DNA of 41,480 bases from Microcaldota archaeon. Its GTDB lineage: Archaea > Micrarchaeota > Micrarchaeia > Micrarchaeales > CABMGC01. The DNA lies in NCBI GenBank assembly GCA_030040265.1, contig JASHUB010000003.1, positions 1 through 41,480 of the forward strand. The letters run 5' to 3'. The translations under genes and the position numbers were made by a program. How positions within the stretch are numbered: position 1 is the stretch's first letter; each line of letters starts with the position of its first letter. The notes under the pieces were generated by a model. That model was not told the DNA's origin. It was given only the letters and a program-made list of their open reading frames with translations, and ran no database searches. Positions 1-41,480 of this stretch are shown in pieces.

Positions 1-324
1 GTTGGCCGTCTCCCTATAGAGTCCGGCGAATCTCGCGCCGGCATTGAACACGGCTATCTGCCCGGCAGAGTCAAACCTCGACGCTACCGCCTCGAAGCTC
101 GGAGTCATCGCATTCCAGAGCTCTGTCTTATGCGCGTACGCGTCTCCATAGCCTCCCGGGTCGTCGCGGTAGAGCGATGCCGGCCCACGGAAACTCACGT
201 CTCCATAGTAGCCCAGCCTCGGCATAGATGAGGTCACAAGCGCACCAACGACAGAAGCCTTTGCATGCTCCGCCTCTGCTTGTGTCGGCGCTCTCTTCAT
301 CGCCATCGGACCTTGTTCCGCCAT
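1..324 (-). CDS. Hypothetical protein, N-terminal part (truncated at window edge)
   Basis: Open frame on minus strand from ATG at 324: MAEQGPMAMKRAPTQAEAEHAKASVVGALVTSSMPRLGYYGDVSF...; no recognised family. Confidence 0.6.
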   Translation of the reverse strand, partial: MAEQGPMAMKRAPTQAEAEHAKASVVGALVTSSMPRLGYYGDVSFRGPASLYRDDPGGYGDAYAHKTELWNAMTPSFEAVASRFDSAGQIAVFNAGARFAGLYRETAN

Positions 325-403
325 ACTATCATCTTACATACAATTGATTATGGGCCGGCCTAGATGCTTACGAATTCCGGGATGGTTAGACACGCGGCTA
401 ACT

Positions 404-1156
404 TCAGCCCCAGACGTCTACCTTTATGTTCTCGTTGGGAACTTCCAGCGCCTTGAGCGCGTCGCGCATCGCCGTCACGAAAGCGAGTGGCCCGCAGACA
501 TAGACTGCGCGGTTCATGAAGTCCGGGACGTGCTTCCTTATCATAGAGGCGTCGATGTGGCCCGTTTCTCCGGTCCACTGCTCGCCCTCCTGCGGCCGGG
601 TCACCGTTATCACCGTCTTGAGGTCCAGCGCCTTGCCCATGTCGTCCAGCTCCTGCCTGCATATCACCTCTGTAGGGTACTTTATGCTGTAGAGCAGGCA
701 CACGTCTATCGGGAAGTCCTTCTCGCGTATGAACCTGAGCATCGACATGAACGGAGCCAGGCCCGTGCCTCCCGCAAGGAAGAGCACCTTGGTGTTCACG
801 CTGGGATCGAACCTGAACTGACCCTGCGGGTCGCCGCGGATGTAGAAGGCTGAGCCGACCTGGGCGTCCATGAAATATGAGATGTGCCCCGCAGATGCTG
901 CCGTGTGCCCTGGATTCTTGACTATGAAGAGCTCTAGCTCGTCCGAGTCGGGTATGGATGCGATGGAGAACGCCTTGGCCAGCGCTGGCTTGCCGGACGT
1001 CTTGTCCACTCCGTATATCATGACGAACATGCCCGGATAGAACTGCAGCTTCTGGCCGTCAGTCGACTTGAAGCGGACAACCTCCACTTCCGGCGTCTCG
1101 TCTATCTTCTCAACGAGCTGGAACTGCTTGTCGGCCGAAGATAGGACTGTAGGCAT
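404..1156 (-). CDS. FAD/NAD(P)-binding oxidoreductase (ferredoxin-NADP reductase superfamily)
   Basis: 250 aa; KAFSIAS FAD-binding region, FLAGGTGLAPFMSMLR NAD(P)-binding motif, YVCGPLAF motif. Confidence 0.85.
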   Translation of the reverse strand: MPTVLSSADKQFQLVEKIDETPEVEVVRFKSTDGQKLQFYPGMFVMIYGVDKTSGKPALAKAFSIASIPDSDELELFIVKNPGHTAASAGHISYFMDAQVGSAFYIRGDPQGQFRFDPSVNTKVLFLAGGTGLAPFMSMLRFIREKDFPIDVCLLYSIKYPTEVICRQELDDMGKALDLKTVITVTRPQEGEQWTGETGHIDASMIRKHVPDFMNRAVYVCGPLAFVTAMRDALKALEVPNENIKVDVWG

Positions 1157-1200
1157 CTGATCAGCTAGAGTATAAAGAAGAGAAATCTATTTATGCGCTC

Positions 1201-1551
1201 TCACGCCTGCGCCTTCGAGCTGGACTTCACTCCGGTGCTCGATTCGACTGTGCGCTCGAACTTCTCGACCGTCTTGATGATGTCCTTCAGCTTCGGGTTT
1301 ATGCTGTATCCCAGGTCGTAGCCGCGCTCCGTCCTGATGTGCGTGGGCTGCAGAACGTTCAGCTGCATCGAGAGGTTTCGCAGCGTTATGATGAGCGTCT
1401 TCCTGGTGAACTGCTTGCCGAGCTCCATGTAGAGCTCCCTTGTCGTCCTAGGGGACTTGCTTATGAGCAGCTTGAGGACCGCATAATTGGGCTTGCTAAG
1501 CAGCTTCCTGACCATCCAGATTCCGTCGTCCCCCTTCTCCCTCCTTGGCAT
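1201..1551 (-). CDS. Small winged-helix-like DNA-binding protein (putative transcriptional regulator)
   Basis: C-terminal part of the 179-aa ORF; HTH-like segment NYAVLKLLISKSPRTTRELYMELGKQFTRKTLIITLRNL. Start at MPRREK preferred because a TATA-like TTTATAAA (1573-1580) lies ~26 nt upstream; alternative starts at 1560/1566. Confidence 0.6.
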   Translation of the reverse strand: MPRREKGDDGIWMVRKLLSKPNYAVLKLLISKSPRTTRELYMELGKQFTRKTLIITLRNLSMQLNVLQPTHIRTERGYDLGYSINPKLKDIIKTVEKFERTVESSTGVKSSSKAQA

Positions 1552-1702
1552 GATTATCATCTGCATCTTAAGTTTTATAAACGTATCCCGAACGCCGCAG
1601 CGGTAGCAAATCGTCCCCGAAAGTCCTTTCCTTAGAAAGGTATATAAAGGTTGTAGCTTATATCTATCTACAAGACTATTTACTAAAGTAAAAGATGAAC
1701 CA

Positions 1703-3232
1703 ATGGTCAAAGGCATCGACTCGCTCAAAGCCCTTTTCAAGACCCGTGCTGCAGTTCAGGAGCCTGACAGCTGCAAGATGGGCTTCGCCTTGGATGAGCC
1801 TCCGGCTGGCGAGAAGGTCGATGATACGATCTCTACGGTCAACAGGACGATAGTGAAGAGAAACAACGCTTACACTTACGCTGTCGCGTACGGCAACGCG
1901 CCGGTGACGCGGCAGGAGATTTCCAGGATGGAGCTCTCAAAGGCCGCGGTGATAGACGCGCTCGCTAAAGGAAGCGAGCAGATAACGCCCGCATTGCTGT
2001 TCACCGCAAAAAGGGTCGCAGAGGACGAGCTCTCCAAGCACATGCAGCGGGACAGGGCGTCGTACCTCTCCTATCTTGTCGCGCACGACACCGTCGGCTA
2101 CGGTCCATTGAGCATATTGATGGAGGACAGGCAGAACATAGAGGAGATAGAGGTCAACTCGCCCGCTTCCAGCATCTCGATCTACCACGCAGCTTACGGC
2201 AGGTGCGCCACGAACCTCAGATTCACGGGCGAGCCTTCGTTCCGGTACGAGATAAACAAGCTGATATGCGACGCGGAGAAGGAGCTGAACGAGGACACAC
2301 CGATAATCGACGCGCAGGTCGACACCGCGAGGATACACGCGCAGATACGGCCGTACGCCACGCAGGGCGCGGCCGCAACCATCAGGCTGCACGGAGACAA
2401 GAGGATGGGACTGCTCGGCCTCATGAAGAACGGCACCGCCGATGCGGAGGTGCTCGCATACATCTGGCTTGCTGTAGAGTGCGGGCAGAACATCATCCTC
2501 TCAGGCGCGCCGGCCAGCGGCAAGACCACGATGCTCTCGTCCATATTCTCATTCATACCGAGGTTCGCGAAGACCGTCATAATCGAGGAGGACGTGAACG
2601 AGCTGCGCTTCGAGCAGCAGATATACAACATCGTCTCGCTCTACGGCTCGAAGTACAAAAGCAACGTCACGCCGAAGGAGCAGATAATCAATTCGCTGCG
2701 CATGCGCCCGGACCGCATCGTCGTCGGAGAGATGCGCGGCGACGAGGCGCGGGAGGCGTTCGCCGGCGCGAATCTCGGAGTGCCGTTCATGACCACCATG
2801 CACAGCAACGAAGGCGGCCTCGCAATAGTCAAGCGCCTGCTCGTCCGGCCGATGTCGGTGGAGCCGAGGGCCATAGGCATGATGGACCTCGCGATATGCA
2901 TGCGGCAGACAGATCTAAGGAGAAGGATGCTCGCGGAGGTCTACGAATACAGGTGGCTTAGCAGGGCCGAGACCGAGAGCATACAGACCGAGATAGGCGA
3001 CGGCGATTCCGTCGCGATAGCCAAGTCCGTGGCGGACGGCAGGATGGCGCAGGGCATCCTGGAGACATCGAAGGTACTCGAGTCGTACGGAAAATGGAAA
3101 GGGCTGTCGAAGAGGCTCGTCGCCAAGGAGCTGCTAAAAAGGACAAAGTTCCTGAACGACGAGAGCTCCGCGTGCAAGACCGAGAGCGAGCTGCAGGACA
3201 AGATATACCTGTACAGGGTGGGCCTCGCATGA
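1703..3232 (+). CDS. Type II/IV secretion system ATPase (TadA/VirB11/ArlI-like superfamily)
   Basis: 509 aa; Walker A GAPASGKTTM, Asp/Glu boxes (VIIEEDVNELRF), RMRPDRIVVGEMRGDEAREAF, TTMHSNEGG. Confidence 0.9.
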   Translation: MVKGIDSLKALFKTRAAVQEPDSCKMGFALDEPPAGEKVDDTISTVNRTIVKRNNAYTYAVAYGNAPVTRQEISRMELSKAAVIDALAKGSEQITPALLFTAKRVAEDELSKHMQRDRASYLSYLVAHDTVGYGPLSILMEDRQNIEEIEVNSPASSISIYHAAYGRCATNLRFTGEPSFRYEINKLICDAEKELNEDTPIIDAQVDTARIHAQIRPYATQGAAATIRLHGDKRMGLLGLMKNGTADAEVLAYIWLAVECGQNIILSGAPASGKTTMLSSIFSFIPRFAKTVIIEEDVNELRFEQQIYNIVSLYGSKYKSNVTPKEQIINSLRMRPDRIVVGEMRGDEAREAFAGANLGVPFMTTMHSNEGGLAIVKRLLVRPMSVEPRAIGMMDLAICMRQTDLRRRMLAEVYEYRWLSRAETESIQTEIGDGDSVAIAKSVADGRMAQGILETSKVLESYGKWKGLSKRLVAKELLKRTKFLNDESSACKTESELQDKIYLYRVGLA

Positions 3233-3927
3233 ACGTTCTGCCGGCCGCGAAAGTCGTCGCATGCGCATCGCTCATGGCCATCGCGGTGCTGTTCATAAGC
3301 GGGACTTCAGGGATCATCACAGCCGTGATCGTGTTCCAGCTCTCGCTGCTGTTCGTTTCGCTGCTCGCATACATGCTGCGCAGGTCCCGCACCCTGAGCG
3401 CGGAGCGGAGGCTGGCGGACGAGCTCGTTGAAAGTCTCCGCTACGTCCTGTTCTGCAGGTCCAAGGGCATGCCGACGGCATCGGCCCTCAGGCTTGCGGG
3501 GAGCAAGGCCAGGCAGCAGCGCGGCAGGGACATCCTCAGCGTCTCCTCAAGGAGGATGGCGCTCGGAGATAGCCTCCAACAGTCCCTCTTGCGCACCGTC
3601 GCACCCGTGCCGAAGGACCTGCGCGACTCCGTCGTTTCAGCGGACTGGTCGGACGACGGCAAGGCGCTCGGTTCCATGATCAGCTCGTACGGCTACGCGC
3701 TGGAGAACAGGCGCGCACGCATCGAGGAGTCGGTGCAGCGCTACGCAACCATCAACATGTTCCTCTCTACGGTCGTCCCGTCCTTCATCGTCTTCGCGTT
3801 CATCGGAAGCGCCCTCCTCTCCCAGAGGGAGGGCAGCCTTCTGACACTATCGATAGCGCTGCTGATCGCTCTCCCGGTCGCATACGGCGTATGCAACACA
3901 ATGCTATCGAGGAGGTTGTTTGGATAG
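3229..3927 (+). CDS. TadC/T2SF-like integral membrane protein, first copy
   Basis: Start MNVLPAAKVV (internal Met of the 277-aa ORF) overlaps the ATPase stop (ATGA); hydrophobic segments at both ends; position in operon. Confidence 0.7.
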   Translation: MNVLPAAKVVACASLMAIAVLFISGTSGIITAVIVFQLSLLFVSLLAYMLRRSRTLSAERRLADELVESLRYVLFCRSKGMPTASALRLAGSKARQQRGRDILSVSSRRMALGDSLQQSLLRTVAPVPKDLRDSVVSADWSDDGKALGSMISSYGYALENRRARIEESVQRYATINMFLSTVVPSFIVFAFIGSALLSQREGSLLTLSIALLIALPVAYGVCNTMLSRRLFG

Positions 3928-4666
3928 GCTCAGGCAGGCGGTTCTTGTCGGGCTCAACGCGTCTGCAGCGCTGGCAGGCATCGCCGACCCGAGGTACCTC
4001 CTACTGCTTTCCATCCCGGTGCTGGCTGCAGACTTCCTGTTGTTCCGCCGCGCTGCAAAGATACCAGAGGAAAGGGTGGCCGAGATCGCGAGGAGCGTCG
4101 AGTTCGAGTACAAGAAGCGCGGCTCACTGTTCAACGCTCTCGCGTCCGGCGTTTCAGACACTGCCGGCAGGTTCGTGAACGAGCAATCCAGGCGGCTGAA
4201 GCTCGGCGCGCGCTCGCTGGCGAAGTGCGGCGACCAGGAACTCGACGAGCTCTTCTCCATAGCTTCGTTCGGCGCGGAGAACGGGAAGGCTGTTGGGAAG
4301 GACATCGCCGCATTCAGGGAGCGCCTCGACCGCGAGATCGCGGAGAGGAACAGGCTCAGGTCCAAGGTCGGGGGCATGCAGACCCTCTCCAACATGGGCA
4401 TGGTGCTCTTCCTTCCATTGTTCGGCGGAGTGAGCGCTGGCATACTGCAGACCTCCCTCGGAGTCATAGGCATGAGCGCAGCTACGCTGAGCCGCGGCTT
4501 CACGCTGCTCATAGAGGCGTACATATTCCTCATGCTCTACATAAGCACCGCTTTCAGGCAGCCCGGCGCCGGGGCGCTGGAAAACCTCTCCGTGGTCATG
4601 CCCCTGCTGCTCGCCGCATCCAACGTGATGCTGTTCGCAAGCACTTACATTCCAAACGCAATATAG
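3920..4666 (+). CDS. TadC/T2SF-like integral membrane protein, second copy
   Basis: 248 aa, TTG start with GGAGG just upstream, overlaps previous CDS; membrane segments and LRSKVGGMQTLSNMGMVLFLPLFGG region. Confidence 0.65.
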   Translation: MDRLRQAVLVGLNASAALAGIADPRYLLLLSIPVLAADFLLFRRAAKIPEERVAEIARSVEFEYKKRGSLFNALASGVSDTAGRFVNEQSRRLKLGARSLAKCGDQELDELFSIASFGAENGKAVGKDIAAFRERLDREIAERNRLRSKVGGMQTLSNMGMVLFLPLFGGVSAGILQTSLGVIGMSAATLSRGFTLLIEAYIFLMLYISTAFRQPGAGALENLSVVMPLLLAASNVMLFASTYIPNAI

Positions 4667-4676
4667 GTGAAAACAA

Positions 4677-4940
4677 ATGGGAAAAATATCGAATCCGCTC
4701 CTCGATGACGCGAGAGCCATCCTCGCGCTCGCACGGAGCGTGCGGACCACAAAGGGACAGGGATCTCTGGAGTACATAATGATGCTCGCTGCCGCGAGCC
4801 TCGTGATAGTCCTCGCACTAGCGATGGTCGTGAAGCTGAAGGGCTCTGTGGTGAGCAGCGTGCCGGTCAACGGCGTCAACGAGAGCATAACGAGCGCGAT
4901 ATCCGGCGAGCTGACGTCGCTGGCCAGCAACTCGGTGTGA
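4677..4940 (+). CDS. Class III signal peptide pilin-like protein, candidate major pilin
   Basis: 87 aa; KGQGSLEYIMMLAAASLVIVLALAMVV matches the Q-x-S-x-E class III prepilin signal plus hydrophobic helix. Confidence 0.8.
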   Translation: MGKISNPLLDDARAILALARSVRTTKGQGSLEYIMMLAAASLVIVLALAMVVKLKGSVVSSVPVNGVNESITSAISGELTSLASNSV

Positions 4941-4943
4941 CAG

Positions 4944-5315
4944 ATGCGCGCGCAGATGTCCTTCGAGATGCTCTTATACATGTCCCTCTCTGGGATAGCG
5001 ATACTGTTCGCGGCGCACATGGTGGCCGCTGGCGAGCCTGGCTTCCAGAAGGCGCTTGGCTCTTACGAGGCGTCCGCATTCGTGCAGGCGATAAACGACA
5101 ACATCGCGCAGGGGGACTTTGCGAGGCCGCTGCAGGTCCAGGTCCCATCTGGGCTGTGCGGCGCATCATCACAGGGCGGGGCGCTGCAGACACAGTACGG
5201 AAGCTTCGAGTTCATAACGGACGTCGAGATAGGCGCTAACGTGCTCTGCAGCCCTGGCGCGGGGCAGGTCGAACTTGTCGGATTGAACGGGACGGTGCAG
5301 GTGGTTGGCGCATGA
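4944..5315 (+). CDS. Class III signal peptide pilin-like protein
   Basis: 123 aa; MRAQMSFEMLLYMSLSGIAILFAA. Confidence 0.72.
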   Translation: MRAQMSFEMLLYMSLSGIAILFAAHMVAAGEPGFQKALGSYEASAFVQAINDNIAQGDFARPLQVQVPSGLCGASSQGGALQTQYGSFEFITDVEIGANVLCSPGAGQVELVGLNGTVQVVGA

Positions 5316-5515
5316 CACGGCTGCAGGTAAGCTTCGAGGCGATGCTCGCGATGTCCCTGGCAATGGTGATTGCGCTCTCAGTCGTATTCCTGCTTGCGCA
5401 CATCGGCGCCTCGTCATCAGCATACCAGACCGTGTTGCAGAACTACTCCAGCGCTGCGGCAAACTACACCGGCAGGCTCATGCAGCAGTGCGGCTGCTTC
5501 GTGAAGGGGATATGA
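5312..5515 (+). CDS. Small class III signal peptide pilin-like protein
   Basis: 67 aa; MTRLQVSFEAMLAMSLAMVIALSVVFLL; ATGA overlap with preceding gene. Confidence 0.7.
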   Translation: MTRLQVSFEAMLAMSLAMVIALSVVFLLAHIGASSSAYQTVLQNYSSAAANYTGRLMQQCGCFVKGI

Positions 5516-5868
5516 TGAAAGGTACGATGGTGATGCTGGACCTGATGGTCGCGCTCCCGATAGTGGCGCTTTCAGTGATCATGCTCTTCGGCTGCGCGTA
5601 CGCATTGCAGAACGGCATAGCATCCGCGGCTTCGTACCAGAAGGCGATGCTCGGGCGGTACGCGGCATCGCAACTGGTGGTGTCCGGCGCTTCGGCGGTA
5701 GATGGCAACTACTCGTCGCTCATGTCGCTCGCAGCATCCGTCGGCGGCGAGCTAGGCGTGAACGTCAGCGTCTCCGCATTCACAGGCGCAACGCAGTGCG
5801 AGACGTCACTCGAGGTGTGCAGGATAGTGACGGCGGGTGGAGACTCATATTTCATGGTGGTTAGATGA
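5512..5868 (+). CDS. Pilin-like/pseudopilin-like protein with N-terminal hydrophobic helix
   Basis: Start MMKGTMVMLDLMVALPIVALSVIMLFGCAYA (internal Met of the 187-aa ORF), ATGA overlap with upstream gene; lacks an obvious Q-x-S-x-E. Confidence 0.65.
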   Translation: MMKGTMVMLDLMVALPIVALSVIMLFGCAYALQNGIASAASYQKAMLGRYAASQLVVSGASAVDGNYSSLMSLAASVGGELGVNVSVSAFTGATQCETSLEVCRIVTAGGDSYFMVVR

Positions 5869-7199
5869 GAATACAGGCAAGCATGGAGTTCCTGATACTC
5901 GCGAGCGCGATAAGCGTGCTCTGCTTGGGGACGATAGTGATGTACGGAAGCAGCATCGGAGCGCAGAACGCATTTGTCGGCGGGCTCTACGCGAACTCGC
6001 TGGACTCGAACATACTCGCCAGCAACACCCTAGCGGCCGCCGCGGAAGATCCTTCTGCGTTGATATACGTCCCAGTGAATTCAACTGTAGGCCAGCAGGG
6101 CAGGATAGAGGCGACGTTCTACGGCTGCACCAACGGCACGGCCAGCCTCTCTGCGAACTCGCCGACGCTTGCGTTCTCCACGGCGTCGGACAACAGCATA
6201 TCCGTTTCGGGAGTCAGCGTCGCGTCGCTGGCATTCACGCCCGCATCATCGGGGCTCGCATCGGTGCTCGTGGACTACGCCATGCAATGCGGCGCGCAGA
6301 GGATCACCGGTTCGAAAGCGTTCGACACGTTCGCGATAGTGCCAGGCGCTTTCGACGCAGGGGGAGGCAATGGCACGGGCTTCACGGACTACGCCGCAAT
6401 AACCGGGAGGAGCGAGCGCCTAGCCTACGCGCTGACCCCGCCCAGCAGCATCCCGGTCACGCAGTCGCAGAACCACTGCGCGAACATGGGGCTCAACAAC
6501 CAGCTCAATCCCCCGGCATCGCAGTGCGGCAACGAGCCTGGATGGAGCGGCAACGGCGGTTGGGGCTACTTCCAGTACAACGGCGGATGTTCAGGATGGG
6601 GAATCGCCGAGGCGACCGTGACCTGCATAGAGCCCGTGCCTTCAGGATACGAAATCGCCACCACAAGCCCGCAGAACGTAACGTATCTGTACAACTTCTC
6701 GCTCTCGGTATCCACGCAGAAGGGGCTACTGACCGCAGCCTTCTCGAACTCTTCGAAGATTGCGCCTGTGGATTTTGACGGCATGGCTGTAGGCAACGCC
6801 ACCGTGGTGAACGTGACAGGCAGCGGCACTTCGCAGGGAGTCGCCGTCATAGAATACAACGGCGCGAACACCATAGCGAACCCAGGCAACTACACCGCAT
6901 TCGTGCAGGCAAAGAACAACCTCTATGCGACGCTCGGCTACTTCAACGCCACGTACTTCGGGTACGGCACATCCCCGTCGCAGCCACAGGAGGCGCTGTC
7001 GCAGTACCAGAGCGCAGAGGACGCCGTGGTCAAGGGATCTCAGGCGAGCGGTTCGTGCGCGCTCCAGAGGCAGGGATATGTCTGCGGCTCGCCGTTCCCT
7101 CTTTCGTATGTGGTCCGCATAAGCCTGCCGCCCGGCGCAGGCGTGGCCAACGCCGTAGTGTCTGACGACGGGTCACTGATATACCTGAACACGACGTGA
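5865..7199 (+). CDS. Large class III signal peptide protein; candidate pilus tip/adhesin subunit
   Basis: 444 aa; MRIQASMEFLILASAISVLCLG is a full QxSxExxxL match; long Ser/Thr/Asn-rich ectodomain with several Cys. Confidence 0.75.
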   Translation: MRIQASMEFLILASAISVLCLGTIVMYGSSIGAQNAFVGGLYANSLDSNILASNTLAAAAEDPSALIYVPVNSTVGQQGRIEATFYGCTNGTASLSANSPTLAFSTASDNSISVSGVSVASLAFTPASSGLASVLVDYAMQCGAQRITGSKAFDTFAIVPGAFDAGGGNGTGFTDYAAITGRSERLAYALTPPSSIPVTQSQNHCANMGLNNQLNPPASQCGNEPGWSGNGGWGYFQYNGGCSGWGIAEATVTCIEPVPSGYEIATTSPQNVTYLYNFSLSVSTQKGLLTAAFSNSSKIAPVDFDGMAVGNATVVNVTGSGTSQGVAVIEYNGANTIANPGNYTAFVQAKNNLYATLGYFNATYFGYGTSPSQPQEALSQYQSAEDAVVKGSQASGSCALQRQGYVCGSPFPLSYVVRISLPPGAGVANAVVSDDGSLIYLNTT

Positions 7200-7203
7200 A
7201 TGG

Positions 7204-7596
7204 ATGAAAGCCCAGTTCGCAACTGTCGAGGCGGTGGTGTCCCTGCTCTTCGTCCTCTCGCTGGCAGTCTTCTGCATCAAGGAGGCCGCGGCTTACGCAC
7301 AAAGCTCGTTCGAAGCGAGGCAGGGACTCGCGACCAGCATCGCGACCTATGACCTGATAAGCCAGCTCATGGGCAACGGCACTGCAAAGGCATGCGCTGC
7401 GGTGTTCGCCGCCTCCGGCGACAGTTCCTGCATCGCGGGATACGCATCGGCCTACGAGTCAGCATACGGGCTCTCCTCGGTCGCGTTGACCATCGGCAAC
7501 AGGACATACGGGAGCATGGCGAACAGCACTGTGCGGTGCTTCCCGTACAACATTACCGGAAACGTCTCGATCGCATGCATAGGGGTGCGTGGCTGA
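7204..7596 (+). CDS. Prepilin-like protein
   Basis: 130 aa; MKAQFATVEAVVSLLFVLSLAVFCIKEAAAYAQ resembles a class III prepilin N-terminus with variation. Confidence 0.65.
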   Translation: MKAQFATVEAVVSLLFVLSLAVFCIKEAAAYAQSSFEARQGLATSIATYDLISQLMGNGTAKACAAVFAASGDSSCIAGYASAYESAYGLSSVALTIGNRTYGSMANSTVRCFPYNITGNVSIACIGVRG

Positions 7597-7874
7597 TGTC
7601 GTTCTTCGGCGCGGTCCTTGTGGTCACTGTCTTCGCTGTCGCGGTGTGCACAGGCATCGCGATCAAGGAACTTGTCTACGCCGGATCAATAAACTCGGAT
7701 ATGTCGCAGGCTTCCGCCGCCGTGTCGCTTGAGACGCAGCAGGCGCTTGTCGCATCGATGCCCGGCCAGATGCAGAACTACACCGCGGCGGTGAGCGGCA
7801 TCGAGGTCGTGGACCTGAACGGCACGTATCTCATAGAAGGAGGCAACGGATACATCTACTCGTTCGGCGGCTAA
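7596..7874 (+). CDS. Small membrane/secreted protein at end of pilus operon
   Basis: Start MSFFGAVLVVTVFAVAVCTGIAIKE inside the 160-aa ORF; ATG shares a base with the upstream stop TGA (TGATG). Confidence 0.6.
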   Translation: MSFFGAVLVVTVFAVAVCTGIAIKELVYAGSINSDMSQASAAVSLETQQALVASMPGQMQNYTAAVSGIEVVDLNGTYLIEGGNGYIYSFGG

Positions 7875-7913
7875 AGAAAAGCCTTATAACCTTGCGCGGA
7901 GAATCCTGTCTGT

Positions 7914-9215
7914 ATGATTAGCACAAAGTACGTCAGGGACCATCTTGACGAGATAAAGAAGGCCATAAAGGACAGGGACAGCAAGTTCCCGCTGGACACC
8001 CTGCTTGAACTGGACGAGGAGTGGCGCGGCATGCGCACAGAGCTGCAGGAACTGCAGACAAAGCGCAACAAGGCGAGCCTGGAGGTCGCTGAGTTCAAGA
8101 AGAAAGGAAAAGATGTCAAGGCCAAGATAACGGAACTCGGCAAGCTGAAGGGCGAGATCGCCGCGATAGAGGCGAAGCTGCCCGCGACCGAGCAGCAGAT
8201 AGACGCATTCATCTGGAGCGCACCCAATGTGCTCGACAAGGAGGTGCCGATCGGCATGCCGCCTGAAGCCAACAAGGTGCTCAAGAAGGGCGGCAAGATA
8301 CGGAACAAGGAGAGCCCGAGCCACTCGGAGATAATGTCCAAGCTGGGCCTTCTCGACACCGAGCGCGCGGCCAAGACCGCAGGTGCAAGGTTCTATTACC
8401 TGCGCGGCGACGCTGTCATGCTGGAGCAGGCGCTACTTAGGTATGCGCTGGACAAGCTGTACAAGAAGGGATTCACGCTGATCGAGCCTCCGTTCATGAT
8501 GAGGCAGAAGTACTACCGCGGCGTCGTGCCGATGGCCGCATTCGAGGACGCCCTCTACAGGATAACAGAGGCGACTGAGGCGTCTGTGAACAAGGGCATA
8601 GAGCACATGGAGGAAGATCTGTATCTCATCGCGACTGCCGAGCATCCACTCGTGGCGATGCACGCCGAGGAGACGTTCTCAGGCAAGGACCTTCCGATCA
8701 AGTATGCCGGCATAAGCCCGTGCTTCAGGAGAGAGGCCGGAGCGCACGGCAAGGACACAAAGGGCATATTCCGCGTCCACCAGTTCGACAAGGTCGAGCA
8801 GGTCGTGTTCTGCAGGCAGGAGGACGAGAAGAAGTATCTCGACGAGATTGCCGCCAATGCCGAGGAGATGCTTCAGGATCTGCAGATCCCGTACCAGAAG
8901 GTCCTCCTTTGCAGCGGCGACACCGGCCACCAGATGGCCAAGACCTACGACTTCGAGGTCTGGTACCCTTCCCAGGGGGGATACAGGGAATGGGCGTCAT
9001 GCTCCACGGCGAAGGAGTGGCAGAGCGTAAGGCTGGACATAAAATACGACGAGAAGAACGAGCGCAGGTACGTCTGCACGCTCAACAACACTGCGATAAG
9101 CGCAACGCGCTCCACAGCATGCGTAATCGAGAACTACTGGAACAAGGACGGCACTGTCACCGTGCCAGACGTGCTGGTGCCGTACATCGGCAAGAGCAAG
9201 ATAGGCCGGCCTTGA
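7914..9215 (+). CDS. serS: Seryl-tRNA synthetase
   Basis: 433 aa; N-terminal coiled-coil arm, class II motifs (FRREAGAHGKDTKGIFRVHQFDKVEQ, EWASCS, CVIENYWNKDGTVTVPDVLVPYIG). Confidence 0.95.
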   Translation: MISTKYVRDHLDEIKKAIKDRDSKFPLDTLLELDEEWRGMRTELQELQTKRNKASLEVAEFKKKGKDVKAKITELGKLKGEIAAIEAKLPATEQQIDAFIWSAPNVLDKEVPIGMPPEANKVLKKGGKIRNKESPSHSEIMSKLGLLDTERAAKTAGARFYYLRGDAVMLEQALLRYALDKLYKKGFTLIEPPFMMRQKYYRGVVPMAAFEDALYRITEATEASVNKGIEHMEEDLYLIATAEHPLVAMHAEETFSGKDLPIKYAGISPCFRREAGAHGKDTKGIFRVHQFDKVEQVVFCRQEDEKKYLDEIAANAEEMLQDLQIPYQKVLLCSGDTGHQMAKTYDFEVWYPSQGGYREWASCSTAKEWQSVRLDIKYDEKNERRYVCTLNNTAISATRSTACVIENYWNKDGTVTVPDVLVPYIGKSKIGRP

Positions 9216-9287
9216 CTGCACGCACGCCCGTCGTGGGTCGGGGCAACTTTTAAATACCACGCTTCCCCTCATTATTTCGGCGAAAAG

Positions 9288-9419
9288 TTGATACACGAAG
9301 TAAAACCAATCGACCACAGGCCAGGACCTCACCCGCCGCAGCCGCCGCTGCCGACTCCGTTCGGCGAGAGGCTGACAACGAGCGGGAGGGTCTCCGCACT
9401 GCGAGCTGTCAAGCGCTGA
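9288..9419 (+). CDS. Possible 43-aa proline-rich small protein (TTG start)
   Basis: TTG ATA CAC ... TGA gives MIHEVKPIDHRPGPHPPQPPLPTPFGERLTTSGRVSALRAVKR; TATA-like TTTTAAATA at about 9248-9256. Confidence 0.3.
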   Translation: MIHEVKPIDHRPGPHPPQPPLPTPFGERLTTSGRVSALRAVKR

Positions 9420-9482
9420 ACCCGCACATGTGCCGTGATAATTTCATCGCGGCTATGTGATATGCTCCCTTTCCATCGGGAA

Positions 9483-9521
9483 ACCGAAACCTCTTTATAC
9501 CAGACCGAAACAAAACCGAAA
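9483..9521 (+). promoter_or_regulatory. Three direct ACCGAAA motifs upstream of HTH gene
   Basis: ACCGAAA at 9483-9489, 9504-9510 and 9515-9521 (spacings 21 and 11 bp); TATA-like CATATAAATAG at 9532-9542. Confidence 0.55.
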
Positions 9522-9573
9522 TGCGAGCCAGCATATAAATAGCTTTTAGGAGAGATAGAATCGGGGACATTTT

Positions 9574-11169
9574 ATGGGAAAGACCCTGGAAACAAAGAAC
9601 AGGATAATCGAACTGCTTAGAAACAAGGAGATGACGCCGACAGAGATCAGCGAGGCGCTCCACCTGGTGCCATCAACGGTGAGCCAGCACCTAAGGGAAC
9701 TCCGCGACATAGGCGTTCTCCACGAGGTGCCGAACCCCCACTTCCACAACACCAAGACATTCAGGCTTGCCCAGGACTACAACCCAGCGATGCTGGAGCG
9801 TGGTCAGAGGATAAGCGCCGCAAGCAAGTTCAACCCAAGGATCGCACTCGGCGCGATACTCGTTCTTGCGGTGATAGGCGTGCTTGCATACGAACTGAGC
9901 ACCACTACCTCCATCCTCGGCGCTGGGACAAGCTCGCTCCCGGTTCTGCTGACAGACCCGCCCCAGGTGCCGAATGGGACCACTGCCCTGACACTATACT
10001 ATAATGGGGTAGCGCTTCACACGGCCGGACACTCGAACAGCACCGGCTTCCTAAGGATAAACGAGTCGGGCTCGGTCGACCTGCTCAGCCTGGTCAACAC
10101 GACCGACGTGCTGGCGCTGGCCAAGGTAAACTCCACGGCGCAGTTCGATGCGGTTGCGATATTCGTATCCAAGGCCACGATGACGCTGGACAACGAGACT
10201 TACAACGTGACCGTACCTGGAGACGTAATACTGATAAGGCTGAACCAGACGCTCAACGCATCGTCAGGCGGCGCTCTGGTGGACTTCAACCCCACGGTCG
10301 TGCAGGTCTACGGCGCTAACGGCAGCAGCTTCGTCCTCGTGCCTTCCGGGGTAGCGCTCGCTCTAAGCAAGGGCGCTATCGGCTCAGGACTTAGGATAGG
10401 CGCCATAAACCAACTGACGCCGCCGCTCAGGGCCGGCGTCGCCTATGCTCGGGCAAGGTCGAACGATTCAATAACCGGCGCCAGCGTAAGCATCAATGGC
10501 GACAACGAGACCATATCTGTCACTGTCAAGGACACCGGCAACAGCTCCATGGTCCTCAGGAACGTCCTGGTCTACGGCTTCATGCGCGCTGTAGGCAACT
10601 ACTCTTACACCGGTAACTACCGGGGCAACTACACGTTCCCGCGCAACGGCACTTCGCACACGCCCTTCCCTTACAACGGGGCATACAACGGCGTGTTCAA
10701 CGGCACCGGCCAGTTCCCTTCAAGGAACGGGATACGGCAGCAGCTCCCGAGAAACGGGGTGCAGCAGTTCCCGCCCAACGGACAGCCAGGCATGCCGTTC
10801 GGGCAACTGCCGCCTCCGATACGCGACAACGTGCAGGCTGCAATACAACAGTACACCAAGCTGAACGCCAGCTCCGGCGAGTATAACAGCTACGTCAACC
10901 AGACGCTGCTCTTCGAGGCCAACTACTACCACATGCTCTCGTTCAGCGTCGGGAGCAATGGAACGCTTTCCCTGCCGAAGTCGTTTAGTGACATTGAGGC
11001 CGCAGGTTATACGCTGTCCCCAGGACAGTCAGTGACCCTCGTCTACAACGGCACGATAAACGTCCGGGACTCCAGGCTTGCGGCTGTAATGATACCTAAC
11101 GCAAGCTACCAGATAGTGGTGACTGGAGAGGGCAACGGCTTCGCCGCAACCACCGTCACCGCAACGTAA
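9574..11169 (+). CDS. ArsR-like HTH protein with TM segment and extracytoplasmic DUF4382-like domain
   Basis: 531 aa; HTH (NRIIELLRNKEMTPTEISEALHLVPSTVSQHLRELRDIGVLHEV), TM (IALGAILVLAVIGVLAYEL), then LLTDPPQVPNGTTALTLYYNGVALH... and an Asn/Gly/Pro-rich linker. Confidence 0.8.
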   Translation: MGKTLETKNRIIELLRNKEMTPTEISEALHLVPSTVSQHLRELRDIGVLHEVPNPHFHNTKTFRLAQDYNPAMLERGQRISAASKFNPRIALGAILVLAVIGVLAYELSTTTSILGAGTSSLPVLLTDPPQVPNGTTALTLYYNGVALHTAGHSNSTGFLRINESGSVDLLSLVNTTDVLALAKVNSTAQFDAVAIFVSKATMTLDNETYNVTVPGDVILIRLNQTLNASSGGALVDFNPTVVQVYGANGSSFVLVPSGVALALSKGAIGSGLRIGAINQLTPPLRAGVAYARARSNDSITGASVSINGDNETISVTVKDTGNSSMVLRNVLVYGFMRAVGNYSYTGNYRGNYTFPRNGTSHTPFPYNGAYNGVFNGTGQFPSRNGIRQQLPRNGVQQFPPNGQPGMPFGQLPPPIRDNVQAAIQQYTKLNASSGEYNSYVNQTLLFEANYYHMLSFSVGSNGTLSLPKSFSDIEAAGYTLSPGQSVTLVYNGTINVRDSRLAAVMIPNASYQIVVTGEGNGFAATTVTAT

Positions 11170-11224
11170 GCTGCGCGGCGAAAGCGCTTAATAGGTTGGC
11201 GGGCCAAGACAGCATAGTGGTCAC

Positions 11225-11542
11225 ATGACTAGATACGGCATCGGACTCAAAACAAACGACATCCCGGAAGACCAGCCCATAAGGGTGGACCTTGGAGAGG
11301 GAAGCATAGTGATAATCAAGCACGCCGGGCAGCTGCACGGCATGTCATCGAGCTGCACCCACGCAGGCGGCCCATTGGAAGACGGCCAGGTCGAAGGAGG
11401 GGAGCTGGTCTGCCCGATACACGGCGCGCGTTTCGACGTGAAGTCTGGCGCCGCTAACATGAGTGCGCAGCAGACGTCGGACGTGCAGACGTACAAAGTA
11501 GAAGCCGATCCTGCGACCGGAGAAGTAATGATAGAGGCCTGA
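11225..11542 (+). CDS. Rieske-type [2Fe-2S] ferredoxin-like protein
   Basis: 105 aa; CTHAGGPL (CxH) and CPIHGARFD (CxxH) ligand motifs. Confidence 0.88.
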   Translation: MTRYGIGLKTNDIPEDQPIRVDLGEGSIVIIKHAGQLHGMSSSCTHAGGPLEDGQVEGGELVCPIHGARFDVKSGAANMSAQQTSDVQTYKVEADPATGEVMIEA

Positions 11543-11548
11543 TCCTTA

Positions 11549-13066
11549 TTACCTGACGCCGACCCTTACCCTAGGTGCGGCAGCAGGCGCAGGATCACGG
11601 ACAACGTCTTTCACCAGCACCGCCATGTCCCTATTCATGAAACCGCCGGCGCCGATCGGCACCGCCATGGTGAGCGGAACCGTCCTGAACACTGTCATGA
11701 AGACGGCTGCTGACGCAGCAATCTCCACCGCCTTGGTGGCCGGGGAAGGCGTCCTGTTCTCGTTGCGCGGCGCAAAGGCATTCTCTCCGGCGCGCCCGGC
11801 CTGCAGCCCCGGCGCCTCAGTGCGGTGCCTCTGCTTCTCGATGGTTACCATCGGTGTCTCGTTGGGCATCGCCGCGACAACGGTCTCGAGATGAAGCTCC
11901 TTGTAAATGCTGACAAAGCCCGTCTCCGGCGCGATGCTGACCCTGCCCTTGAGCATCGTCAGCGTCACCGGGTCGCGCCACTCCGGTATCGAGACCTTGT
12001 TGTTGGCCTGTAAGTATGATTCTACCATCGGAAGCGGGATGCTCACCTCCTTGCTTATCCTCTTGTCGCTCTGCCCCGCGCTATTCCTGCCAATCACTTC
12101 GAGCGCTGCCGGCTCGAGGAACCTCTCAGGATGCCTCTGCTTTTCCATCTCATAGGCCTTCTGGCTGCCCGGCTGGGCAACCGAAAGGCGTGCACTCTCC
12201 TGCTCAAGCTCGTACCTGTGCTGCAGCGCAGCCGCGACGAACGTGTACCTGCTGTCGCCTATGTAAAGAGTCTCCGAGTGCATCTTGCTCGCCTTGGGCG
12301 AGACGTGCCTGGCAAGCAGCGGCTCCCACTCCTGGACCGCTTCATGCGCCGGCTTAGCGACGAAGGCGAACGGGACCTCGTATATGAACCTCTGCTTCGG
12401 ACGCTGGATCGAGGGAACGGGACCCTGCGCAGGCGCATGTTCTCTCTGCGCCGCTGGGCCCTTCCCCATGTGTTCCCTCACCAAAGGCAGTGGTATCTGG
12501 AAGTATAGCGCGATGGACTTGTCGCTCCAGCCCTCTCCCGCCTTTCTCAGCACGGCCTGGTGTATAAGGCCGCCCATGTCGACCCTTGATGTCGCACCAT
12601 GCTGCGTGAGCGGCACTGCCACCGGAGCGTCGGCGGGTCTCGTCCTGACCGAACCGAGGTCTACAGGAAGGAAAGAGCCCTTCTCCTTCCGCTCCTTTAT
12701 CTTCTTTATCATCATGTGGTGCGTCTCCTCGGGGCGCCTGGGGTTCGCCGCAGGCCCCTTGCCGTCGCTCCTGTCGTTTCCGAAAGCGGTGAGCGGCGCT
12801 GCTATGGAAAATGGCTTTGCGATCGCCGAGGCCCAGCGGCCAGGCATCGTCTCAAGATCAGAAGATATATCGGCGCCGTAGGAAAGCCTCATGGCCTCTA
12901 TTGAGCGTTCGCTACCCTGCTTCGCTCTCAGAGCCGCCGGCGACCTTGCAGTAGCCGCCACCATCCTCGCCCTTGCCGCTCTCCTCCGCACGACTCTGGA
13001 AGCAGATGTGTCACTTGTTACACGCCTATAACTTCCTTTGCTCATGGGAACCCCCATTAGTTCCAA
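11549..13066 (-). CDS. Uncharacterised protein with two internal HTH-like repeats
   Basis: 505 aa; repeated segments GEGWSDKSIALYFQIPLPLVREHM and SAGQSDKRISKEVSIPLPMVESYL. Confidence 0.65.
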   Translation of the reverse strand: MELMGVPMSKGSYRRVTSDTSASRVVRRRAARARMVAATARSPAALRAKQGSERSIEAMRLSYGADISSDLETMPGRWASAIAKPFSIAAPLTAFGNDRSDGKGPAANPRRPEETHHMMIKKIKERKEKGSFLPVDLGSVRTRPADAPVAVPLTQHGATSRVDMGGLIHQAVLRKAGEGWSDKSIALYFQIPLPLVREHMGKGPAAQREHAPAQGPVPSIQRPKQRFIYEVPFAFVAKPAHEAVQEWEPLLARHVSPKASKMHSETLYIGDSRYTFVAAALQHRYELEQESARLSVAQPGSQKAYEMEKQRHPERFLEPAALEVIGRNSAGQSDKRISKEVSIPLPMVESYLQANNKVSIPEWRDPVTLTMLKGRVSIAPETGFVSIYKELHLETVVAAMPNETPMVTIEKQRHRTEAPGLQAGRAGENAFAPRNENRTPSPATKAVEIAASAAVFMTVFRTVPLTMAVPIGAGGFMNRDMAVLVKDVVRDPAPAAAPRVRVGVR

Positions 13067-13173
13067 ATCTATTGGAGGTTTACTTGTTTATATACGCGAT
13101 TGGGGTTTTGTTCAAAAGCGAATCCGCGCGCATGAGCATATAAAAGGATGACCCTCCAAATATCGTTGATGCT

Positions 13174-14229
13174 ATGTCTCTGCTAAAAAGCACCTCTCAG
13201 ATGAAGGCGGTCGTCTTCGAGAAGTTCGGCGGTCCTGAAGTCCTGCAGGTGCAACAGGTAGCGAAGCCAGAGCCGAAGCGCGGCGAGGTGCGCGTCAGGG
13301 TCCGCGCTGCAGGGATAAACATGCTAGACAGCTTCATCAGGTCCGAGCCTGCGCCGTGGGTGAAGGTGCCCCACATACTGGGCAGCGACATATCCGGAGA
13401 GGTCGACGCCATCGGCGACGCGGTCTACGACTGGAAGCCGGGGCAGGAGGTGATACTCTATCCGCTCATAACCTGCGGCATATGCGAGCTCTGCAAGAGC
13501 GGCGATGAGAACCAGTGCCAGGAGCGCAAGGTCATTGGAGACCAGACGAACGGCGGCTACGCCGAATACATAGTCGTGCCGGAGAGGAACCTCATCAAGA
13601 AGCCTGAGAGGCTGAGCCACGAGGAGGCAGCGACGATACCGCTCGCATTCACCACCGCGTACCACATGATATTCAACAGGGGCAAGCTGAAACCAGGAGA
13701 GCGCGCTCTGGTCATGGGGGGCAGCGGCGGAGTCGGTTCTGCGGCCGTCCAATTGTGCAAGGTCGCAGGGGCATGGGTCGCCACCACCGTGGGCAGCGAC
13801 GCGAAAGCCAGGCAGGCGAAAGAGATAGGCGCCGACGCTGTGTTCCTCCACGGCGAGGACAAATGGCAGGAGAAGGTGCTGAAGGCGACCGAGGATAACG
13901 GCGTAGACCTAGTCATAGAGCACATGGGCGGCAGGTTCACCGAAGCGGCGATAGACGCCATGGCGAGAAAGGGAAGGATGGTCGCGATAGGCTCGACCGC
14001 TGGCAACGAGCTGAAGCTGCGCCTCGACAAGTTCTACCAGAAGCAGCTCTCGCTGCTGGGCAGTTACGTGGGCGTGAAGGCCGAGCTGCAGTCCGTTGTG
14101 AAGCTCTTCGAGTCCAACAATGTCAAGCCGCTGGTCGACAAGTCGTTCTCGCTGGACAAGGCAGCAGACGCGCACAAATATCTTGCAAAGAGGGAGCACT
14201 TCGGGAAGGTCGTGCTCAAGGTAAAGTGA
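13174..14229 (+). CDS. Medium-chain dehydrogenase/reductase, zinc-type or quinone oxidoreductase-like
   Basis: 351 aa; MKAVVFEKFGGPEVLQV, CGICELCKSGDENQC, VMGGSGGVGSAAVQLCK; TATA-like ATATAAAAG ~30 nt upstream. Confidence 0.9.
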   Translation: MSLLKSTSQMKAVVFEKFGGPEVLQVQQVAKPEPKRGEVRVRVRAAGINMLDSFIRSEPAPWVKVPHILGSDISGEVDAIGDAVYDWKPGQEVILYPLITCGICELCKSGDENQCQERKVIGDQTNGGYAEYIVVPERNLIKKPERLSHEEAATIPLAFTTAYHMIFNRGKLKPGERALVMGGSGGVGSAAVQLCKVAGAWVATTVGSDAKARQAKEIGADAVFLHGEDKWQEKVLKATEDNGVDLVIEHMGGRFTEAAIDAMARKGRMVAIGSTAGNELKLRLDKFYQKQLSLLGSYVGVKAELQSVVKLFESNNVKPLVDKSFSLDKAADAHKYLAKREHFGKVVLKVK

Positions 14230-14890
14230 CAGGACCAGAATCTTCAAACGGGCTTCTCTGGCACTCTGCCAGTATCCGCTCCAATACCTCTGCGCTGAAC
14301 ATCGACTGGGGATCCCTGCCCACTCGCTCGGGTTTCGCCCACAAGGCTACTTGCTCCCCAGGTTCGATGCCTAGATCCACTCCCTGATCATGAGAAAGCG
14401 TGATTCCACGGAATACCTCTGAAATAGCGTCGACGTTGAAGTTGCGCCATCCCTTCAAAAGAAGCTCGAACATGGTCGGGTCCACGCGAACCTCTGCCAT
14501 CTCCCTCTCTCCGTCTTTGTTCCTCCTGCCGGTCCAGATCAGCAGCCTCAGCTCGGCCTCCTTTGCCATGTGCTTCAGGAACGCCGCCTGCCTTATCATG
14601 ATCTCCCCGCGCGTCTCAGGCTTGTCTCTGGTGCTGCCCCTCCGTATGTCGTAAAGACCTTCGGGTATCTGCGAGTTCCACGTGAAGGCGGTGGGCACTG
14701 AGCCGACGAAATCGATGCCCGCACAGACGTGCGTCTGGACAGGTGATTGCTGTCCAACGGTAAACGTGTTGGCATACCTGAACACCAGGCCATCGCTCGT
14801 CACGGTGCCGCACGGATATGTCCTCTTCTCGAGCGGGGTCTCCAGGAGGCTAACGCTCGCCACTCCGAATGACTGTCTAACTGGCGCCAT
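14216..14890 (-). CDS. Hypothetical protein
   Basis: 224-aa ORF with a plausible minus-strand promoter upstream; no recognised family. Confidence 0.6.
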   Translation of the reverse strand: MAPVRQSFGVASVSLLETPLEKRTYPCGTVTSDGLVFRYANTFTVGQQSPVQTHVCAGIDFVGSVPTAFTWNSQIPEGLYDIRRGSTRDKPETRGEIMIRQAAFLKHMAKEAELRLLIWTGRRNKDGEREMAEVRVDPTMFELLLKGWRNFNVDAISEVFRGITLSHDQGVDLGIEPGEQVALWAKPERVGRDPQSMFSAEVLERILAECQRSPFEDSGPVTLP

Positions 14891-14990
14891 GAGCCATCGT
14901 ACGATTCCCGAGTATAAATATTTTGAGAGGAGAAGGTTGAATGCCGTTCAGCATCTGGAAATAAAATTGAATATTCTTCAAGATTATGGC

Positions 14991-15647
14991 TTAGTCGCTT
15001 CCGAATATCTTCTTCTTGAAAGCGGCTCTTTTTCCCTTGTCATGCTTGATCTCAGCCAGGTCTGAAATCACGTTCCGCCACATCTTTGTCGTCTTAGCGA
15101 GGAACTCGTCTACGCTTACCGGCACTACATCAATCTTCTCGCCCCACGCCTCCAGACGCTGCTCCGAAGTCCTTTTGCAATCTCGCGCCAGGAACCAGTA
15201 CGTATTTGTATTCACTTTCCATCTGGGCCCTTCTGTGCCAAAGAGAACCCAGTCTTTTGACGTGTATCCTGTCTCTTCAAGCAGTTCGCGTTTCGCACCA
15301 TGGAGGGGAGACTCTCCCGTCCCTATCCGGCCCCCAGGTAAGCCCCAGAATGGGAGCTTTATTCCAGGCTGCATCTCCCTGAGCATGAGTATCTTCCCGT
15401 CAGCAACCGCTATGATATTCGCTACGTTAGGCTTGGTCGCCAGCTCAAAAGTTCTGTAGCTGCCGTCGAACACCTTCTGCCTCCACTGGTAGATGCTAAA
15501 TATGACTCCTTTGAACACCCGCTTTGCGTTCTTCGGCAACTTTTGTGTCGCATAGGCAGCTGTCTTCATCGACGCCCTCATCTTCGTTCGCATATTAATA
15601 TGAAAGCTGGCGGATATTTTATGTCTTTCCAAGATTCCCATAGTCAC
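14991..15647 (-). CDS. NUDIX hydrolase
   Basis: 218 aa; Nudix box GRIGTGESPLHGAKRELLEETGY. Confidence 0.88.
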   Translation of the reverse strand: MTMGILERHKISASFHINMRTKMRASMKTAAYATQKLPKNAKRVFKGVIFSIYQWRQKVFDGSYRTFELATKPNVANIIAVADGKILMLREMQPGIKLPFWGLPGGRIGTGESPLHGAKRELLEETGYTSKDWVLFGTEGPRWKVNTNTYWFLARDCKRTSEQRLEAWGEKIDVVPVSVDEFLAKTTKMWRNVISDLAEIKHDKGKRAAFKKKIFGSD

Positions 15648-15672
15648 AGGAATAGGTCAGTTAGCTTAATTT

Positions 15673-15683
15673 TGGCGGGGGCG
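15673..15683 (+). repeat. Att-like direct repeat copy 1, TGGCGGGGGCG
   Basis: Identical in sequence and orientation to 18100-18110, the 3' end of tRNA-Met as read on the plus strand. Confidence 0.5.
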
Positions 15684-15739
15684 TCAGTCCATGTTCAGGG
15701 GCGTTGTAGAGAGTGCTACATACGACGGCAATTAAGGAC

Positions 15740-15774
15740 TATGTGACTACAAAATCTCAGAATGTAGTCACATA
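15740..15774. repeat. Perfect 12-bp inverted repeat TATGTGACTACA-N11-TGTAGTCACATA directly after the fic stop codon
   Basis: Arms 15740-15751 and 15763-15774, 11-nt loop; fic stop codon is at 15775-15777. Confidence 0.85.
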
Positions 15775-16719
15775 TCATTTTAGTATCCTTTTCAGTCGCC
15801 TATACTCCTTTAGCAGCAGATCTATTGTTGGCTTAATGTTCCCGTTGTGTTCATATTCCTGCAGCGCTTTGTAATACTCCGAACGGTTTTTCAGCTCTAT
15901 ATTCACTGGAGGTAGCCCGTGCTTTAGCAGGATATTTATCAGAAGCAGCCTTCCGACCCTCCCATTTCCATCCCTGAAAGGGTGTATATTCTCAAACTGA
16001 TTATGCATAACTGCCGCAAGCACCAAAGGAGGATATTCATTCTTGTATTCGTTGTACCATTTTATCAGATTCTTTAGAAGTAAAGTAATATTTTGCGATG
16101 GCGCACCGCGATGGACTATTTCCCGGGCTGCATTCATGACCGCCACTTCTTCTCCTAGTTTTCTAAAATGCCCTGCATATTCTTTAGAATTCCTGAAAAC
16201 AAGCCTATGCAGCTCAAGCATTAGCTCAAGTGAAATGTGTACCTTCGTTTCGCGGACGTATTTTACCGCCTCCGATACTCCCTGCGTTTCTGATATCTCC
16301 TCCTTAGGTTTATCGGGCCATTCGTTCTTCTCTATGATGTTTTTTGCCTCCTTCTGCCCTATTGACGATCCCTCTATGGCATTCGTATCATAGGCAAAGT
16401 TTTCCGTGAATTTTAACCAACCCTTTTCACTAAGGTGTGATAGCTTTATCTTTCCAGCGGGCTTAAGCTTCTTTAGTTCGATTATCTCCTGGCTGGACAA
16501 TACGGTTTGATAAGGATCCGATATCCCCTCTAAGATGGAAAGCTTCTCACGTATCCTAGTCTCCGCATCCCTCCGCTTCTTCTCCAACTCTCTTTTAGAG
16601 AGATTATGACCTAAGTAGACCCTGACTTTACGGATTTTGTCCAGTTTGCGATAAGAGTGCGCCAAATAATAGTGAGTTACCCCTTTTATCTCACGAATTT
16701 CAATATGCATAATACACAT
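15775..16719 (-). CDS. Fic domain protein (predicted AMPylase/NMP transferase, inhibitory-helix type)
   Basis: 314 aa; HPFRDGNGRVGR Fic motif; upstream TNAIEGS fits the (S/T)xxxE(G/N) inhibitory motif. Start could be 16719 or 16710. Confidence 0.92.
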   Translation of the reverse strand: MCIMHIEIREIKGVTHYYLAHSYRKLDKIRKVRVYLGHNLSKRELEKKRRDAETRIREKLSILEGISDPYQTVLSSQEIIELKKLKPAGKIKLSHLSEKGWLKFTENFAYDTNAIEGSSIGQKEAKNIIEKNEWPDKPKEEISETQGVSEAVKYVRETKVHISLELMLELHRLVFRNSKEYAGHFRKLGEEVAVMNAAREIVHRGAPSQNITLLLKNLIKWYNEYKNEYPPLVLAAVMHNQFENIHPFRDGNGRVGRLLLINILLKHGLPPVNIELKNRSEYYKALQEYEHNGNIKPTIDLLLKEYRRLKRILK

Positions 16720-16758
16720 GTGACTACAAAATATAAAGATGTTTCTATATGTGACTAC
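16718..16758 (-). promoter_or_regulatory. Fic promoter/operator region with two ATGTGACTAC copies flanking a TATA-like element
   Basis: ATGTGACTAC at 16718-16727 and 16749-16758 (31-bp period); minus-strand CTTTATATTTTG lies between them. Confidence 0.6.
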
Positions 16759-16816
16759 TTTCCATCATTTGAATTACACTATCACAAAAGTAGCCATATG
16801 GCGGTAAATATCGACA

Positions 16817-16827
16817 TGGCGGGGGCG
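16817..16827 (+). repeat. Att-like direct repeat copy 2, TGGCGGGGGCG
   Basis: 11-bp identity to 15673-15683 and 18100-18110; 12 bp (ATGGCGGGGGCG) with the tRNA copy. Confidence 0.5.
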
Positions 16828-16905
16828 TTCTTTGGTGATGACGAGCCGTGTACCAACGATAGCATTTAATATACTTTGATAGTGATTGATAGTGTCTATC
16901 TCGGC

Positions 16906-16927
16906 AAGTCCACCTAAAAGTCCACCT
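16906..16927 (+). repeat. 10-bp direct repeat AAGTCCACCT x2, 12-bp period
   Basis: AAGTCCACCT at 16906-16915 and 16918-16927. Confidence 0.8.
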
Positions 16928-16966
16928 CAACCGATGTGGTACTGGTATTCGTTAATCTTTTTCGCA

Positions 16967-18022
16967 TCAAGGTCCTAAGATTAGGGCACTGGGCTCGACT
17001 CCCAATGCTACGCTCTTTATCACTTTGTTAGTAGTTGCGTTAATAACAATAAGATTCTCTGATCTCAAATCTGAAACATATACCCTCGTACCGTTTTGGT
17101 TGATTGCAATTGCAGAGTTCACATATTGGTCCGGTAAGGAATAGTTCCCTAGGCTTATGGTGTCAATTACCGTGTTTTCATGCAAACTAATCACGGAGAC
17201 GGTGTTATTTTCACCATTTACCACATATGCGTAGGCGCCATTCGGGGCAATCGCAATGGCATCAGAAAAATTGAAATTTGATATCACGTTCGCGACTTTA
17301 TTTGTTGTTGCATTAAGGACTATAACGGTGTCATTTATACTATCTGGGATGTATACTTCAGCTCCGTTTGGGGTAATCGCTAAACCACTTGCGTATACCT
17401 CAGTATTTATTAAATTTTTAATTGTTTGATTTGTAGTGTTTATAATATAAACACCAGCTGATGCACCAATCCCGCTAGTAGATGTAACGTATGCATCAGC
17501 GCCGTTAGGAGCGATGGCAATCGCATATGCGAATTCTGGCGCCACGATTGTATTAACAACTTTGAACGTGGTGGTATTAATCACTGAGATCGTGCTACCT
17601 TCAAAATCTGTTACATATGCGTATTTGCCGTTTGGCGTGATTGCGACGTTCTGGGGGTCGCCAACTAGACTGATAATGTTGGCGACTTGGTATGTACTCG
17701 TATTTACGACTATGATATTATGGTTTATACCACTGGCGATATAAAGGTAGTCGCCGTTTGGGGTAAAAGAACCGCCACTAACCCCGATATCCCTTTGACT
17801 AATTCCCGAAACTCCAGTATCGTTTAGGCTAATTGTCTTTGCTATTGAGCCGGTAGTGGTGTTTATAATTGTGATTGTGTTGACGCCACCGCTTAGCACG
17901 TATAGGTATTGGCTGGATGGTGGCACTTTTGAGGATTGAGGGGTGACTGCCGTCAATGCTATAATTACAATCACAACTAAAATAACAGCAACTATTGTAA
18001 TTTTCGCCATCTTGTTAACCAT
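16967..18022 (-). CDS. Secreted/membrane-anchored YVTN-type beta-propeller protein
   Basis: 351 aa; N-terminal TM segment then repeated blocks of the form ITPNGKYAYVTDFEGSTISVINTTTFKVVNTI. Confidence 0.9.
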   Translation of the reverse strand: MVNKMAKITIVAVILVVIVIIALTAVTPQSSKVPPSSQYLYVLSGGVNTITIINTTTGSIAKTISLNDTGVSGISQRDIGVSGGSFTPNGDYLYIASGINHNIIVVNTSTYQVANIISLVGDPQNVAITPNGKYAYVTDFEGSTISVINTTTFKVVNTIVAPEFAYAIAIAPNGADAYVTSTSGIGASAGVYIINTTNQTIKNLINTEVYASGLAITPNGAEVYIPDSINDTVIVLNATTNKVANVISNFNFSDAIAIAPNGAYAYVVNGENNTVSVISLHENTVIDTISLGNYSLPDQYVNSAIAINQNGTRVYVSDLRSENLIVINATTNKVIKSVALGVEPSALILGP

Positions 18023-18082
18023 ATAATCTAAAGCTATATGATGTAGGACCTATTTAATATTTGCTCGACTCTGATGGCTGAT

Positions 18083-18099
18083 TTGAACTCTTTGTTCAA
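18083..18099. terminator. Short inverted repeat abutting the tRNA-Met 3' end; possible terminator or element end
   Basis: TTGAAC (18083-18088), 5-nt loop, GTTCAA (18094-18099). Confidence 0.4.
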
Positions 18100-18220
18100 T
18101 GGCGGGGGCGGGATTTGAACACGCGACCTCTAGATTTCTTAGCAATCACAGCACAAGGCTCATCACTCATAATGCTTTGCATATGAGTCTAGCGCTCTAA
18201 CCAGGCTGAGCTACCCCGCC
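18100..18220 (-). tRNA. tRNA-Met(CAT), intron-containing (canonical 37/38 site, ~46-nt intron about 18136-18181)
   Basis: GGCGGGG/CCCCGCC acceptor, D-arm GCTCAGCCTGGTTAGAGC, CTAGA/TCTAG anticodon stem, anticodon CAT, T-loop TTCAAAT; one T-stem mismatch. Confidence 0.9.
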
Positions 18221-18325
18221 GTCAGATATATTCGCCCAGCCTGTCTTATATACTTTTCTGCCTTTTGGACAAAACATTCACAAAACAATATAAACTTTGG
18301 TTAGAGATAGCTTACTACCCTTTGT

Positions 18326-18398
18326 GGCCTCGGTAGTGTAATGGCTCGCACAGGAGGCTGTGGACCTCCTAGGCCGGGTTCGATTCCCGGCTGAGGCC
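18326..18398 (+). tRNA. tRNA-His(GTG), with encoded G-1
   Basis: GCCTCGG/CTGAGGC acceptor, GGAGG-CTGTGGA-CCTCC anticodon arm, discriminator C73, G at -1; CCA not encoded. Confidence 0.95.
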
Positions 18399-18406
18399 CC
18401 TCTTGC

Positions 18407-19486
18407 TCACTCTCCATCGAATGCAGGTCCGGTGACCACGACTCTGAGCGCTTCATCCGGACGTTTTGCGCGGTCGAACGCAGCCTCAATTTCGCGCAAT
18501 GGGAATCTATGGGAAACAAGATCCTTCAGCACTAGGCGTCCGTTTACTAGCATGTCATGAGCCTGCACGATGTCCCTTTCGGTGGTCGCATAGGACGAGA
18601 TCAGGCTGAGTTCACTTAGGTAGAATCGCTGGTGGTCGATCTGGAGCTGGCTACCCTTTACAGGCACGGCAAACGAGTTCACCTTCCCTCCCTTGCACAC
18701 TATCTCGAGCGATGCTGGGGCCGCGCTGGGGTGACTTGTCGCGATCACTGCGAGATCGACTCCGCGTCCAGCAGTAGCGGCGCGAACGACTCGCTCTATG
18801 CTTCCTTCATCGCGAGGATCGACGACGGCATCAATACCACTAGCATGCGCGGCCTTCTGCCTGAGCGGCGAGATTTCAGCACCGCCAATCCAGCTTGCCC
18901 CAAGGGCACGAGCGATGCGCGTCCAGAGAAGACCCACTCCACCAAGGCCATAGATGAAGACTGTGCTATTCGGCTTGAAGTCGACCCTTCGGGCCGCAGA
19001 GAACACACAACCTGCGGGCTCTAGGAGCGTCCCTTCCTCCCAACTCACTCTGTTATCAAGCTTAAGGACAGCACCAGCGCGCACATGTGTAGCAGAGGCC
19101 TTGAATTTTTCGGCAAATCCACCAGGTTCTAGATTAGTTTTTGAATACTCGGTGCAGACAGTGTAGTTTTCCTTAGCGCAGGTCTCACAGCTCCCACAAG
19201 ACACATGATGGTGCACGAATACCCTATCGCCCTTCTGCAGCCCCTCGACCCCCTCCCCCAACTCATCGATCCGCCCGACAGGCTCGTGGCCGATTTTCGA
19301 GCTAGCGGTGTATCCTCCAGTCACCTTCTCCAGGTCCGTGCCGCATATGCCGCAGGCAGCCATCTTGACCACGACTTCGCCGGGCAGCGGCCGAAGCGCA
19401 GGCAGGTCTGCTAGAGTGATGCGGCCTCCGGTGTCGAGCCGGCCGTACTTTATCGTGCTTCCGCTTTGAGGATTTGGTGTGGCCAT
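18407..19486 (-). CDS. Zinc-dependent alcohol/sorbitol dehydrogenase-like MDR protein
   Basis: CGICGTDLEKVTGG, GHEPVGRIDELGEG, CGSCETCAKENYTVC, YGLGGVGLLW; start MATPNPQSG preferred over the ORF start at 19546. Confidence 0.88.
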   Translation of the reverse strand: MATPNPQSGSTIKYGRLDTGGRITLADLPALRPLPGEVVVKMAACGICGTDLEKVTGGYTASSKIGHEPVGRIDELGEGVEGLQKGDRVFVHHHVSCGSCETCAKENYTVCTEYSKTNLEPGGFAEKFKASATHVRAGAVLKLDNRVSWEEGTLLEPAGCVFSAARRVDFKPNSTVFIYGLGGVGLLWTRIARALGASWIGGAEISPLRQKAAHASGIDAVVDPRDEGSIERVVRAATAGRGVDLAVIATSHPSAAPASLEIVCKGGKVNSFAVPVKGSQLQIDHQRFYLSELSLISSYATTERDIVQAHDMLVNGRLVLKDLVSHRFPLREIEAAFDRAKRPDEALRVVVTGPAFDGE

Positions 19487-19550
19487 CGTTATCAGAATGC
19501 CTATAAAACTAGTGATATTTCTATGTTTCGGTTGGAGCCGACCCACGAAA

Positions 19551-21056
19551 TCAGACGAGGTAAAGCGCGAAGCTCCTCATGAACTTCTTCACGAACTTCC
19601 AGAACGGGTTCACGTTCCTCTTGACGTCCTTAATCATGTCCTTGTACCTCGTCTTCTCCTCCGCCGTTAGCTTCCCTTCCTTGACTATCTCCTGCTTCTT
19701 GCCTTCGACTATCTGGGTCTCGGTCTTGCTGATGATCTCCTTCTTGATCATCGCGTACCACTCGTCGAGCGAACCGCCGTGCTGCTTGATCATCCTGAGG
19801 AAGTCGCGCATCTTGACCTGCCTCTTCTTGCCGGTCATGTCTTCCTCCACGGCAGGTATGAGCGCCGCCTTGTCGCATATCTCGGCTATGTCTGCCTGCG
19901 AGAAGCCCATCGTCGCCCTCGATAGCCTGCCGTAGTCCAGCCTCGCGAGCGGCATCTTCCTTGTGTTGTATATGAAGGCGCCCTTCCTCGTCTTGTAGTC
20001 CGGCGGCGGGAAGTATATCTGTTCGCCGAACCTTCCAGACCTCTTCAGCGCCGGATCCATATCCCACGGCTGGTTGGTCGCGCCTAGAACGAATATGCCT
20101 TCCGGGTTCTTCTCCACGCCGTCCATCTCCTGGAGGAACTGGTTGACCGCCATGCGCATGTAGTTCATCGACTCTCCGCCGCCCTCCCTCTTGCCTCCCA
20201 TAGCATCGACTTCGTCGAAGAACATTATCGCAGGGGTGTTCTTTCTCGCCTGCTCGAATATCGCGTGCATGTTCTTCTCCGTGTTGCCTGCATACATGTC
20301 TACGATCTCGTTGATCTGAGCGATGAGCACGTTTGAGTTGGTCTCTCCGGCTATCGCCTTGACTAGGTAGGTTTTTCCGCCGCCTGGCGGGCCGTAGAAC
20401 AAGACGCCGAGGCCAAGTTTCTTCCCGTACGCCCTGAGGAGTTCCGGCTTCTTTATCGCGAGTATAACATTCTCGTAGATGAGCTTCTTCTGCTTCTCGT
20501 TTCCGACGACGTCCTTGAAGTTCAGGTCAGACCTGAACCACTTCTTCTGCTGCAGCTGGCCCTCCTTTATGACCGTGGTTGAACCAGCGGCGGTCGAGCC
20601 TATCGCAGTGCCAGGCGTCGAACCCAATCCAGCCACCTCCACCGGCTTCTCCATCTTCTTCTTCAGCTGCTCGAGCCTGCCCCTGGCCTGCTCGTACTTC
20701 GGGTTCTTCACGAGCGACTTCTCGTACCAGTCGTTTGCCGCCTTGTAGTCATTCTGGTACTCCGATATGATGCCCATGACGTACGGCGCGTCGGCGCTGT
20801 CCGGCTCTATGCGCATGACCACCTGGGCATCCTTGACCGCGTCGTCGTACTTGTTGAGTATCGCGTAGGAGAGCGCCCTGTTGAAGTAGGCGCTCGAATA
20901 GTTCGGATCAACCTTGATCGCCTGGGAGTACAGGTCTATCGCTTCATCAAACTTGTTTTCTTCAAACAGCCCGCCCGCCTTGGTGTACAGCTCCTTTGCC
21001 AGGGGCAGGGCTGTGTCTCCCTTCTTAGGTGGCTCTGCCGGGCTCCCATCTGGCAT
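19551..21056 (-). CDS. TPR-AAA ATPase (N-terminal TPR, C-terminal AAA module)
   Basis: 501 aa; TPR (YSSAYFNRALSYAILNKYDDAVKDAQVVMRIEPDS), Walker A GPPGGGKTYL, Walker B IMFFDEVDAMGG. Confidence 0.88.
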   Translation of the reverse strand: MPDGSPAEPPKKGDTALPLAKELYTKAGGLFEENKFDEAIDLYSQAIKVDPNYSSAYFNRALSYAILNKYDDAVKDAQVVMRIEPDSADAPYVMGIISEYQNDYKAANDWYEKSLVKNPKYEQARGRLEQLKKKMEKPVEVAGLGSTPGTAIGSTAAGSTTVIKEGQLQQKKWFRSDLNFKDVVGNEKQKKLIYENVILAIKKPELLRAYGKKLGLGVLFYGPPGGGKTYLVKAIAGETNSNVLIAQINEIVDMYAGNTEKNMHAIFEQARKNTPAIMFFDEVDAMGGKREGGGESMNYMRMAVNQFLQEMDGVEKNPEGIFVLGATNQPWDMDPALKRSGRFGEQIYFPPPDYKTRKGAFIYNTRKMPLARLDYGRLSRATMGFSQADIAEICDKAALIPAVEEDMTGKKRQVKMRDFLRMIKQHGGSLDEWYAMIKKEIISKTETQIVEGKKQEIVKEGKLTAEEKTRYKDMIKDVKRNVNPFWKFVKKFMRSFALYLV

Positions 21057-21059
21057 GTA

Positions 21060-21527
21060 TCATAACCTCTCTTGTTTCCCCTTCGGCTTCTCAATACTCT
21101 CTTTACCTTTATTGTATTTAACCCTATCTAGAAGAAGGTTCAGTTCCTTGTCGACGCCGCTTATGTACCTGTTCTCCCTTGGAACGTTGTCTATCTTGAA
21201 GCTCCTGAACTTCACTATCAGGGCCCTTGCCGCAAGGTTCAGGGCCTTCAGCTTCTGGTCCTTTATCTTCCAGTGCCCTGCGATCTGGTGCACTATGAGC
21301 TCGCTGTCCGAGTAGAGACGGAGGTCGACATCGAAGCCGAACTCCTTAGACACCCGCTCAAGGGCGTTGACCACCGCGAAGTATTCCGCGAAGTTGTTCG
21401 TCTTGTAGCCGTTGAATATTGACTCCTTGATTAGCAGCTTGTGGCCCGAATCGAATATCTGGTAGCCAGAGGCGCTGGGGCCGGGATTCCCCCTGGCAGC
21501 ACCGTCAGTGTATATGTAGATGACCAT
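21060..21527 (-). CDS. rnhA: Ribonuclease HI family protein
   Basis: 155 aa; YTDGAARGNPGPSASGYQI, NFAEYFAVVNAL, LYSDSELIVHQI. Confidence 0.88.
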   Translation of the reverse strand: MVIYIYTDGAARGNPGPSASGYQIFDSGHKLLIKESIFNGYKTNNFAEYFAVVNALERVSKEFGFDVDLRLYSDSELIVHQIAGHWKIKDQKLKALNLAARALIVKFRSFKIDNVPRENRYISGVDKELNLLLDRVKYNKGKESIEKPKGKQERL

Positions 21528-21535
21528 GAGCGCAC

Positions 21536-22279
21536 CTATATGCTTCTGAGCTCCCTTATCGTCCCGAAGTCAAGGGTCTCGCCCTCCCCTATGCAGAGGG
21601 CGCGCATATCCCCTACGTCTGCAAAGTCCTTAAAGATTGGTGCTATCTCGCCGCAGTCCTCCCTCAGCGTGTCAACGCCTTCTGCGAAGTAGTTGGCTGC
21701 CGGCAGCACGATGAGCTCACGCCCCTTCGGCAGCTTCCCGTAGAGGAAGCACCTGAGCTTCTCCTTCACTCCAAGCTTGTCATAGATCGCGATCGATGGA
21801 TGCAGGTGGCCCATGATCAGCACGCTGCCCTTCTTGCTGGCCGGCAGCTCGTCCCCATGGAAGAACAGGTACCTTCCAAGAAGCGCCTCCTCGCTGAAAC
21901 TCTCGAACTTCACCCCAGGCTTGAGCCGCTCTATGAAGTTGTCGTGGTTCCCCTTCACGAGGACGGCCCGCGTCACGTGCAGGTCCTCTGCAAGGTAGCG
22001 CATGAACTCCCTGAACTCGTTGAACTCCTCTATGTGCACCTCAGAGAACTCGTTCTTTATGTCGCCGTCAACGATCATCGTCTTGGCGCCTGTCAGCAAG
22101 ACCGCCTTCTTTGTCATCTCCTTTATCCGCTTGAGGTTCACTTTCGGCACGAAGACTCCCTTGCCGGCCATCACCCCTTCGTAACCCAGATGGACGTCGG
22201 AGCACACCAGCGCGTCGAGCGACTTCACGTACAGGAACGGCAGGCCGTCCACGATTTCGAGGTCCTTGTCCAGCCTCAT
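21536..22279 (-). CDS. Calcineurin-like metallophosphoesterase
   Basis: 247 aa; CSDVHLGYEG, VDGDIKNEF, VLVKGNHDNF, FFHGDELP, MGHLHPS; overlaps the downstream end of the lhr gene. Confidence 0.9.
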   Translation of the reverse strand: MRLDKDLEIVDGLPFLYVKSLDALVCSDVHLGYEGVMAGKGVFVPKVNLKRIKEMTKKAVLLTGAKTMIVDGDIKNEFSEVHIEEFNEFREFMRYLAEDLHVTRAVLVKGNHDNFIERLKPGVKFESFSEEALLGRYLFFHGDELPASKKGSVLIMGHLHPSIAIYDKLGVKEKLRCFLYGKLPKGRELIVLPAANYFAEGVDTLREDCGEIAPIFKDFADVGDMRALCIGEGETLDFGTIRELRSI

Positions 22280-24933
22280 CTGGAGTACCTCTTTATCTGG
22301 TCGAGCACCTGCTTGTGCAGCTCCCTAAGCCTCTTCCTCCTGTCCTTCATCATCACGACGTCAGCCTCGCCGAATGTTATGAGAACGTGCGAGAACGGGG
22401 ACGGCGCGGAAGTCTCGATCACCCTGTAGTCGATCTCGCCCTTCTTTATGCGCGCGATTATCTCCTTCGTCCTCTTCAGGTCCATGACGTCCTCGAGCAC
22501 TTCTCGGTAGGTCTCCTTCAGCACCGGGAAGTCCCGTCCAATCTCCTCGACCGAGCCGAGCAGCATCCCTGAGTTGACCTGCTGCCTGTTGACGCTGATC
22601 TGCCTTCCCTTATAGTTCCTGAGTATCATGAAGGCGCGCGCGGCGCACTGCCTGAAGCGTCTCTTGAGCATCTCCGTCCTCCTCACGTTGTCTCTCAGCA
22701 TCGCGGCTATGTCAGCGGAGACGAGTTCCTGCACCAGCTCGTTTATCTCATCCTTCTTTATCTTCACGTCCGATTCGGTGACCAGCATGAACCCGTTGTC
22801 GTTTATGGCAACGCCTATGTCTGTCTCGTGTATGTCCCCGAGCAGCACCGCGAGCACCCTGGACAGAGCGTCGTTCACCCGCCTGCCGTAGAGGGTGTGG
22901 AATATTATCATGTTGCGCTTCTTCTCCTTGTCAGCGGTCTTCTCGATCAGGATGAGCCTGTCGTTCGGGATTATCCCTGCAAAGAGCAGCTGCTCGGCGA
23001 AGTACTGGAATATGGAATGCTTCGCGTTCGCGTCTATCGGCATCTCATCCAGTATCCGCTTCGCGTCCTCGTTCGGCTCGAGCCTGTTCTTCTTCAGCAT
23101 GGAGAAGACGCTCTTGCTGTTCTTCACGGACCTGCGGACCGCCTCTCCGAACCTCTCCCTGAAGTTCCCGATGTCTATGGCGAGCTCGTACGTGAGAGGC
23201 AGCTGCTCGGAGAACCACGGCGGTATCGTGGGCATCCTCGCGTCGGCCCTGCTAACATAGCAGTTCATGCCTTTCGAGTAGTCGAACCTGTACAGCCTGC
23301 CGCCTAGCACGAAGATGTCCCCCGGCTTCAGCCTTGCGAGGAACTCCTCCTGGATCCCGCCGATCCATCTGCTCTTCTCGTAGACCTGCACGGACACGGT
23401 GTCGGGTATCGTTCCTAGATTGAGGTAGTAGATGAGCTTGGTGAACCTTCCGCGCCTTCCAAACTCGCCCTCCTCGGCCCAGATCTTCCCGTACACCCTC
23501 CTGCTCTCGAGGCCGACGTATGCGCCGGCAAGGTAGTTGATCGTCCTGTCAAAGTCCTTCCTGTCGAGCCCATGGTACGGATACGCCTTCCTCACGGTCT
23601 CGTAAGCGTGGTCGATCTTCCATTTCTTGTTCAGCGACATGCCCACGATGTGCTGCGAAAGCACGTCGAGGGCGTTCATCGGCGTTGTGAACGAGTCGAG
23701 GTGCCTGCGCTTTGCCTCGTACAGCATGACGGAGCACTCCACCAGGTCGTCCCTGTTGATGACAATGATCTGGCCTCTTGCGACGTCGTTGAAGCTGTGG
23801 CCGCTCCTCCCTATCCTCTGTATGGCTCTGGTCATCGATTTGGGTGAGCCGAGCTGCACGACATCGTCTATCGTTCCTATGTCGATTCCCAGCTCCAGGC
23901 TCGTCGATGAGACTACGCACTTCAGCTTCCCCTTCTTGAGAAGTTCCTCGACCTCAAGACGCGACTCCCTGGAGAGCGAGCCGTGGTGCGCCGCAACGCT
24001 CTCCTCTCCGTACCTGAACCTCCTCGTGAGGTTGAACACGGTCCTCTCCGTGCCGCTCCTTGTATTGGTGAAGATCAGCGTCGTCTCGTTCTTCTTTATC
24101 ACGCTGTTCAGCGTCTTGTATATCTCCTTGTCTATCTGGTCGTTGCTCGCGTTTATGATATCCTTGACCGGGCACATGACCTGGTAGTCCATCTTCTTGT
24201 CCCACGTCGCGTCGACTATGTAGCAGTCGCGCTCCTCCTTCTCGTTCTTGTAGCCGACAAGGAACTTCGCCGCCTCCTCAAGGGGATAGAGCGTCGCTCC
24301 AAGTCCTATCCTTACAAAGTCTCTCTCGAGATACTCGGTCAGCCGCTCGAGTGACAGCGAAAGGTGGACCCCGCGCTTGTTGTTCGCGAGCTCGTGTAGC
24401 TCGTCGATTACAACATACTTGATGTCCTTGAGGTTCTCGATGAACCTGGGCGAGTTCAGTATTATCGCGAGCGTCTCAGGCGTGGTCACCAGTATGTTGG
24501 GCGGCGTCCTGAGCTGCTTCTGTCTCTCTGACTGCGGCGTGTCTCCGGTCCTCACGCCAACGCTGATCCGTTTGAGTCCCTCCGCCTTCGGCGTCGAGTA
24601 GACGTCATCCAGAGGCACGTTTAGGTTCTTGTAGATGTCGTTGTTCAGCGCCTTCAGCGGCGATATGTAGATGCAATAAATCTTGTCCTCCAGCGTGCCA
24701 TCCTGCGCCATGCCGAACAGGCTGCTCAGTATGGACATGAACGCGGAGAACGTCTTTCCGCTGCCCGTCGGCGCGGTTATCAGCAGGTTCTTCTCCTCCT
24801 TTATGAGCCTGAACGAGTAGCGCTGTGGCGGCGTAAGACCCTTGTACTTCTTCTCAAACCAGGCACGCAGCACGGGGTTGAGCGCCGATAGACTCTCCTC
24901 TGCGGTGAATGGTTTTTTGTAGTAATCTATCAT
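22276..24933 (-). CDS. lhr: Lhr-type superfamily 2 ATP-dependent helicase
   Basis: 885 aa; TAPTGSGKTFSAF, DELHELANNKRGVHLSLSLERL, AHHGSLSRESRLEVEELLKKG, QRIGRSGH. Confidence 0.92.
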   Translation of the reverse strand: MIDYYKKPFTAEESLSALNPVLRAWFEKKYKGLTPPQRYSFRLIKEEKNLLITAPTGSGKTFSAFMSILSSLFGMAQDGTLEDKIYCIYISPLKALNNDIYKNLNVPLDDVYSTPKAEGLKRISVGVRTGDTPQSERQKQLRTPPNILVTTPETLAIILNSPRFIENLKDIKYVVIDELHELANNKRGVHLSLSLERLTEYLERDFVRIGLGATLYPLEEAAKFLVGYKNEKEERDCYIVDATWDKKMDYQVMCPVKDIINASNDQIDKEIYKTLNSVIKKNETTLIFTNTRSGTERTVFNLTRRFRYGEESVAAHHGSLSRESRLEVEELLKKGKLKCVVSSTSLELGIDIGTIDDVVQLGSPKSMTRAIQRIGRSGHSFNDVARGQIIVINRDDLVECSVMLYEAKRRHLDSFTTPMNALDVLSQHIVGMSLNKKWKIDHAYETVRKAYPYHGLDRKDFDRTINYLAGAYVGLESRRVYGKIWAEEGEFGRRGRFTKLIYYLNLGTIPDTVSVQVYEKSRWIGGIQEEFLARLKPGDIFVLGGRLYRFDYSKGMNCYVSRADARMPTIPPWFSEQLPLTYELAIDIGNFRERFGEAVRRSVKNSKSVFSMLKKNRLEPNEDAKRILDEMPIDANAKHSIFQYFAEQLLFAGIIPNDRLILIEKTADKEKKRNMIIFHTLYGRRVNDALSRVLAVLLGDIHETDIGVAINDNGFMLVTESDVKIKKDEINELVQELVSADIAAMLRDNVRRTEMLKRRFRQCAARAFMILRNYKGRQISVNRQQVNSGMLLGSVEEIGRDFPVLKETYREVLEDVMDLKRTKEIIARIKKGEIDYRVIETSAPSPFSHVLITFGEADVVMMKDRRKRLRELHKQVLDQIKRYSR

Positions 24934-25005
24934 CGGTAAACCAAGAATTACTGATATACATTTATAAAATGTTCGCCTACATATATATTAGCTTTTGAGG
25001 ATACC

Positions 25006-25278
25006 ATGCCAAAAAGAGGGAAGAAGGCAGGAAAGGGGAGGGCAAAGGCAGCCCCGAAGCGCGCAAGAACTTCAAGGGCAGGGACAAAGGCCCTGGAGGC
25101 GCTGCGGAGGACGCAGCAGATAAACGAGGTCATCCAAAGGGGAGGCATCGAGAATCAGGCGCTTCAGTTCAGCGGGGTAGAGTCTAGGCCTGAGGAGGAG
25201 ACGCACATCTCCGCACTTCTGGAGAGCAAGGAGCAGCCGTCGACGCCCAACAAGAAGAAGGGCAAAAAGTCAAAGTGA
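25006..25278 (+). CDS. Small hypothetical protein with Lys/Arg-rich ends
   Basis: 90 aa; MPKRGKKAGKGRAKAAPKRARTS...KKKGKKSK; TATA-like ACATATATATTAG upstream. Confidence 0.55.
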   Translation: MPKRGKKAGKGRAKAAPKRARTSRAGTKALEALRRTQQINEVIQRGGIENQALQFSGVESRPEEETHISALLESKEQPSTPNKKKGKKSK

Positions 25279-25285
25279 GGCAGCT

Positions 25286-26476
25286 CTATTTTCCGGATTT
25301 TCCTACGCTTAGCTTCACGTCCCCTTCGGGATCCCTGGTTATTGTTATGTCCAGCCCGTCGCTGCCCAGCATCCTCCTGAGCTCGTCGTAGGTATAGGAG
25401 CCTATGTCCTTCGGATCGTGCTTCTTGAGTATTTCGGCGCGCCTCTCCATCACGTCCTCTTTCTTTATCTGCGAGTACGCTATCCCAAGTTCCGGTTTCT
25501 CCGCACCGTACATGTCCTCTATCCCGAGCTCTATGGGCTTGTATCCCTCGCCCTGGTAGATGAACGGCAGCACAGCGTGGAAGTCTGTCCTTATCCCCTC
25601 GACTACCCTCGAGACGCTTCCCTTATCTCCGGCTAGGACGAAGTCGTCGCCGTTCAGGAATCCGACGAACGCGCCCTTGCCCGCTTCCTTGACCTTGTCT
25701 TGGAGCAGCTGCGAGACGAGCCTGAGTATCGTGAGCCCTGATTCGTTGCCGAATCTGCCTGCAAAGGCAGCAAGTCCCTCCACCCTCAGCCTGCCCATCT
25801 CATAGCCGGAGTTCCTGTCCGTGATTGCCTTCTCGACAGCGTCCGATATCTTGTCCTCGTTCGGCAGGTCGATCAAGGGATCGAAACGCTTCCCTTTTTT
25901 CTTCAGGAATATCGTCACCAGGCTGCGCAGCTCGTCAGGGTCGAACGGCTTCTTTATGTAATAGTCCGCACCGTACTTTATGCCTTTGAACCTATTCGAA
26001 GTCGCGTCCATCGCGCTTACTATTATTACTATTATGTCCTTGAGGTTTGGATCCTTCTTTATCGTTTGGCAGACCTCCAGCCCGTCAGCGCCAGGAAGCA
26101 TGAGGTCCAGTATGATCAGGTCGGGCTTCTCAAACTTGATCTTCTGCAGCGCCTCCCTGCCATCGTAAACCTGCGTTATGTCGAAGCCCTTCCCAACGGT
26201 CAGGGACATGAGCTTGTTTATGTTCTTGTCGTCCTCGACGATGAACACCCTCCTGAAGGCTGCGGGCGCATCCTGCAGGACGTAATAAGTGAGTATGCCG
26301 CCGCTGTTTCTCGCGGCAATGGAATTGGATATCTCCAGCTCCTTGAGGTTCCTCCTGAGCGTATCCTCGTCCACGCCAAGAGAAGTGGTCAGGCTCTTTA
26401 GTTCGTTGTAAGTGACCTGCTGCTTGTCGTTTATCGCCGCTATTATGTCTGCCTTGAGTTCTTCCTGTACCTCCAT
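25286..26476 (-). CDS. Response regulator: N-terminal HTH-like, REC domain, degenerate GGDEF-like C-terminal domain
   Basis: REC (VFIVEDDKNINKLM, DLIILDLMLPGADGLEV, IVSAMDA, YYIKKPFDPDEL); then DPLIDLPNEDKISDAVEKAI...GFLNGDDFVLAGD resembles GGDEF with altered signature. Start MEVQEEL chosen; ORF track start is 26509. Confidence 0.82.
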   Translation of the reverse strand: MEVQEELKADIIAAINDKQQVTYNELKSLTTSLGVDEDTLRRNLKELEISNSIAARNSGGILTYYVLQDAPAAFRRVFIVEDDKNINKLMSLTVGKGFDITQVYDGREALQKIKFEKPDLIILDLMLPGADGLEVCQTIKKDPNLKDIIVIIVSAMDATSNRFKGIKYGADYYIKKPFDPDELRSLVTIFLKKKGKRFDPLIDLPNEDKISDAVEKAITDRNSGYEMGRLRVEGLAAFAGRFGNESGLTILRLVSQLLQDKVKEAGKGAFVGFLNGDDFVLAGDKGSVSRVVEGIRTDFHAVLPFIYQGEGYKPIELGIEDMYGAEKPELGIAYSQIKKEDVMERRAEILKKHDPKDIGSYTYDELRRMLGSDGLDITITRDPEGDVKLSVGKSGK

Positions 26477-26604
26477 ATGATCGCCTATACGATAGGCCAG
26501 CAAAAACATTAATATCTATCCAGGGACTCGGGGTACACCGATAAACGACCGAGTAGTGGACGGGAAATGTTAATAAATATAAGGGTAGCAATAAGTCTGA
26601 TATC

Positions 26605-27720
26605 ATGGCAGCGCAGAGACAACAGGCACCTATGCAAAACCGGCCTCTCCAGAACAGGCCCCTCCAACCGAGGACGCTGAAGAACGTTCAGCAGAGAAGG
26701 ATTAGCCCGATAGGCGCGGTCGCTGGCGTTATAGTGATATTGATAGTCATAGGCATAATCTATGCGCTGCTTCCCAGCTCGGGGGTGTCCGGCCTTGGGA
26801 CAGGCCAGACTTTCACGCTTGCACCTAACCAGAGTGCCTACTTCACGATAACAAGCGGGGGCGTCTCGAAGGCATTGGTCCTGCAGAGCGCATCAAACGG
26901 CACTGCGACAATGTATGTCGGCACAGTGCCGATACTGAGCAATCCTGTGGTCAGGTTCACGCTCGCCTCCGGGTCATCGATAAACATCAGCAGCACAGGT
27001 TCGGGCGTGGCAGACCTCCATGTGGGATTGACGTCCGCATCCTCAACAAGCGCGAAGATAACTGTCAGCAGCGTAAACACAGGGCTCGGCCTCAGGTCAA
27101 GCCCCTCTGCAGTCGTGATATATCCTGCAGTGTTCACACCAACCGGCGTAAAGACATCAAACTCTAGCAGCGGGACAACCGTCAGCACCGTAACCAGCAC
27201 GGTCCGTGCGACCACATCTGGTCCGAGCGTCAGCTCCATCTCCGTCTCGGTCACCAGCGTCACGGTGATGCCAACTGCGCAGGTATATCTTGTCGCCAAC
27301 AGCACGGCCATAGGCGCGCTGATGGCGAACTACAGCGCACTCTTTTCGGCCGATGCAGGATGCGACGAGTCGACTTACAACACGACGTTCACCGCCGCTT
27401 CTGGCACGCCGCCCAGCGCGGCCTTCGCGACAGACTACGCCAATGCATCCGAGATAACTCCTTATGGCATGAGCACATCGTTCACCGAGCAAAGCTCGTC
27501 AGTATACACCGTCAGCTACAACATGAAGGACCACCTGTCGTCCTTCAACAGCGCTGGGTTGCTGCTGAAGCTAAATCTCTCCAACACCAGCGCACCGATA
27601 GTGAATGAGACGTTCAAGGGCTACTGGTATGGGCAGACGTACAGCAACCTCTATGCGAGGTACATAAACCAGACAAAGCTCGGCGGGGACTGCGAAGCCT
27701 GGGTCACGGTATTCAAGTGA
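26605..27720 (+). CDS. Membrane-anchored Ser/Thr-rich extracellular protein
   Basis: 371 aa; QNRPLQNRPLQPRTL repeats, TM GAVAGVIVILIVIGIIYALL, then Ser/Thr-rich ectodomain with N-x-S/T sequons. Confidence 0.7.
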   Translation: MAAQRQQAPMQNRPLQNRPLQPRTLKNVQQRRISPIGAVAGVIVILIVIGIIYALLPSSGVSGLGTGQTFTLAPNQSAYFTITSGGVSKALVLQSASNGTATMYVGTVPILSNPVVRFTLASGSSINISSTGSGVADLHVGLTSASSTSAKITVSSVNTGLGLRSSPSAVVIYPAVFTPTGVKTSNSSSGTTVSTVTSTVRATTSGPSVSSISVSVTSVTVMPTAQVYLVANSTAIGALMANYSALFSADAGCDESTYNTTFTAASGTPPSAAFATDYANASEITPYGMSTSFTEQSSSVYTVSYNMKDHLSSFNSAGLLLKLNLSNTSAPIVNETFKGYWYGQTYSNLYARYINQTKLGGDCEAWVTVFK

Positions 27721-29979
27721 CTATTCCGGAGAGGCCGGCTGCTGCGCTGGCTTCTGCTTCTTCTTCCTCTCGAATATCGGTATGGTGAACCAGAAGGTGC
27801 TTCCCTTCCCCGGCTCCGACACCACGCCCATCTTCCCGCCATGCAGGTTGACCACCTCCTTGCATATTGACAGGCCTAGCCCTGTGCCCTGGCCCTCCTG
27901 CCGCGTCAGGCCCTTCCTGTTCGGCAGCTGGTAGAACTTCTTGAAGAGCTTTATCTTGTCCTCCTTGCTGATCCCCACGCCCGTGTCGGTGACATCGACG
28001 CGAACGTTCCTCTTCCTGTTGGTTATCCTGACGATTATGCTGCCGCTGTCAGTGAACTTTATCGCGTTGCCTATCAGGTTGACGAACACCTGTATGAGCC
28101 TGTTCGGGTCTGCCGATATCTCCGGCACGTCGTAGTTGACGTCCCACTTGAATGTCAGTCCCTTGTTCGTCGCGACCTCCACGAGGGCGTTTATGCTCGG
28201 GTTCTCGCCAAGCCTCGCCAGGCTGACCTGCTGCCGGTCAAGCTTTATCTTGCCCGACGAGAGCTTCGCAACGTCAAGGATCTGGAGTATGAGCTGCATG
28301 AGCCTCTCCGCCTCGTCCATTATTATCCTCAGGTACTCCTGCTGCTCCTCGTTCAGCTTCCCGAACTGCCCCTCCATCATCAGCTTCGAGAAGCCCTTGA
28401 TGTTGGTGAGCGGTGTCTTCAGGTCGTGCGATATGTTGTATATGAACTGCGTCTTGAGGTCGCTCTCCGTCTTGAGCTTCTCCGCCTCCCTCTCCAGCGC
28501 CTCCGCCGTGTCCTGCAGGCGCTCTATCCTGCGCTTCGTCGCAAGCTCCTTGCTAACGATCAGGTATCCTATCACGCTGCCGTTCTCATCAAAGTTCGTC
28601 ACGATGCTCTGTTCGCACGGCAATGGCTCTGTGCCGCCCTTGCTGACCAGGTTCACGAACAGGCTCGTAACGGCGCCATTCTTGGCAGCGAAAGATATCG
28701 CCTTGTTTAGCGCGTTCTGGCTCTCTGCGTCTGCGCAGAGCAGCGAGAAAGGAGTCCCTGCAAGGTCCTCTGTCCTGCAGTTCATCAGCCTCTCTGCGCT
28801 CTTGTTCATCTTCTTGATATAGCCTAGCTGGTCGATCGACACTATGGAGTCGGTGGACATCTGCACAACATCGTCAACCAGCCGCTGCACGGCGTTGACA
28901 TACTTCTCGAAGTTGTTGTTCGTCACGACGCACGAGTACCCTCCGATGGAGTTCTTGTAAACGAGCAGCCGTGTATCAAGGTAGATGTCGTTCCCGACGC
29001 TGAGCTTCGCCGAAGTGGTGTAGATGCTGTTCCCTATCTTGTCCAGCTCCTGTGCGAAGCTCTTGTTGCCGTAAACAAGGTCTGAGAGCCTCCTGTTGGT
29101 TATCTCGGCCTGCGGCATCTTGAGTATGCGGTCGACGTTCTTGCTTGCCCAGACCACCTTGGTCTGCGCGTCAAGCAGCATGAAAGCCTCGGCGTTGCTG
29201 TACTGCATCAGCTGCGTCCCCTCAAGCAGCTCACGCGACTCAGTTATATCATAGAAGGCGACGTGCATCAGCTTCTCGCTTATCTTGCCGGACGTCAGGC
29301 TGAACGTGCGTCCAGAATCGGCCTTACCCGATGCGGTCTGTGTCAACCCGTTCTTCAGGCGCGTGAAAGACGCCTGGTCGATGCTGAAGAAGTCGGATAT
29401 TTGCTTGCCAACAATCTCCTTGATCGTCTTGTTCAGTATCGTGAGCGCCTGCTTGTTCGCTTTCACCAAATTGCCTGACGCGTCCACTAGCAACTGCGGC
29501 GTGGTGCTGTTGAATGCCGCGTCGAAGTACCTTGCCACCCTGACGCTCCGCTCCTTCTCCGACTTTATTATGATATCGTAGCCGACTATGTTCGTGAGCA
29601 GGCCCAGCGCCTCGAGCAGGCTGTTGTCAAACTTGTCCTCGTTCTTCGAAAGCAGCGTCACTATGCCGAAAGCTTTCTTTCCCTCCCCAACGGGCAGGAT
29701 GAGGCAGCTCTTGTATCCCTCGTTGTAGTACCTTATGAGCTCCGGAAAGGACGAATACTGGCTGAGCCGGTTATCGATGTACGGCTTGCCCGTGTTCATC
29801 GCAAACTCTTCTGCGGAATTGACCGTCTCCTTGTTCTTATGCACGTCCTTTATCACGAAGGAGTCTATCCCAAAATTAGTCTTTACCTTCTCGCTGAACT
29901 TGCTGAGCAGCGCTTCTGTAGTGGCGGCCTCCTTGCTTATCCCTATCATTTCCGTCAGCAAGGTGTCAAAGGAAACCAT
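27721..29979 (-). CDS. Sensor histidine kinase, apparently cytoplasmic, with GAF/PAS-like N-terminal domains
   Basis: 752 aa; H-box FIYNISHDLKTPLTNIKGFSKLM, N-box NLIGNAIKFTDSG, VTDTGVGISKED, GTGLGLSICKEVVNLHGGKM; no obvious TM. Confidence 0.9.
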   Translation of the reverse strand: MVSFDTLLTEMIGISKEAATTEALLSKFSEKVKTNFGIDSFVIKDVHKNKETVNSAEEFAMNTGKPYIDNRLSQYSSFPELIRYYNEGYKSCLILPVGEGKKAFGIVTLLSKNEDKFDNSLLEALGLLTNIVGYDIIIKSEKERSVRVARYFDAAFNSTTPQLLVDASGNLVKANKQALTILNKTIKEIVGKQISDFFSIDQASFTRLKNGLTQTASGKADSGRTFSLTSGKISEKLMHVAFYDITESRELLEGTQLMQYSNAEAFMLLDAQTKVVWASKNVDRILKMPQAEITNRRLSDLVYGNKSFAQELDKIGNSIYTTSAKLSVGNDIYLDTRLLVYKNSIGGYSCVVTNNNFEKYVNAVQRLVDDVVQMSTDSIVSIDQLGYIKKMNKSAERLMNCRTEDLAGTPFSLLCADAESQNALNKAISFAAKNGAVTSLFVNLVSKGGTEPLPCEQSIVTNFDENGSVIGYLIVSKELATKRRIERLQDTAEALEREAEKLKTESDLKTQFIYNISHDLKTPLTNIKGFSKLMMEGQFGKLNEEQQEYLRIIMDEAERLMQLILQILDVAKLSSGKIKLDRQQVSLARLGENPSINALVEVATNKGLTFKWDVNYDVPEISADPNRLIQVFVNLIGNAIKFTDSGSIIVRITNRKRNVRVDVTDTGVGISKEDKIKLFKKFYQLPNRKGLTRQEGQGTGLGLSICKEVVNLHGGKMGVVSEPGKGSTFWFTIPIFERKKKQKPAQQPASPE

Positions 29980-30029
29980 GCCATCACGTCGCCAATATAC
30001 TTATTAACTTAAGATATTAAAGGATATGC

Positions 30030-30689
30030 ATGAAGCTAGTGGAGATATTTGACGGCGTTTTCAAGATCGATGGAAAGCTGGCCACGCTGAATCTCGCGCC
30101 TGGCAAGGCGGTCTATGGCGAGCGCCTCATAGAGGAGAAGGGCAAGGAATATCGGATGTGGGACCCGTACAGGAGCAAGCTCTCAGCAGCGATAATGAAG
30201 GGCATGAAGGGCATGCAGATAAAGCCCGGGAGCAGGGTCCTTTATCTCGGAGCTGCGACAGGCACCACGTGCAGCCATGTGAGCGACATAGTCGGCGAAC
30301 GCGGCGAGCTGTACGCCATCGAGCTTTCCGAGCGGAACGCAAGGGAACTGATAAAGATGAGCGAGGACCGCCCCAATGTCTTCCCGATAATGGGCGATGC
30401 AAGGAACACCGATGCTTACGCTTCCGACGCTGGCTCGGCAGATGTCCTGTACCAGGACGTGGCCGCAAGGGACCAGGCCCAGATACTCCTGAAGAACGGC
30501 GCGCTGCTCAAGACTGGGGGCTACGCATACGTCGCGATAAAGTCGCAGAGCATAGACGTCGGCAGGGACCCAAAGCAGGTATACAAGGAGTTCCTGGAGG
30601 AGATATCATCTGGTTTTGAGATCCTCGAAAAGATAAACATAGCACCATACGACGAGATGCACCTGTTCGTCGTGCTCAGGAAAAAGTAG
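30030..30689 (+). CDS. flpA: Fibrillarin-like rRNA/tRNA 2'-O-methyltransferase
   Basis: 219 aa; VLYLGAATGTTCSHVSDIVGERGELYAIELSERNARELI and DVLYQDVAARDQAQILLKN. Confidence 0.95.
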   Translation: MKLVEIFDGVFKIDGKLATLNLAPGKAVYGERLIEEKGKEYRMWDPYRSKLSAAIMKGMKGMQIKPGSRVLYLGAATGTTCSHVSDIVGERGELYAIELSERNARELIKMSEDRPNVFPIMGDARNTDAYASDAGSADVLYQDVAARDQAQILLKNGALLKTGGYAYVAIKSQSIDVGRDPKQVYKEFLEEISSGFEILEKINIAPYDEMHLFVVLRKK

Positions 30690-30723
30690 GCAGGGTTAAA
30701 ATCCTATACGTGCCATTCTAATC

Positions 30724-31545
30724 GTGTCCGACGCAGACCTAGCCAAGTACATCAAACAGGTCAGCCTGCCAAAGCAAGGAAAGAAGGAGTGCAAGGCTTG
30801 CGGATCGGATGTCCGCTCGCCAAACAAAGACGGGATATGCCATTTCTGCGAACTTCCATGCACCATGGCGGCAAAAAACGTTGACAAGTCAGCGTCAAAG
30901 TCCATCGAGACCGTGTGGCAGCTAATAGGAGACTCAAAGTGGGATGCCGCTGCGACTTATTTCCCGTCCATCGCGGGACAGAAAGACGACCCAGTCTCAG
31001 TGTACTGCGCAGGTATATTCTACCGCTACTATTCGGATCGCCAGTACCACGATCAGGACCACAACCTTTTGGGATACATGGAGCAGAATGCGAAGAACAT
31101 GCACGACTCGCTCTACACTATCGTCACCGCGAAGGATTACCTGTTCCGGGCGATAAAACTCGTGTCGCTCGACCAGGATGCGCAGCGGGACGAGAAGCTG
31201 CTCTACCTAGATTTCATAACCAACGTGCGTCTGAAGAGGCTTCACCTCGCGGCAAAGACGCTCCAGCTTCTCAATGCACTGCAAAAGACTAGCATCGCCA
31301 CGGAATACGCCAACATGGTCTACGCGGTCGAGACTTCGGACAAGTCTGCTGAGGAAAAGCTGTCCATGATGCTCAACAAGCAGGAACCGAACGCTTACTA
31401 TTACCTTGCGCTGCATCTGGTGCAGAAAAAGAGGCTCCGTGATGCTTTGACAGTGCTCGATGCGCTTTCGAAGTCGGTCCACATGCCTATGGCAGAGGAA
31501 CTTTCACGCAAGGTAAGGATAACGATGCAGGCAAGCGCGCTCTAG
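30724..31545 (+). CDS. Zinc-ribbon plus helical (TPR-like) protein of unknown function
   Basis: 273 aa, GTG start; CKACGSDVRSPNKDGICHFC then alpha-helical repeats. Confidence 0.65.
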   Translation: MSDADLAKYIKQVSLPKQGKKECKACGSDVRSPNKDGICHFCELPCTMAAKNVDKSASKSIETVWQLIGDSKWDAAATYFPSIAGQKDDPVSVYCAGIFYRYYSDRQYHDQDHNLLGYMEQNAKNMHDSLYTIVTAKDYLFRAIKLVSLDQDAQRDEKLLYLDFITNVRLKRLHLAAKTLQLLNALQKTSIATEYANMVYAVETSDKSAEEKLSMMLNKQEPNAYYYLALHLVQKKRLRDALTVLDALSKSVHMPMAEELSRKVRITMQASAL

Positions 31546-32990
31546 CCCTTCACAACGCCCAACGGGGCGTTTCTTGCCACGATGTCCGCCAGGCCCGCCT
31601 TCTGGACGACGCTGACAACATCGTCAACATTCTTGTACGCCCACTCCGCCTCCTCACTTATAAGCTTCCTGCTCTTGACCATGATCTGGACGCCCTTCTT
31701 TTCCAGCGCATCGAAAGTCTTTTCCGCAGGGATGTCGCGGAGGGCCTGATGCCTCGACATCACCCTGCCGGAACCGTGGCACGAAGACCCAAAGGTCTCC
31801 TTCATCGAGCCTTCGGCTCCGCAGAGCACATAGCTCGCAGTGCTCATGCTTCCAGGTATGAGGACTGGCTGGCCGACGCTACGGTAAGCGGAGTTGACCT
31901 CTTTATGCCCTTTCGGGAACGATCTTGTCGCACCCTTCCTGTGCACGAGGAGCTTCATCCTCTTTCCATCCACGCTGTGCTCCTCTAGCTTCACGATGTT
32001 GTGGGCCACGTCATAAAGAAGTTCCATGCCGAGCGCGTCGCTGCTCTTGCCGAAGACCTCCTCAAAGCTCTTCCTCACCGAGTTGGTGATTATCTGCCTG
32101 TTCGTGAACGCAAAGTTGACCGCGCATCTCATCGCGCCGAGATAGTCCTGCGCCTCCTGGTCCCCAACATGTGCGTAGCTCAGTTCTGGGTCGACGAGCT
32201 TTATGTCCTTCTGCTGCTGATACGGGACAAGCCTCTTCAGAAAGTCGCTGCAAATCTGGTGACCAAAGCCGCGCGAACCGGTGTGAACCATCACTACCAC
32301 CTGTCCCTCGCTAAGCCCGTAGACCTTCGCGACGTCCTTCTTGAATATCTTCTCCACTTTCTGGATTTCGAGGAAGTGGTTGCCCGATCCGAGAGTTCCG
32401 AGTTCGTGTTTCCCTCTGGCTCTTGCGTCCTTGCTGACCTTGTCGAATGCCGCCCCTTTCATGGTTCCCATCTCTTCGGTGAACTCGATGTCATCCTTCT
32501 GCCCAAAACCTTTGGAGACTGCATACTCTACGCCCTCTTCGCAGATTCTTTCAAGGTCGTCCGCAGTCAGTCCCGTCTTCAGTTCGCTGCCCACACCGCT
32601 GGGCACGTTCTTGAAGAGTAGTCCAAGCAGTTGGTGCATCTTCGGCTTCAGGTCTTTCTCGGTCAGGTTGGTCTTGATCAGCCTGACCCCGCAGTTTATG
32701 TCGTAGCCACAGGCTCCGGGCGACACAATGCCATTTTCTGCATCAAAAGCAACCACGCCGCCTACCGGAAGCCCGTATCCTTCGTGGCCATCTGGCATCA
32801 CGAGCACGTTCCCGGCTATCCCTGGCATGGTGGTGGCGTTGACCGCCTGGTTTATTGTGTGGTCCTTCTTTATCTTTTCAAAAAGCGCATCGTTTGCGTA
32901 GAGTGTCACGCCGGTCGTCATGCCTTGTTTCTCGTCCTTTTCGATGGCATATCTGACTTCGTCTACCTTCGTTATCTCCATCAGAATCAA
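31542..32990 (-). CDS. rtcB: RNA-splicing ligase RtcB
   Basis: 482 aa; MPDGHEGYGLPVGGVVAF, GACGYDINCGVRL, LGSGNHFLEIQKVE, VMVHTGSRGFGHQI, SCHGSGRVMSRHQA; start may be 32981. Confidence 0.95.
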   Translation of the reverse strand: MILMEITKVDEVRYAIEKDEKQGMTTGVTLYANDALFEKIKKDHTINQAVNATTMPGIAGNVLVMPDGHEGYGLPVGGVVAFDAENGIVSPGACGYDINCGVRLIKTNLTEKDLKPKMHQLLGLLFKNVPSGVGSELKTGLTADDLERICEEGVEYAVSKGFGQKDDIEFTEEMGTMKGAAFDKVSKDARARGKHELGTLGSGNHFLEIQKVEKIFKKDVAKVYGLSEGQVVVMVHTGSRGFGHQICSDFLKRLVPYQQQKDIKLVDPELSYAHVGDQEAQDYLGAMRCAVNFAFTNRQIITNSVRKSFEEVFGKSSDALGMELLYDVAHNIVKLEEHSVDGKRMKLLVHRKGATRSFPKGHKEVNSAYRSVGQPVLIPGSMSTASYVLCGAEGSMKETFGSSCHGSGRVMSRHQALRDIPAEKTFDALEKKGVQIMVKSRKLISEEAEWAYKNVDDVVSVVQKAGLADIVARNAPLGVVKG

Positions 32991-33093
32991 TCGATATCTA
33001 TGTTTCTGCTAAGTTTAAATAGGCGTAGATTGCTAGACGGGCCTCCCGAAGTCAGCTTTATATATCATGAAAATCAGATAGCCGGTTGATGTT

Positions 33094-34440
33094 ATGGCAG
33101 TGCAGATGCAGTTTGACGCATTCAAGGGCGACCCTGCAGTAGGCTGGAACAAGTTCCTTAGCAGCCGCTCAGAGCTGCTTCGGGATTCCGCCCCCTCCGG
33201 AGAGATGCTCAAGAGACTGCACCGGATAATGACCGGGCACTGCAAATTCGAAGTCACGCCCGAAGTCGCGTCACGCGAATTGTACACGTTAGACAGGCCT
33301 GCCGGCGATCCGGTCTCGAGAGGGATATCACAAGAGGCGGCCCGCATGCAAAGCGAAGGCTATGACGCAACAAGCATATACGTCACGCTTGCAGATGTCT
33401 TTCTCGAGAGCTGCATGGGAAACACGACTATTGAGATAGATATAAGCAACATGAGCAAGCTCCGCTCATACGGCTCGAGAAAGATACGCAACCGTCCAGC
33501 AGAGCACGTGATGGCATCGACGTTCCAAGCCTTCGGCGGAAACACTCAAGACGTAAAAAATGCAGCGGGCAATCCAAGGGCGCAGTTCCTGGTGCTCTTC
33601 CACATAACCACAGGTCTGCCCGAACTATACGCTTCGTGGTGCAGCGTCTCGGACGCCCTGCTCGGAAGGGCGACCACTTTGGACGAGGCATTGCGTGCAG
33701 AAGCGGTATTCCAATCCTCGAGGGCCATACTACATCCATTCCTTGATGGCAACACGCGTGCATACACCGCGCATCTCGCTTACACACTTGCGCGTTTCGG
33801 CGTGTTCGTAGAGAAATTTGACCAAGCCTTCCTGGAGAAGTACCACAGATTGGCTTCCGACTCCCAGAAACAGGTGATGCGCGCTGGCGGTTCAACGTGC
33901 ATTGTGGGCGACCACGCGCTACTGATGGGCCTGGTGGACGATGTCCGGAGACCATACATGGCCAAAACACGTGCTGCGCTTCAAGGCGTCATCAACAACA
34001 CCGGCGCGCAAGCTGGCATCCTGGCCCATACTGCGAACCAGCACTTCTGGGTGGCAAAGCAGTGGCTGATAGAAACGGGGCTGGTGAAACCCACCGCAGA
34101 AGAACAAGAAGCGATAAAGGCAGTCGGCATTCTGAACGGGTTATGGACACGGAGGCCCGAACTATTGGCAACTGCATATGCGCAAAGCTCAGGTGTGATA
34201 ACTGCAAGTGGACTGCAGCAATTAGGCTTCTCCTCGTCCGATGTGGATCTGTTCTTCAGGCAGCACGCGCTCAATGAAAGGCTTTTGCTGGTGACCGAAG
34301 AAACAGAAGCATGTCTGGGCCAGGAGGGGAGATTAACCGCAGACGCAAAGGGCAAAATAGCAGCGTTTTTCTCTGAAGCGAGGGACATTCCTGGGGTCCG
34401 GGAAAGGCTCGACGAACTGATCGCGGAGCAATCGCACTAG
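33094..34440 (+). CDS. Divergent Fic/Fido-like protein
   Basis: 448 aa; AILHPFLDGNTRAYTAHLAYTLARFG aligns with Fic HPFx(D/E)GNGRxxR but with NTR in place of NGR. Confidence 0.6.
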   Translation: MAVQMQFDAFKGDPAVGWNKFLSSRSELLRDSAPSGEMLKRLHRIMTGHCKFEVTPEVASRELYTLDRPAGDPVSRGISQEAARMQSEGYDATSIYVTLADVFLESCMGNTTIEIDISNMSKLRSYGSRKIRNRPAEHVMASTFQAFGGNTQDVKNAAGNPRAQFLVLFHITTGLPELYASWCSVSDALLGRATTLDEALRAEAVFQSSRAILHPFLDGNTRAYTAHLAYTLARFGVFVEKFDQAFLEKYHRLASDSQKQVMRAGGSTCIVGDHALLMGLVDDVRRPYMAKTRAALQGVINNTGAQAGILAHTANQHFWVAKQWLIETGLVKPTAEEQEAIKAVGILNGLWTRRPELLATAYAQSSGVITASGLQQLGFSSSDVDLFFRQHALNERLLLVTEETEACLGQEGRLTADAKGKIAAFFSEARDIPGVRERLDELIAEQSH

Positions 34441-34533
34441 AAAGCGACGACAAAACCGCAGGCAAATGCGTTTTCGCTCCATGCAATGGAAAGGAGACGA
34501 GGGTTAGCTTTATATATCAGATAAATTCAATAG

Positions 34534-34549
34534 TTGGATTGGAATCCAA
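34534..34549. repeat. 16-bp near-palindrome TTGGATT-GG-AATCCAA
   Basis: Perfect 7-bp arms, just upstream of the TATA-like TTTAAAA before tRNA-Leu. Confidence 0.7.
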
Positions 34550-34560
34550 AGGGTTTAAAA

Positions 34561-34586
34561 CACAACATAACAATCAATATGTTGTG
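34561..34586. repeat. Perfect 9-bp inverted repeat CACAACATA-N8-TATGTTGTG abutting the tRNA-Leu 5' end
   Basis: Arms 34561-34569 and 34578-34586; last base is G1 of the tRNA. Confidence 0.8.
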
Positions 34587-34689
34587 CAGGGATGGCGGAG
34601 CCTGGTCAAACGCGGCAGACTCAAGATCTGTTGGCTTAGGCCTACGGGAGTTCAATAACAGAAATGTTGGACAAATCTCTCTCCCTGCA
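34586..34689 (+). tRNA. tRNA-Leu(CAA) with a 19-nt non-canonical T-loop intron (about 34656-34674)
   Basis: GCAGGGA/TCCCTGC acceptor, GCAGA-CTCAAGA-TCTGT anticodon arm, long variable arm, T-stem GGGAG/CTCTC; T-loop TTCAAAT restored only by removing 19 nt (TAACAGAAATGTTGGACAA, boundaries ambiguous by CAA repeat). Confidence 0.88.
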
Positions 34690-34708
34690 CTTCCTATGGG
34701 ATGGTGGT

Positions 34709-35479
34709 ATGGCGAAATCACGAAACACTAGAAAGAATACGACAAGGGCGAAGCCCAAGTTCAAGCCTAAGGCTAGGCGACCAGCTGCGAAGAAGGATCA
34801 GGCACCCAAGAAGGCGATAATCTCAAAGATAAAGAAGGCAAGGATAAAGGAGAAGGTCATGCTCGACATACCACACTACCCGCAGACAGAGGAGTTCACA
34901 AGCTCTGCCGCCTGTGCAATGATGGTCCTGAAGTACATAGACCCAGAGTTCAAGTTCAAGAAGGACCACGAATACAGCATCTGGCAGGAGGCCGTCAACG
35001 GCAGCGTATGGCACGGTTCGAAATACGGCCTTGCTTACGCTCTCGCGAAGCGCGGCGCAAAGGTCGGCATAATAAGCAACACAAAGGACGAGGGATACGA
35101 GCGGAAGCTTGCGGTGTACGAGAACGTCAACCTTGACACGCTCAATGCGTCGTTCAGCGAGATAAAGCAGAAGTCTGAGGCGCTGGGCAACGAAGAGGAG
35201 AACGGCTCGGTGTCGCTGCAGACCGTAAAGAAGGCCCTGTCCTCGAACTACATACCGATAGTGCTCATAGATGCGAACGTCATAAACCCGTATCTCGAGT
35301 CGTCTCCACACTGGATAGTGGTCAAGGGCTACGAGAAGGATGCGTTCTACATAAACGACCCGTACTCGGACAGCACGGTAACCCTGGATGCCAACTCGTT
35401 CAAGTCAGCTGTCGGCTTCGATGAGAACAGCCACCTGATAGCCGTCGATGTAAGGCCAGGCAAGCCGAAGAAGAACTAG
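34709..35479 (+). CDS. C39-like papain-fold peptidase-family protein with basic N-terminus
   Basis: Start MAKSRNTRKN; LDIPHYPQTEEFTSSAACAMMVLKYI (candidate Cys), HWIVVKGYEKDAFYINDPY (candidate His/Asp). Confidence 0.75.
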   Translation: MAKSRNTRKNTTRAKPKFKPKARRPAAKKDQAPKKAIISKIKKARIKEKVMLDIPHYPQTEEFTSSAACAMMVLKYIDPEFKFKKDHEYSIWQEAVNGSVWHGSKYGLAYALAKRGAKVGIISNTKDEGYERKLAVYENVNLDTLNASFSEIKQKSEALGNEEENGSVSLQTVKKALSSNYIPIVLIDANVINPYLESSPHWIVVKGYEKDAFYINDPYSDSTVTLDANSFKSAVGFDENSHLIAVDVRPGKPKKN

Positions 35480-35862
35480 CCGGAGCCCTGCATCAGGAAG
35501 GAGTTTATCAGCGACTTGGTCAGCGATTTGTCCTCTTCCTTACCTGCCTTTCTCTCCCTGTCTCTGACAATGCCGTCCTCCCTTGTGTGGTTGTAGCACG
35601 AAAGGCACATCAGCCGCCTCCATACCAGTCCGGCCTTGACGAACCTGTCCCTCTCTTGAAGGTACTTGGGCGGTACAAGTTTCGTCTCGCTGCCCATCAG
35701 CAACTTATCGCAAAGAACGCAACTGTTCTCAACAAGCGTGCGTATGTCACCGAGCTGCCCCAGCTCCTTGACGCTCATGTTGTTCGCAACCGAAAGCTCC
35801 AGCGCCGCCCCCTTGAAGTCAACAGCCCTCTTCACATCCCATCTATACTTTTCTTTCTCCAT
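35476..35862 (-). CDS. Small zinc-binding-like hypothetical protein
   Basis: CVLC...CLSC pairs; start MEKEKYRWDV preferred over ORF start at 35916. Confidence 0.6.
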   Translation of the reverse strand: MEKEKYRWDVKRAVDFKGAALELSVANNMSVKELGQLGDIRTLVENSCVLCDKLLMGSETKLVPPKYLQERDRFVKAGLVWRRLMCLSCYNHTREDGIVRDRERKAGKEEDKSLTKSLINSFLMQGSG

Positions 35863-36009
35863 CCTCCCACCAGGTCGAAGTAAGCAAGTACGTTTACCTT
35901 TTTCCCATCTCTCCAATTACATTTAATGGTCTTCTTATATTTAAGCGTGCTGGCTAGGTATGACAAATACGTATTTAATGCCGGACTTCGTATCGTATCG
36001 CGTGGGATC

Positions 36010-36861
36010 TTGAGATACGTGATTGCGCTCGGAGGCAACGCGCTCGACGGAGGCAACATCGCACCAGCAGCGAAGATGATCGCAAGGCTGCACAAGGCGG
36101 GGCATGAAGTCGCGGTGACGCACGGCAACGGCCCGCAGGTCGGAGAGCTGGCGACGATCGAGAGCAAGAGCCTAGCAGTGCTGACCGCGCAGACCGAAGC
36201 TGAAATAGGACTCATGATAGAGAACAGCATTCCAGGCGCGATGGAAAGCACAGCAACCGTAATAACGCGCTCCATAGTCGATCCGATGGACAGGGCTTTC
36301 CGCAATCCATCAAAACCCATAGGCAAAGTGCTCTCCACCAAGGAGGCAGACTCCTTGCGCAAGAAAGGAACGAGCGTGGCCAACACTCTCAATGGCCCGC
36401 GCCGTGTAGTGCCGTCCCCGATCCCGGCCAGGGTGCTGGAAGCTTCGTTCATCGCCGCTCTTCTCAAGAGCGGGTACATAGTGATATGCGGCGGAGGAGG
36501 CGGAGTCCCGGTCTCGGTGCAGGGCGGTGCACTGCGCTACCAGGATGCTGTGATCGACAAGGACCGCGCATCTGCGGTGATCGCAAAGGAGCTCAAGGCG
36601 GACCGCCTCGTGATACTGACCACTGTTGACGGTGCGTACGTCAACTACGGCAGGAAGAGCCAACGCAAGGTAAAGAGGATATCCTCCGTGGAACTCGGCG
36701 TTATGCTGGACGAGGGCGAGTTCGAAGAAGGTAGCATGGCGCCGAAGGTCGAGGCCTGCATAGACTTCGTCGACTCTACCGGAAAGCCAGCAGTGATAGG
36801 CAGCCTGGCGAAGCCCGAAGACGCGATAAGGATGAGCAACGTTACCGTGGTCACCGTTTAG
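36010..36861 (+). CDS. arcC: Carbamate kinase / amino-acid kinase family
   Basis: RYVIALGGNALDGGN, VAVTHGNGPQVGELATIESK, VICGGGGGVPV, APKVEACIDFV. TTG start at 36010 inferred; ORF track start 35926. Confidence 0.85.
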   Translation: MRYVIALGGNALDGGNIAPAAKMIARLHKAGHEVAVTHGNGPQVGELATIESKSLAVLTAQTEAEIGLMIENSIPGAMESTATVITRSIVDPMDRAFRNPSKPIGKVLSTKEADSLRKKGTSVANTLNGPRRVVPSPIPARVLEASFIAALLKSGYIVICGGGGGVPVSVQGGALRYQDAVIDKDRASAVIAKELKADRLVILTTVDGAYVNYGRKSQRKVKRISSVELGVMLDEGEFEEGSMAPKVEACIDFVDSTGKPAVIGSLAKPEDAIRMSNVTVVTV

Positions 36862-37405
36862 CCGACAGCCTGTTCGCCCATGCAACCAGTTCTTCCACCA
36901 CTTGTTTTACCCTGTCTCGCATCCGCTGGTCGGTAAGTTTGCCGTCCGCATCTATGATCTTGTTGACTCCTGAAGCCACTATGCTGTCGTTGAGCGCGTG
37001 CATGTCCAGATAAACTAGTATCTGCCTCAGCTGGAGCTGCGCCTTTATGCCGCCCAGCATGCCTCCCGAAGAGCTCATGATGGCGGCCGGCTTGTCCTTG
37101 AATGAGTTGTCCCCGTTTGGCCTAGACGCCCAATCGATGGCGTTCTTCAGATAACCAGGGATGCCGAAGTTGTACTCCGGTGTCGAGAACAGTATGGCAT
37201 CTGCCTCCTTTATCTGTGACTTGAACCTGCGCACAGGTTCAGGCGGAGACGCTTCGTCGTCCTGGTTGAACATCGGTATCCCAGATAAGTCGGCGATCTC
37301 CATCGTCACCCCATTTGGAAGAAGCTCTGTCGCTGCCCTAAGCAGTGCTGCGCTGTACGAGCCTTTCCTCAGGCTTCCGCCTATTCCGAGTATCTTCATG
37401 GCCAT
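36851..37405 (-). CDS. NADPH-dependent FMN reductase family
   Basis: 184 aa; GIGGSLRKGSYSAALLRAA, FSTPEYNFGIPGYLKNAIDWASRP. Confidence 0.92.
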   Translation of the reverse strand: MAMKILGIGGSLRKGSYSAALLRAATELLPNGVTMEIADLSGIPMFNQDDEASPPEPVRRFKSQIKEADAILFSTPEYNFGIPGYLKNAIDWASRPNGDNSFKDKPAAIMSSSGGMLGGIKAQLQLRQILVYLDMHALNDSIVASGVNKIIDADGKLTDQRMRDRVKQVVEELVAWANRLSAKR

Positions 37406-37427
37406 GCGTATCAGTCTCTGGCAAAAT

Positions 37428-38522
37428 CTATATTGCTCCCTTCTTGCGCGGTCCCCTCACCGCTCTGATGACGTCCTTCAGCGTGGCATCCGTCTTGATG
37501 CCGTCCCTGCCGAAGTGCGTGTAGCTTGCAGCGAAGCCCTCGGCCTCCAGGCGTTCTATCACGAGGGCTGGAGACACCGACCCGATGCCCAGAGACTTCG
37601 TTATCTTCGGCACAGAATAGAATAGCGGAGTGTCAAGCTCCCAACGCAGAGCCTTGATCAGCTGCCTCGCATCTGTCGACTGTGCATCGCCAAGCATCTC
37701 CGAAAGCACCTTCTTGTTGTTCAGCCTGCCGAGCCACAGCGGTCCGAAGAGTTCCATCCTGGAACCGCAGTTGCCGCACACGCCGCCCAGCGCAGGCGCG
37801 ATGCCCTTCGCAAGGACAAAGTTCTTGCATCTGGTGCAGAACGCGCCGAAACCAAGCTCTTCGGCAGCACGCGCAGCCTCCTCCGCTCCGTGCTTCACCC
37901 GAATGAATGCCCTCATGTAGTGCATGTCCGCGATGCTGACCAAAGGTTCTATGCCGTAGTTGAACTGCATCGCGTTCTTGAGTATGAAGCCTATGAGGAT
38001 CCGCATCCCCGTCTCGTGGCAGAGCTCGCCGTGCAGCGGCTTCGCATTGTACGTCTTGACGCAGGCAGCGGAGTGTGCGCCGCAGAGCACTGCTGTGTCA
38101 GTAGCGGTGACCATGAGCAACGCGTTGTCCTTCAGCACCTTCATCATGTCGTATACTTCTGGCGCAGGCGAGCCGAACGGGTCAAGGTCTATCACATCGA
38201 AGCGTCCACCTGTGGTGTTTGCGAACTCCTGGAGGCTCGTGTTCAGCACTTCTGCGCGAATCCTGTTCCGCTTCGCGTTCTCCTTTGCATTGGCATACGC
38301 CTGCCTGTTCATGTCGAGTATCGTGACGTCCTTGTACCCTGCCTCTAGCGCGTATCTTATCGCCCTTATCCCGGTCGCAGCCGTGCAGTCCAGCAGCGAT
38401 CCGCCGCTGCCTGCAGCCTTGAGGAACGAGACAGAGATGTCTCTAAGCTTCCCCATCTGCGGGTTGAAGAACACCCCGTTGCGCACCGTGATCGCCGCCT
38501 CTCCCTCCTTGACCTTCTGCAT
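37428..38522 (-). CDS. trm1: tRNA (guanine(26)-N2)-dimethyltransferase
   Basis: 364 aa; VFFNPQMGKLRDISV, DCTAATGIRAIRYALE, DVIDLDPFGSPAPEVYDMM, zinc-binding CTRC...CGNC. Confidence 0.93.
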   Translation of the reverse strand: MQKVKEGEAAITVRNGVFFNPQMGKLRDISVSFLKAAGSGGSLLDCTAATGIRAIRYALEAGYKDVTILDMNRQAYANAKENAKRNRIRAEVLNTSLQEFANTTGGRFDVIDLDPFGSPAPEVYDMMKVLKDNALLMVTATDTAVLCGAHSAACVKTYNAKPLHGELCHETGMRILIGFILKNAMQFNYGIEPLVSIADMHYMRAFIRVKHGAEEAARAAEELGFGAFCTRCKNFVLAKGIAPALGGVCGNCGSRMELFGPLWLGRLNNKKVLSEMLGDAQSTDARQLIKALRWELDTPLFYSVPKITKSLGIGSVSPALVIERLEAEGFAASYTHFGRDGIKTDATLKDVIRAVRGPRKKGAI

Positions 38523-38526
38523 AACT

Positions 38527-38766
38527 TCACTCCGACAAGTGTTTCAGCTTGAGTATCGCGTCGAGAAGCCCGTGCGCGTAGGCTATGCTTGAGAAGGACG
38601 TGTACAGGTCCTTCTTCGCCATGAACGAGCCAGAGTCCTTCGCGTACATCTCCGCCAGCTTGACCACCGAGTCCTCTTCACCGCTGAGCCTGCTCCTGTC
38701 CAGCTTCTTGATGTTAGTCTCGAATATCTTTATGTCCTTGAGTATCCTGGACTCTATGTCTTGCAA
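38527..38766 (-). CDS. Small helical protein, DUF357-like
   Basis: 79 aa; RLSGEEDSVVKLAEMYAKDSGSFMAKKDLYTSFSSIAYAHGLLDAILKL. Confidence 0.7.
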   Translation of the reverse strand: MQDIESRILKDIKIFETNIKKLDRSRLSGEEDSVVKLAEMYAKDSGSFMAKKDLYTSFSSIAYAHGLLDAILKLKHLSE

Positions 38767-38835
38767 GAACTCACCGTTAGATTATGCCCTACAAAAGCTT
38801 AATAATTGTTTAACCGGTATATACTCGGTGTAATC

Positions 38836-39435
38836 ATGGCAGACGAAGTTCCTTGGGATGCGCAAACCGACCAGTTTGTCGCTGACATAGACGATGTTGT
38901 GACCAAGGAGTACGGCATCAGCTTCAGGGACCTGCTCCTGAACCCCTCGAAGTTCAGGAAGAACCAGAAGGCGAAGGACGCGATGCCCGGCATAAAGGCG
39001 GAGGTCGACTCTTATTTTGACAACATCGCGAAGACGATGGATGATGAGAAAAAGAAACTCGAGTCCGAGCTGGATGCAGCCAATGTCCAGTACGACAAGA
39101 TAGACGAGGTCATCCACATAAAGTCGTCGGCGCTCAAGGTCCCTTACATAAAGCCGCTGTTCGTGAACAGGAACGTGAGCAGCGAGGAGACCATAACGGT
39201 CGAAAACTATGATGAAGCGCTCGACCAGATGATCGGCAGGCTCATAAACGTCTCGCACTACGTCGCAGACGTCTCGGTGTCGTACAAGGACTACATGCTC
39301 GGGACCTGGATCTTCTCTGGCCCCAAGAACTACATACTGACCATCAACCAGCCCGTAAGCTACCTGTTCACGCTTGAAGGCAGCAACAGGGCGATCAACA
39401 CCCTACTCGAGACAGCGGGCAACATACTCGGGTAA
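38836..39435 (+). CDS. Conserved-looking hypothetical protein
   Basis: Start MADEVPWDAQTDQFVADIDDVV; TATA-like element in AT-rich leader upstream. Confidence 0.65.
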   Translation: MADEVPWDAQTDQFVADIDDVVTKEYGISFRDLLLNPSKFRKNQKAKDAMPGIKAEVDSYFDNIAKTMDDEKKKLESELDAANVQYDKIDEVIHIKSSALKVPYIKPLFVNRNVSSEETITVENYDEALDQMIGRLINVSHYVADVSVSYKDYMLGTWIFSGPKNYILTINQPVSYLFTLEGSNRAINTLLETAGNILG

Positions 39436-39444
39436 GTCCTTTTC

Positions 39445-40002
39445 ATGAAACTCATCGTCATAACCGGGACGCCAGGTACGGGTAAGTCGACCATAGCGCT
39501 CAAGCTGAAATCAGCGCTGAAAAAGGCCGACCTGATACGCGTGAATGACGTTGTCAAGAAGAAGCGGCTCTATTCGTCCAAGGACAAGTTCGGTGCCAGA
39601 ATAGTCAAGATGGCACTCCTGAAGAAGGAACTGGAGAAGGAGATCAAGCGCAGGAGGTCGGAGTATCTCATACTCGAAGGCCACCTTCTCTGCGAGTTCA
39701 GCCTGCCCGATGCTGTCGTCATAGTGCTGAGGGAGCACCTCGAGACAGTCAGGGAGAGGCTCATCGCGAGGGGATATCCGATAGAGAAGATACGAGACAA
39801 CCTCGTCTCTGAAGCGACCGATTACTGCGGCATAATGTCGCGCATCAAGTATCGTGAAGCCCATGAGTTCCTCGGAAGCGACAAGCGCACGATGCAGAGC
39901 GTCATAGCTTTGTCAAAAGGTAAAAAGCAAAAGATACGCCGAATAGATCTGCTAAAAGAGCTGCTCCGATTAGAGAAAATAGACAGAAGATATGTATTCT
40001 AG
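39445..40002 (+). CDS. Adenylate kinase 6 / Fap7-type NTPase
   Basis: 185 aa; ITGTPGTGKSTIA, LILEGHLLCEF, VLREHLETVRERLIARGYPIEKIRDNLVSEATDYC. Confidence 0.88.
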   Translation: MKLIVITGTPGTGKSTIALKLKSALKKADLIRVNDVVKKKRLYSSKDKFGARIVKMALLKKELEKEIKRRRSEYLILEGHLLCEFSLPDAVVIVLREHLETVRERLIARGYPIEKIRDNLVSEATDYCGIMSRIKYREAHEFLGSDKRTMQSVIALSKGKKQKIRRIDLLKELLRLEKIDRRYVF

Positions 40003-41385
40003 TCATAGGTCAAGCCTTTTTCTCATCTCTATGTACGCCTGTTCCTGATGCTCTTTTGGTATCCGACCTACAAAAAGCTTTGCATCGGAGAGCTTTACGT
40101 CTTTCCGGCCTTTCACAACCTTCCTCTTCAGGAAGTCGGAGAGCGCGTCGCCCATGGTTTCGTACCTGCTCCTCTCAAGCGCATTTATTGCGCTGTCGCG
40201 GAACTCGAAGCCGAACGCCTTGTTGTGCTTCTTGATGAAAGCGGTGGTTGCCTTCGTCCTCAGTGCGTCTGGGCCTTTGAGGAACCTGGTCTTGATGCGG
40301 TTGTCAGGCGCAAGGAAGAGCATAAGGCCCTTCCTGCCGGAGACCCAAGGCATAGCCAGGTAGACTCCGAATCCATACCTCTCCAACTGCTCTAGCATAC
40401 CGTCACGTATCTTCTTAAGTTGCGGCCAGGTGATGTCTTCGCTTATGTCTGGAATGGGTGTCACTATCAGGAACGACTGCAGTCCCGTCTCCTTCAGGAA
40501 GGAGGCGAGCTCACGCTCGGATCTCTTCCCGTCCACCGTCCTTTTACTGAACATGCCATCGCTGGGCGACTCTAGGAAAAGCCGCGTGAGCACCACGAAC
40601 CTGCCAAGGGCCTTCTTTGACACTATCGCGGCAACGTTCCTATTCGGGTCGACCGGGTCGACGACCACGAATTCGGACTGGAACTGCTTCACCATCTTCT
40701 GGTCGTGAGATTCCTGCCTGTTGCGCGGGTTGATGTAGAGCGGCGTCTTGAAGTCGGTCGCGCGCTCGAAAAGTTTCAGGAGCGAGCCGTAATGGTAGAT
40801 CAACAACTCGCAAAGATAGCCGGAGAACCCCTTTATCTTCAGCTCAGCTCCGTACAGGTCGTGCGCCTTGAGGAACTGCTTCAGGAGCCTGACGTCTCCC
40901 TTCTGCGCCGCTGTCAGGTTCTTGTTCACGAACTCAGTGTGCATCGGCGACCTGTCCACGGCAGTGCCCATCTCCTCTATGTTGTCTATCTTGAGGGCAG
41001 GCACTATGTCTGCCTTGATGCCAAGCGAGTCGAGGTACAATCTTATGTATGGATGCTCGGCGTACCGCATCTCGTAGCGTTCGTTGCCTTTCGGGTCGAC
41101 CATCTTCTTCGCATAGGCAAGCCCGTTCTTCACTATCTCCTCTTTCGGCTTCCTCTTGTCGAAGAGCATGAACACGTCGATGTCCTTCGAGCCGCTCAGG
41201 TCGGTCCCCTTCGCTATAGACCCGGTCACAACAATCTTCACGCTGCTCGGTGCGATCTTCTTGAGGCGGTCTGTCAGCATCTCCGCATTCGCTGCGGTCT
41301 TCGCGGCCTCCTTTGCGTTAGGTGCGACTCTGCTGAGGACACGTTTGAACACCGCCTCCGACCTTCGCGCTTTTGACTGCTCCAT
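40003..41385 (-). CDS. cca: CCA tRNA nucleotidyltransferase (archaeal class I)
   Basis: 460 aa; VVTGSIAKGTDLSGSKDIDVFMLF, KGFSGYLCELLIYHYGS, DPVDPNRNVAA. Confidence 0.94.
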   Translation of the reverse strand: MEQSKARRSEAVFKRVLSRVAPNAKEAAKTAANAEMLTDRLKKIAPSSVKIVVTGSIAKGTDLSGSKDIDVFMLFDKRKPKEEIVKNGLAYAKKMVDPKGNERYEMRYAEHPYIRLYLDSLGIKADIVPALKIDNIEEMGTAVDRSPMHTEFVNKNLTAAQKGDVRLLKQFLKAHDLYGAELKIKGFSGYLCELLIYHYGSLLKLFERATDFKTPLYINPRNRQESHDQKMVKQFQSEFVVVDPVDPNRNVAAIVSKKALGRFVVLTRLFLESPSDGMFSKRTVDGKRSERELASFLKETGLQSFLIVTPIPDISEDITWPQLKKIRDGMLEQLERYGFGVYLAMPWVSGRKGLMLFLAPDNRIKTRFLKGPDALRTKATTAFIKKHNKAFGFEFRDSAINALERSRYETMGDALSDFLKRKVVKGRKDVKLSDAKLFVGRIPKEHQEQAYIEMRKRLDL

Positions 41386-41424
41386 GAGAACAAGTTATAT
41401 GGGATGGACGTTTTTAAAAATGTT

Positions 41425-41480
41425 CTATGAAAGCAGTCGCTTGAAGCCGCCGTCCATGTACGCATTGAAGTTCTCGACTG
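41425..41480 (-). CDS. C-terminal fragment of a CDS truncated by the window
   Basis: Minus-strand frame ends VENFNAYMDGGFKRLLS-stop; too short to identify. Confidence 0.35.
   Translation of the reverse strand, partial: VENFNAYMDGGFKRLLS

Follow-up and report, generated by a model that had tools for sequence, protein, structure and literature searches.

A complete type IV pilus assembly operon specific to the Micrarchaeota is well supported by the sequence data for positions 1703 to 7874 of the window, the 41,480 nucleotides of contig G000:C47 that were analyzed here. Besides an ATPase and the two halves of the platform, the operon comprises a headless class III pilin and six further pilin-like subunits. 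As a whole, the results are best explained by an adhesion pilus that is probably co-regulated with a Ced-like DNA transfer apparatus. The contig belongs to the Candidatus Micrarchaeota MAG G000 (805 kb, 77.5% complete), and the named relatives used for comparison are Candidatus Micrarchaeota MAGs as well.

The ten genes (g1 to g10) are co-directional and overlap or are separated by gaps of at most 10 nt, in agreement with an earlier note on this DNA. An ATPase of the VirB11/GspE type is followed by two TadC proteins of half size and by seven pilin-like subunits. Five of the ten genes carry a class III-type motif with a hydrophobic stretch behind it, whereas the 34 other genes called in the window lack this combination. 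The called genes include no evident archaellum motor gene or prepilin peptidase within the window, as had likewise been observed before. The comparison of gene order across related genomes, suggested in the earlier note, revealed all ten genes in the same order in 45 of the 52 loci carrying g8, by which a chance array of ORFs is ruled out.

The first gene, g1 (1703..3232, plus strand, as all genes of the operon), encodes a secretion ATPase of 509 aa with a match to T2SSE (2.1e-20). Its closest solved structure is PDB 2oap (1.4e-62, profile positions 53-500), a Type II secretion system protein of the archaeal GspE-type ATPases, in agreement with the TadA/VirB11-like assignment made previously. 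Unlike 2oap, g1 falls into a Micrarchaeota clade of its own among the sequences sampled. In the ATPase tree, for which the root is arbitrary and which contains no Methanococcus reference sequence, the g1-type ATPases of the families f1, f2, f11 and f25 formed one clade (support 100/99), apart from other Micrarchaeota pilus ATPases and from the sampled ATPases of Aenigmatarchaeota, Methanomicrobiales, Sulfolobales and Thermofilaceae. An archaellum is ruled out by the FlaI score, which was 163 bits compared to the equivalog cut-off of 550, and by the gene content, as a family search of the locus gave no match to FlaH, FlaF or FlaG among the ten operon genes.

The platform proteins are encoded by g2 (3229..3927; 232 aa) and g3 (3920..4666; 248 aa, TTG start). 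The proteins of the window itself scored below the T2SSF cut-off, and their identification as TadC-like proteins holds only via the profiles of relatives: three members of each alignment matched T2SSF, with best E-values of 1.7e-5 (g2) and 5.3e-6 (g3). The two alignments also matched each other with a probability of 96.8%.

The leaders of pilins are cut by an A24-type peptidase. One Peptidase_A24 with a GGGD motif was located on another contig of the same genome (G000:C37), as had been proposed for checking, so that a missing prepilin peptidase is ruled out. PF06847 by itself was too weak a probe for this enzyme. One A24 peptidase each was found in 37 of the 40 genomes searched. With an assembly ATPase, a T2SSF/TadC platform, four prepilins (g4, g5, g6 and g8) and a peptidase in the genome, the locus almost certainly represents an archaeal type IV pilus system.

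A g1-type ATPase (E-value of 1e-75 or better) was detected in 104 of 295 Micrarchaeota genomes, all of them in the families f1, f2, f11 and f25. The full-length g8 is restricted to f1 and f2. In f11 and f25, g4 to g9 were recovered by profile in the same order and g10 weakly in three of five loci; the subunit set directly follows the ATPase-TadC-TadC genes in f11 (L138, L141) and is convergent with them in f25. These profile matches indicate that the operon in these two further families of the class is orthologous, so that a strict order-specificity is ruled out. In 115 genomes from the phylum of the Aenigmatarchaeota locus, the best match to the ATPase clade reached 253 bits, compared to about 390-706 bits for most full-length members. 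A described euryarchaeal cluster of high identity, which the earlier note had considered as a contrary outcome, was not found either, as none of 120 genomes from the phylum of the Methanomicrobiales locus reached 1e-70. Within the Micrarchaeota and these two other phyla, members of the g1 ATPase clade and g8 were confined to the Micrarchaeota, which supports the previous reading as an operon of the type IV pilus kind whose subunit set is lineage-specific. Taken together, the comparisons indicate that the operon is real and old.

Each of the subunit positions was found to have its own conserved N-terminal signal across the loci. The probable major pilin g4 (4677..4940; GQGSLEY) matched Class_IIIsignal at 4e-4, which is below the cut-off. 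In most loci its leader has a length of about 15-30 residues (about 27 in the window) and is followed by the motif [GS]-Q-[GS]-S-[LI]-E-Y; the canonical signal was present in 46 of 46 loci. Since only about 60 residues remain beyond the signal, without a globular head, g4 is considered a headless pilin. The minor pilins g5 (4944..5315; 123 aa, AQMSFE) and g6 (5312..5515; 67 aa, LQVSFE) showed the canonical signal in 48 and 32 of 49 loci, respectively. The acid is located at the canonical position +5 in g4, g5, g8 and most g6.

The minor pilin g7 (5512..5868; 118 aa), matched by profile in 50 loci, has the variant signal KGTMVMLD with an Asp; most of its relatives carry Asp and no Q, and the canonical Q-x-S-x-E is absent from 49 of the 50 loci. 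In g9 (7204..7596; 130 aa, AQFATVE) the acid is found at +6, and this Q-to-E spacing is kept in 48 of 52 loci. The signal QFATVEA reported in the earlier note is thus present, and its reading as a variant has to be corrected, as the distribution indicates a conserved class of its own and not a decayed signal. All five signals listed there (GQGSLE, AQMSFE, LQVSFE and IQASME in addition to AQFATVE) were recovered. The leaderless minor pilin g10 (7596..7874; 92 aa) begins with MSFFG; across 51 loci the start is mostly M-[SGAP]-x-[YF]-G with no leader and no acid near the N-terminus, and the canonical signal is absent from 49 of them.

The largest subunit is g8 (5865..7199; 444 aa, IQASMEF), in which Q4, E8, F9 and six Cys are invariant. 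Conserved Cys were also found in g9 (four) and g5 (two, invariant). The AlphaFold2 model of g8 (pLDDT 82.1) consists of a long helix and a beta-rich, Ig-like ectodomain, and the fold search of the PDB returned only generic Ig-like/beta-sandwich matches with a query TM of at most 0.31. A match to Fusexin1 was among them and is not read as homology. For g9, the only one of g5, g6, g7, g9 and g10 that was modelled, the model shows one helix of 56 residues besides two short ones, and a small beta-sheet (pLDDT 96.6). It gave no PDB fold match (best E-value 0.87), and thus none to a known pilin or minor pseudopilin fold.

The subunits g5 to g10 behave as a unit, because parts or all of them are found away from the ATPase genes in four genomes (G004, G003, G028 and G035) and a split g7-g8 piece lies behind an operator site of its own in G155. 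It is about evenly balanced whether this cassette forms a tip complex. With g10, the set includes a subunit without the +5 acid, as expected for a tip complex of the HIJK type. The absent acid fits g10 as the candidate tip cap; for a displayed tip adhesin, the best candidate is g8.

Upstream of the operon, a small regulator (1201..1566, minus strand; 121 aa as called) is encoded in divergent orientation. Such a gene was found divergent and directly upstream of g1 in 39 of the 46 loci having the ATPase. As it matched no Pfam or PHROGs family, its assignment as a probable winged-helix DNA-binding protein was made from sequence only. Between both genes, a rare palindrome (TWTACYWWRGTAWA) precedes the ATPase gene; the predicted operator in the window (TTTACTAAAGTAAA) is located at 1679..1692 and is probably bound by the regulator. 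In 32 loci, 22 related sites were counted in the 5,971 bp of the intergenic region between the regulator and g1, compared to four in the remaining 360,759 bp. As the operator pattern was drawn up after viewing the pilus promoters, this density is not an independent count, and the independent test is the association with VirB2/VirB6-like genes only. In G000 the pilus site and one off-consensus site were found and no other, in a genome of the above-mentioned completeness. The congeneric genome G001 has a site with one mismatch before g1.

A total of 158 sites was identified in 67 related genomes, of which 34 lie before g1, 38 before a VirB6-like gene and 86 in no assigned class. Lying upstream of a VirB2/VirB6-like operon, the 38 sites are 355-470 bp away from its VirB6-like gene, where 0.07 are expected by chance, and 16 genomes possess both such a site and a pilus site. 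The first gene of this operon codes for a VirB2-like pilin (TrbC match in 9 and T4SS_pilin match in 6 of 16 members). The second codes for a polytopic protein, which matched no family and was called VirB6-like on the basis of gene order and topology. The third, where called, codes for a protein with N-terminal membrane helices. Neither the VirB2-like nor the VirB6-like profile yielded a usable match when solved structures were searched. Further sites were found upstream of VirB4/HerA-like ATPases, for which the nearest named families include CedD and VirB4. G173 and G110 each encode the regulator a second time, in divergent orientation to the VirB2-like operon.

From these associations, a regulon shared by the pilus and the VirB-like genes appears likely for the order. 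For G000 itself it is somewhat more probable than its absence: the VirB6-like gene was not found in this genome, of which about a fifth is missing, and in G001 an exact site accompanies the VirB2/VirB6-like operon. The VirB6-like gene and its site persist in genomes that lack the pilus, G002 among them, so that both systems are separable. A strict link between them in presence and absence is ruled out, as several genomes have the VirB6-like gene only.

In the proposed mechanism, the small regulator would bind the palindrome at 1679-1692; its targets in relatives would further include the VirB2/VirB6-like operon and the VirB4/HerA-like ATPases. The single A24 peptidase, encoded elsewhere in the genome, would trim the leaders. 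The complete tip complex, formed by g5 to g9 with g10 at the very tip, could start assembly and display the disulfide-bonded g8 as an adhesin; g10 lacks the acid that neutralizes the N-terminus of the next subunit. With the energy of ATP hydrolysis, g1 would then add g4 on the g2/g3 platform and so elongate the filament. Because the pilus is predicted to share its control with VirB-like genes, it would most likely grip cells during Ced-like DNA movement: the pilus may hold the cells together and the Ced-like apparatus move the DNA, as described for Ups and Ced in the Sulfolobales.

A dependence on host contact is assumed for most DPANN archaea. DNA exchange is suggested here only tentatively as the function. 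An integrated regulon, by which host-dependent Micrarchaeota of the order would dock on a partner and import its DNA via a VirB2/VirB6/VirB4-like channel, is conceivable at a similar level, somewhat short of even. Equally possible is an ordinary pilus for adhesion to a host or to surfaces that has no role in DNA transfer, for which the shared operator would reflect a common condition such as host contact or envelope stress. This is consistent with the large cysteine-rich surface subunit g8, with the occurrence of pilus and VirB6-like genes apart from each other and with pili-like structures that were seen in acid mine samples to connect small cells with larger ones (cited in PMC5498576). Against this reading, the operator otherwise recurs before VirB2/VirB6-like and VirB4/HerA-like genes and not before a mixed set.

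An alternative without any regulon, in which the palindrome would be no operator but an element of the promoter or a locally repeated sequence, is unlikely. The position of the palindrome within about 85 bp before the start of the ATPase match, in A+T-rich surroundings, would fit such an element, whereas its dyad symmetry, its doubling at a spacing of 20 bp in L118, L057 and L058, the low number of exact sites (0-5 per genome) and the 38 occurrences before the VirB2/VirB6-like operon point to an operator. A pseudopilus-like secretion device, with the headless g4 as a short piston and g8 handling substrates, would agree with the small mature g4 and with six accessory subunits per one major pilin, but it is very improbable, since short major pilins also occur in Tad and Epd filaments (PMC6668835) and the operon of relatives has no linked secreted substrate or extra secretion gene.

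With the predicted regulon, named genes and a second machine become available for testing, together with a regulator and a DNA site, in a group with cultured members (Mia14). Since pilus and DNA-transfer-like genes share a predicted switch, cells may hold a neighbor by the filament while moving DNA. If true, the Ups/Ced logic would extend beyond the Sulfolobales, and the reported gene flow between Mia14 and Cuniculiplasma could in part be explained. The fixed set of six pilin-like subunits with position-specific signals is, in addition, a good model for the starting and capping of an archaeal pilus.

Golyshina et al. (2017; PMC5498576) described one FlaK-like peptidase and two pilus loci for Mancarchaeum acidiphilum Mia14, which according to them has no archaellum. 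In G030, which is presumed to correspond to Mia14, the operon is located at 230 kb, a second pilus locus at 147 kb and the peptidase at 530 kb. As these positions fit all three gene numbers (252, 170 and 570), MIA14_0252-0260 is very probably the orthologous operon. The subunit set, which was not recognized in the earlier note, is lineage-specific as suggested there, with the correction that the locus has been reported before. In its main text, the Mia14 paper devotes about one sentence to MIA14_0252-0260; neither the subunit set and its signals nor the tip cassette, the operator and the VirB2-like link are described. Makarova et al. (PMC4858521) mention neither Micrarchaeum nor ARMAN or DPANN in the main text of their census.

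Short major pilins are characteristic of Tad and Epd filaments (PMC6668835), and the Micrarchaeota operon resembles the Methanococcus Epd and bacterial Tad pili in this respect and in its two platform genes with a single T2SSF domain each. In contrast to Epd and Tad, where FlaH/TadZ and the peptidase are linked, the operon has neither of them, and the ATPase gene comes first; a FlaH/TadZ secondary ATPase and a peptidase were also absent from the operon in the loci of relatives that were inspected. The fixed set of minor subunits, one of them without the acid, is similar to the HIJK tip complex of T2SS and T4aP, which is capped by a subunit without Glu5 in filaments growing from tip to base (PMC10191384). 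Compared to HIJK, no match in sequence or fold was found, and g9 is without a PDB match.

The closest parallel to the predicted regulon is the Ups/Ced system of the Sulfolobales (PMC11868833, PMC9905601), in which a type IV pilus is co-controlled with VirB2-, VirB6- and VirB4-like genes. Ups and Ced are co-induced, and both are needed for DNA import (PMC11868833); neither DPANN nor Micrarchaeota are mentioned in PMC9905601. The UV-induced Ups system consists of UpsX, E, F, A and B, whereas the Micrarchaeota operon has ten genes, a g1 from another clade than the sampled Sulfolobales ATPases, and a local regulator with its palindrome. The operon itself has already been noted in outline for Mia14, and the new part is the predicted regulon with a DNA-transfer-like apparatus.

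The operon of pilus genes varied among the relatives of the Micrarchaeota genome. The large subunit g8 has a shorter ectodomain in L107 (genome G003), in other genomes of the genus g3 and in L109 (G035), since the stretch that follows the N-terminal helix is missing up to about profile position 150. In the loci L138 and L141 of another family of the same class (f11), an additional class III subunit is located between g8 and g9. In G005 (L043, L110), one ATPase copy carries an in-frame TAG and g2 to g10 are present as a second set on a short contig, which reflects either strain variation or the assembly.

In L214 (G103) and L238 (G083), shortened remnants of the ATPase are still adjoined by the regulator gene and its predicted operator, which suggests, as judged from the sequences, that the pilus was lost while the regulator was kept. 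Of the 158 operator sites counted, 86 had no assigned target, e.g., L190 (G034) and L199 (G180). Some of these are located upstream of genes encoding approximately 500 aa, others have no obvious link; they possibly represent further regulon members or background.

The Aenigmatarchaeota pilus loci L164 and L165 each encode three small proteins with signals resembling those of g9 (acid at +6), g7 (a KGF leader followed by Asp or Glu) and g10 (no acid). Based on these motifs, this trio may be general across DPANN pili.

Two tRNA genes were detected in the window using Rfam (18100-18220, minus strand; 34586-34689, plus strand). Both are long enough to contain introns and both were missed by ARAGORN.

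The genome also contains a second pilus locus (L048, G000:C33:7000-21000), which was noted together with the locus L175. It comprises an ATPase, two full-size TadC proteins and, encoded on the opposite strand, large pilin-like proteins with the signals KAQFWSFD, KGIVFTLD and KGQLMTI. The gene order of L048/L175 corresponds to that of the locus fitting MIA14_0170-0177 (PMC5498576) in G030, the genome inferred to be Mancarchaeum acidiphilum Mia14.

What the first reader, a model, noticed from the sequence alone, without database searches (positions are those of the whole stretch)
34586..34689. tRNA-Leu(CAA) with a 19-nt intron inside the T-loop
All arms fold normally and the anticodon loop is the standard 7 nt with no intron. 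The T-arm reads GGGAG-TTCAATAACAGAAATGTTGGACAAAT-CTCTC. Removing TAACAGAAATGTTGGACAA gives a perfect TTCAAAT loop. The insert can form AACA-GAAA-TGTT, a GNRA-capped stem suggestive of a relaxed bulge-helix-bulge. Non-canonical tRNA introns are known in some archaea, but one this short in the T-loop is noteworthy. The CAA duplication leaves exact splice sites ambiguous.
Basis: partly seen in the sequence, partly recalled or inferred. Interest (0 to 1): 0.75.

Follow-up and report, generated by a model that had tools for sequence, protein, structure and literature searches.

The report
Tiny conserved intron in tRNA-Leu T-loop
In almost every sampled member of one order of tiny Micrarchaeota archaea, the gene for one leucine tRNA is interrupted in its T-loop by a 10-21 nucleotide intron that the tRNA splicing enzyme appears to recognise after the tRNA's T-stem slips by one register; it is a neat, deeply conserved variant of a known kind of archaeal tRNA intron.

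Summary
Confirmed. Window 34586-34689 (+) is the genome's only detected tRNA-Leu(CAA), with a 19-nt insert in the T loop. It is a real bulge-helix-bulge (BHB) intron. The same insert (10-21 nt) sits in the same tRNA, upstream of the same gene, in about 126 genomes of this Micrarchaeota order. Eight genomes of the order have a plain 7-nt T loop, three of them at the syntenic locus. All 115 distinct intron-containing T arms pair G53-U54-U55-C56 with GAAC, or a G-U-compatible variant, at one fixed offset; no other offset does this. Comparative variation settles the "CAA" ambiguity: the junction is 58/59 (intron 34656-34674). The window insert fits a strict hBHBh' motif if the T stem slips one register (49-52 with 60-63); unconstrained folding picks that register. 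T-loop introns elsewhere in the class, and in Ca. Micrarchaeum harzensis tRNA-Arg, use the known 59/60 position in normal register. The genome encodes an ARMAN-2-type epsilon2 endonuclease with all catalytic residues, and an RtcB ligase in this same window. New elements: order-wide conservation, the 58/59 site, the slipped T stem, one 10-nt intron. Splicing itself is not shown experimentally.

The parts
34586..34689 (+). pre-tRNA-Leu(CAA) gene, 104 nt (mature 85 nt after removal of 19 nt)
   Evidence: cmscan RF00005 41.2 bits; ARAGORN calls tRNA-Leu(caa) on the spliced sequence only
34656..34674 (+). intron TAACAGAAATGTTGGACAA between T-loop positions 58 and 59
   Evidence: intronless orthologues with TTCAAAT/TTCGAAT loops; junction fixed by variants in relatives
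34650..34653 (+). exon strand of the central BHB helix: G53 T54 T55 C56
   Evidence: pairs in 115/115 distinct T arms
34669..34672 (+). intron strand of the central BHB helix: GGAC (GAAC/GAGC/GGAC/GAAT/GGGC in relatives)
34654..34656 (+). 5' bulge A57 A58 ^ T with the 5' splice site after the second base
   Evidence: position relative to the central helix; cleavage rule from BHB literature
34673..34675 (+). 3' bulge A A ^ A59 with the 3' splice site after the second base
34646..34649 (+). outer helix, 5' strand (positions 49-52, GGGA), pairing in slipped register with 60-63
   Evidence: chosen by unconstrained MFE of the T arm and of the whole pre-tRNA
34676..34679 (+). outer helix, 3' strand (positions 60-63, TCTC)
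34657..34668 (+). inner helix AACA:TGTT with GAAA loop (h' of hBHBh'); absent in the shorter introns of relatives
   Evidence: sequence
34554..34559 (+). possible TATA-like element TTTAAA about 27-32 nt upstream of the tRNA
   Evidence: sequence only; inferred
34709..35479 (+). neighbouring gene, peptidase C39-like (DUF3335), syntenic marker of the locus
   Evidence: Pfam PF11814 E 1e-24; relative next to the tRNA in 57 of 60 loci
31545..32990 (-). RtcB-type RNA ligase, the expected exon-joining enzyme
   Evidence: PF01139 545.9 bits, E 1.6e-164

Best explanation
The 19-nt insert is a protein-spliced BHB intron at position 58/59 of tRNA-Leu(CAA). In the precursor, G53-C56 leave the T stem and loop and pair with the intron's GGAC. 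The rest of the T stem slips one register (49-52 with 60-63), giving two 3-nt bulges around a 4-bp helix. The ARMAN-2-type epsilon2 endonuclease cuts after the second base of each bulge, and RtcB joins the exons. The T stem then returns to its normal register around a standard 7-nt loop TTCAAAT. Shown: conservation, the complementarity, the mature-like intronless orthologues, the presence of both enzymes, and that the slipped fold is the predicted minimum for this window. Inferred: actual cleavage, ligation, and that the slipped form (rather than the normal register with a 5-nt bulge) is what the enzyme binds (about 0.6).
For: Same insert in about 126 genomes of the order, at one locus (57 of 60 loci beside the same C39-like gene). 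Eight intronless genomes in the order, three of them syntenic (L062, L064, L066), and 93-94%-identical intronless tRNAs in another family of the class outside the order. 115/115 distinct T arms pair 53-56 with the intron exactly 4 nt before C61; every other offset is lower. The five intron tetramers differ only by G-U-compatible changes. Only junction 58/59 gives C56, R57 and A58 in all variants...AC|AT and ...AT|AT arms exclude 56/57 and 57/58, GAAT arms exclude 55/56. Unconstrained MFE gives slipped register plus central helix for the window T arm and the whole pre-tRNA (z -2.6). Endonuclease: 207/372 identities to ARMAN-2 EndA, with Y160, K161, Y236, H251 and K282 all kept. RtcB lies in the window.
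Against: No RNA data. For GGGAG/CTCCC stems the normal outer register (5-nt 3' bulge) is as stable as or more stable than the slipped one: the slipped outer helix with the central helix is in the MFE of 49/115 arms, and 21/115 prefer the plain T stem. A slippable GAGAG T stem also occurs in intronless tRNA-Leu(CAG) (L068), so it is not specific to intron-bearing genes. In most relatives the intron is too short for an inner helix, so their 5' site lies in a loop (relaxed hBH form). In the window, a continuous helix without the 5' bulge competes with the full hBHBh' drawing.
Confidence: 0.93

Rival explanations
1. BHB intron at 58/59, but recognised with the T stem in normal register (49-52 with 62-65) and a 5-nt 3' bulge: a relaxed motif tolerated by the broad-specificity epsilon2 enzyme, without slippage.
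For: 40 of 115 arms have the central helix without the slipped outer helix in their MFE; where inspected (L010) the outer helix is in normal register. Epsilon2 enzymes with an ASL accept relaxed motifs (PMC12397907, PMC6379350).
Against: The central helix and cut sites fall exactly where a 3-nt bulge needs them. 113/115 arms can form the slipped 4-bp outer helix. The window, and the GAGAG/CTCTC arms inspected, prefer the slipped form.
Confidence: 0.35
2. The insert stays in the mature tRNA as an enlarged T loop.
For: No expression data exclude it directly.
Against: Length and sequence vary freely (10-21 nt) except for the BHB-forming bases. Related species have a plain 7-nt loop at the same locus. 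The elbow bases T54 T55 C56 A58 are kept, and a normal loop around them is restored only by splicing.
Confidence: 0.03
3. Pseudogene, with an intact tRNA-Leu(CAA) elsewhere.
For: The MAG is 77.5% complete, so a second copy could be missing.
Against: All stems are intact. No second tRNA-Leu(CAA) turned up in the single-contig genomes G029, G042 and G059 by similarity search; further Leu genes read there and in A_DKE are CAG, GAG or TAG. The insert is conserved across two families.
Confidence: 0.02
4. A 59/60 intron of the known type, mis-registered.
For: Seven of eight comparison T-loop introns fit 59/60.
Against: For the order's tRNA-Leu(CAA), the 59/60 geometry (helix 54-57, 3 nt before C61) pairs in 0 of 115 arms.
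Confidence: 0.02

Closest known systems
Archaeal non-canonical BHB tRNA introns at T-loop position 59/60 (PMC4090602; also the split point of permuted tRNAs in Thermofilum, PMC3218864)
   Same: T-loop position, 4-bp central helix, 3-nt bulges, protein splicing
   Different: Here the junction is 58/59, the central helix uses 53-56 rather than 54-57, and the T stem must slip to keep a 3-nt bulge; the intron is shared by one isoacceptor across an order
ARMAN-1/ARMAN-2 tRNA introns cut by the epsilon2 endonuclease (Fujishima 2011, not readable here; PMC12397907; PMC4033280)
   Same: Same lineage and enzyme type; broad substrate range including non-canonical positions
Very short T-arm insertions in nucleomorph tRNAs of Guillardia theta (3-24 nt; cited in PMC4090602)
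   Same: Short insert in the T arm, excised
   Different: Eukaryotic; the mechanism for the shortest ones is unknown

Membership tests
Archaeal BHB tRNA intron | 4-bp helix between exon and intron | tested here: met
   115/115 distinct arms, window G53-C56:GGAC
Archaeal BHB tRNA intron | two 3-nt bulges carrying the splice sites | tested here: inconclusive
   Possible in the window if the T stem is slipped, which is its MFE register; in normal register the 3' bulge is 5 nt
Archaeal BHB tRNA intron | removal gives a normal tRNA | tested here: met
   ARAGORN finds tRNA-Leu(caa) only in the spliced sequence; intronless orthologues match it
Archaeal BHB tRNA intron | a splicing endonuclease able to cut it | tested here: met
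   epsilon2-type EndA gene with catalytic triad and ASL Y/K present; activity on this substrate was not tested
Archaeal BHB tRNA intron | in vivo excision and ligation | not testable with these tools
   no RNA data; RtcB gene present
59/60 T-loop BHB intron | central helix 54-57, junction 59/60, normal T-stem register | tested here: not met
   0/115 arms fit; 7/8 comparison introns do

The most novel reading that the evidence does not exclude
A splice site built by strand slippage of a tRNA stem: the purine-rich T stem switches register to create a strict BHB around 58/59, and switches back after splicing. It has been kept through the history of an order with introns as short as 10 nt, below the 11-nt archaeal minimum quoted in a 2014 review, and may derive from a 59/60 intron by a one-base shift.
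Probability: 0.45. Interest if true: 0.55.

Novelty: new variant of a known kind. Interest (0 to 1): 0.42.

Why it matters
It gives about 126 natural variants of one minimal splicing substrate plus eight natural absences, for an enzyme type (ARMAN-2 EndA) that already has a crystal structure with RNA. That makes it a direct test of how small and how distorted a BHB can be, and of whether a tRNA stem can change register for splicing. In practice, ARAGORN misses this gene, so tRNA-Leu(CAA) may be wrongly reported absent in Micrarchaeota. The elbow can form, and its bases be modified in the normal context, only after splicing, so the order of processing steps is probably constrained (inference).

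Tried and rejected
Tried: reading the insert as the known 59/60 intron (rejected, 0/115). Splice junctions 55/56, 56/57 and 57/58 (rejected because some relatives would then lose C56, R57 or A58). T-loop introns elsewhere in this genome (none seen in the long tRNAs aligned). The idea that the slippable T stem evolved for the intron (not supported: intronless tRNA-Leu(CAG) L068 has it too). One parse of L068 as intron-containing was spurious and was removed. Literature searches by position number were impossible and the 2011 ARMAN endonuclease paper is not held, so priority for ARMAN-2 tRNA-Leu(CAA) could not be checked. Searches for Ca. Micrarchaeum harzensis tRNA introns found nothing.

Full report
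OBSERVATION. cmscan finds a tRNA at exactly 34586-34689 (+), 41.2 bits, with all pairs intact and the extra bases in the T loop. ARAGORN does not see it, but recognises tRNA-Leu(caa) after the 19 nt are taken out. The anticodon loop is standard. The gene is the only tRNA-Leu(CAA) detected in its genome, an 805-kb, 71-contig MAG of 77.5% completeness; the second hit, C31:10527, is tRNA-Leu(CAG) without an intron (L068). The long tRNAs of this genome that I aligned have anticodon-loop introns only.

THE LINEAGE. The window species' splicing endonuclease matches the solved ARMAN-2 enzyme (4fz2/9w2k) at 480 bits, E 5e-143.

THE INSERT IS CONSERVED AND SOMETIMES CLEANLY ABSENT. A search of 61 genomes of the order found tRNA-Leu(CAA) in nearly all, and a phylum sample added more. 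After reading the sequences, about 126 genomes of the order carry a T-loop insert of 10-21 nt, mode 13 (134 loci less eight fetched twice; 115 distinct T arms). Eight do not: G003, G183, G208, G272, G277 (one genus, in which G029 has the intron), G040, G048 and G051. Their loops are TTCAAAT or TTCGAAT. The tRNA lies next to the same C39-like gene in 57 of 60 loci, including the intronless L062, L064 and L066, so presence and absence are compared at one orthologous site. Four genomes of another family in the class have an intronless tRNA 93-94% identical to the spliced form. Intron-bearing and intronless species share several genera, so at least three to four independent losses are the simplest reading (inference; no tree was built).

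ANATOMY. I scanned all placements of a 4-bp helix between positions 49-61 and the insert. One placement pairs in 115 of 115 arms: G53 T54 T55 C56 with the four bases that end 4 nt before C61. The runners-up (84, 44, 16) are the same helix extended inward. The intron strand is GAAC (86), GAGC (11), GGAC (10), GAAT (7) or GGGC (1): every change is a G-U-compatible one. By base composition a random tetramer would fit about 2% of the time. MFE folds contain this helix in 89 of 115 arms against about 0.5% when introns are shuffled. The sequences are related, so these counts are not independent events; the precision of the offset against freely varying flanks is the stronger point.

SPLICE JUNCTION. 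Relatives resolve this. Arms ending ...GAACAC|AT or ...AT|AT would put C or U at position 58 if the junction were 56/57 or 57/58; arms with GAAT would lose C56 at junction 55/56. Only 58/59 restores C56, R57 and A58 throughout. This is also where the BHB rule predicts cleavage: two bases after each strand of the central helix, between the second and third bulge base, as in the ARMAN-2 complex where the bond after the central bulge base is cut (PMC12397907; BHB definition PMC7714728).

SLIPPED T STEM. G53 cannot pair with both C61 and the intron. If the remaining T stem keeps its register, the 3' bulge is 5 nt. If 49-52 pair with 60-63 instead, the bulge is the canonical AA^A. In the window this slipped form is the unconstrained minimum both for the T arm (-8.2 versus -6.9 kcal/mol for the normal stem) and for the whole pre-tRNA (-36.8 kcal/mol, z -2.6). 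With the inner AACA:TGTT helix the 19 nt can be written as a complete hBHBh' motif: bulge AA^T, helix GUUC:GGAC, bulge AA^A. The MFE itself draws a continuous 8-bp helix in place of the 5' bulge, so the two forms compete. Across relatives the slipped helix is possible in 113/115 arms but is in the MFE with the central helix in only 49; stems of the GGGAG/CTCCC kind can favour the normal register. I therefore hold splicing at 58/59 as near certain and slippage as more likely than not (about 0.6).

COMPARISON WITHIN THE PHYLUM. T-loop introns also occur outside the order (L176, L179, L185, L190, L191, L195) and in A_DKE tRNA-Arg(CCT) and tRNA-Arg(TCT) (L324, L325). Seven of those eight fit the known 59/60 geometry, helix 54-57 and bulge NN^U60 in normal register. 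The order's tRNA-Leu(CAA) intron is thus the same architecture displaced by one base, whether by descent or independently. Several outgroup tRNA-Leu(CAA) genes also carry a canonical anticodon-loop intron, which the order's genes lack.

MACHINERY. The genome's EndA (L039) keeps the catalytic triad (Y236, H251, K282) and the ARMAN-specific-loop Y160 and K161 of the ARMAN-2 enzyme. That loop confers broad specificity (PMC6379350, PMC12397907). An RtcB ligase gene lies at about 31545-32990 (-) in this window.

NOVELTY. A 2014 review lists archaeal intron lengths of 11-129 nt (medians mostly 12-25) and positions including 53/54, 56/57 and 59/60 'etc.' (PMC4090602), so a 19-nt T-loop intron is not in itself exceptional. 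What I did not find described: near-fixation of one at 58/59 in a whole order, dependence on a slipped stem, and a 10-nt case (L057). The 2011 ARMAN endonuclease paper was not available and may list the ARMAN-2 instance.

Noticed in passing
window 18100-18220 (-): tRNA-Met(CAT) with an anticodon-loop intron of about 46 nt, missed by ARAGORN but found by cmscan.
   Followed up: partly
L324 and L325 (A_DKE genome G083:C1 about 330560 and 160770): tRNA-Arg(CCT) and tRNA-Arg(TCT) carry T-loop introns at 59/60 (21 nt and about 33 nt); Rfam scores them poorly or truncates them.
   Followed up: partly
L328 (G001:C8:133699-133805): tRNA-Ser(GCT) of the sister species appears to have a D-loop intron of about 25 nt.
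   Followed up: no
L072 314-385 (-), G000:C42:9213-9284: Degenerate tRNA-like sequence with a broken acceptor stem (34.7 bits); tRNA relic, attachment-site remnant, or a tRNA with an unrecognised 3' intron.
   Followed up: no
L176, L190, L191, L195: tRNA-Leu genes of other Micrarchaeota with longer (tens of nt) 59/60 T-loop introns; L191 and L195 also carry an anticodon-loop intron.
   Followed up: partly
window 31545-32990 (-): RtcB ligase gene lies within 3 kb of the intron-bearing tRNA; probably coincidence, but its linkage in relatives was not examined.
   Followed up: no
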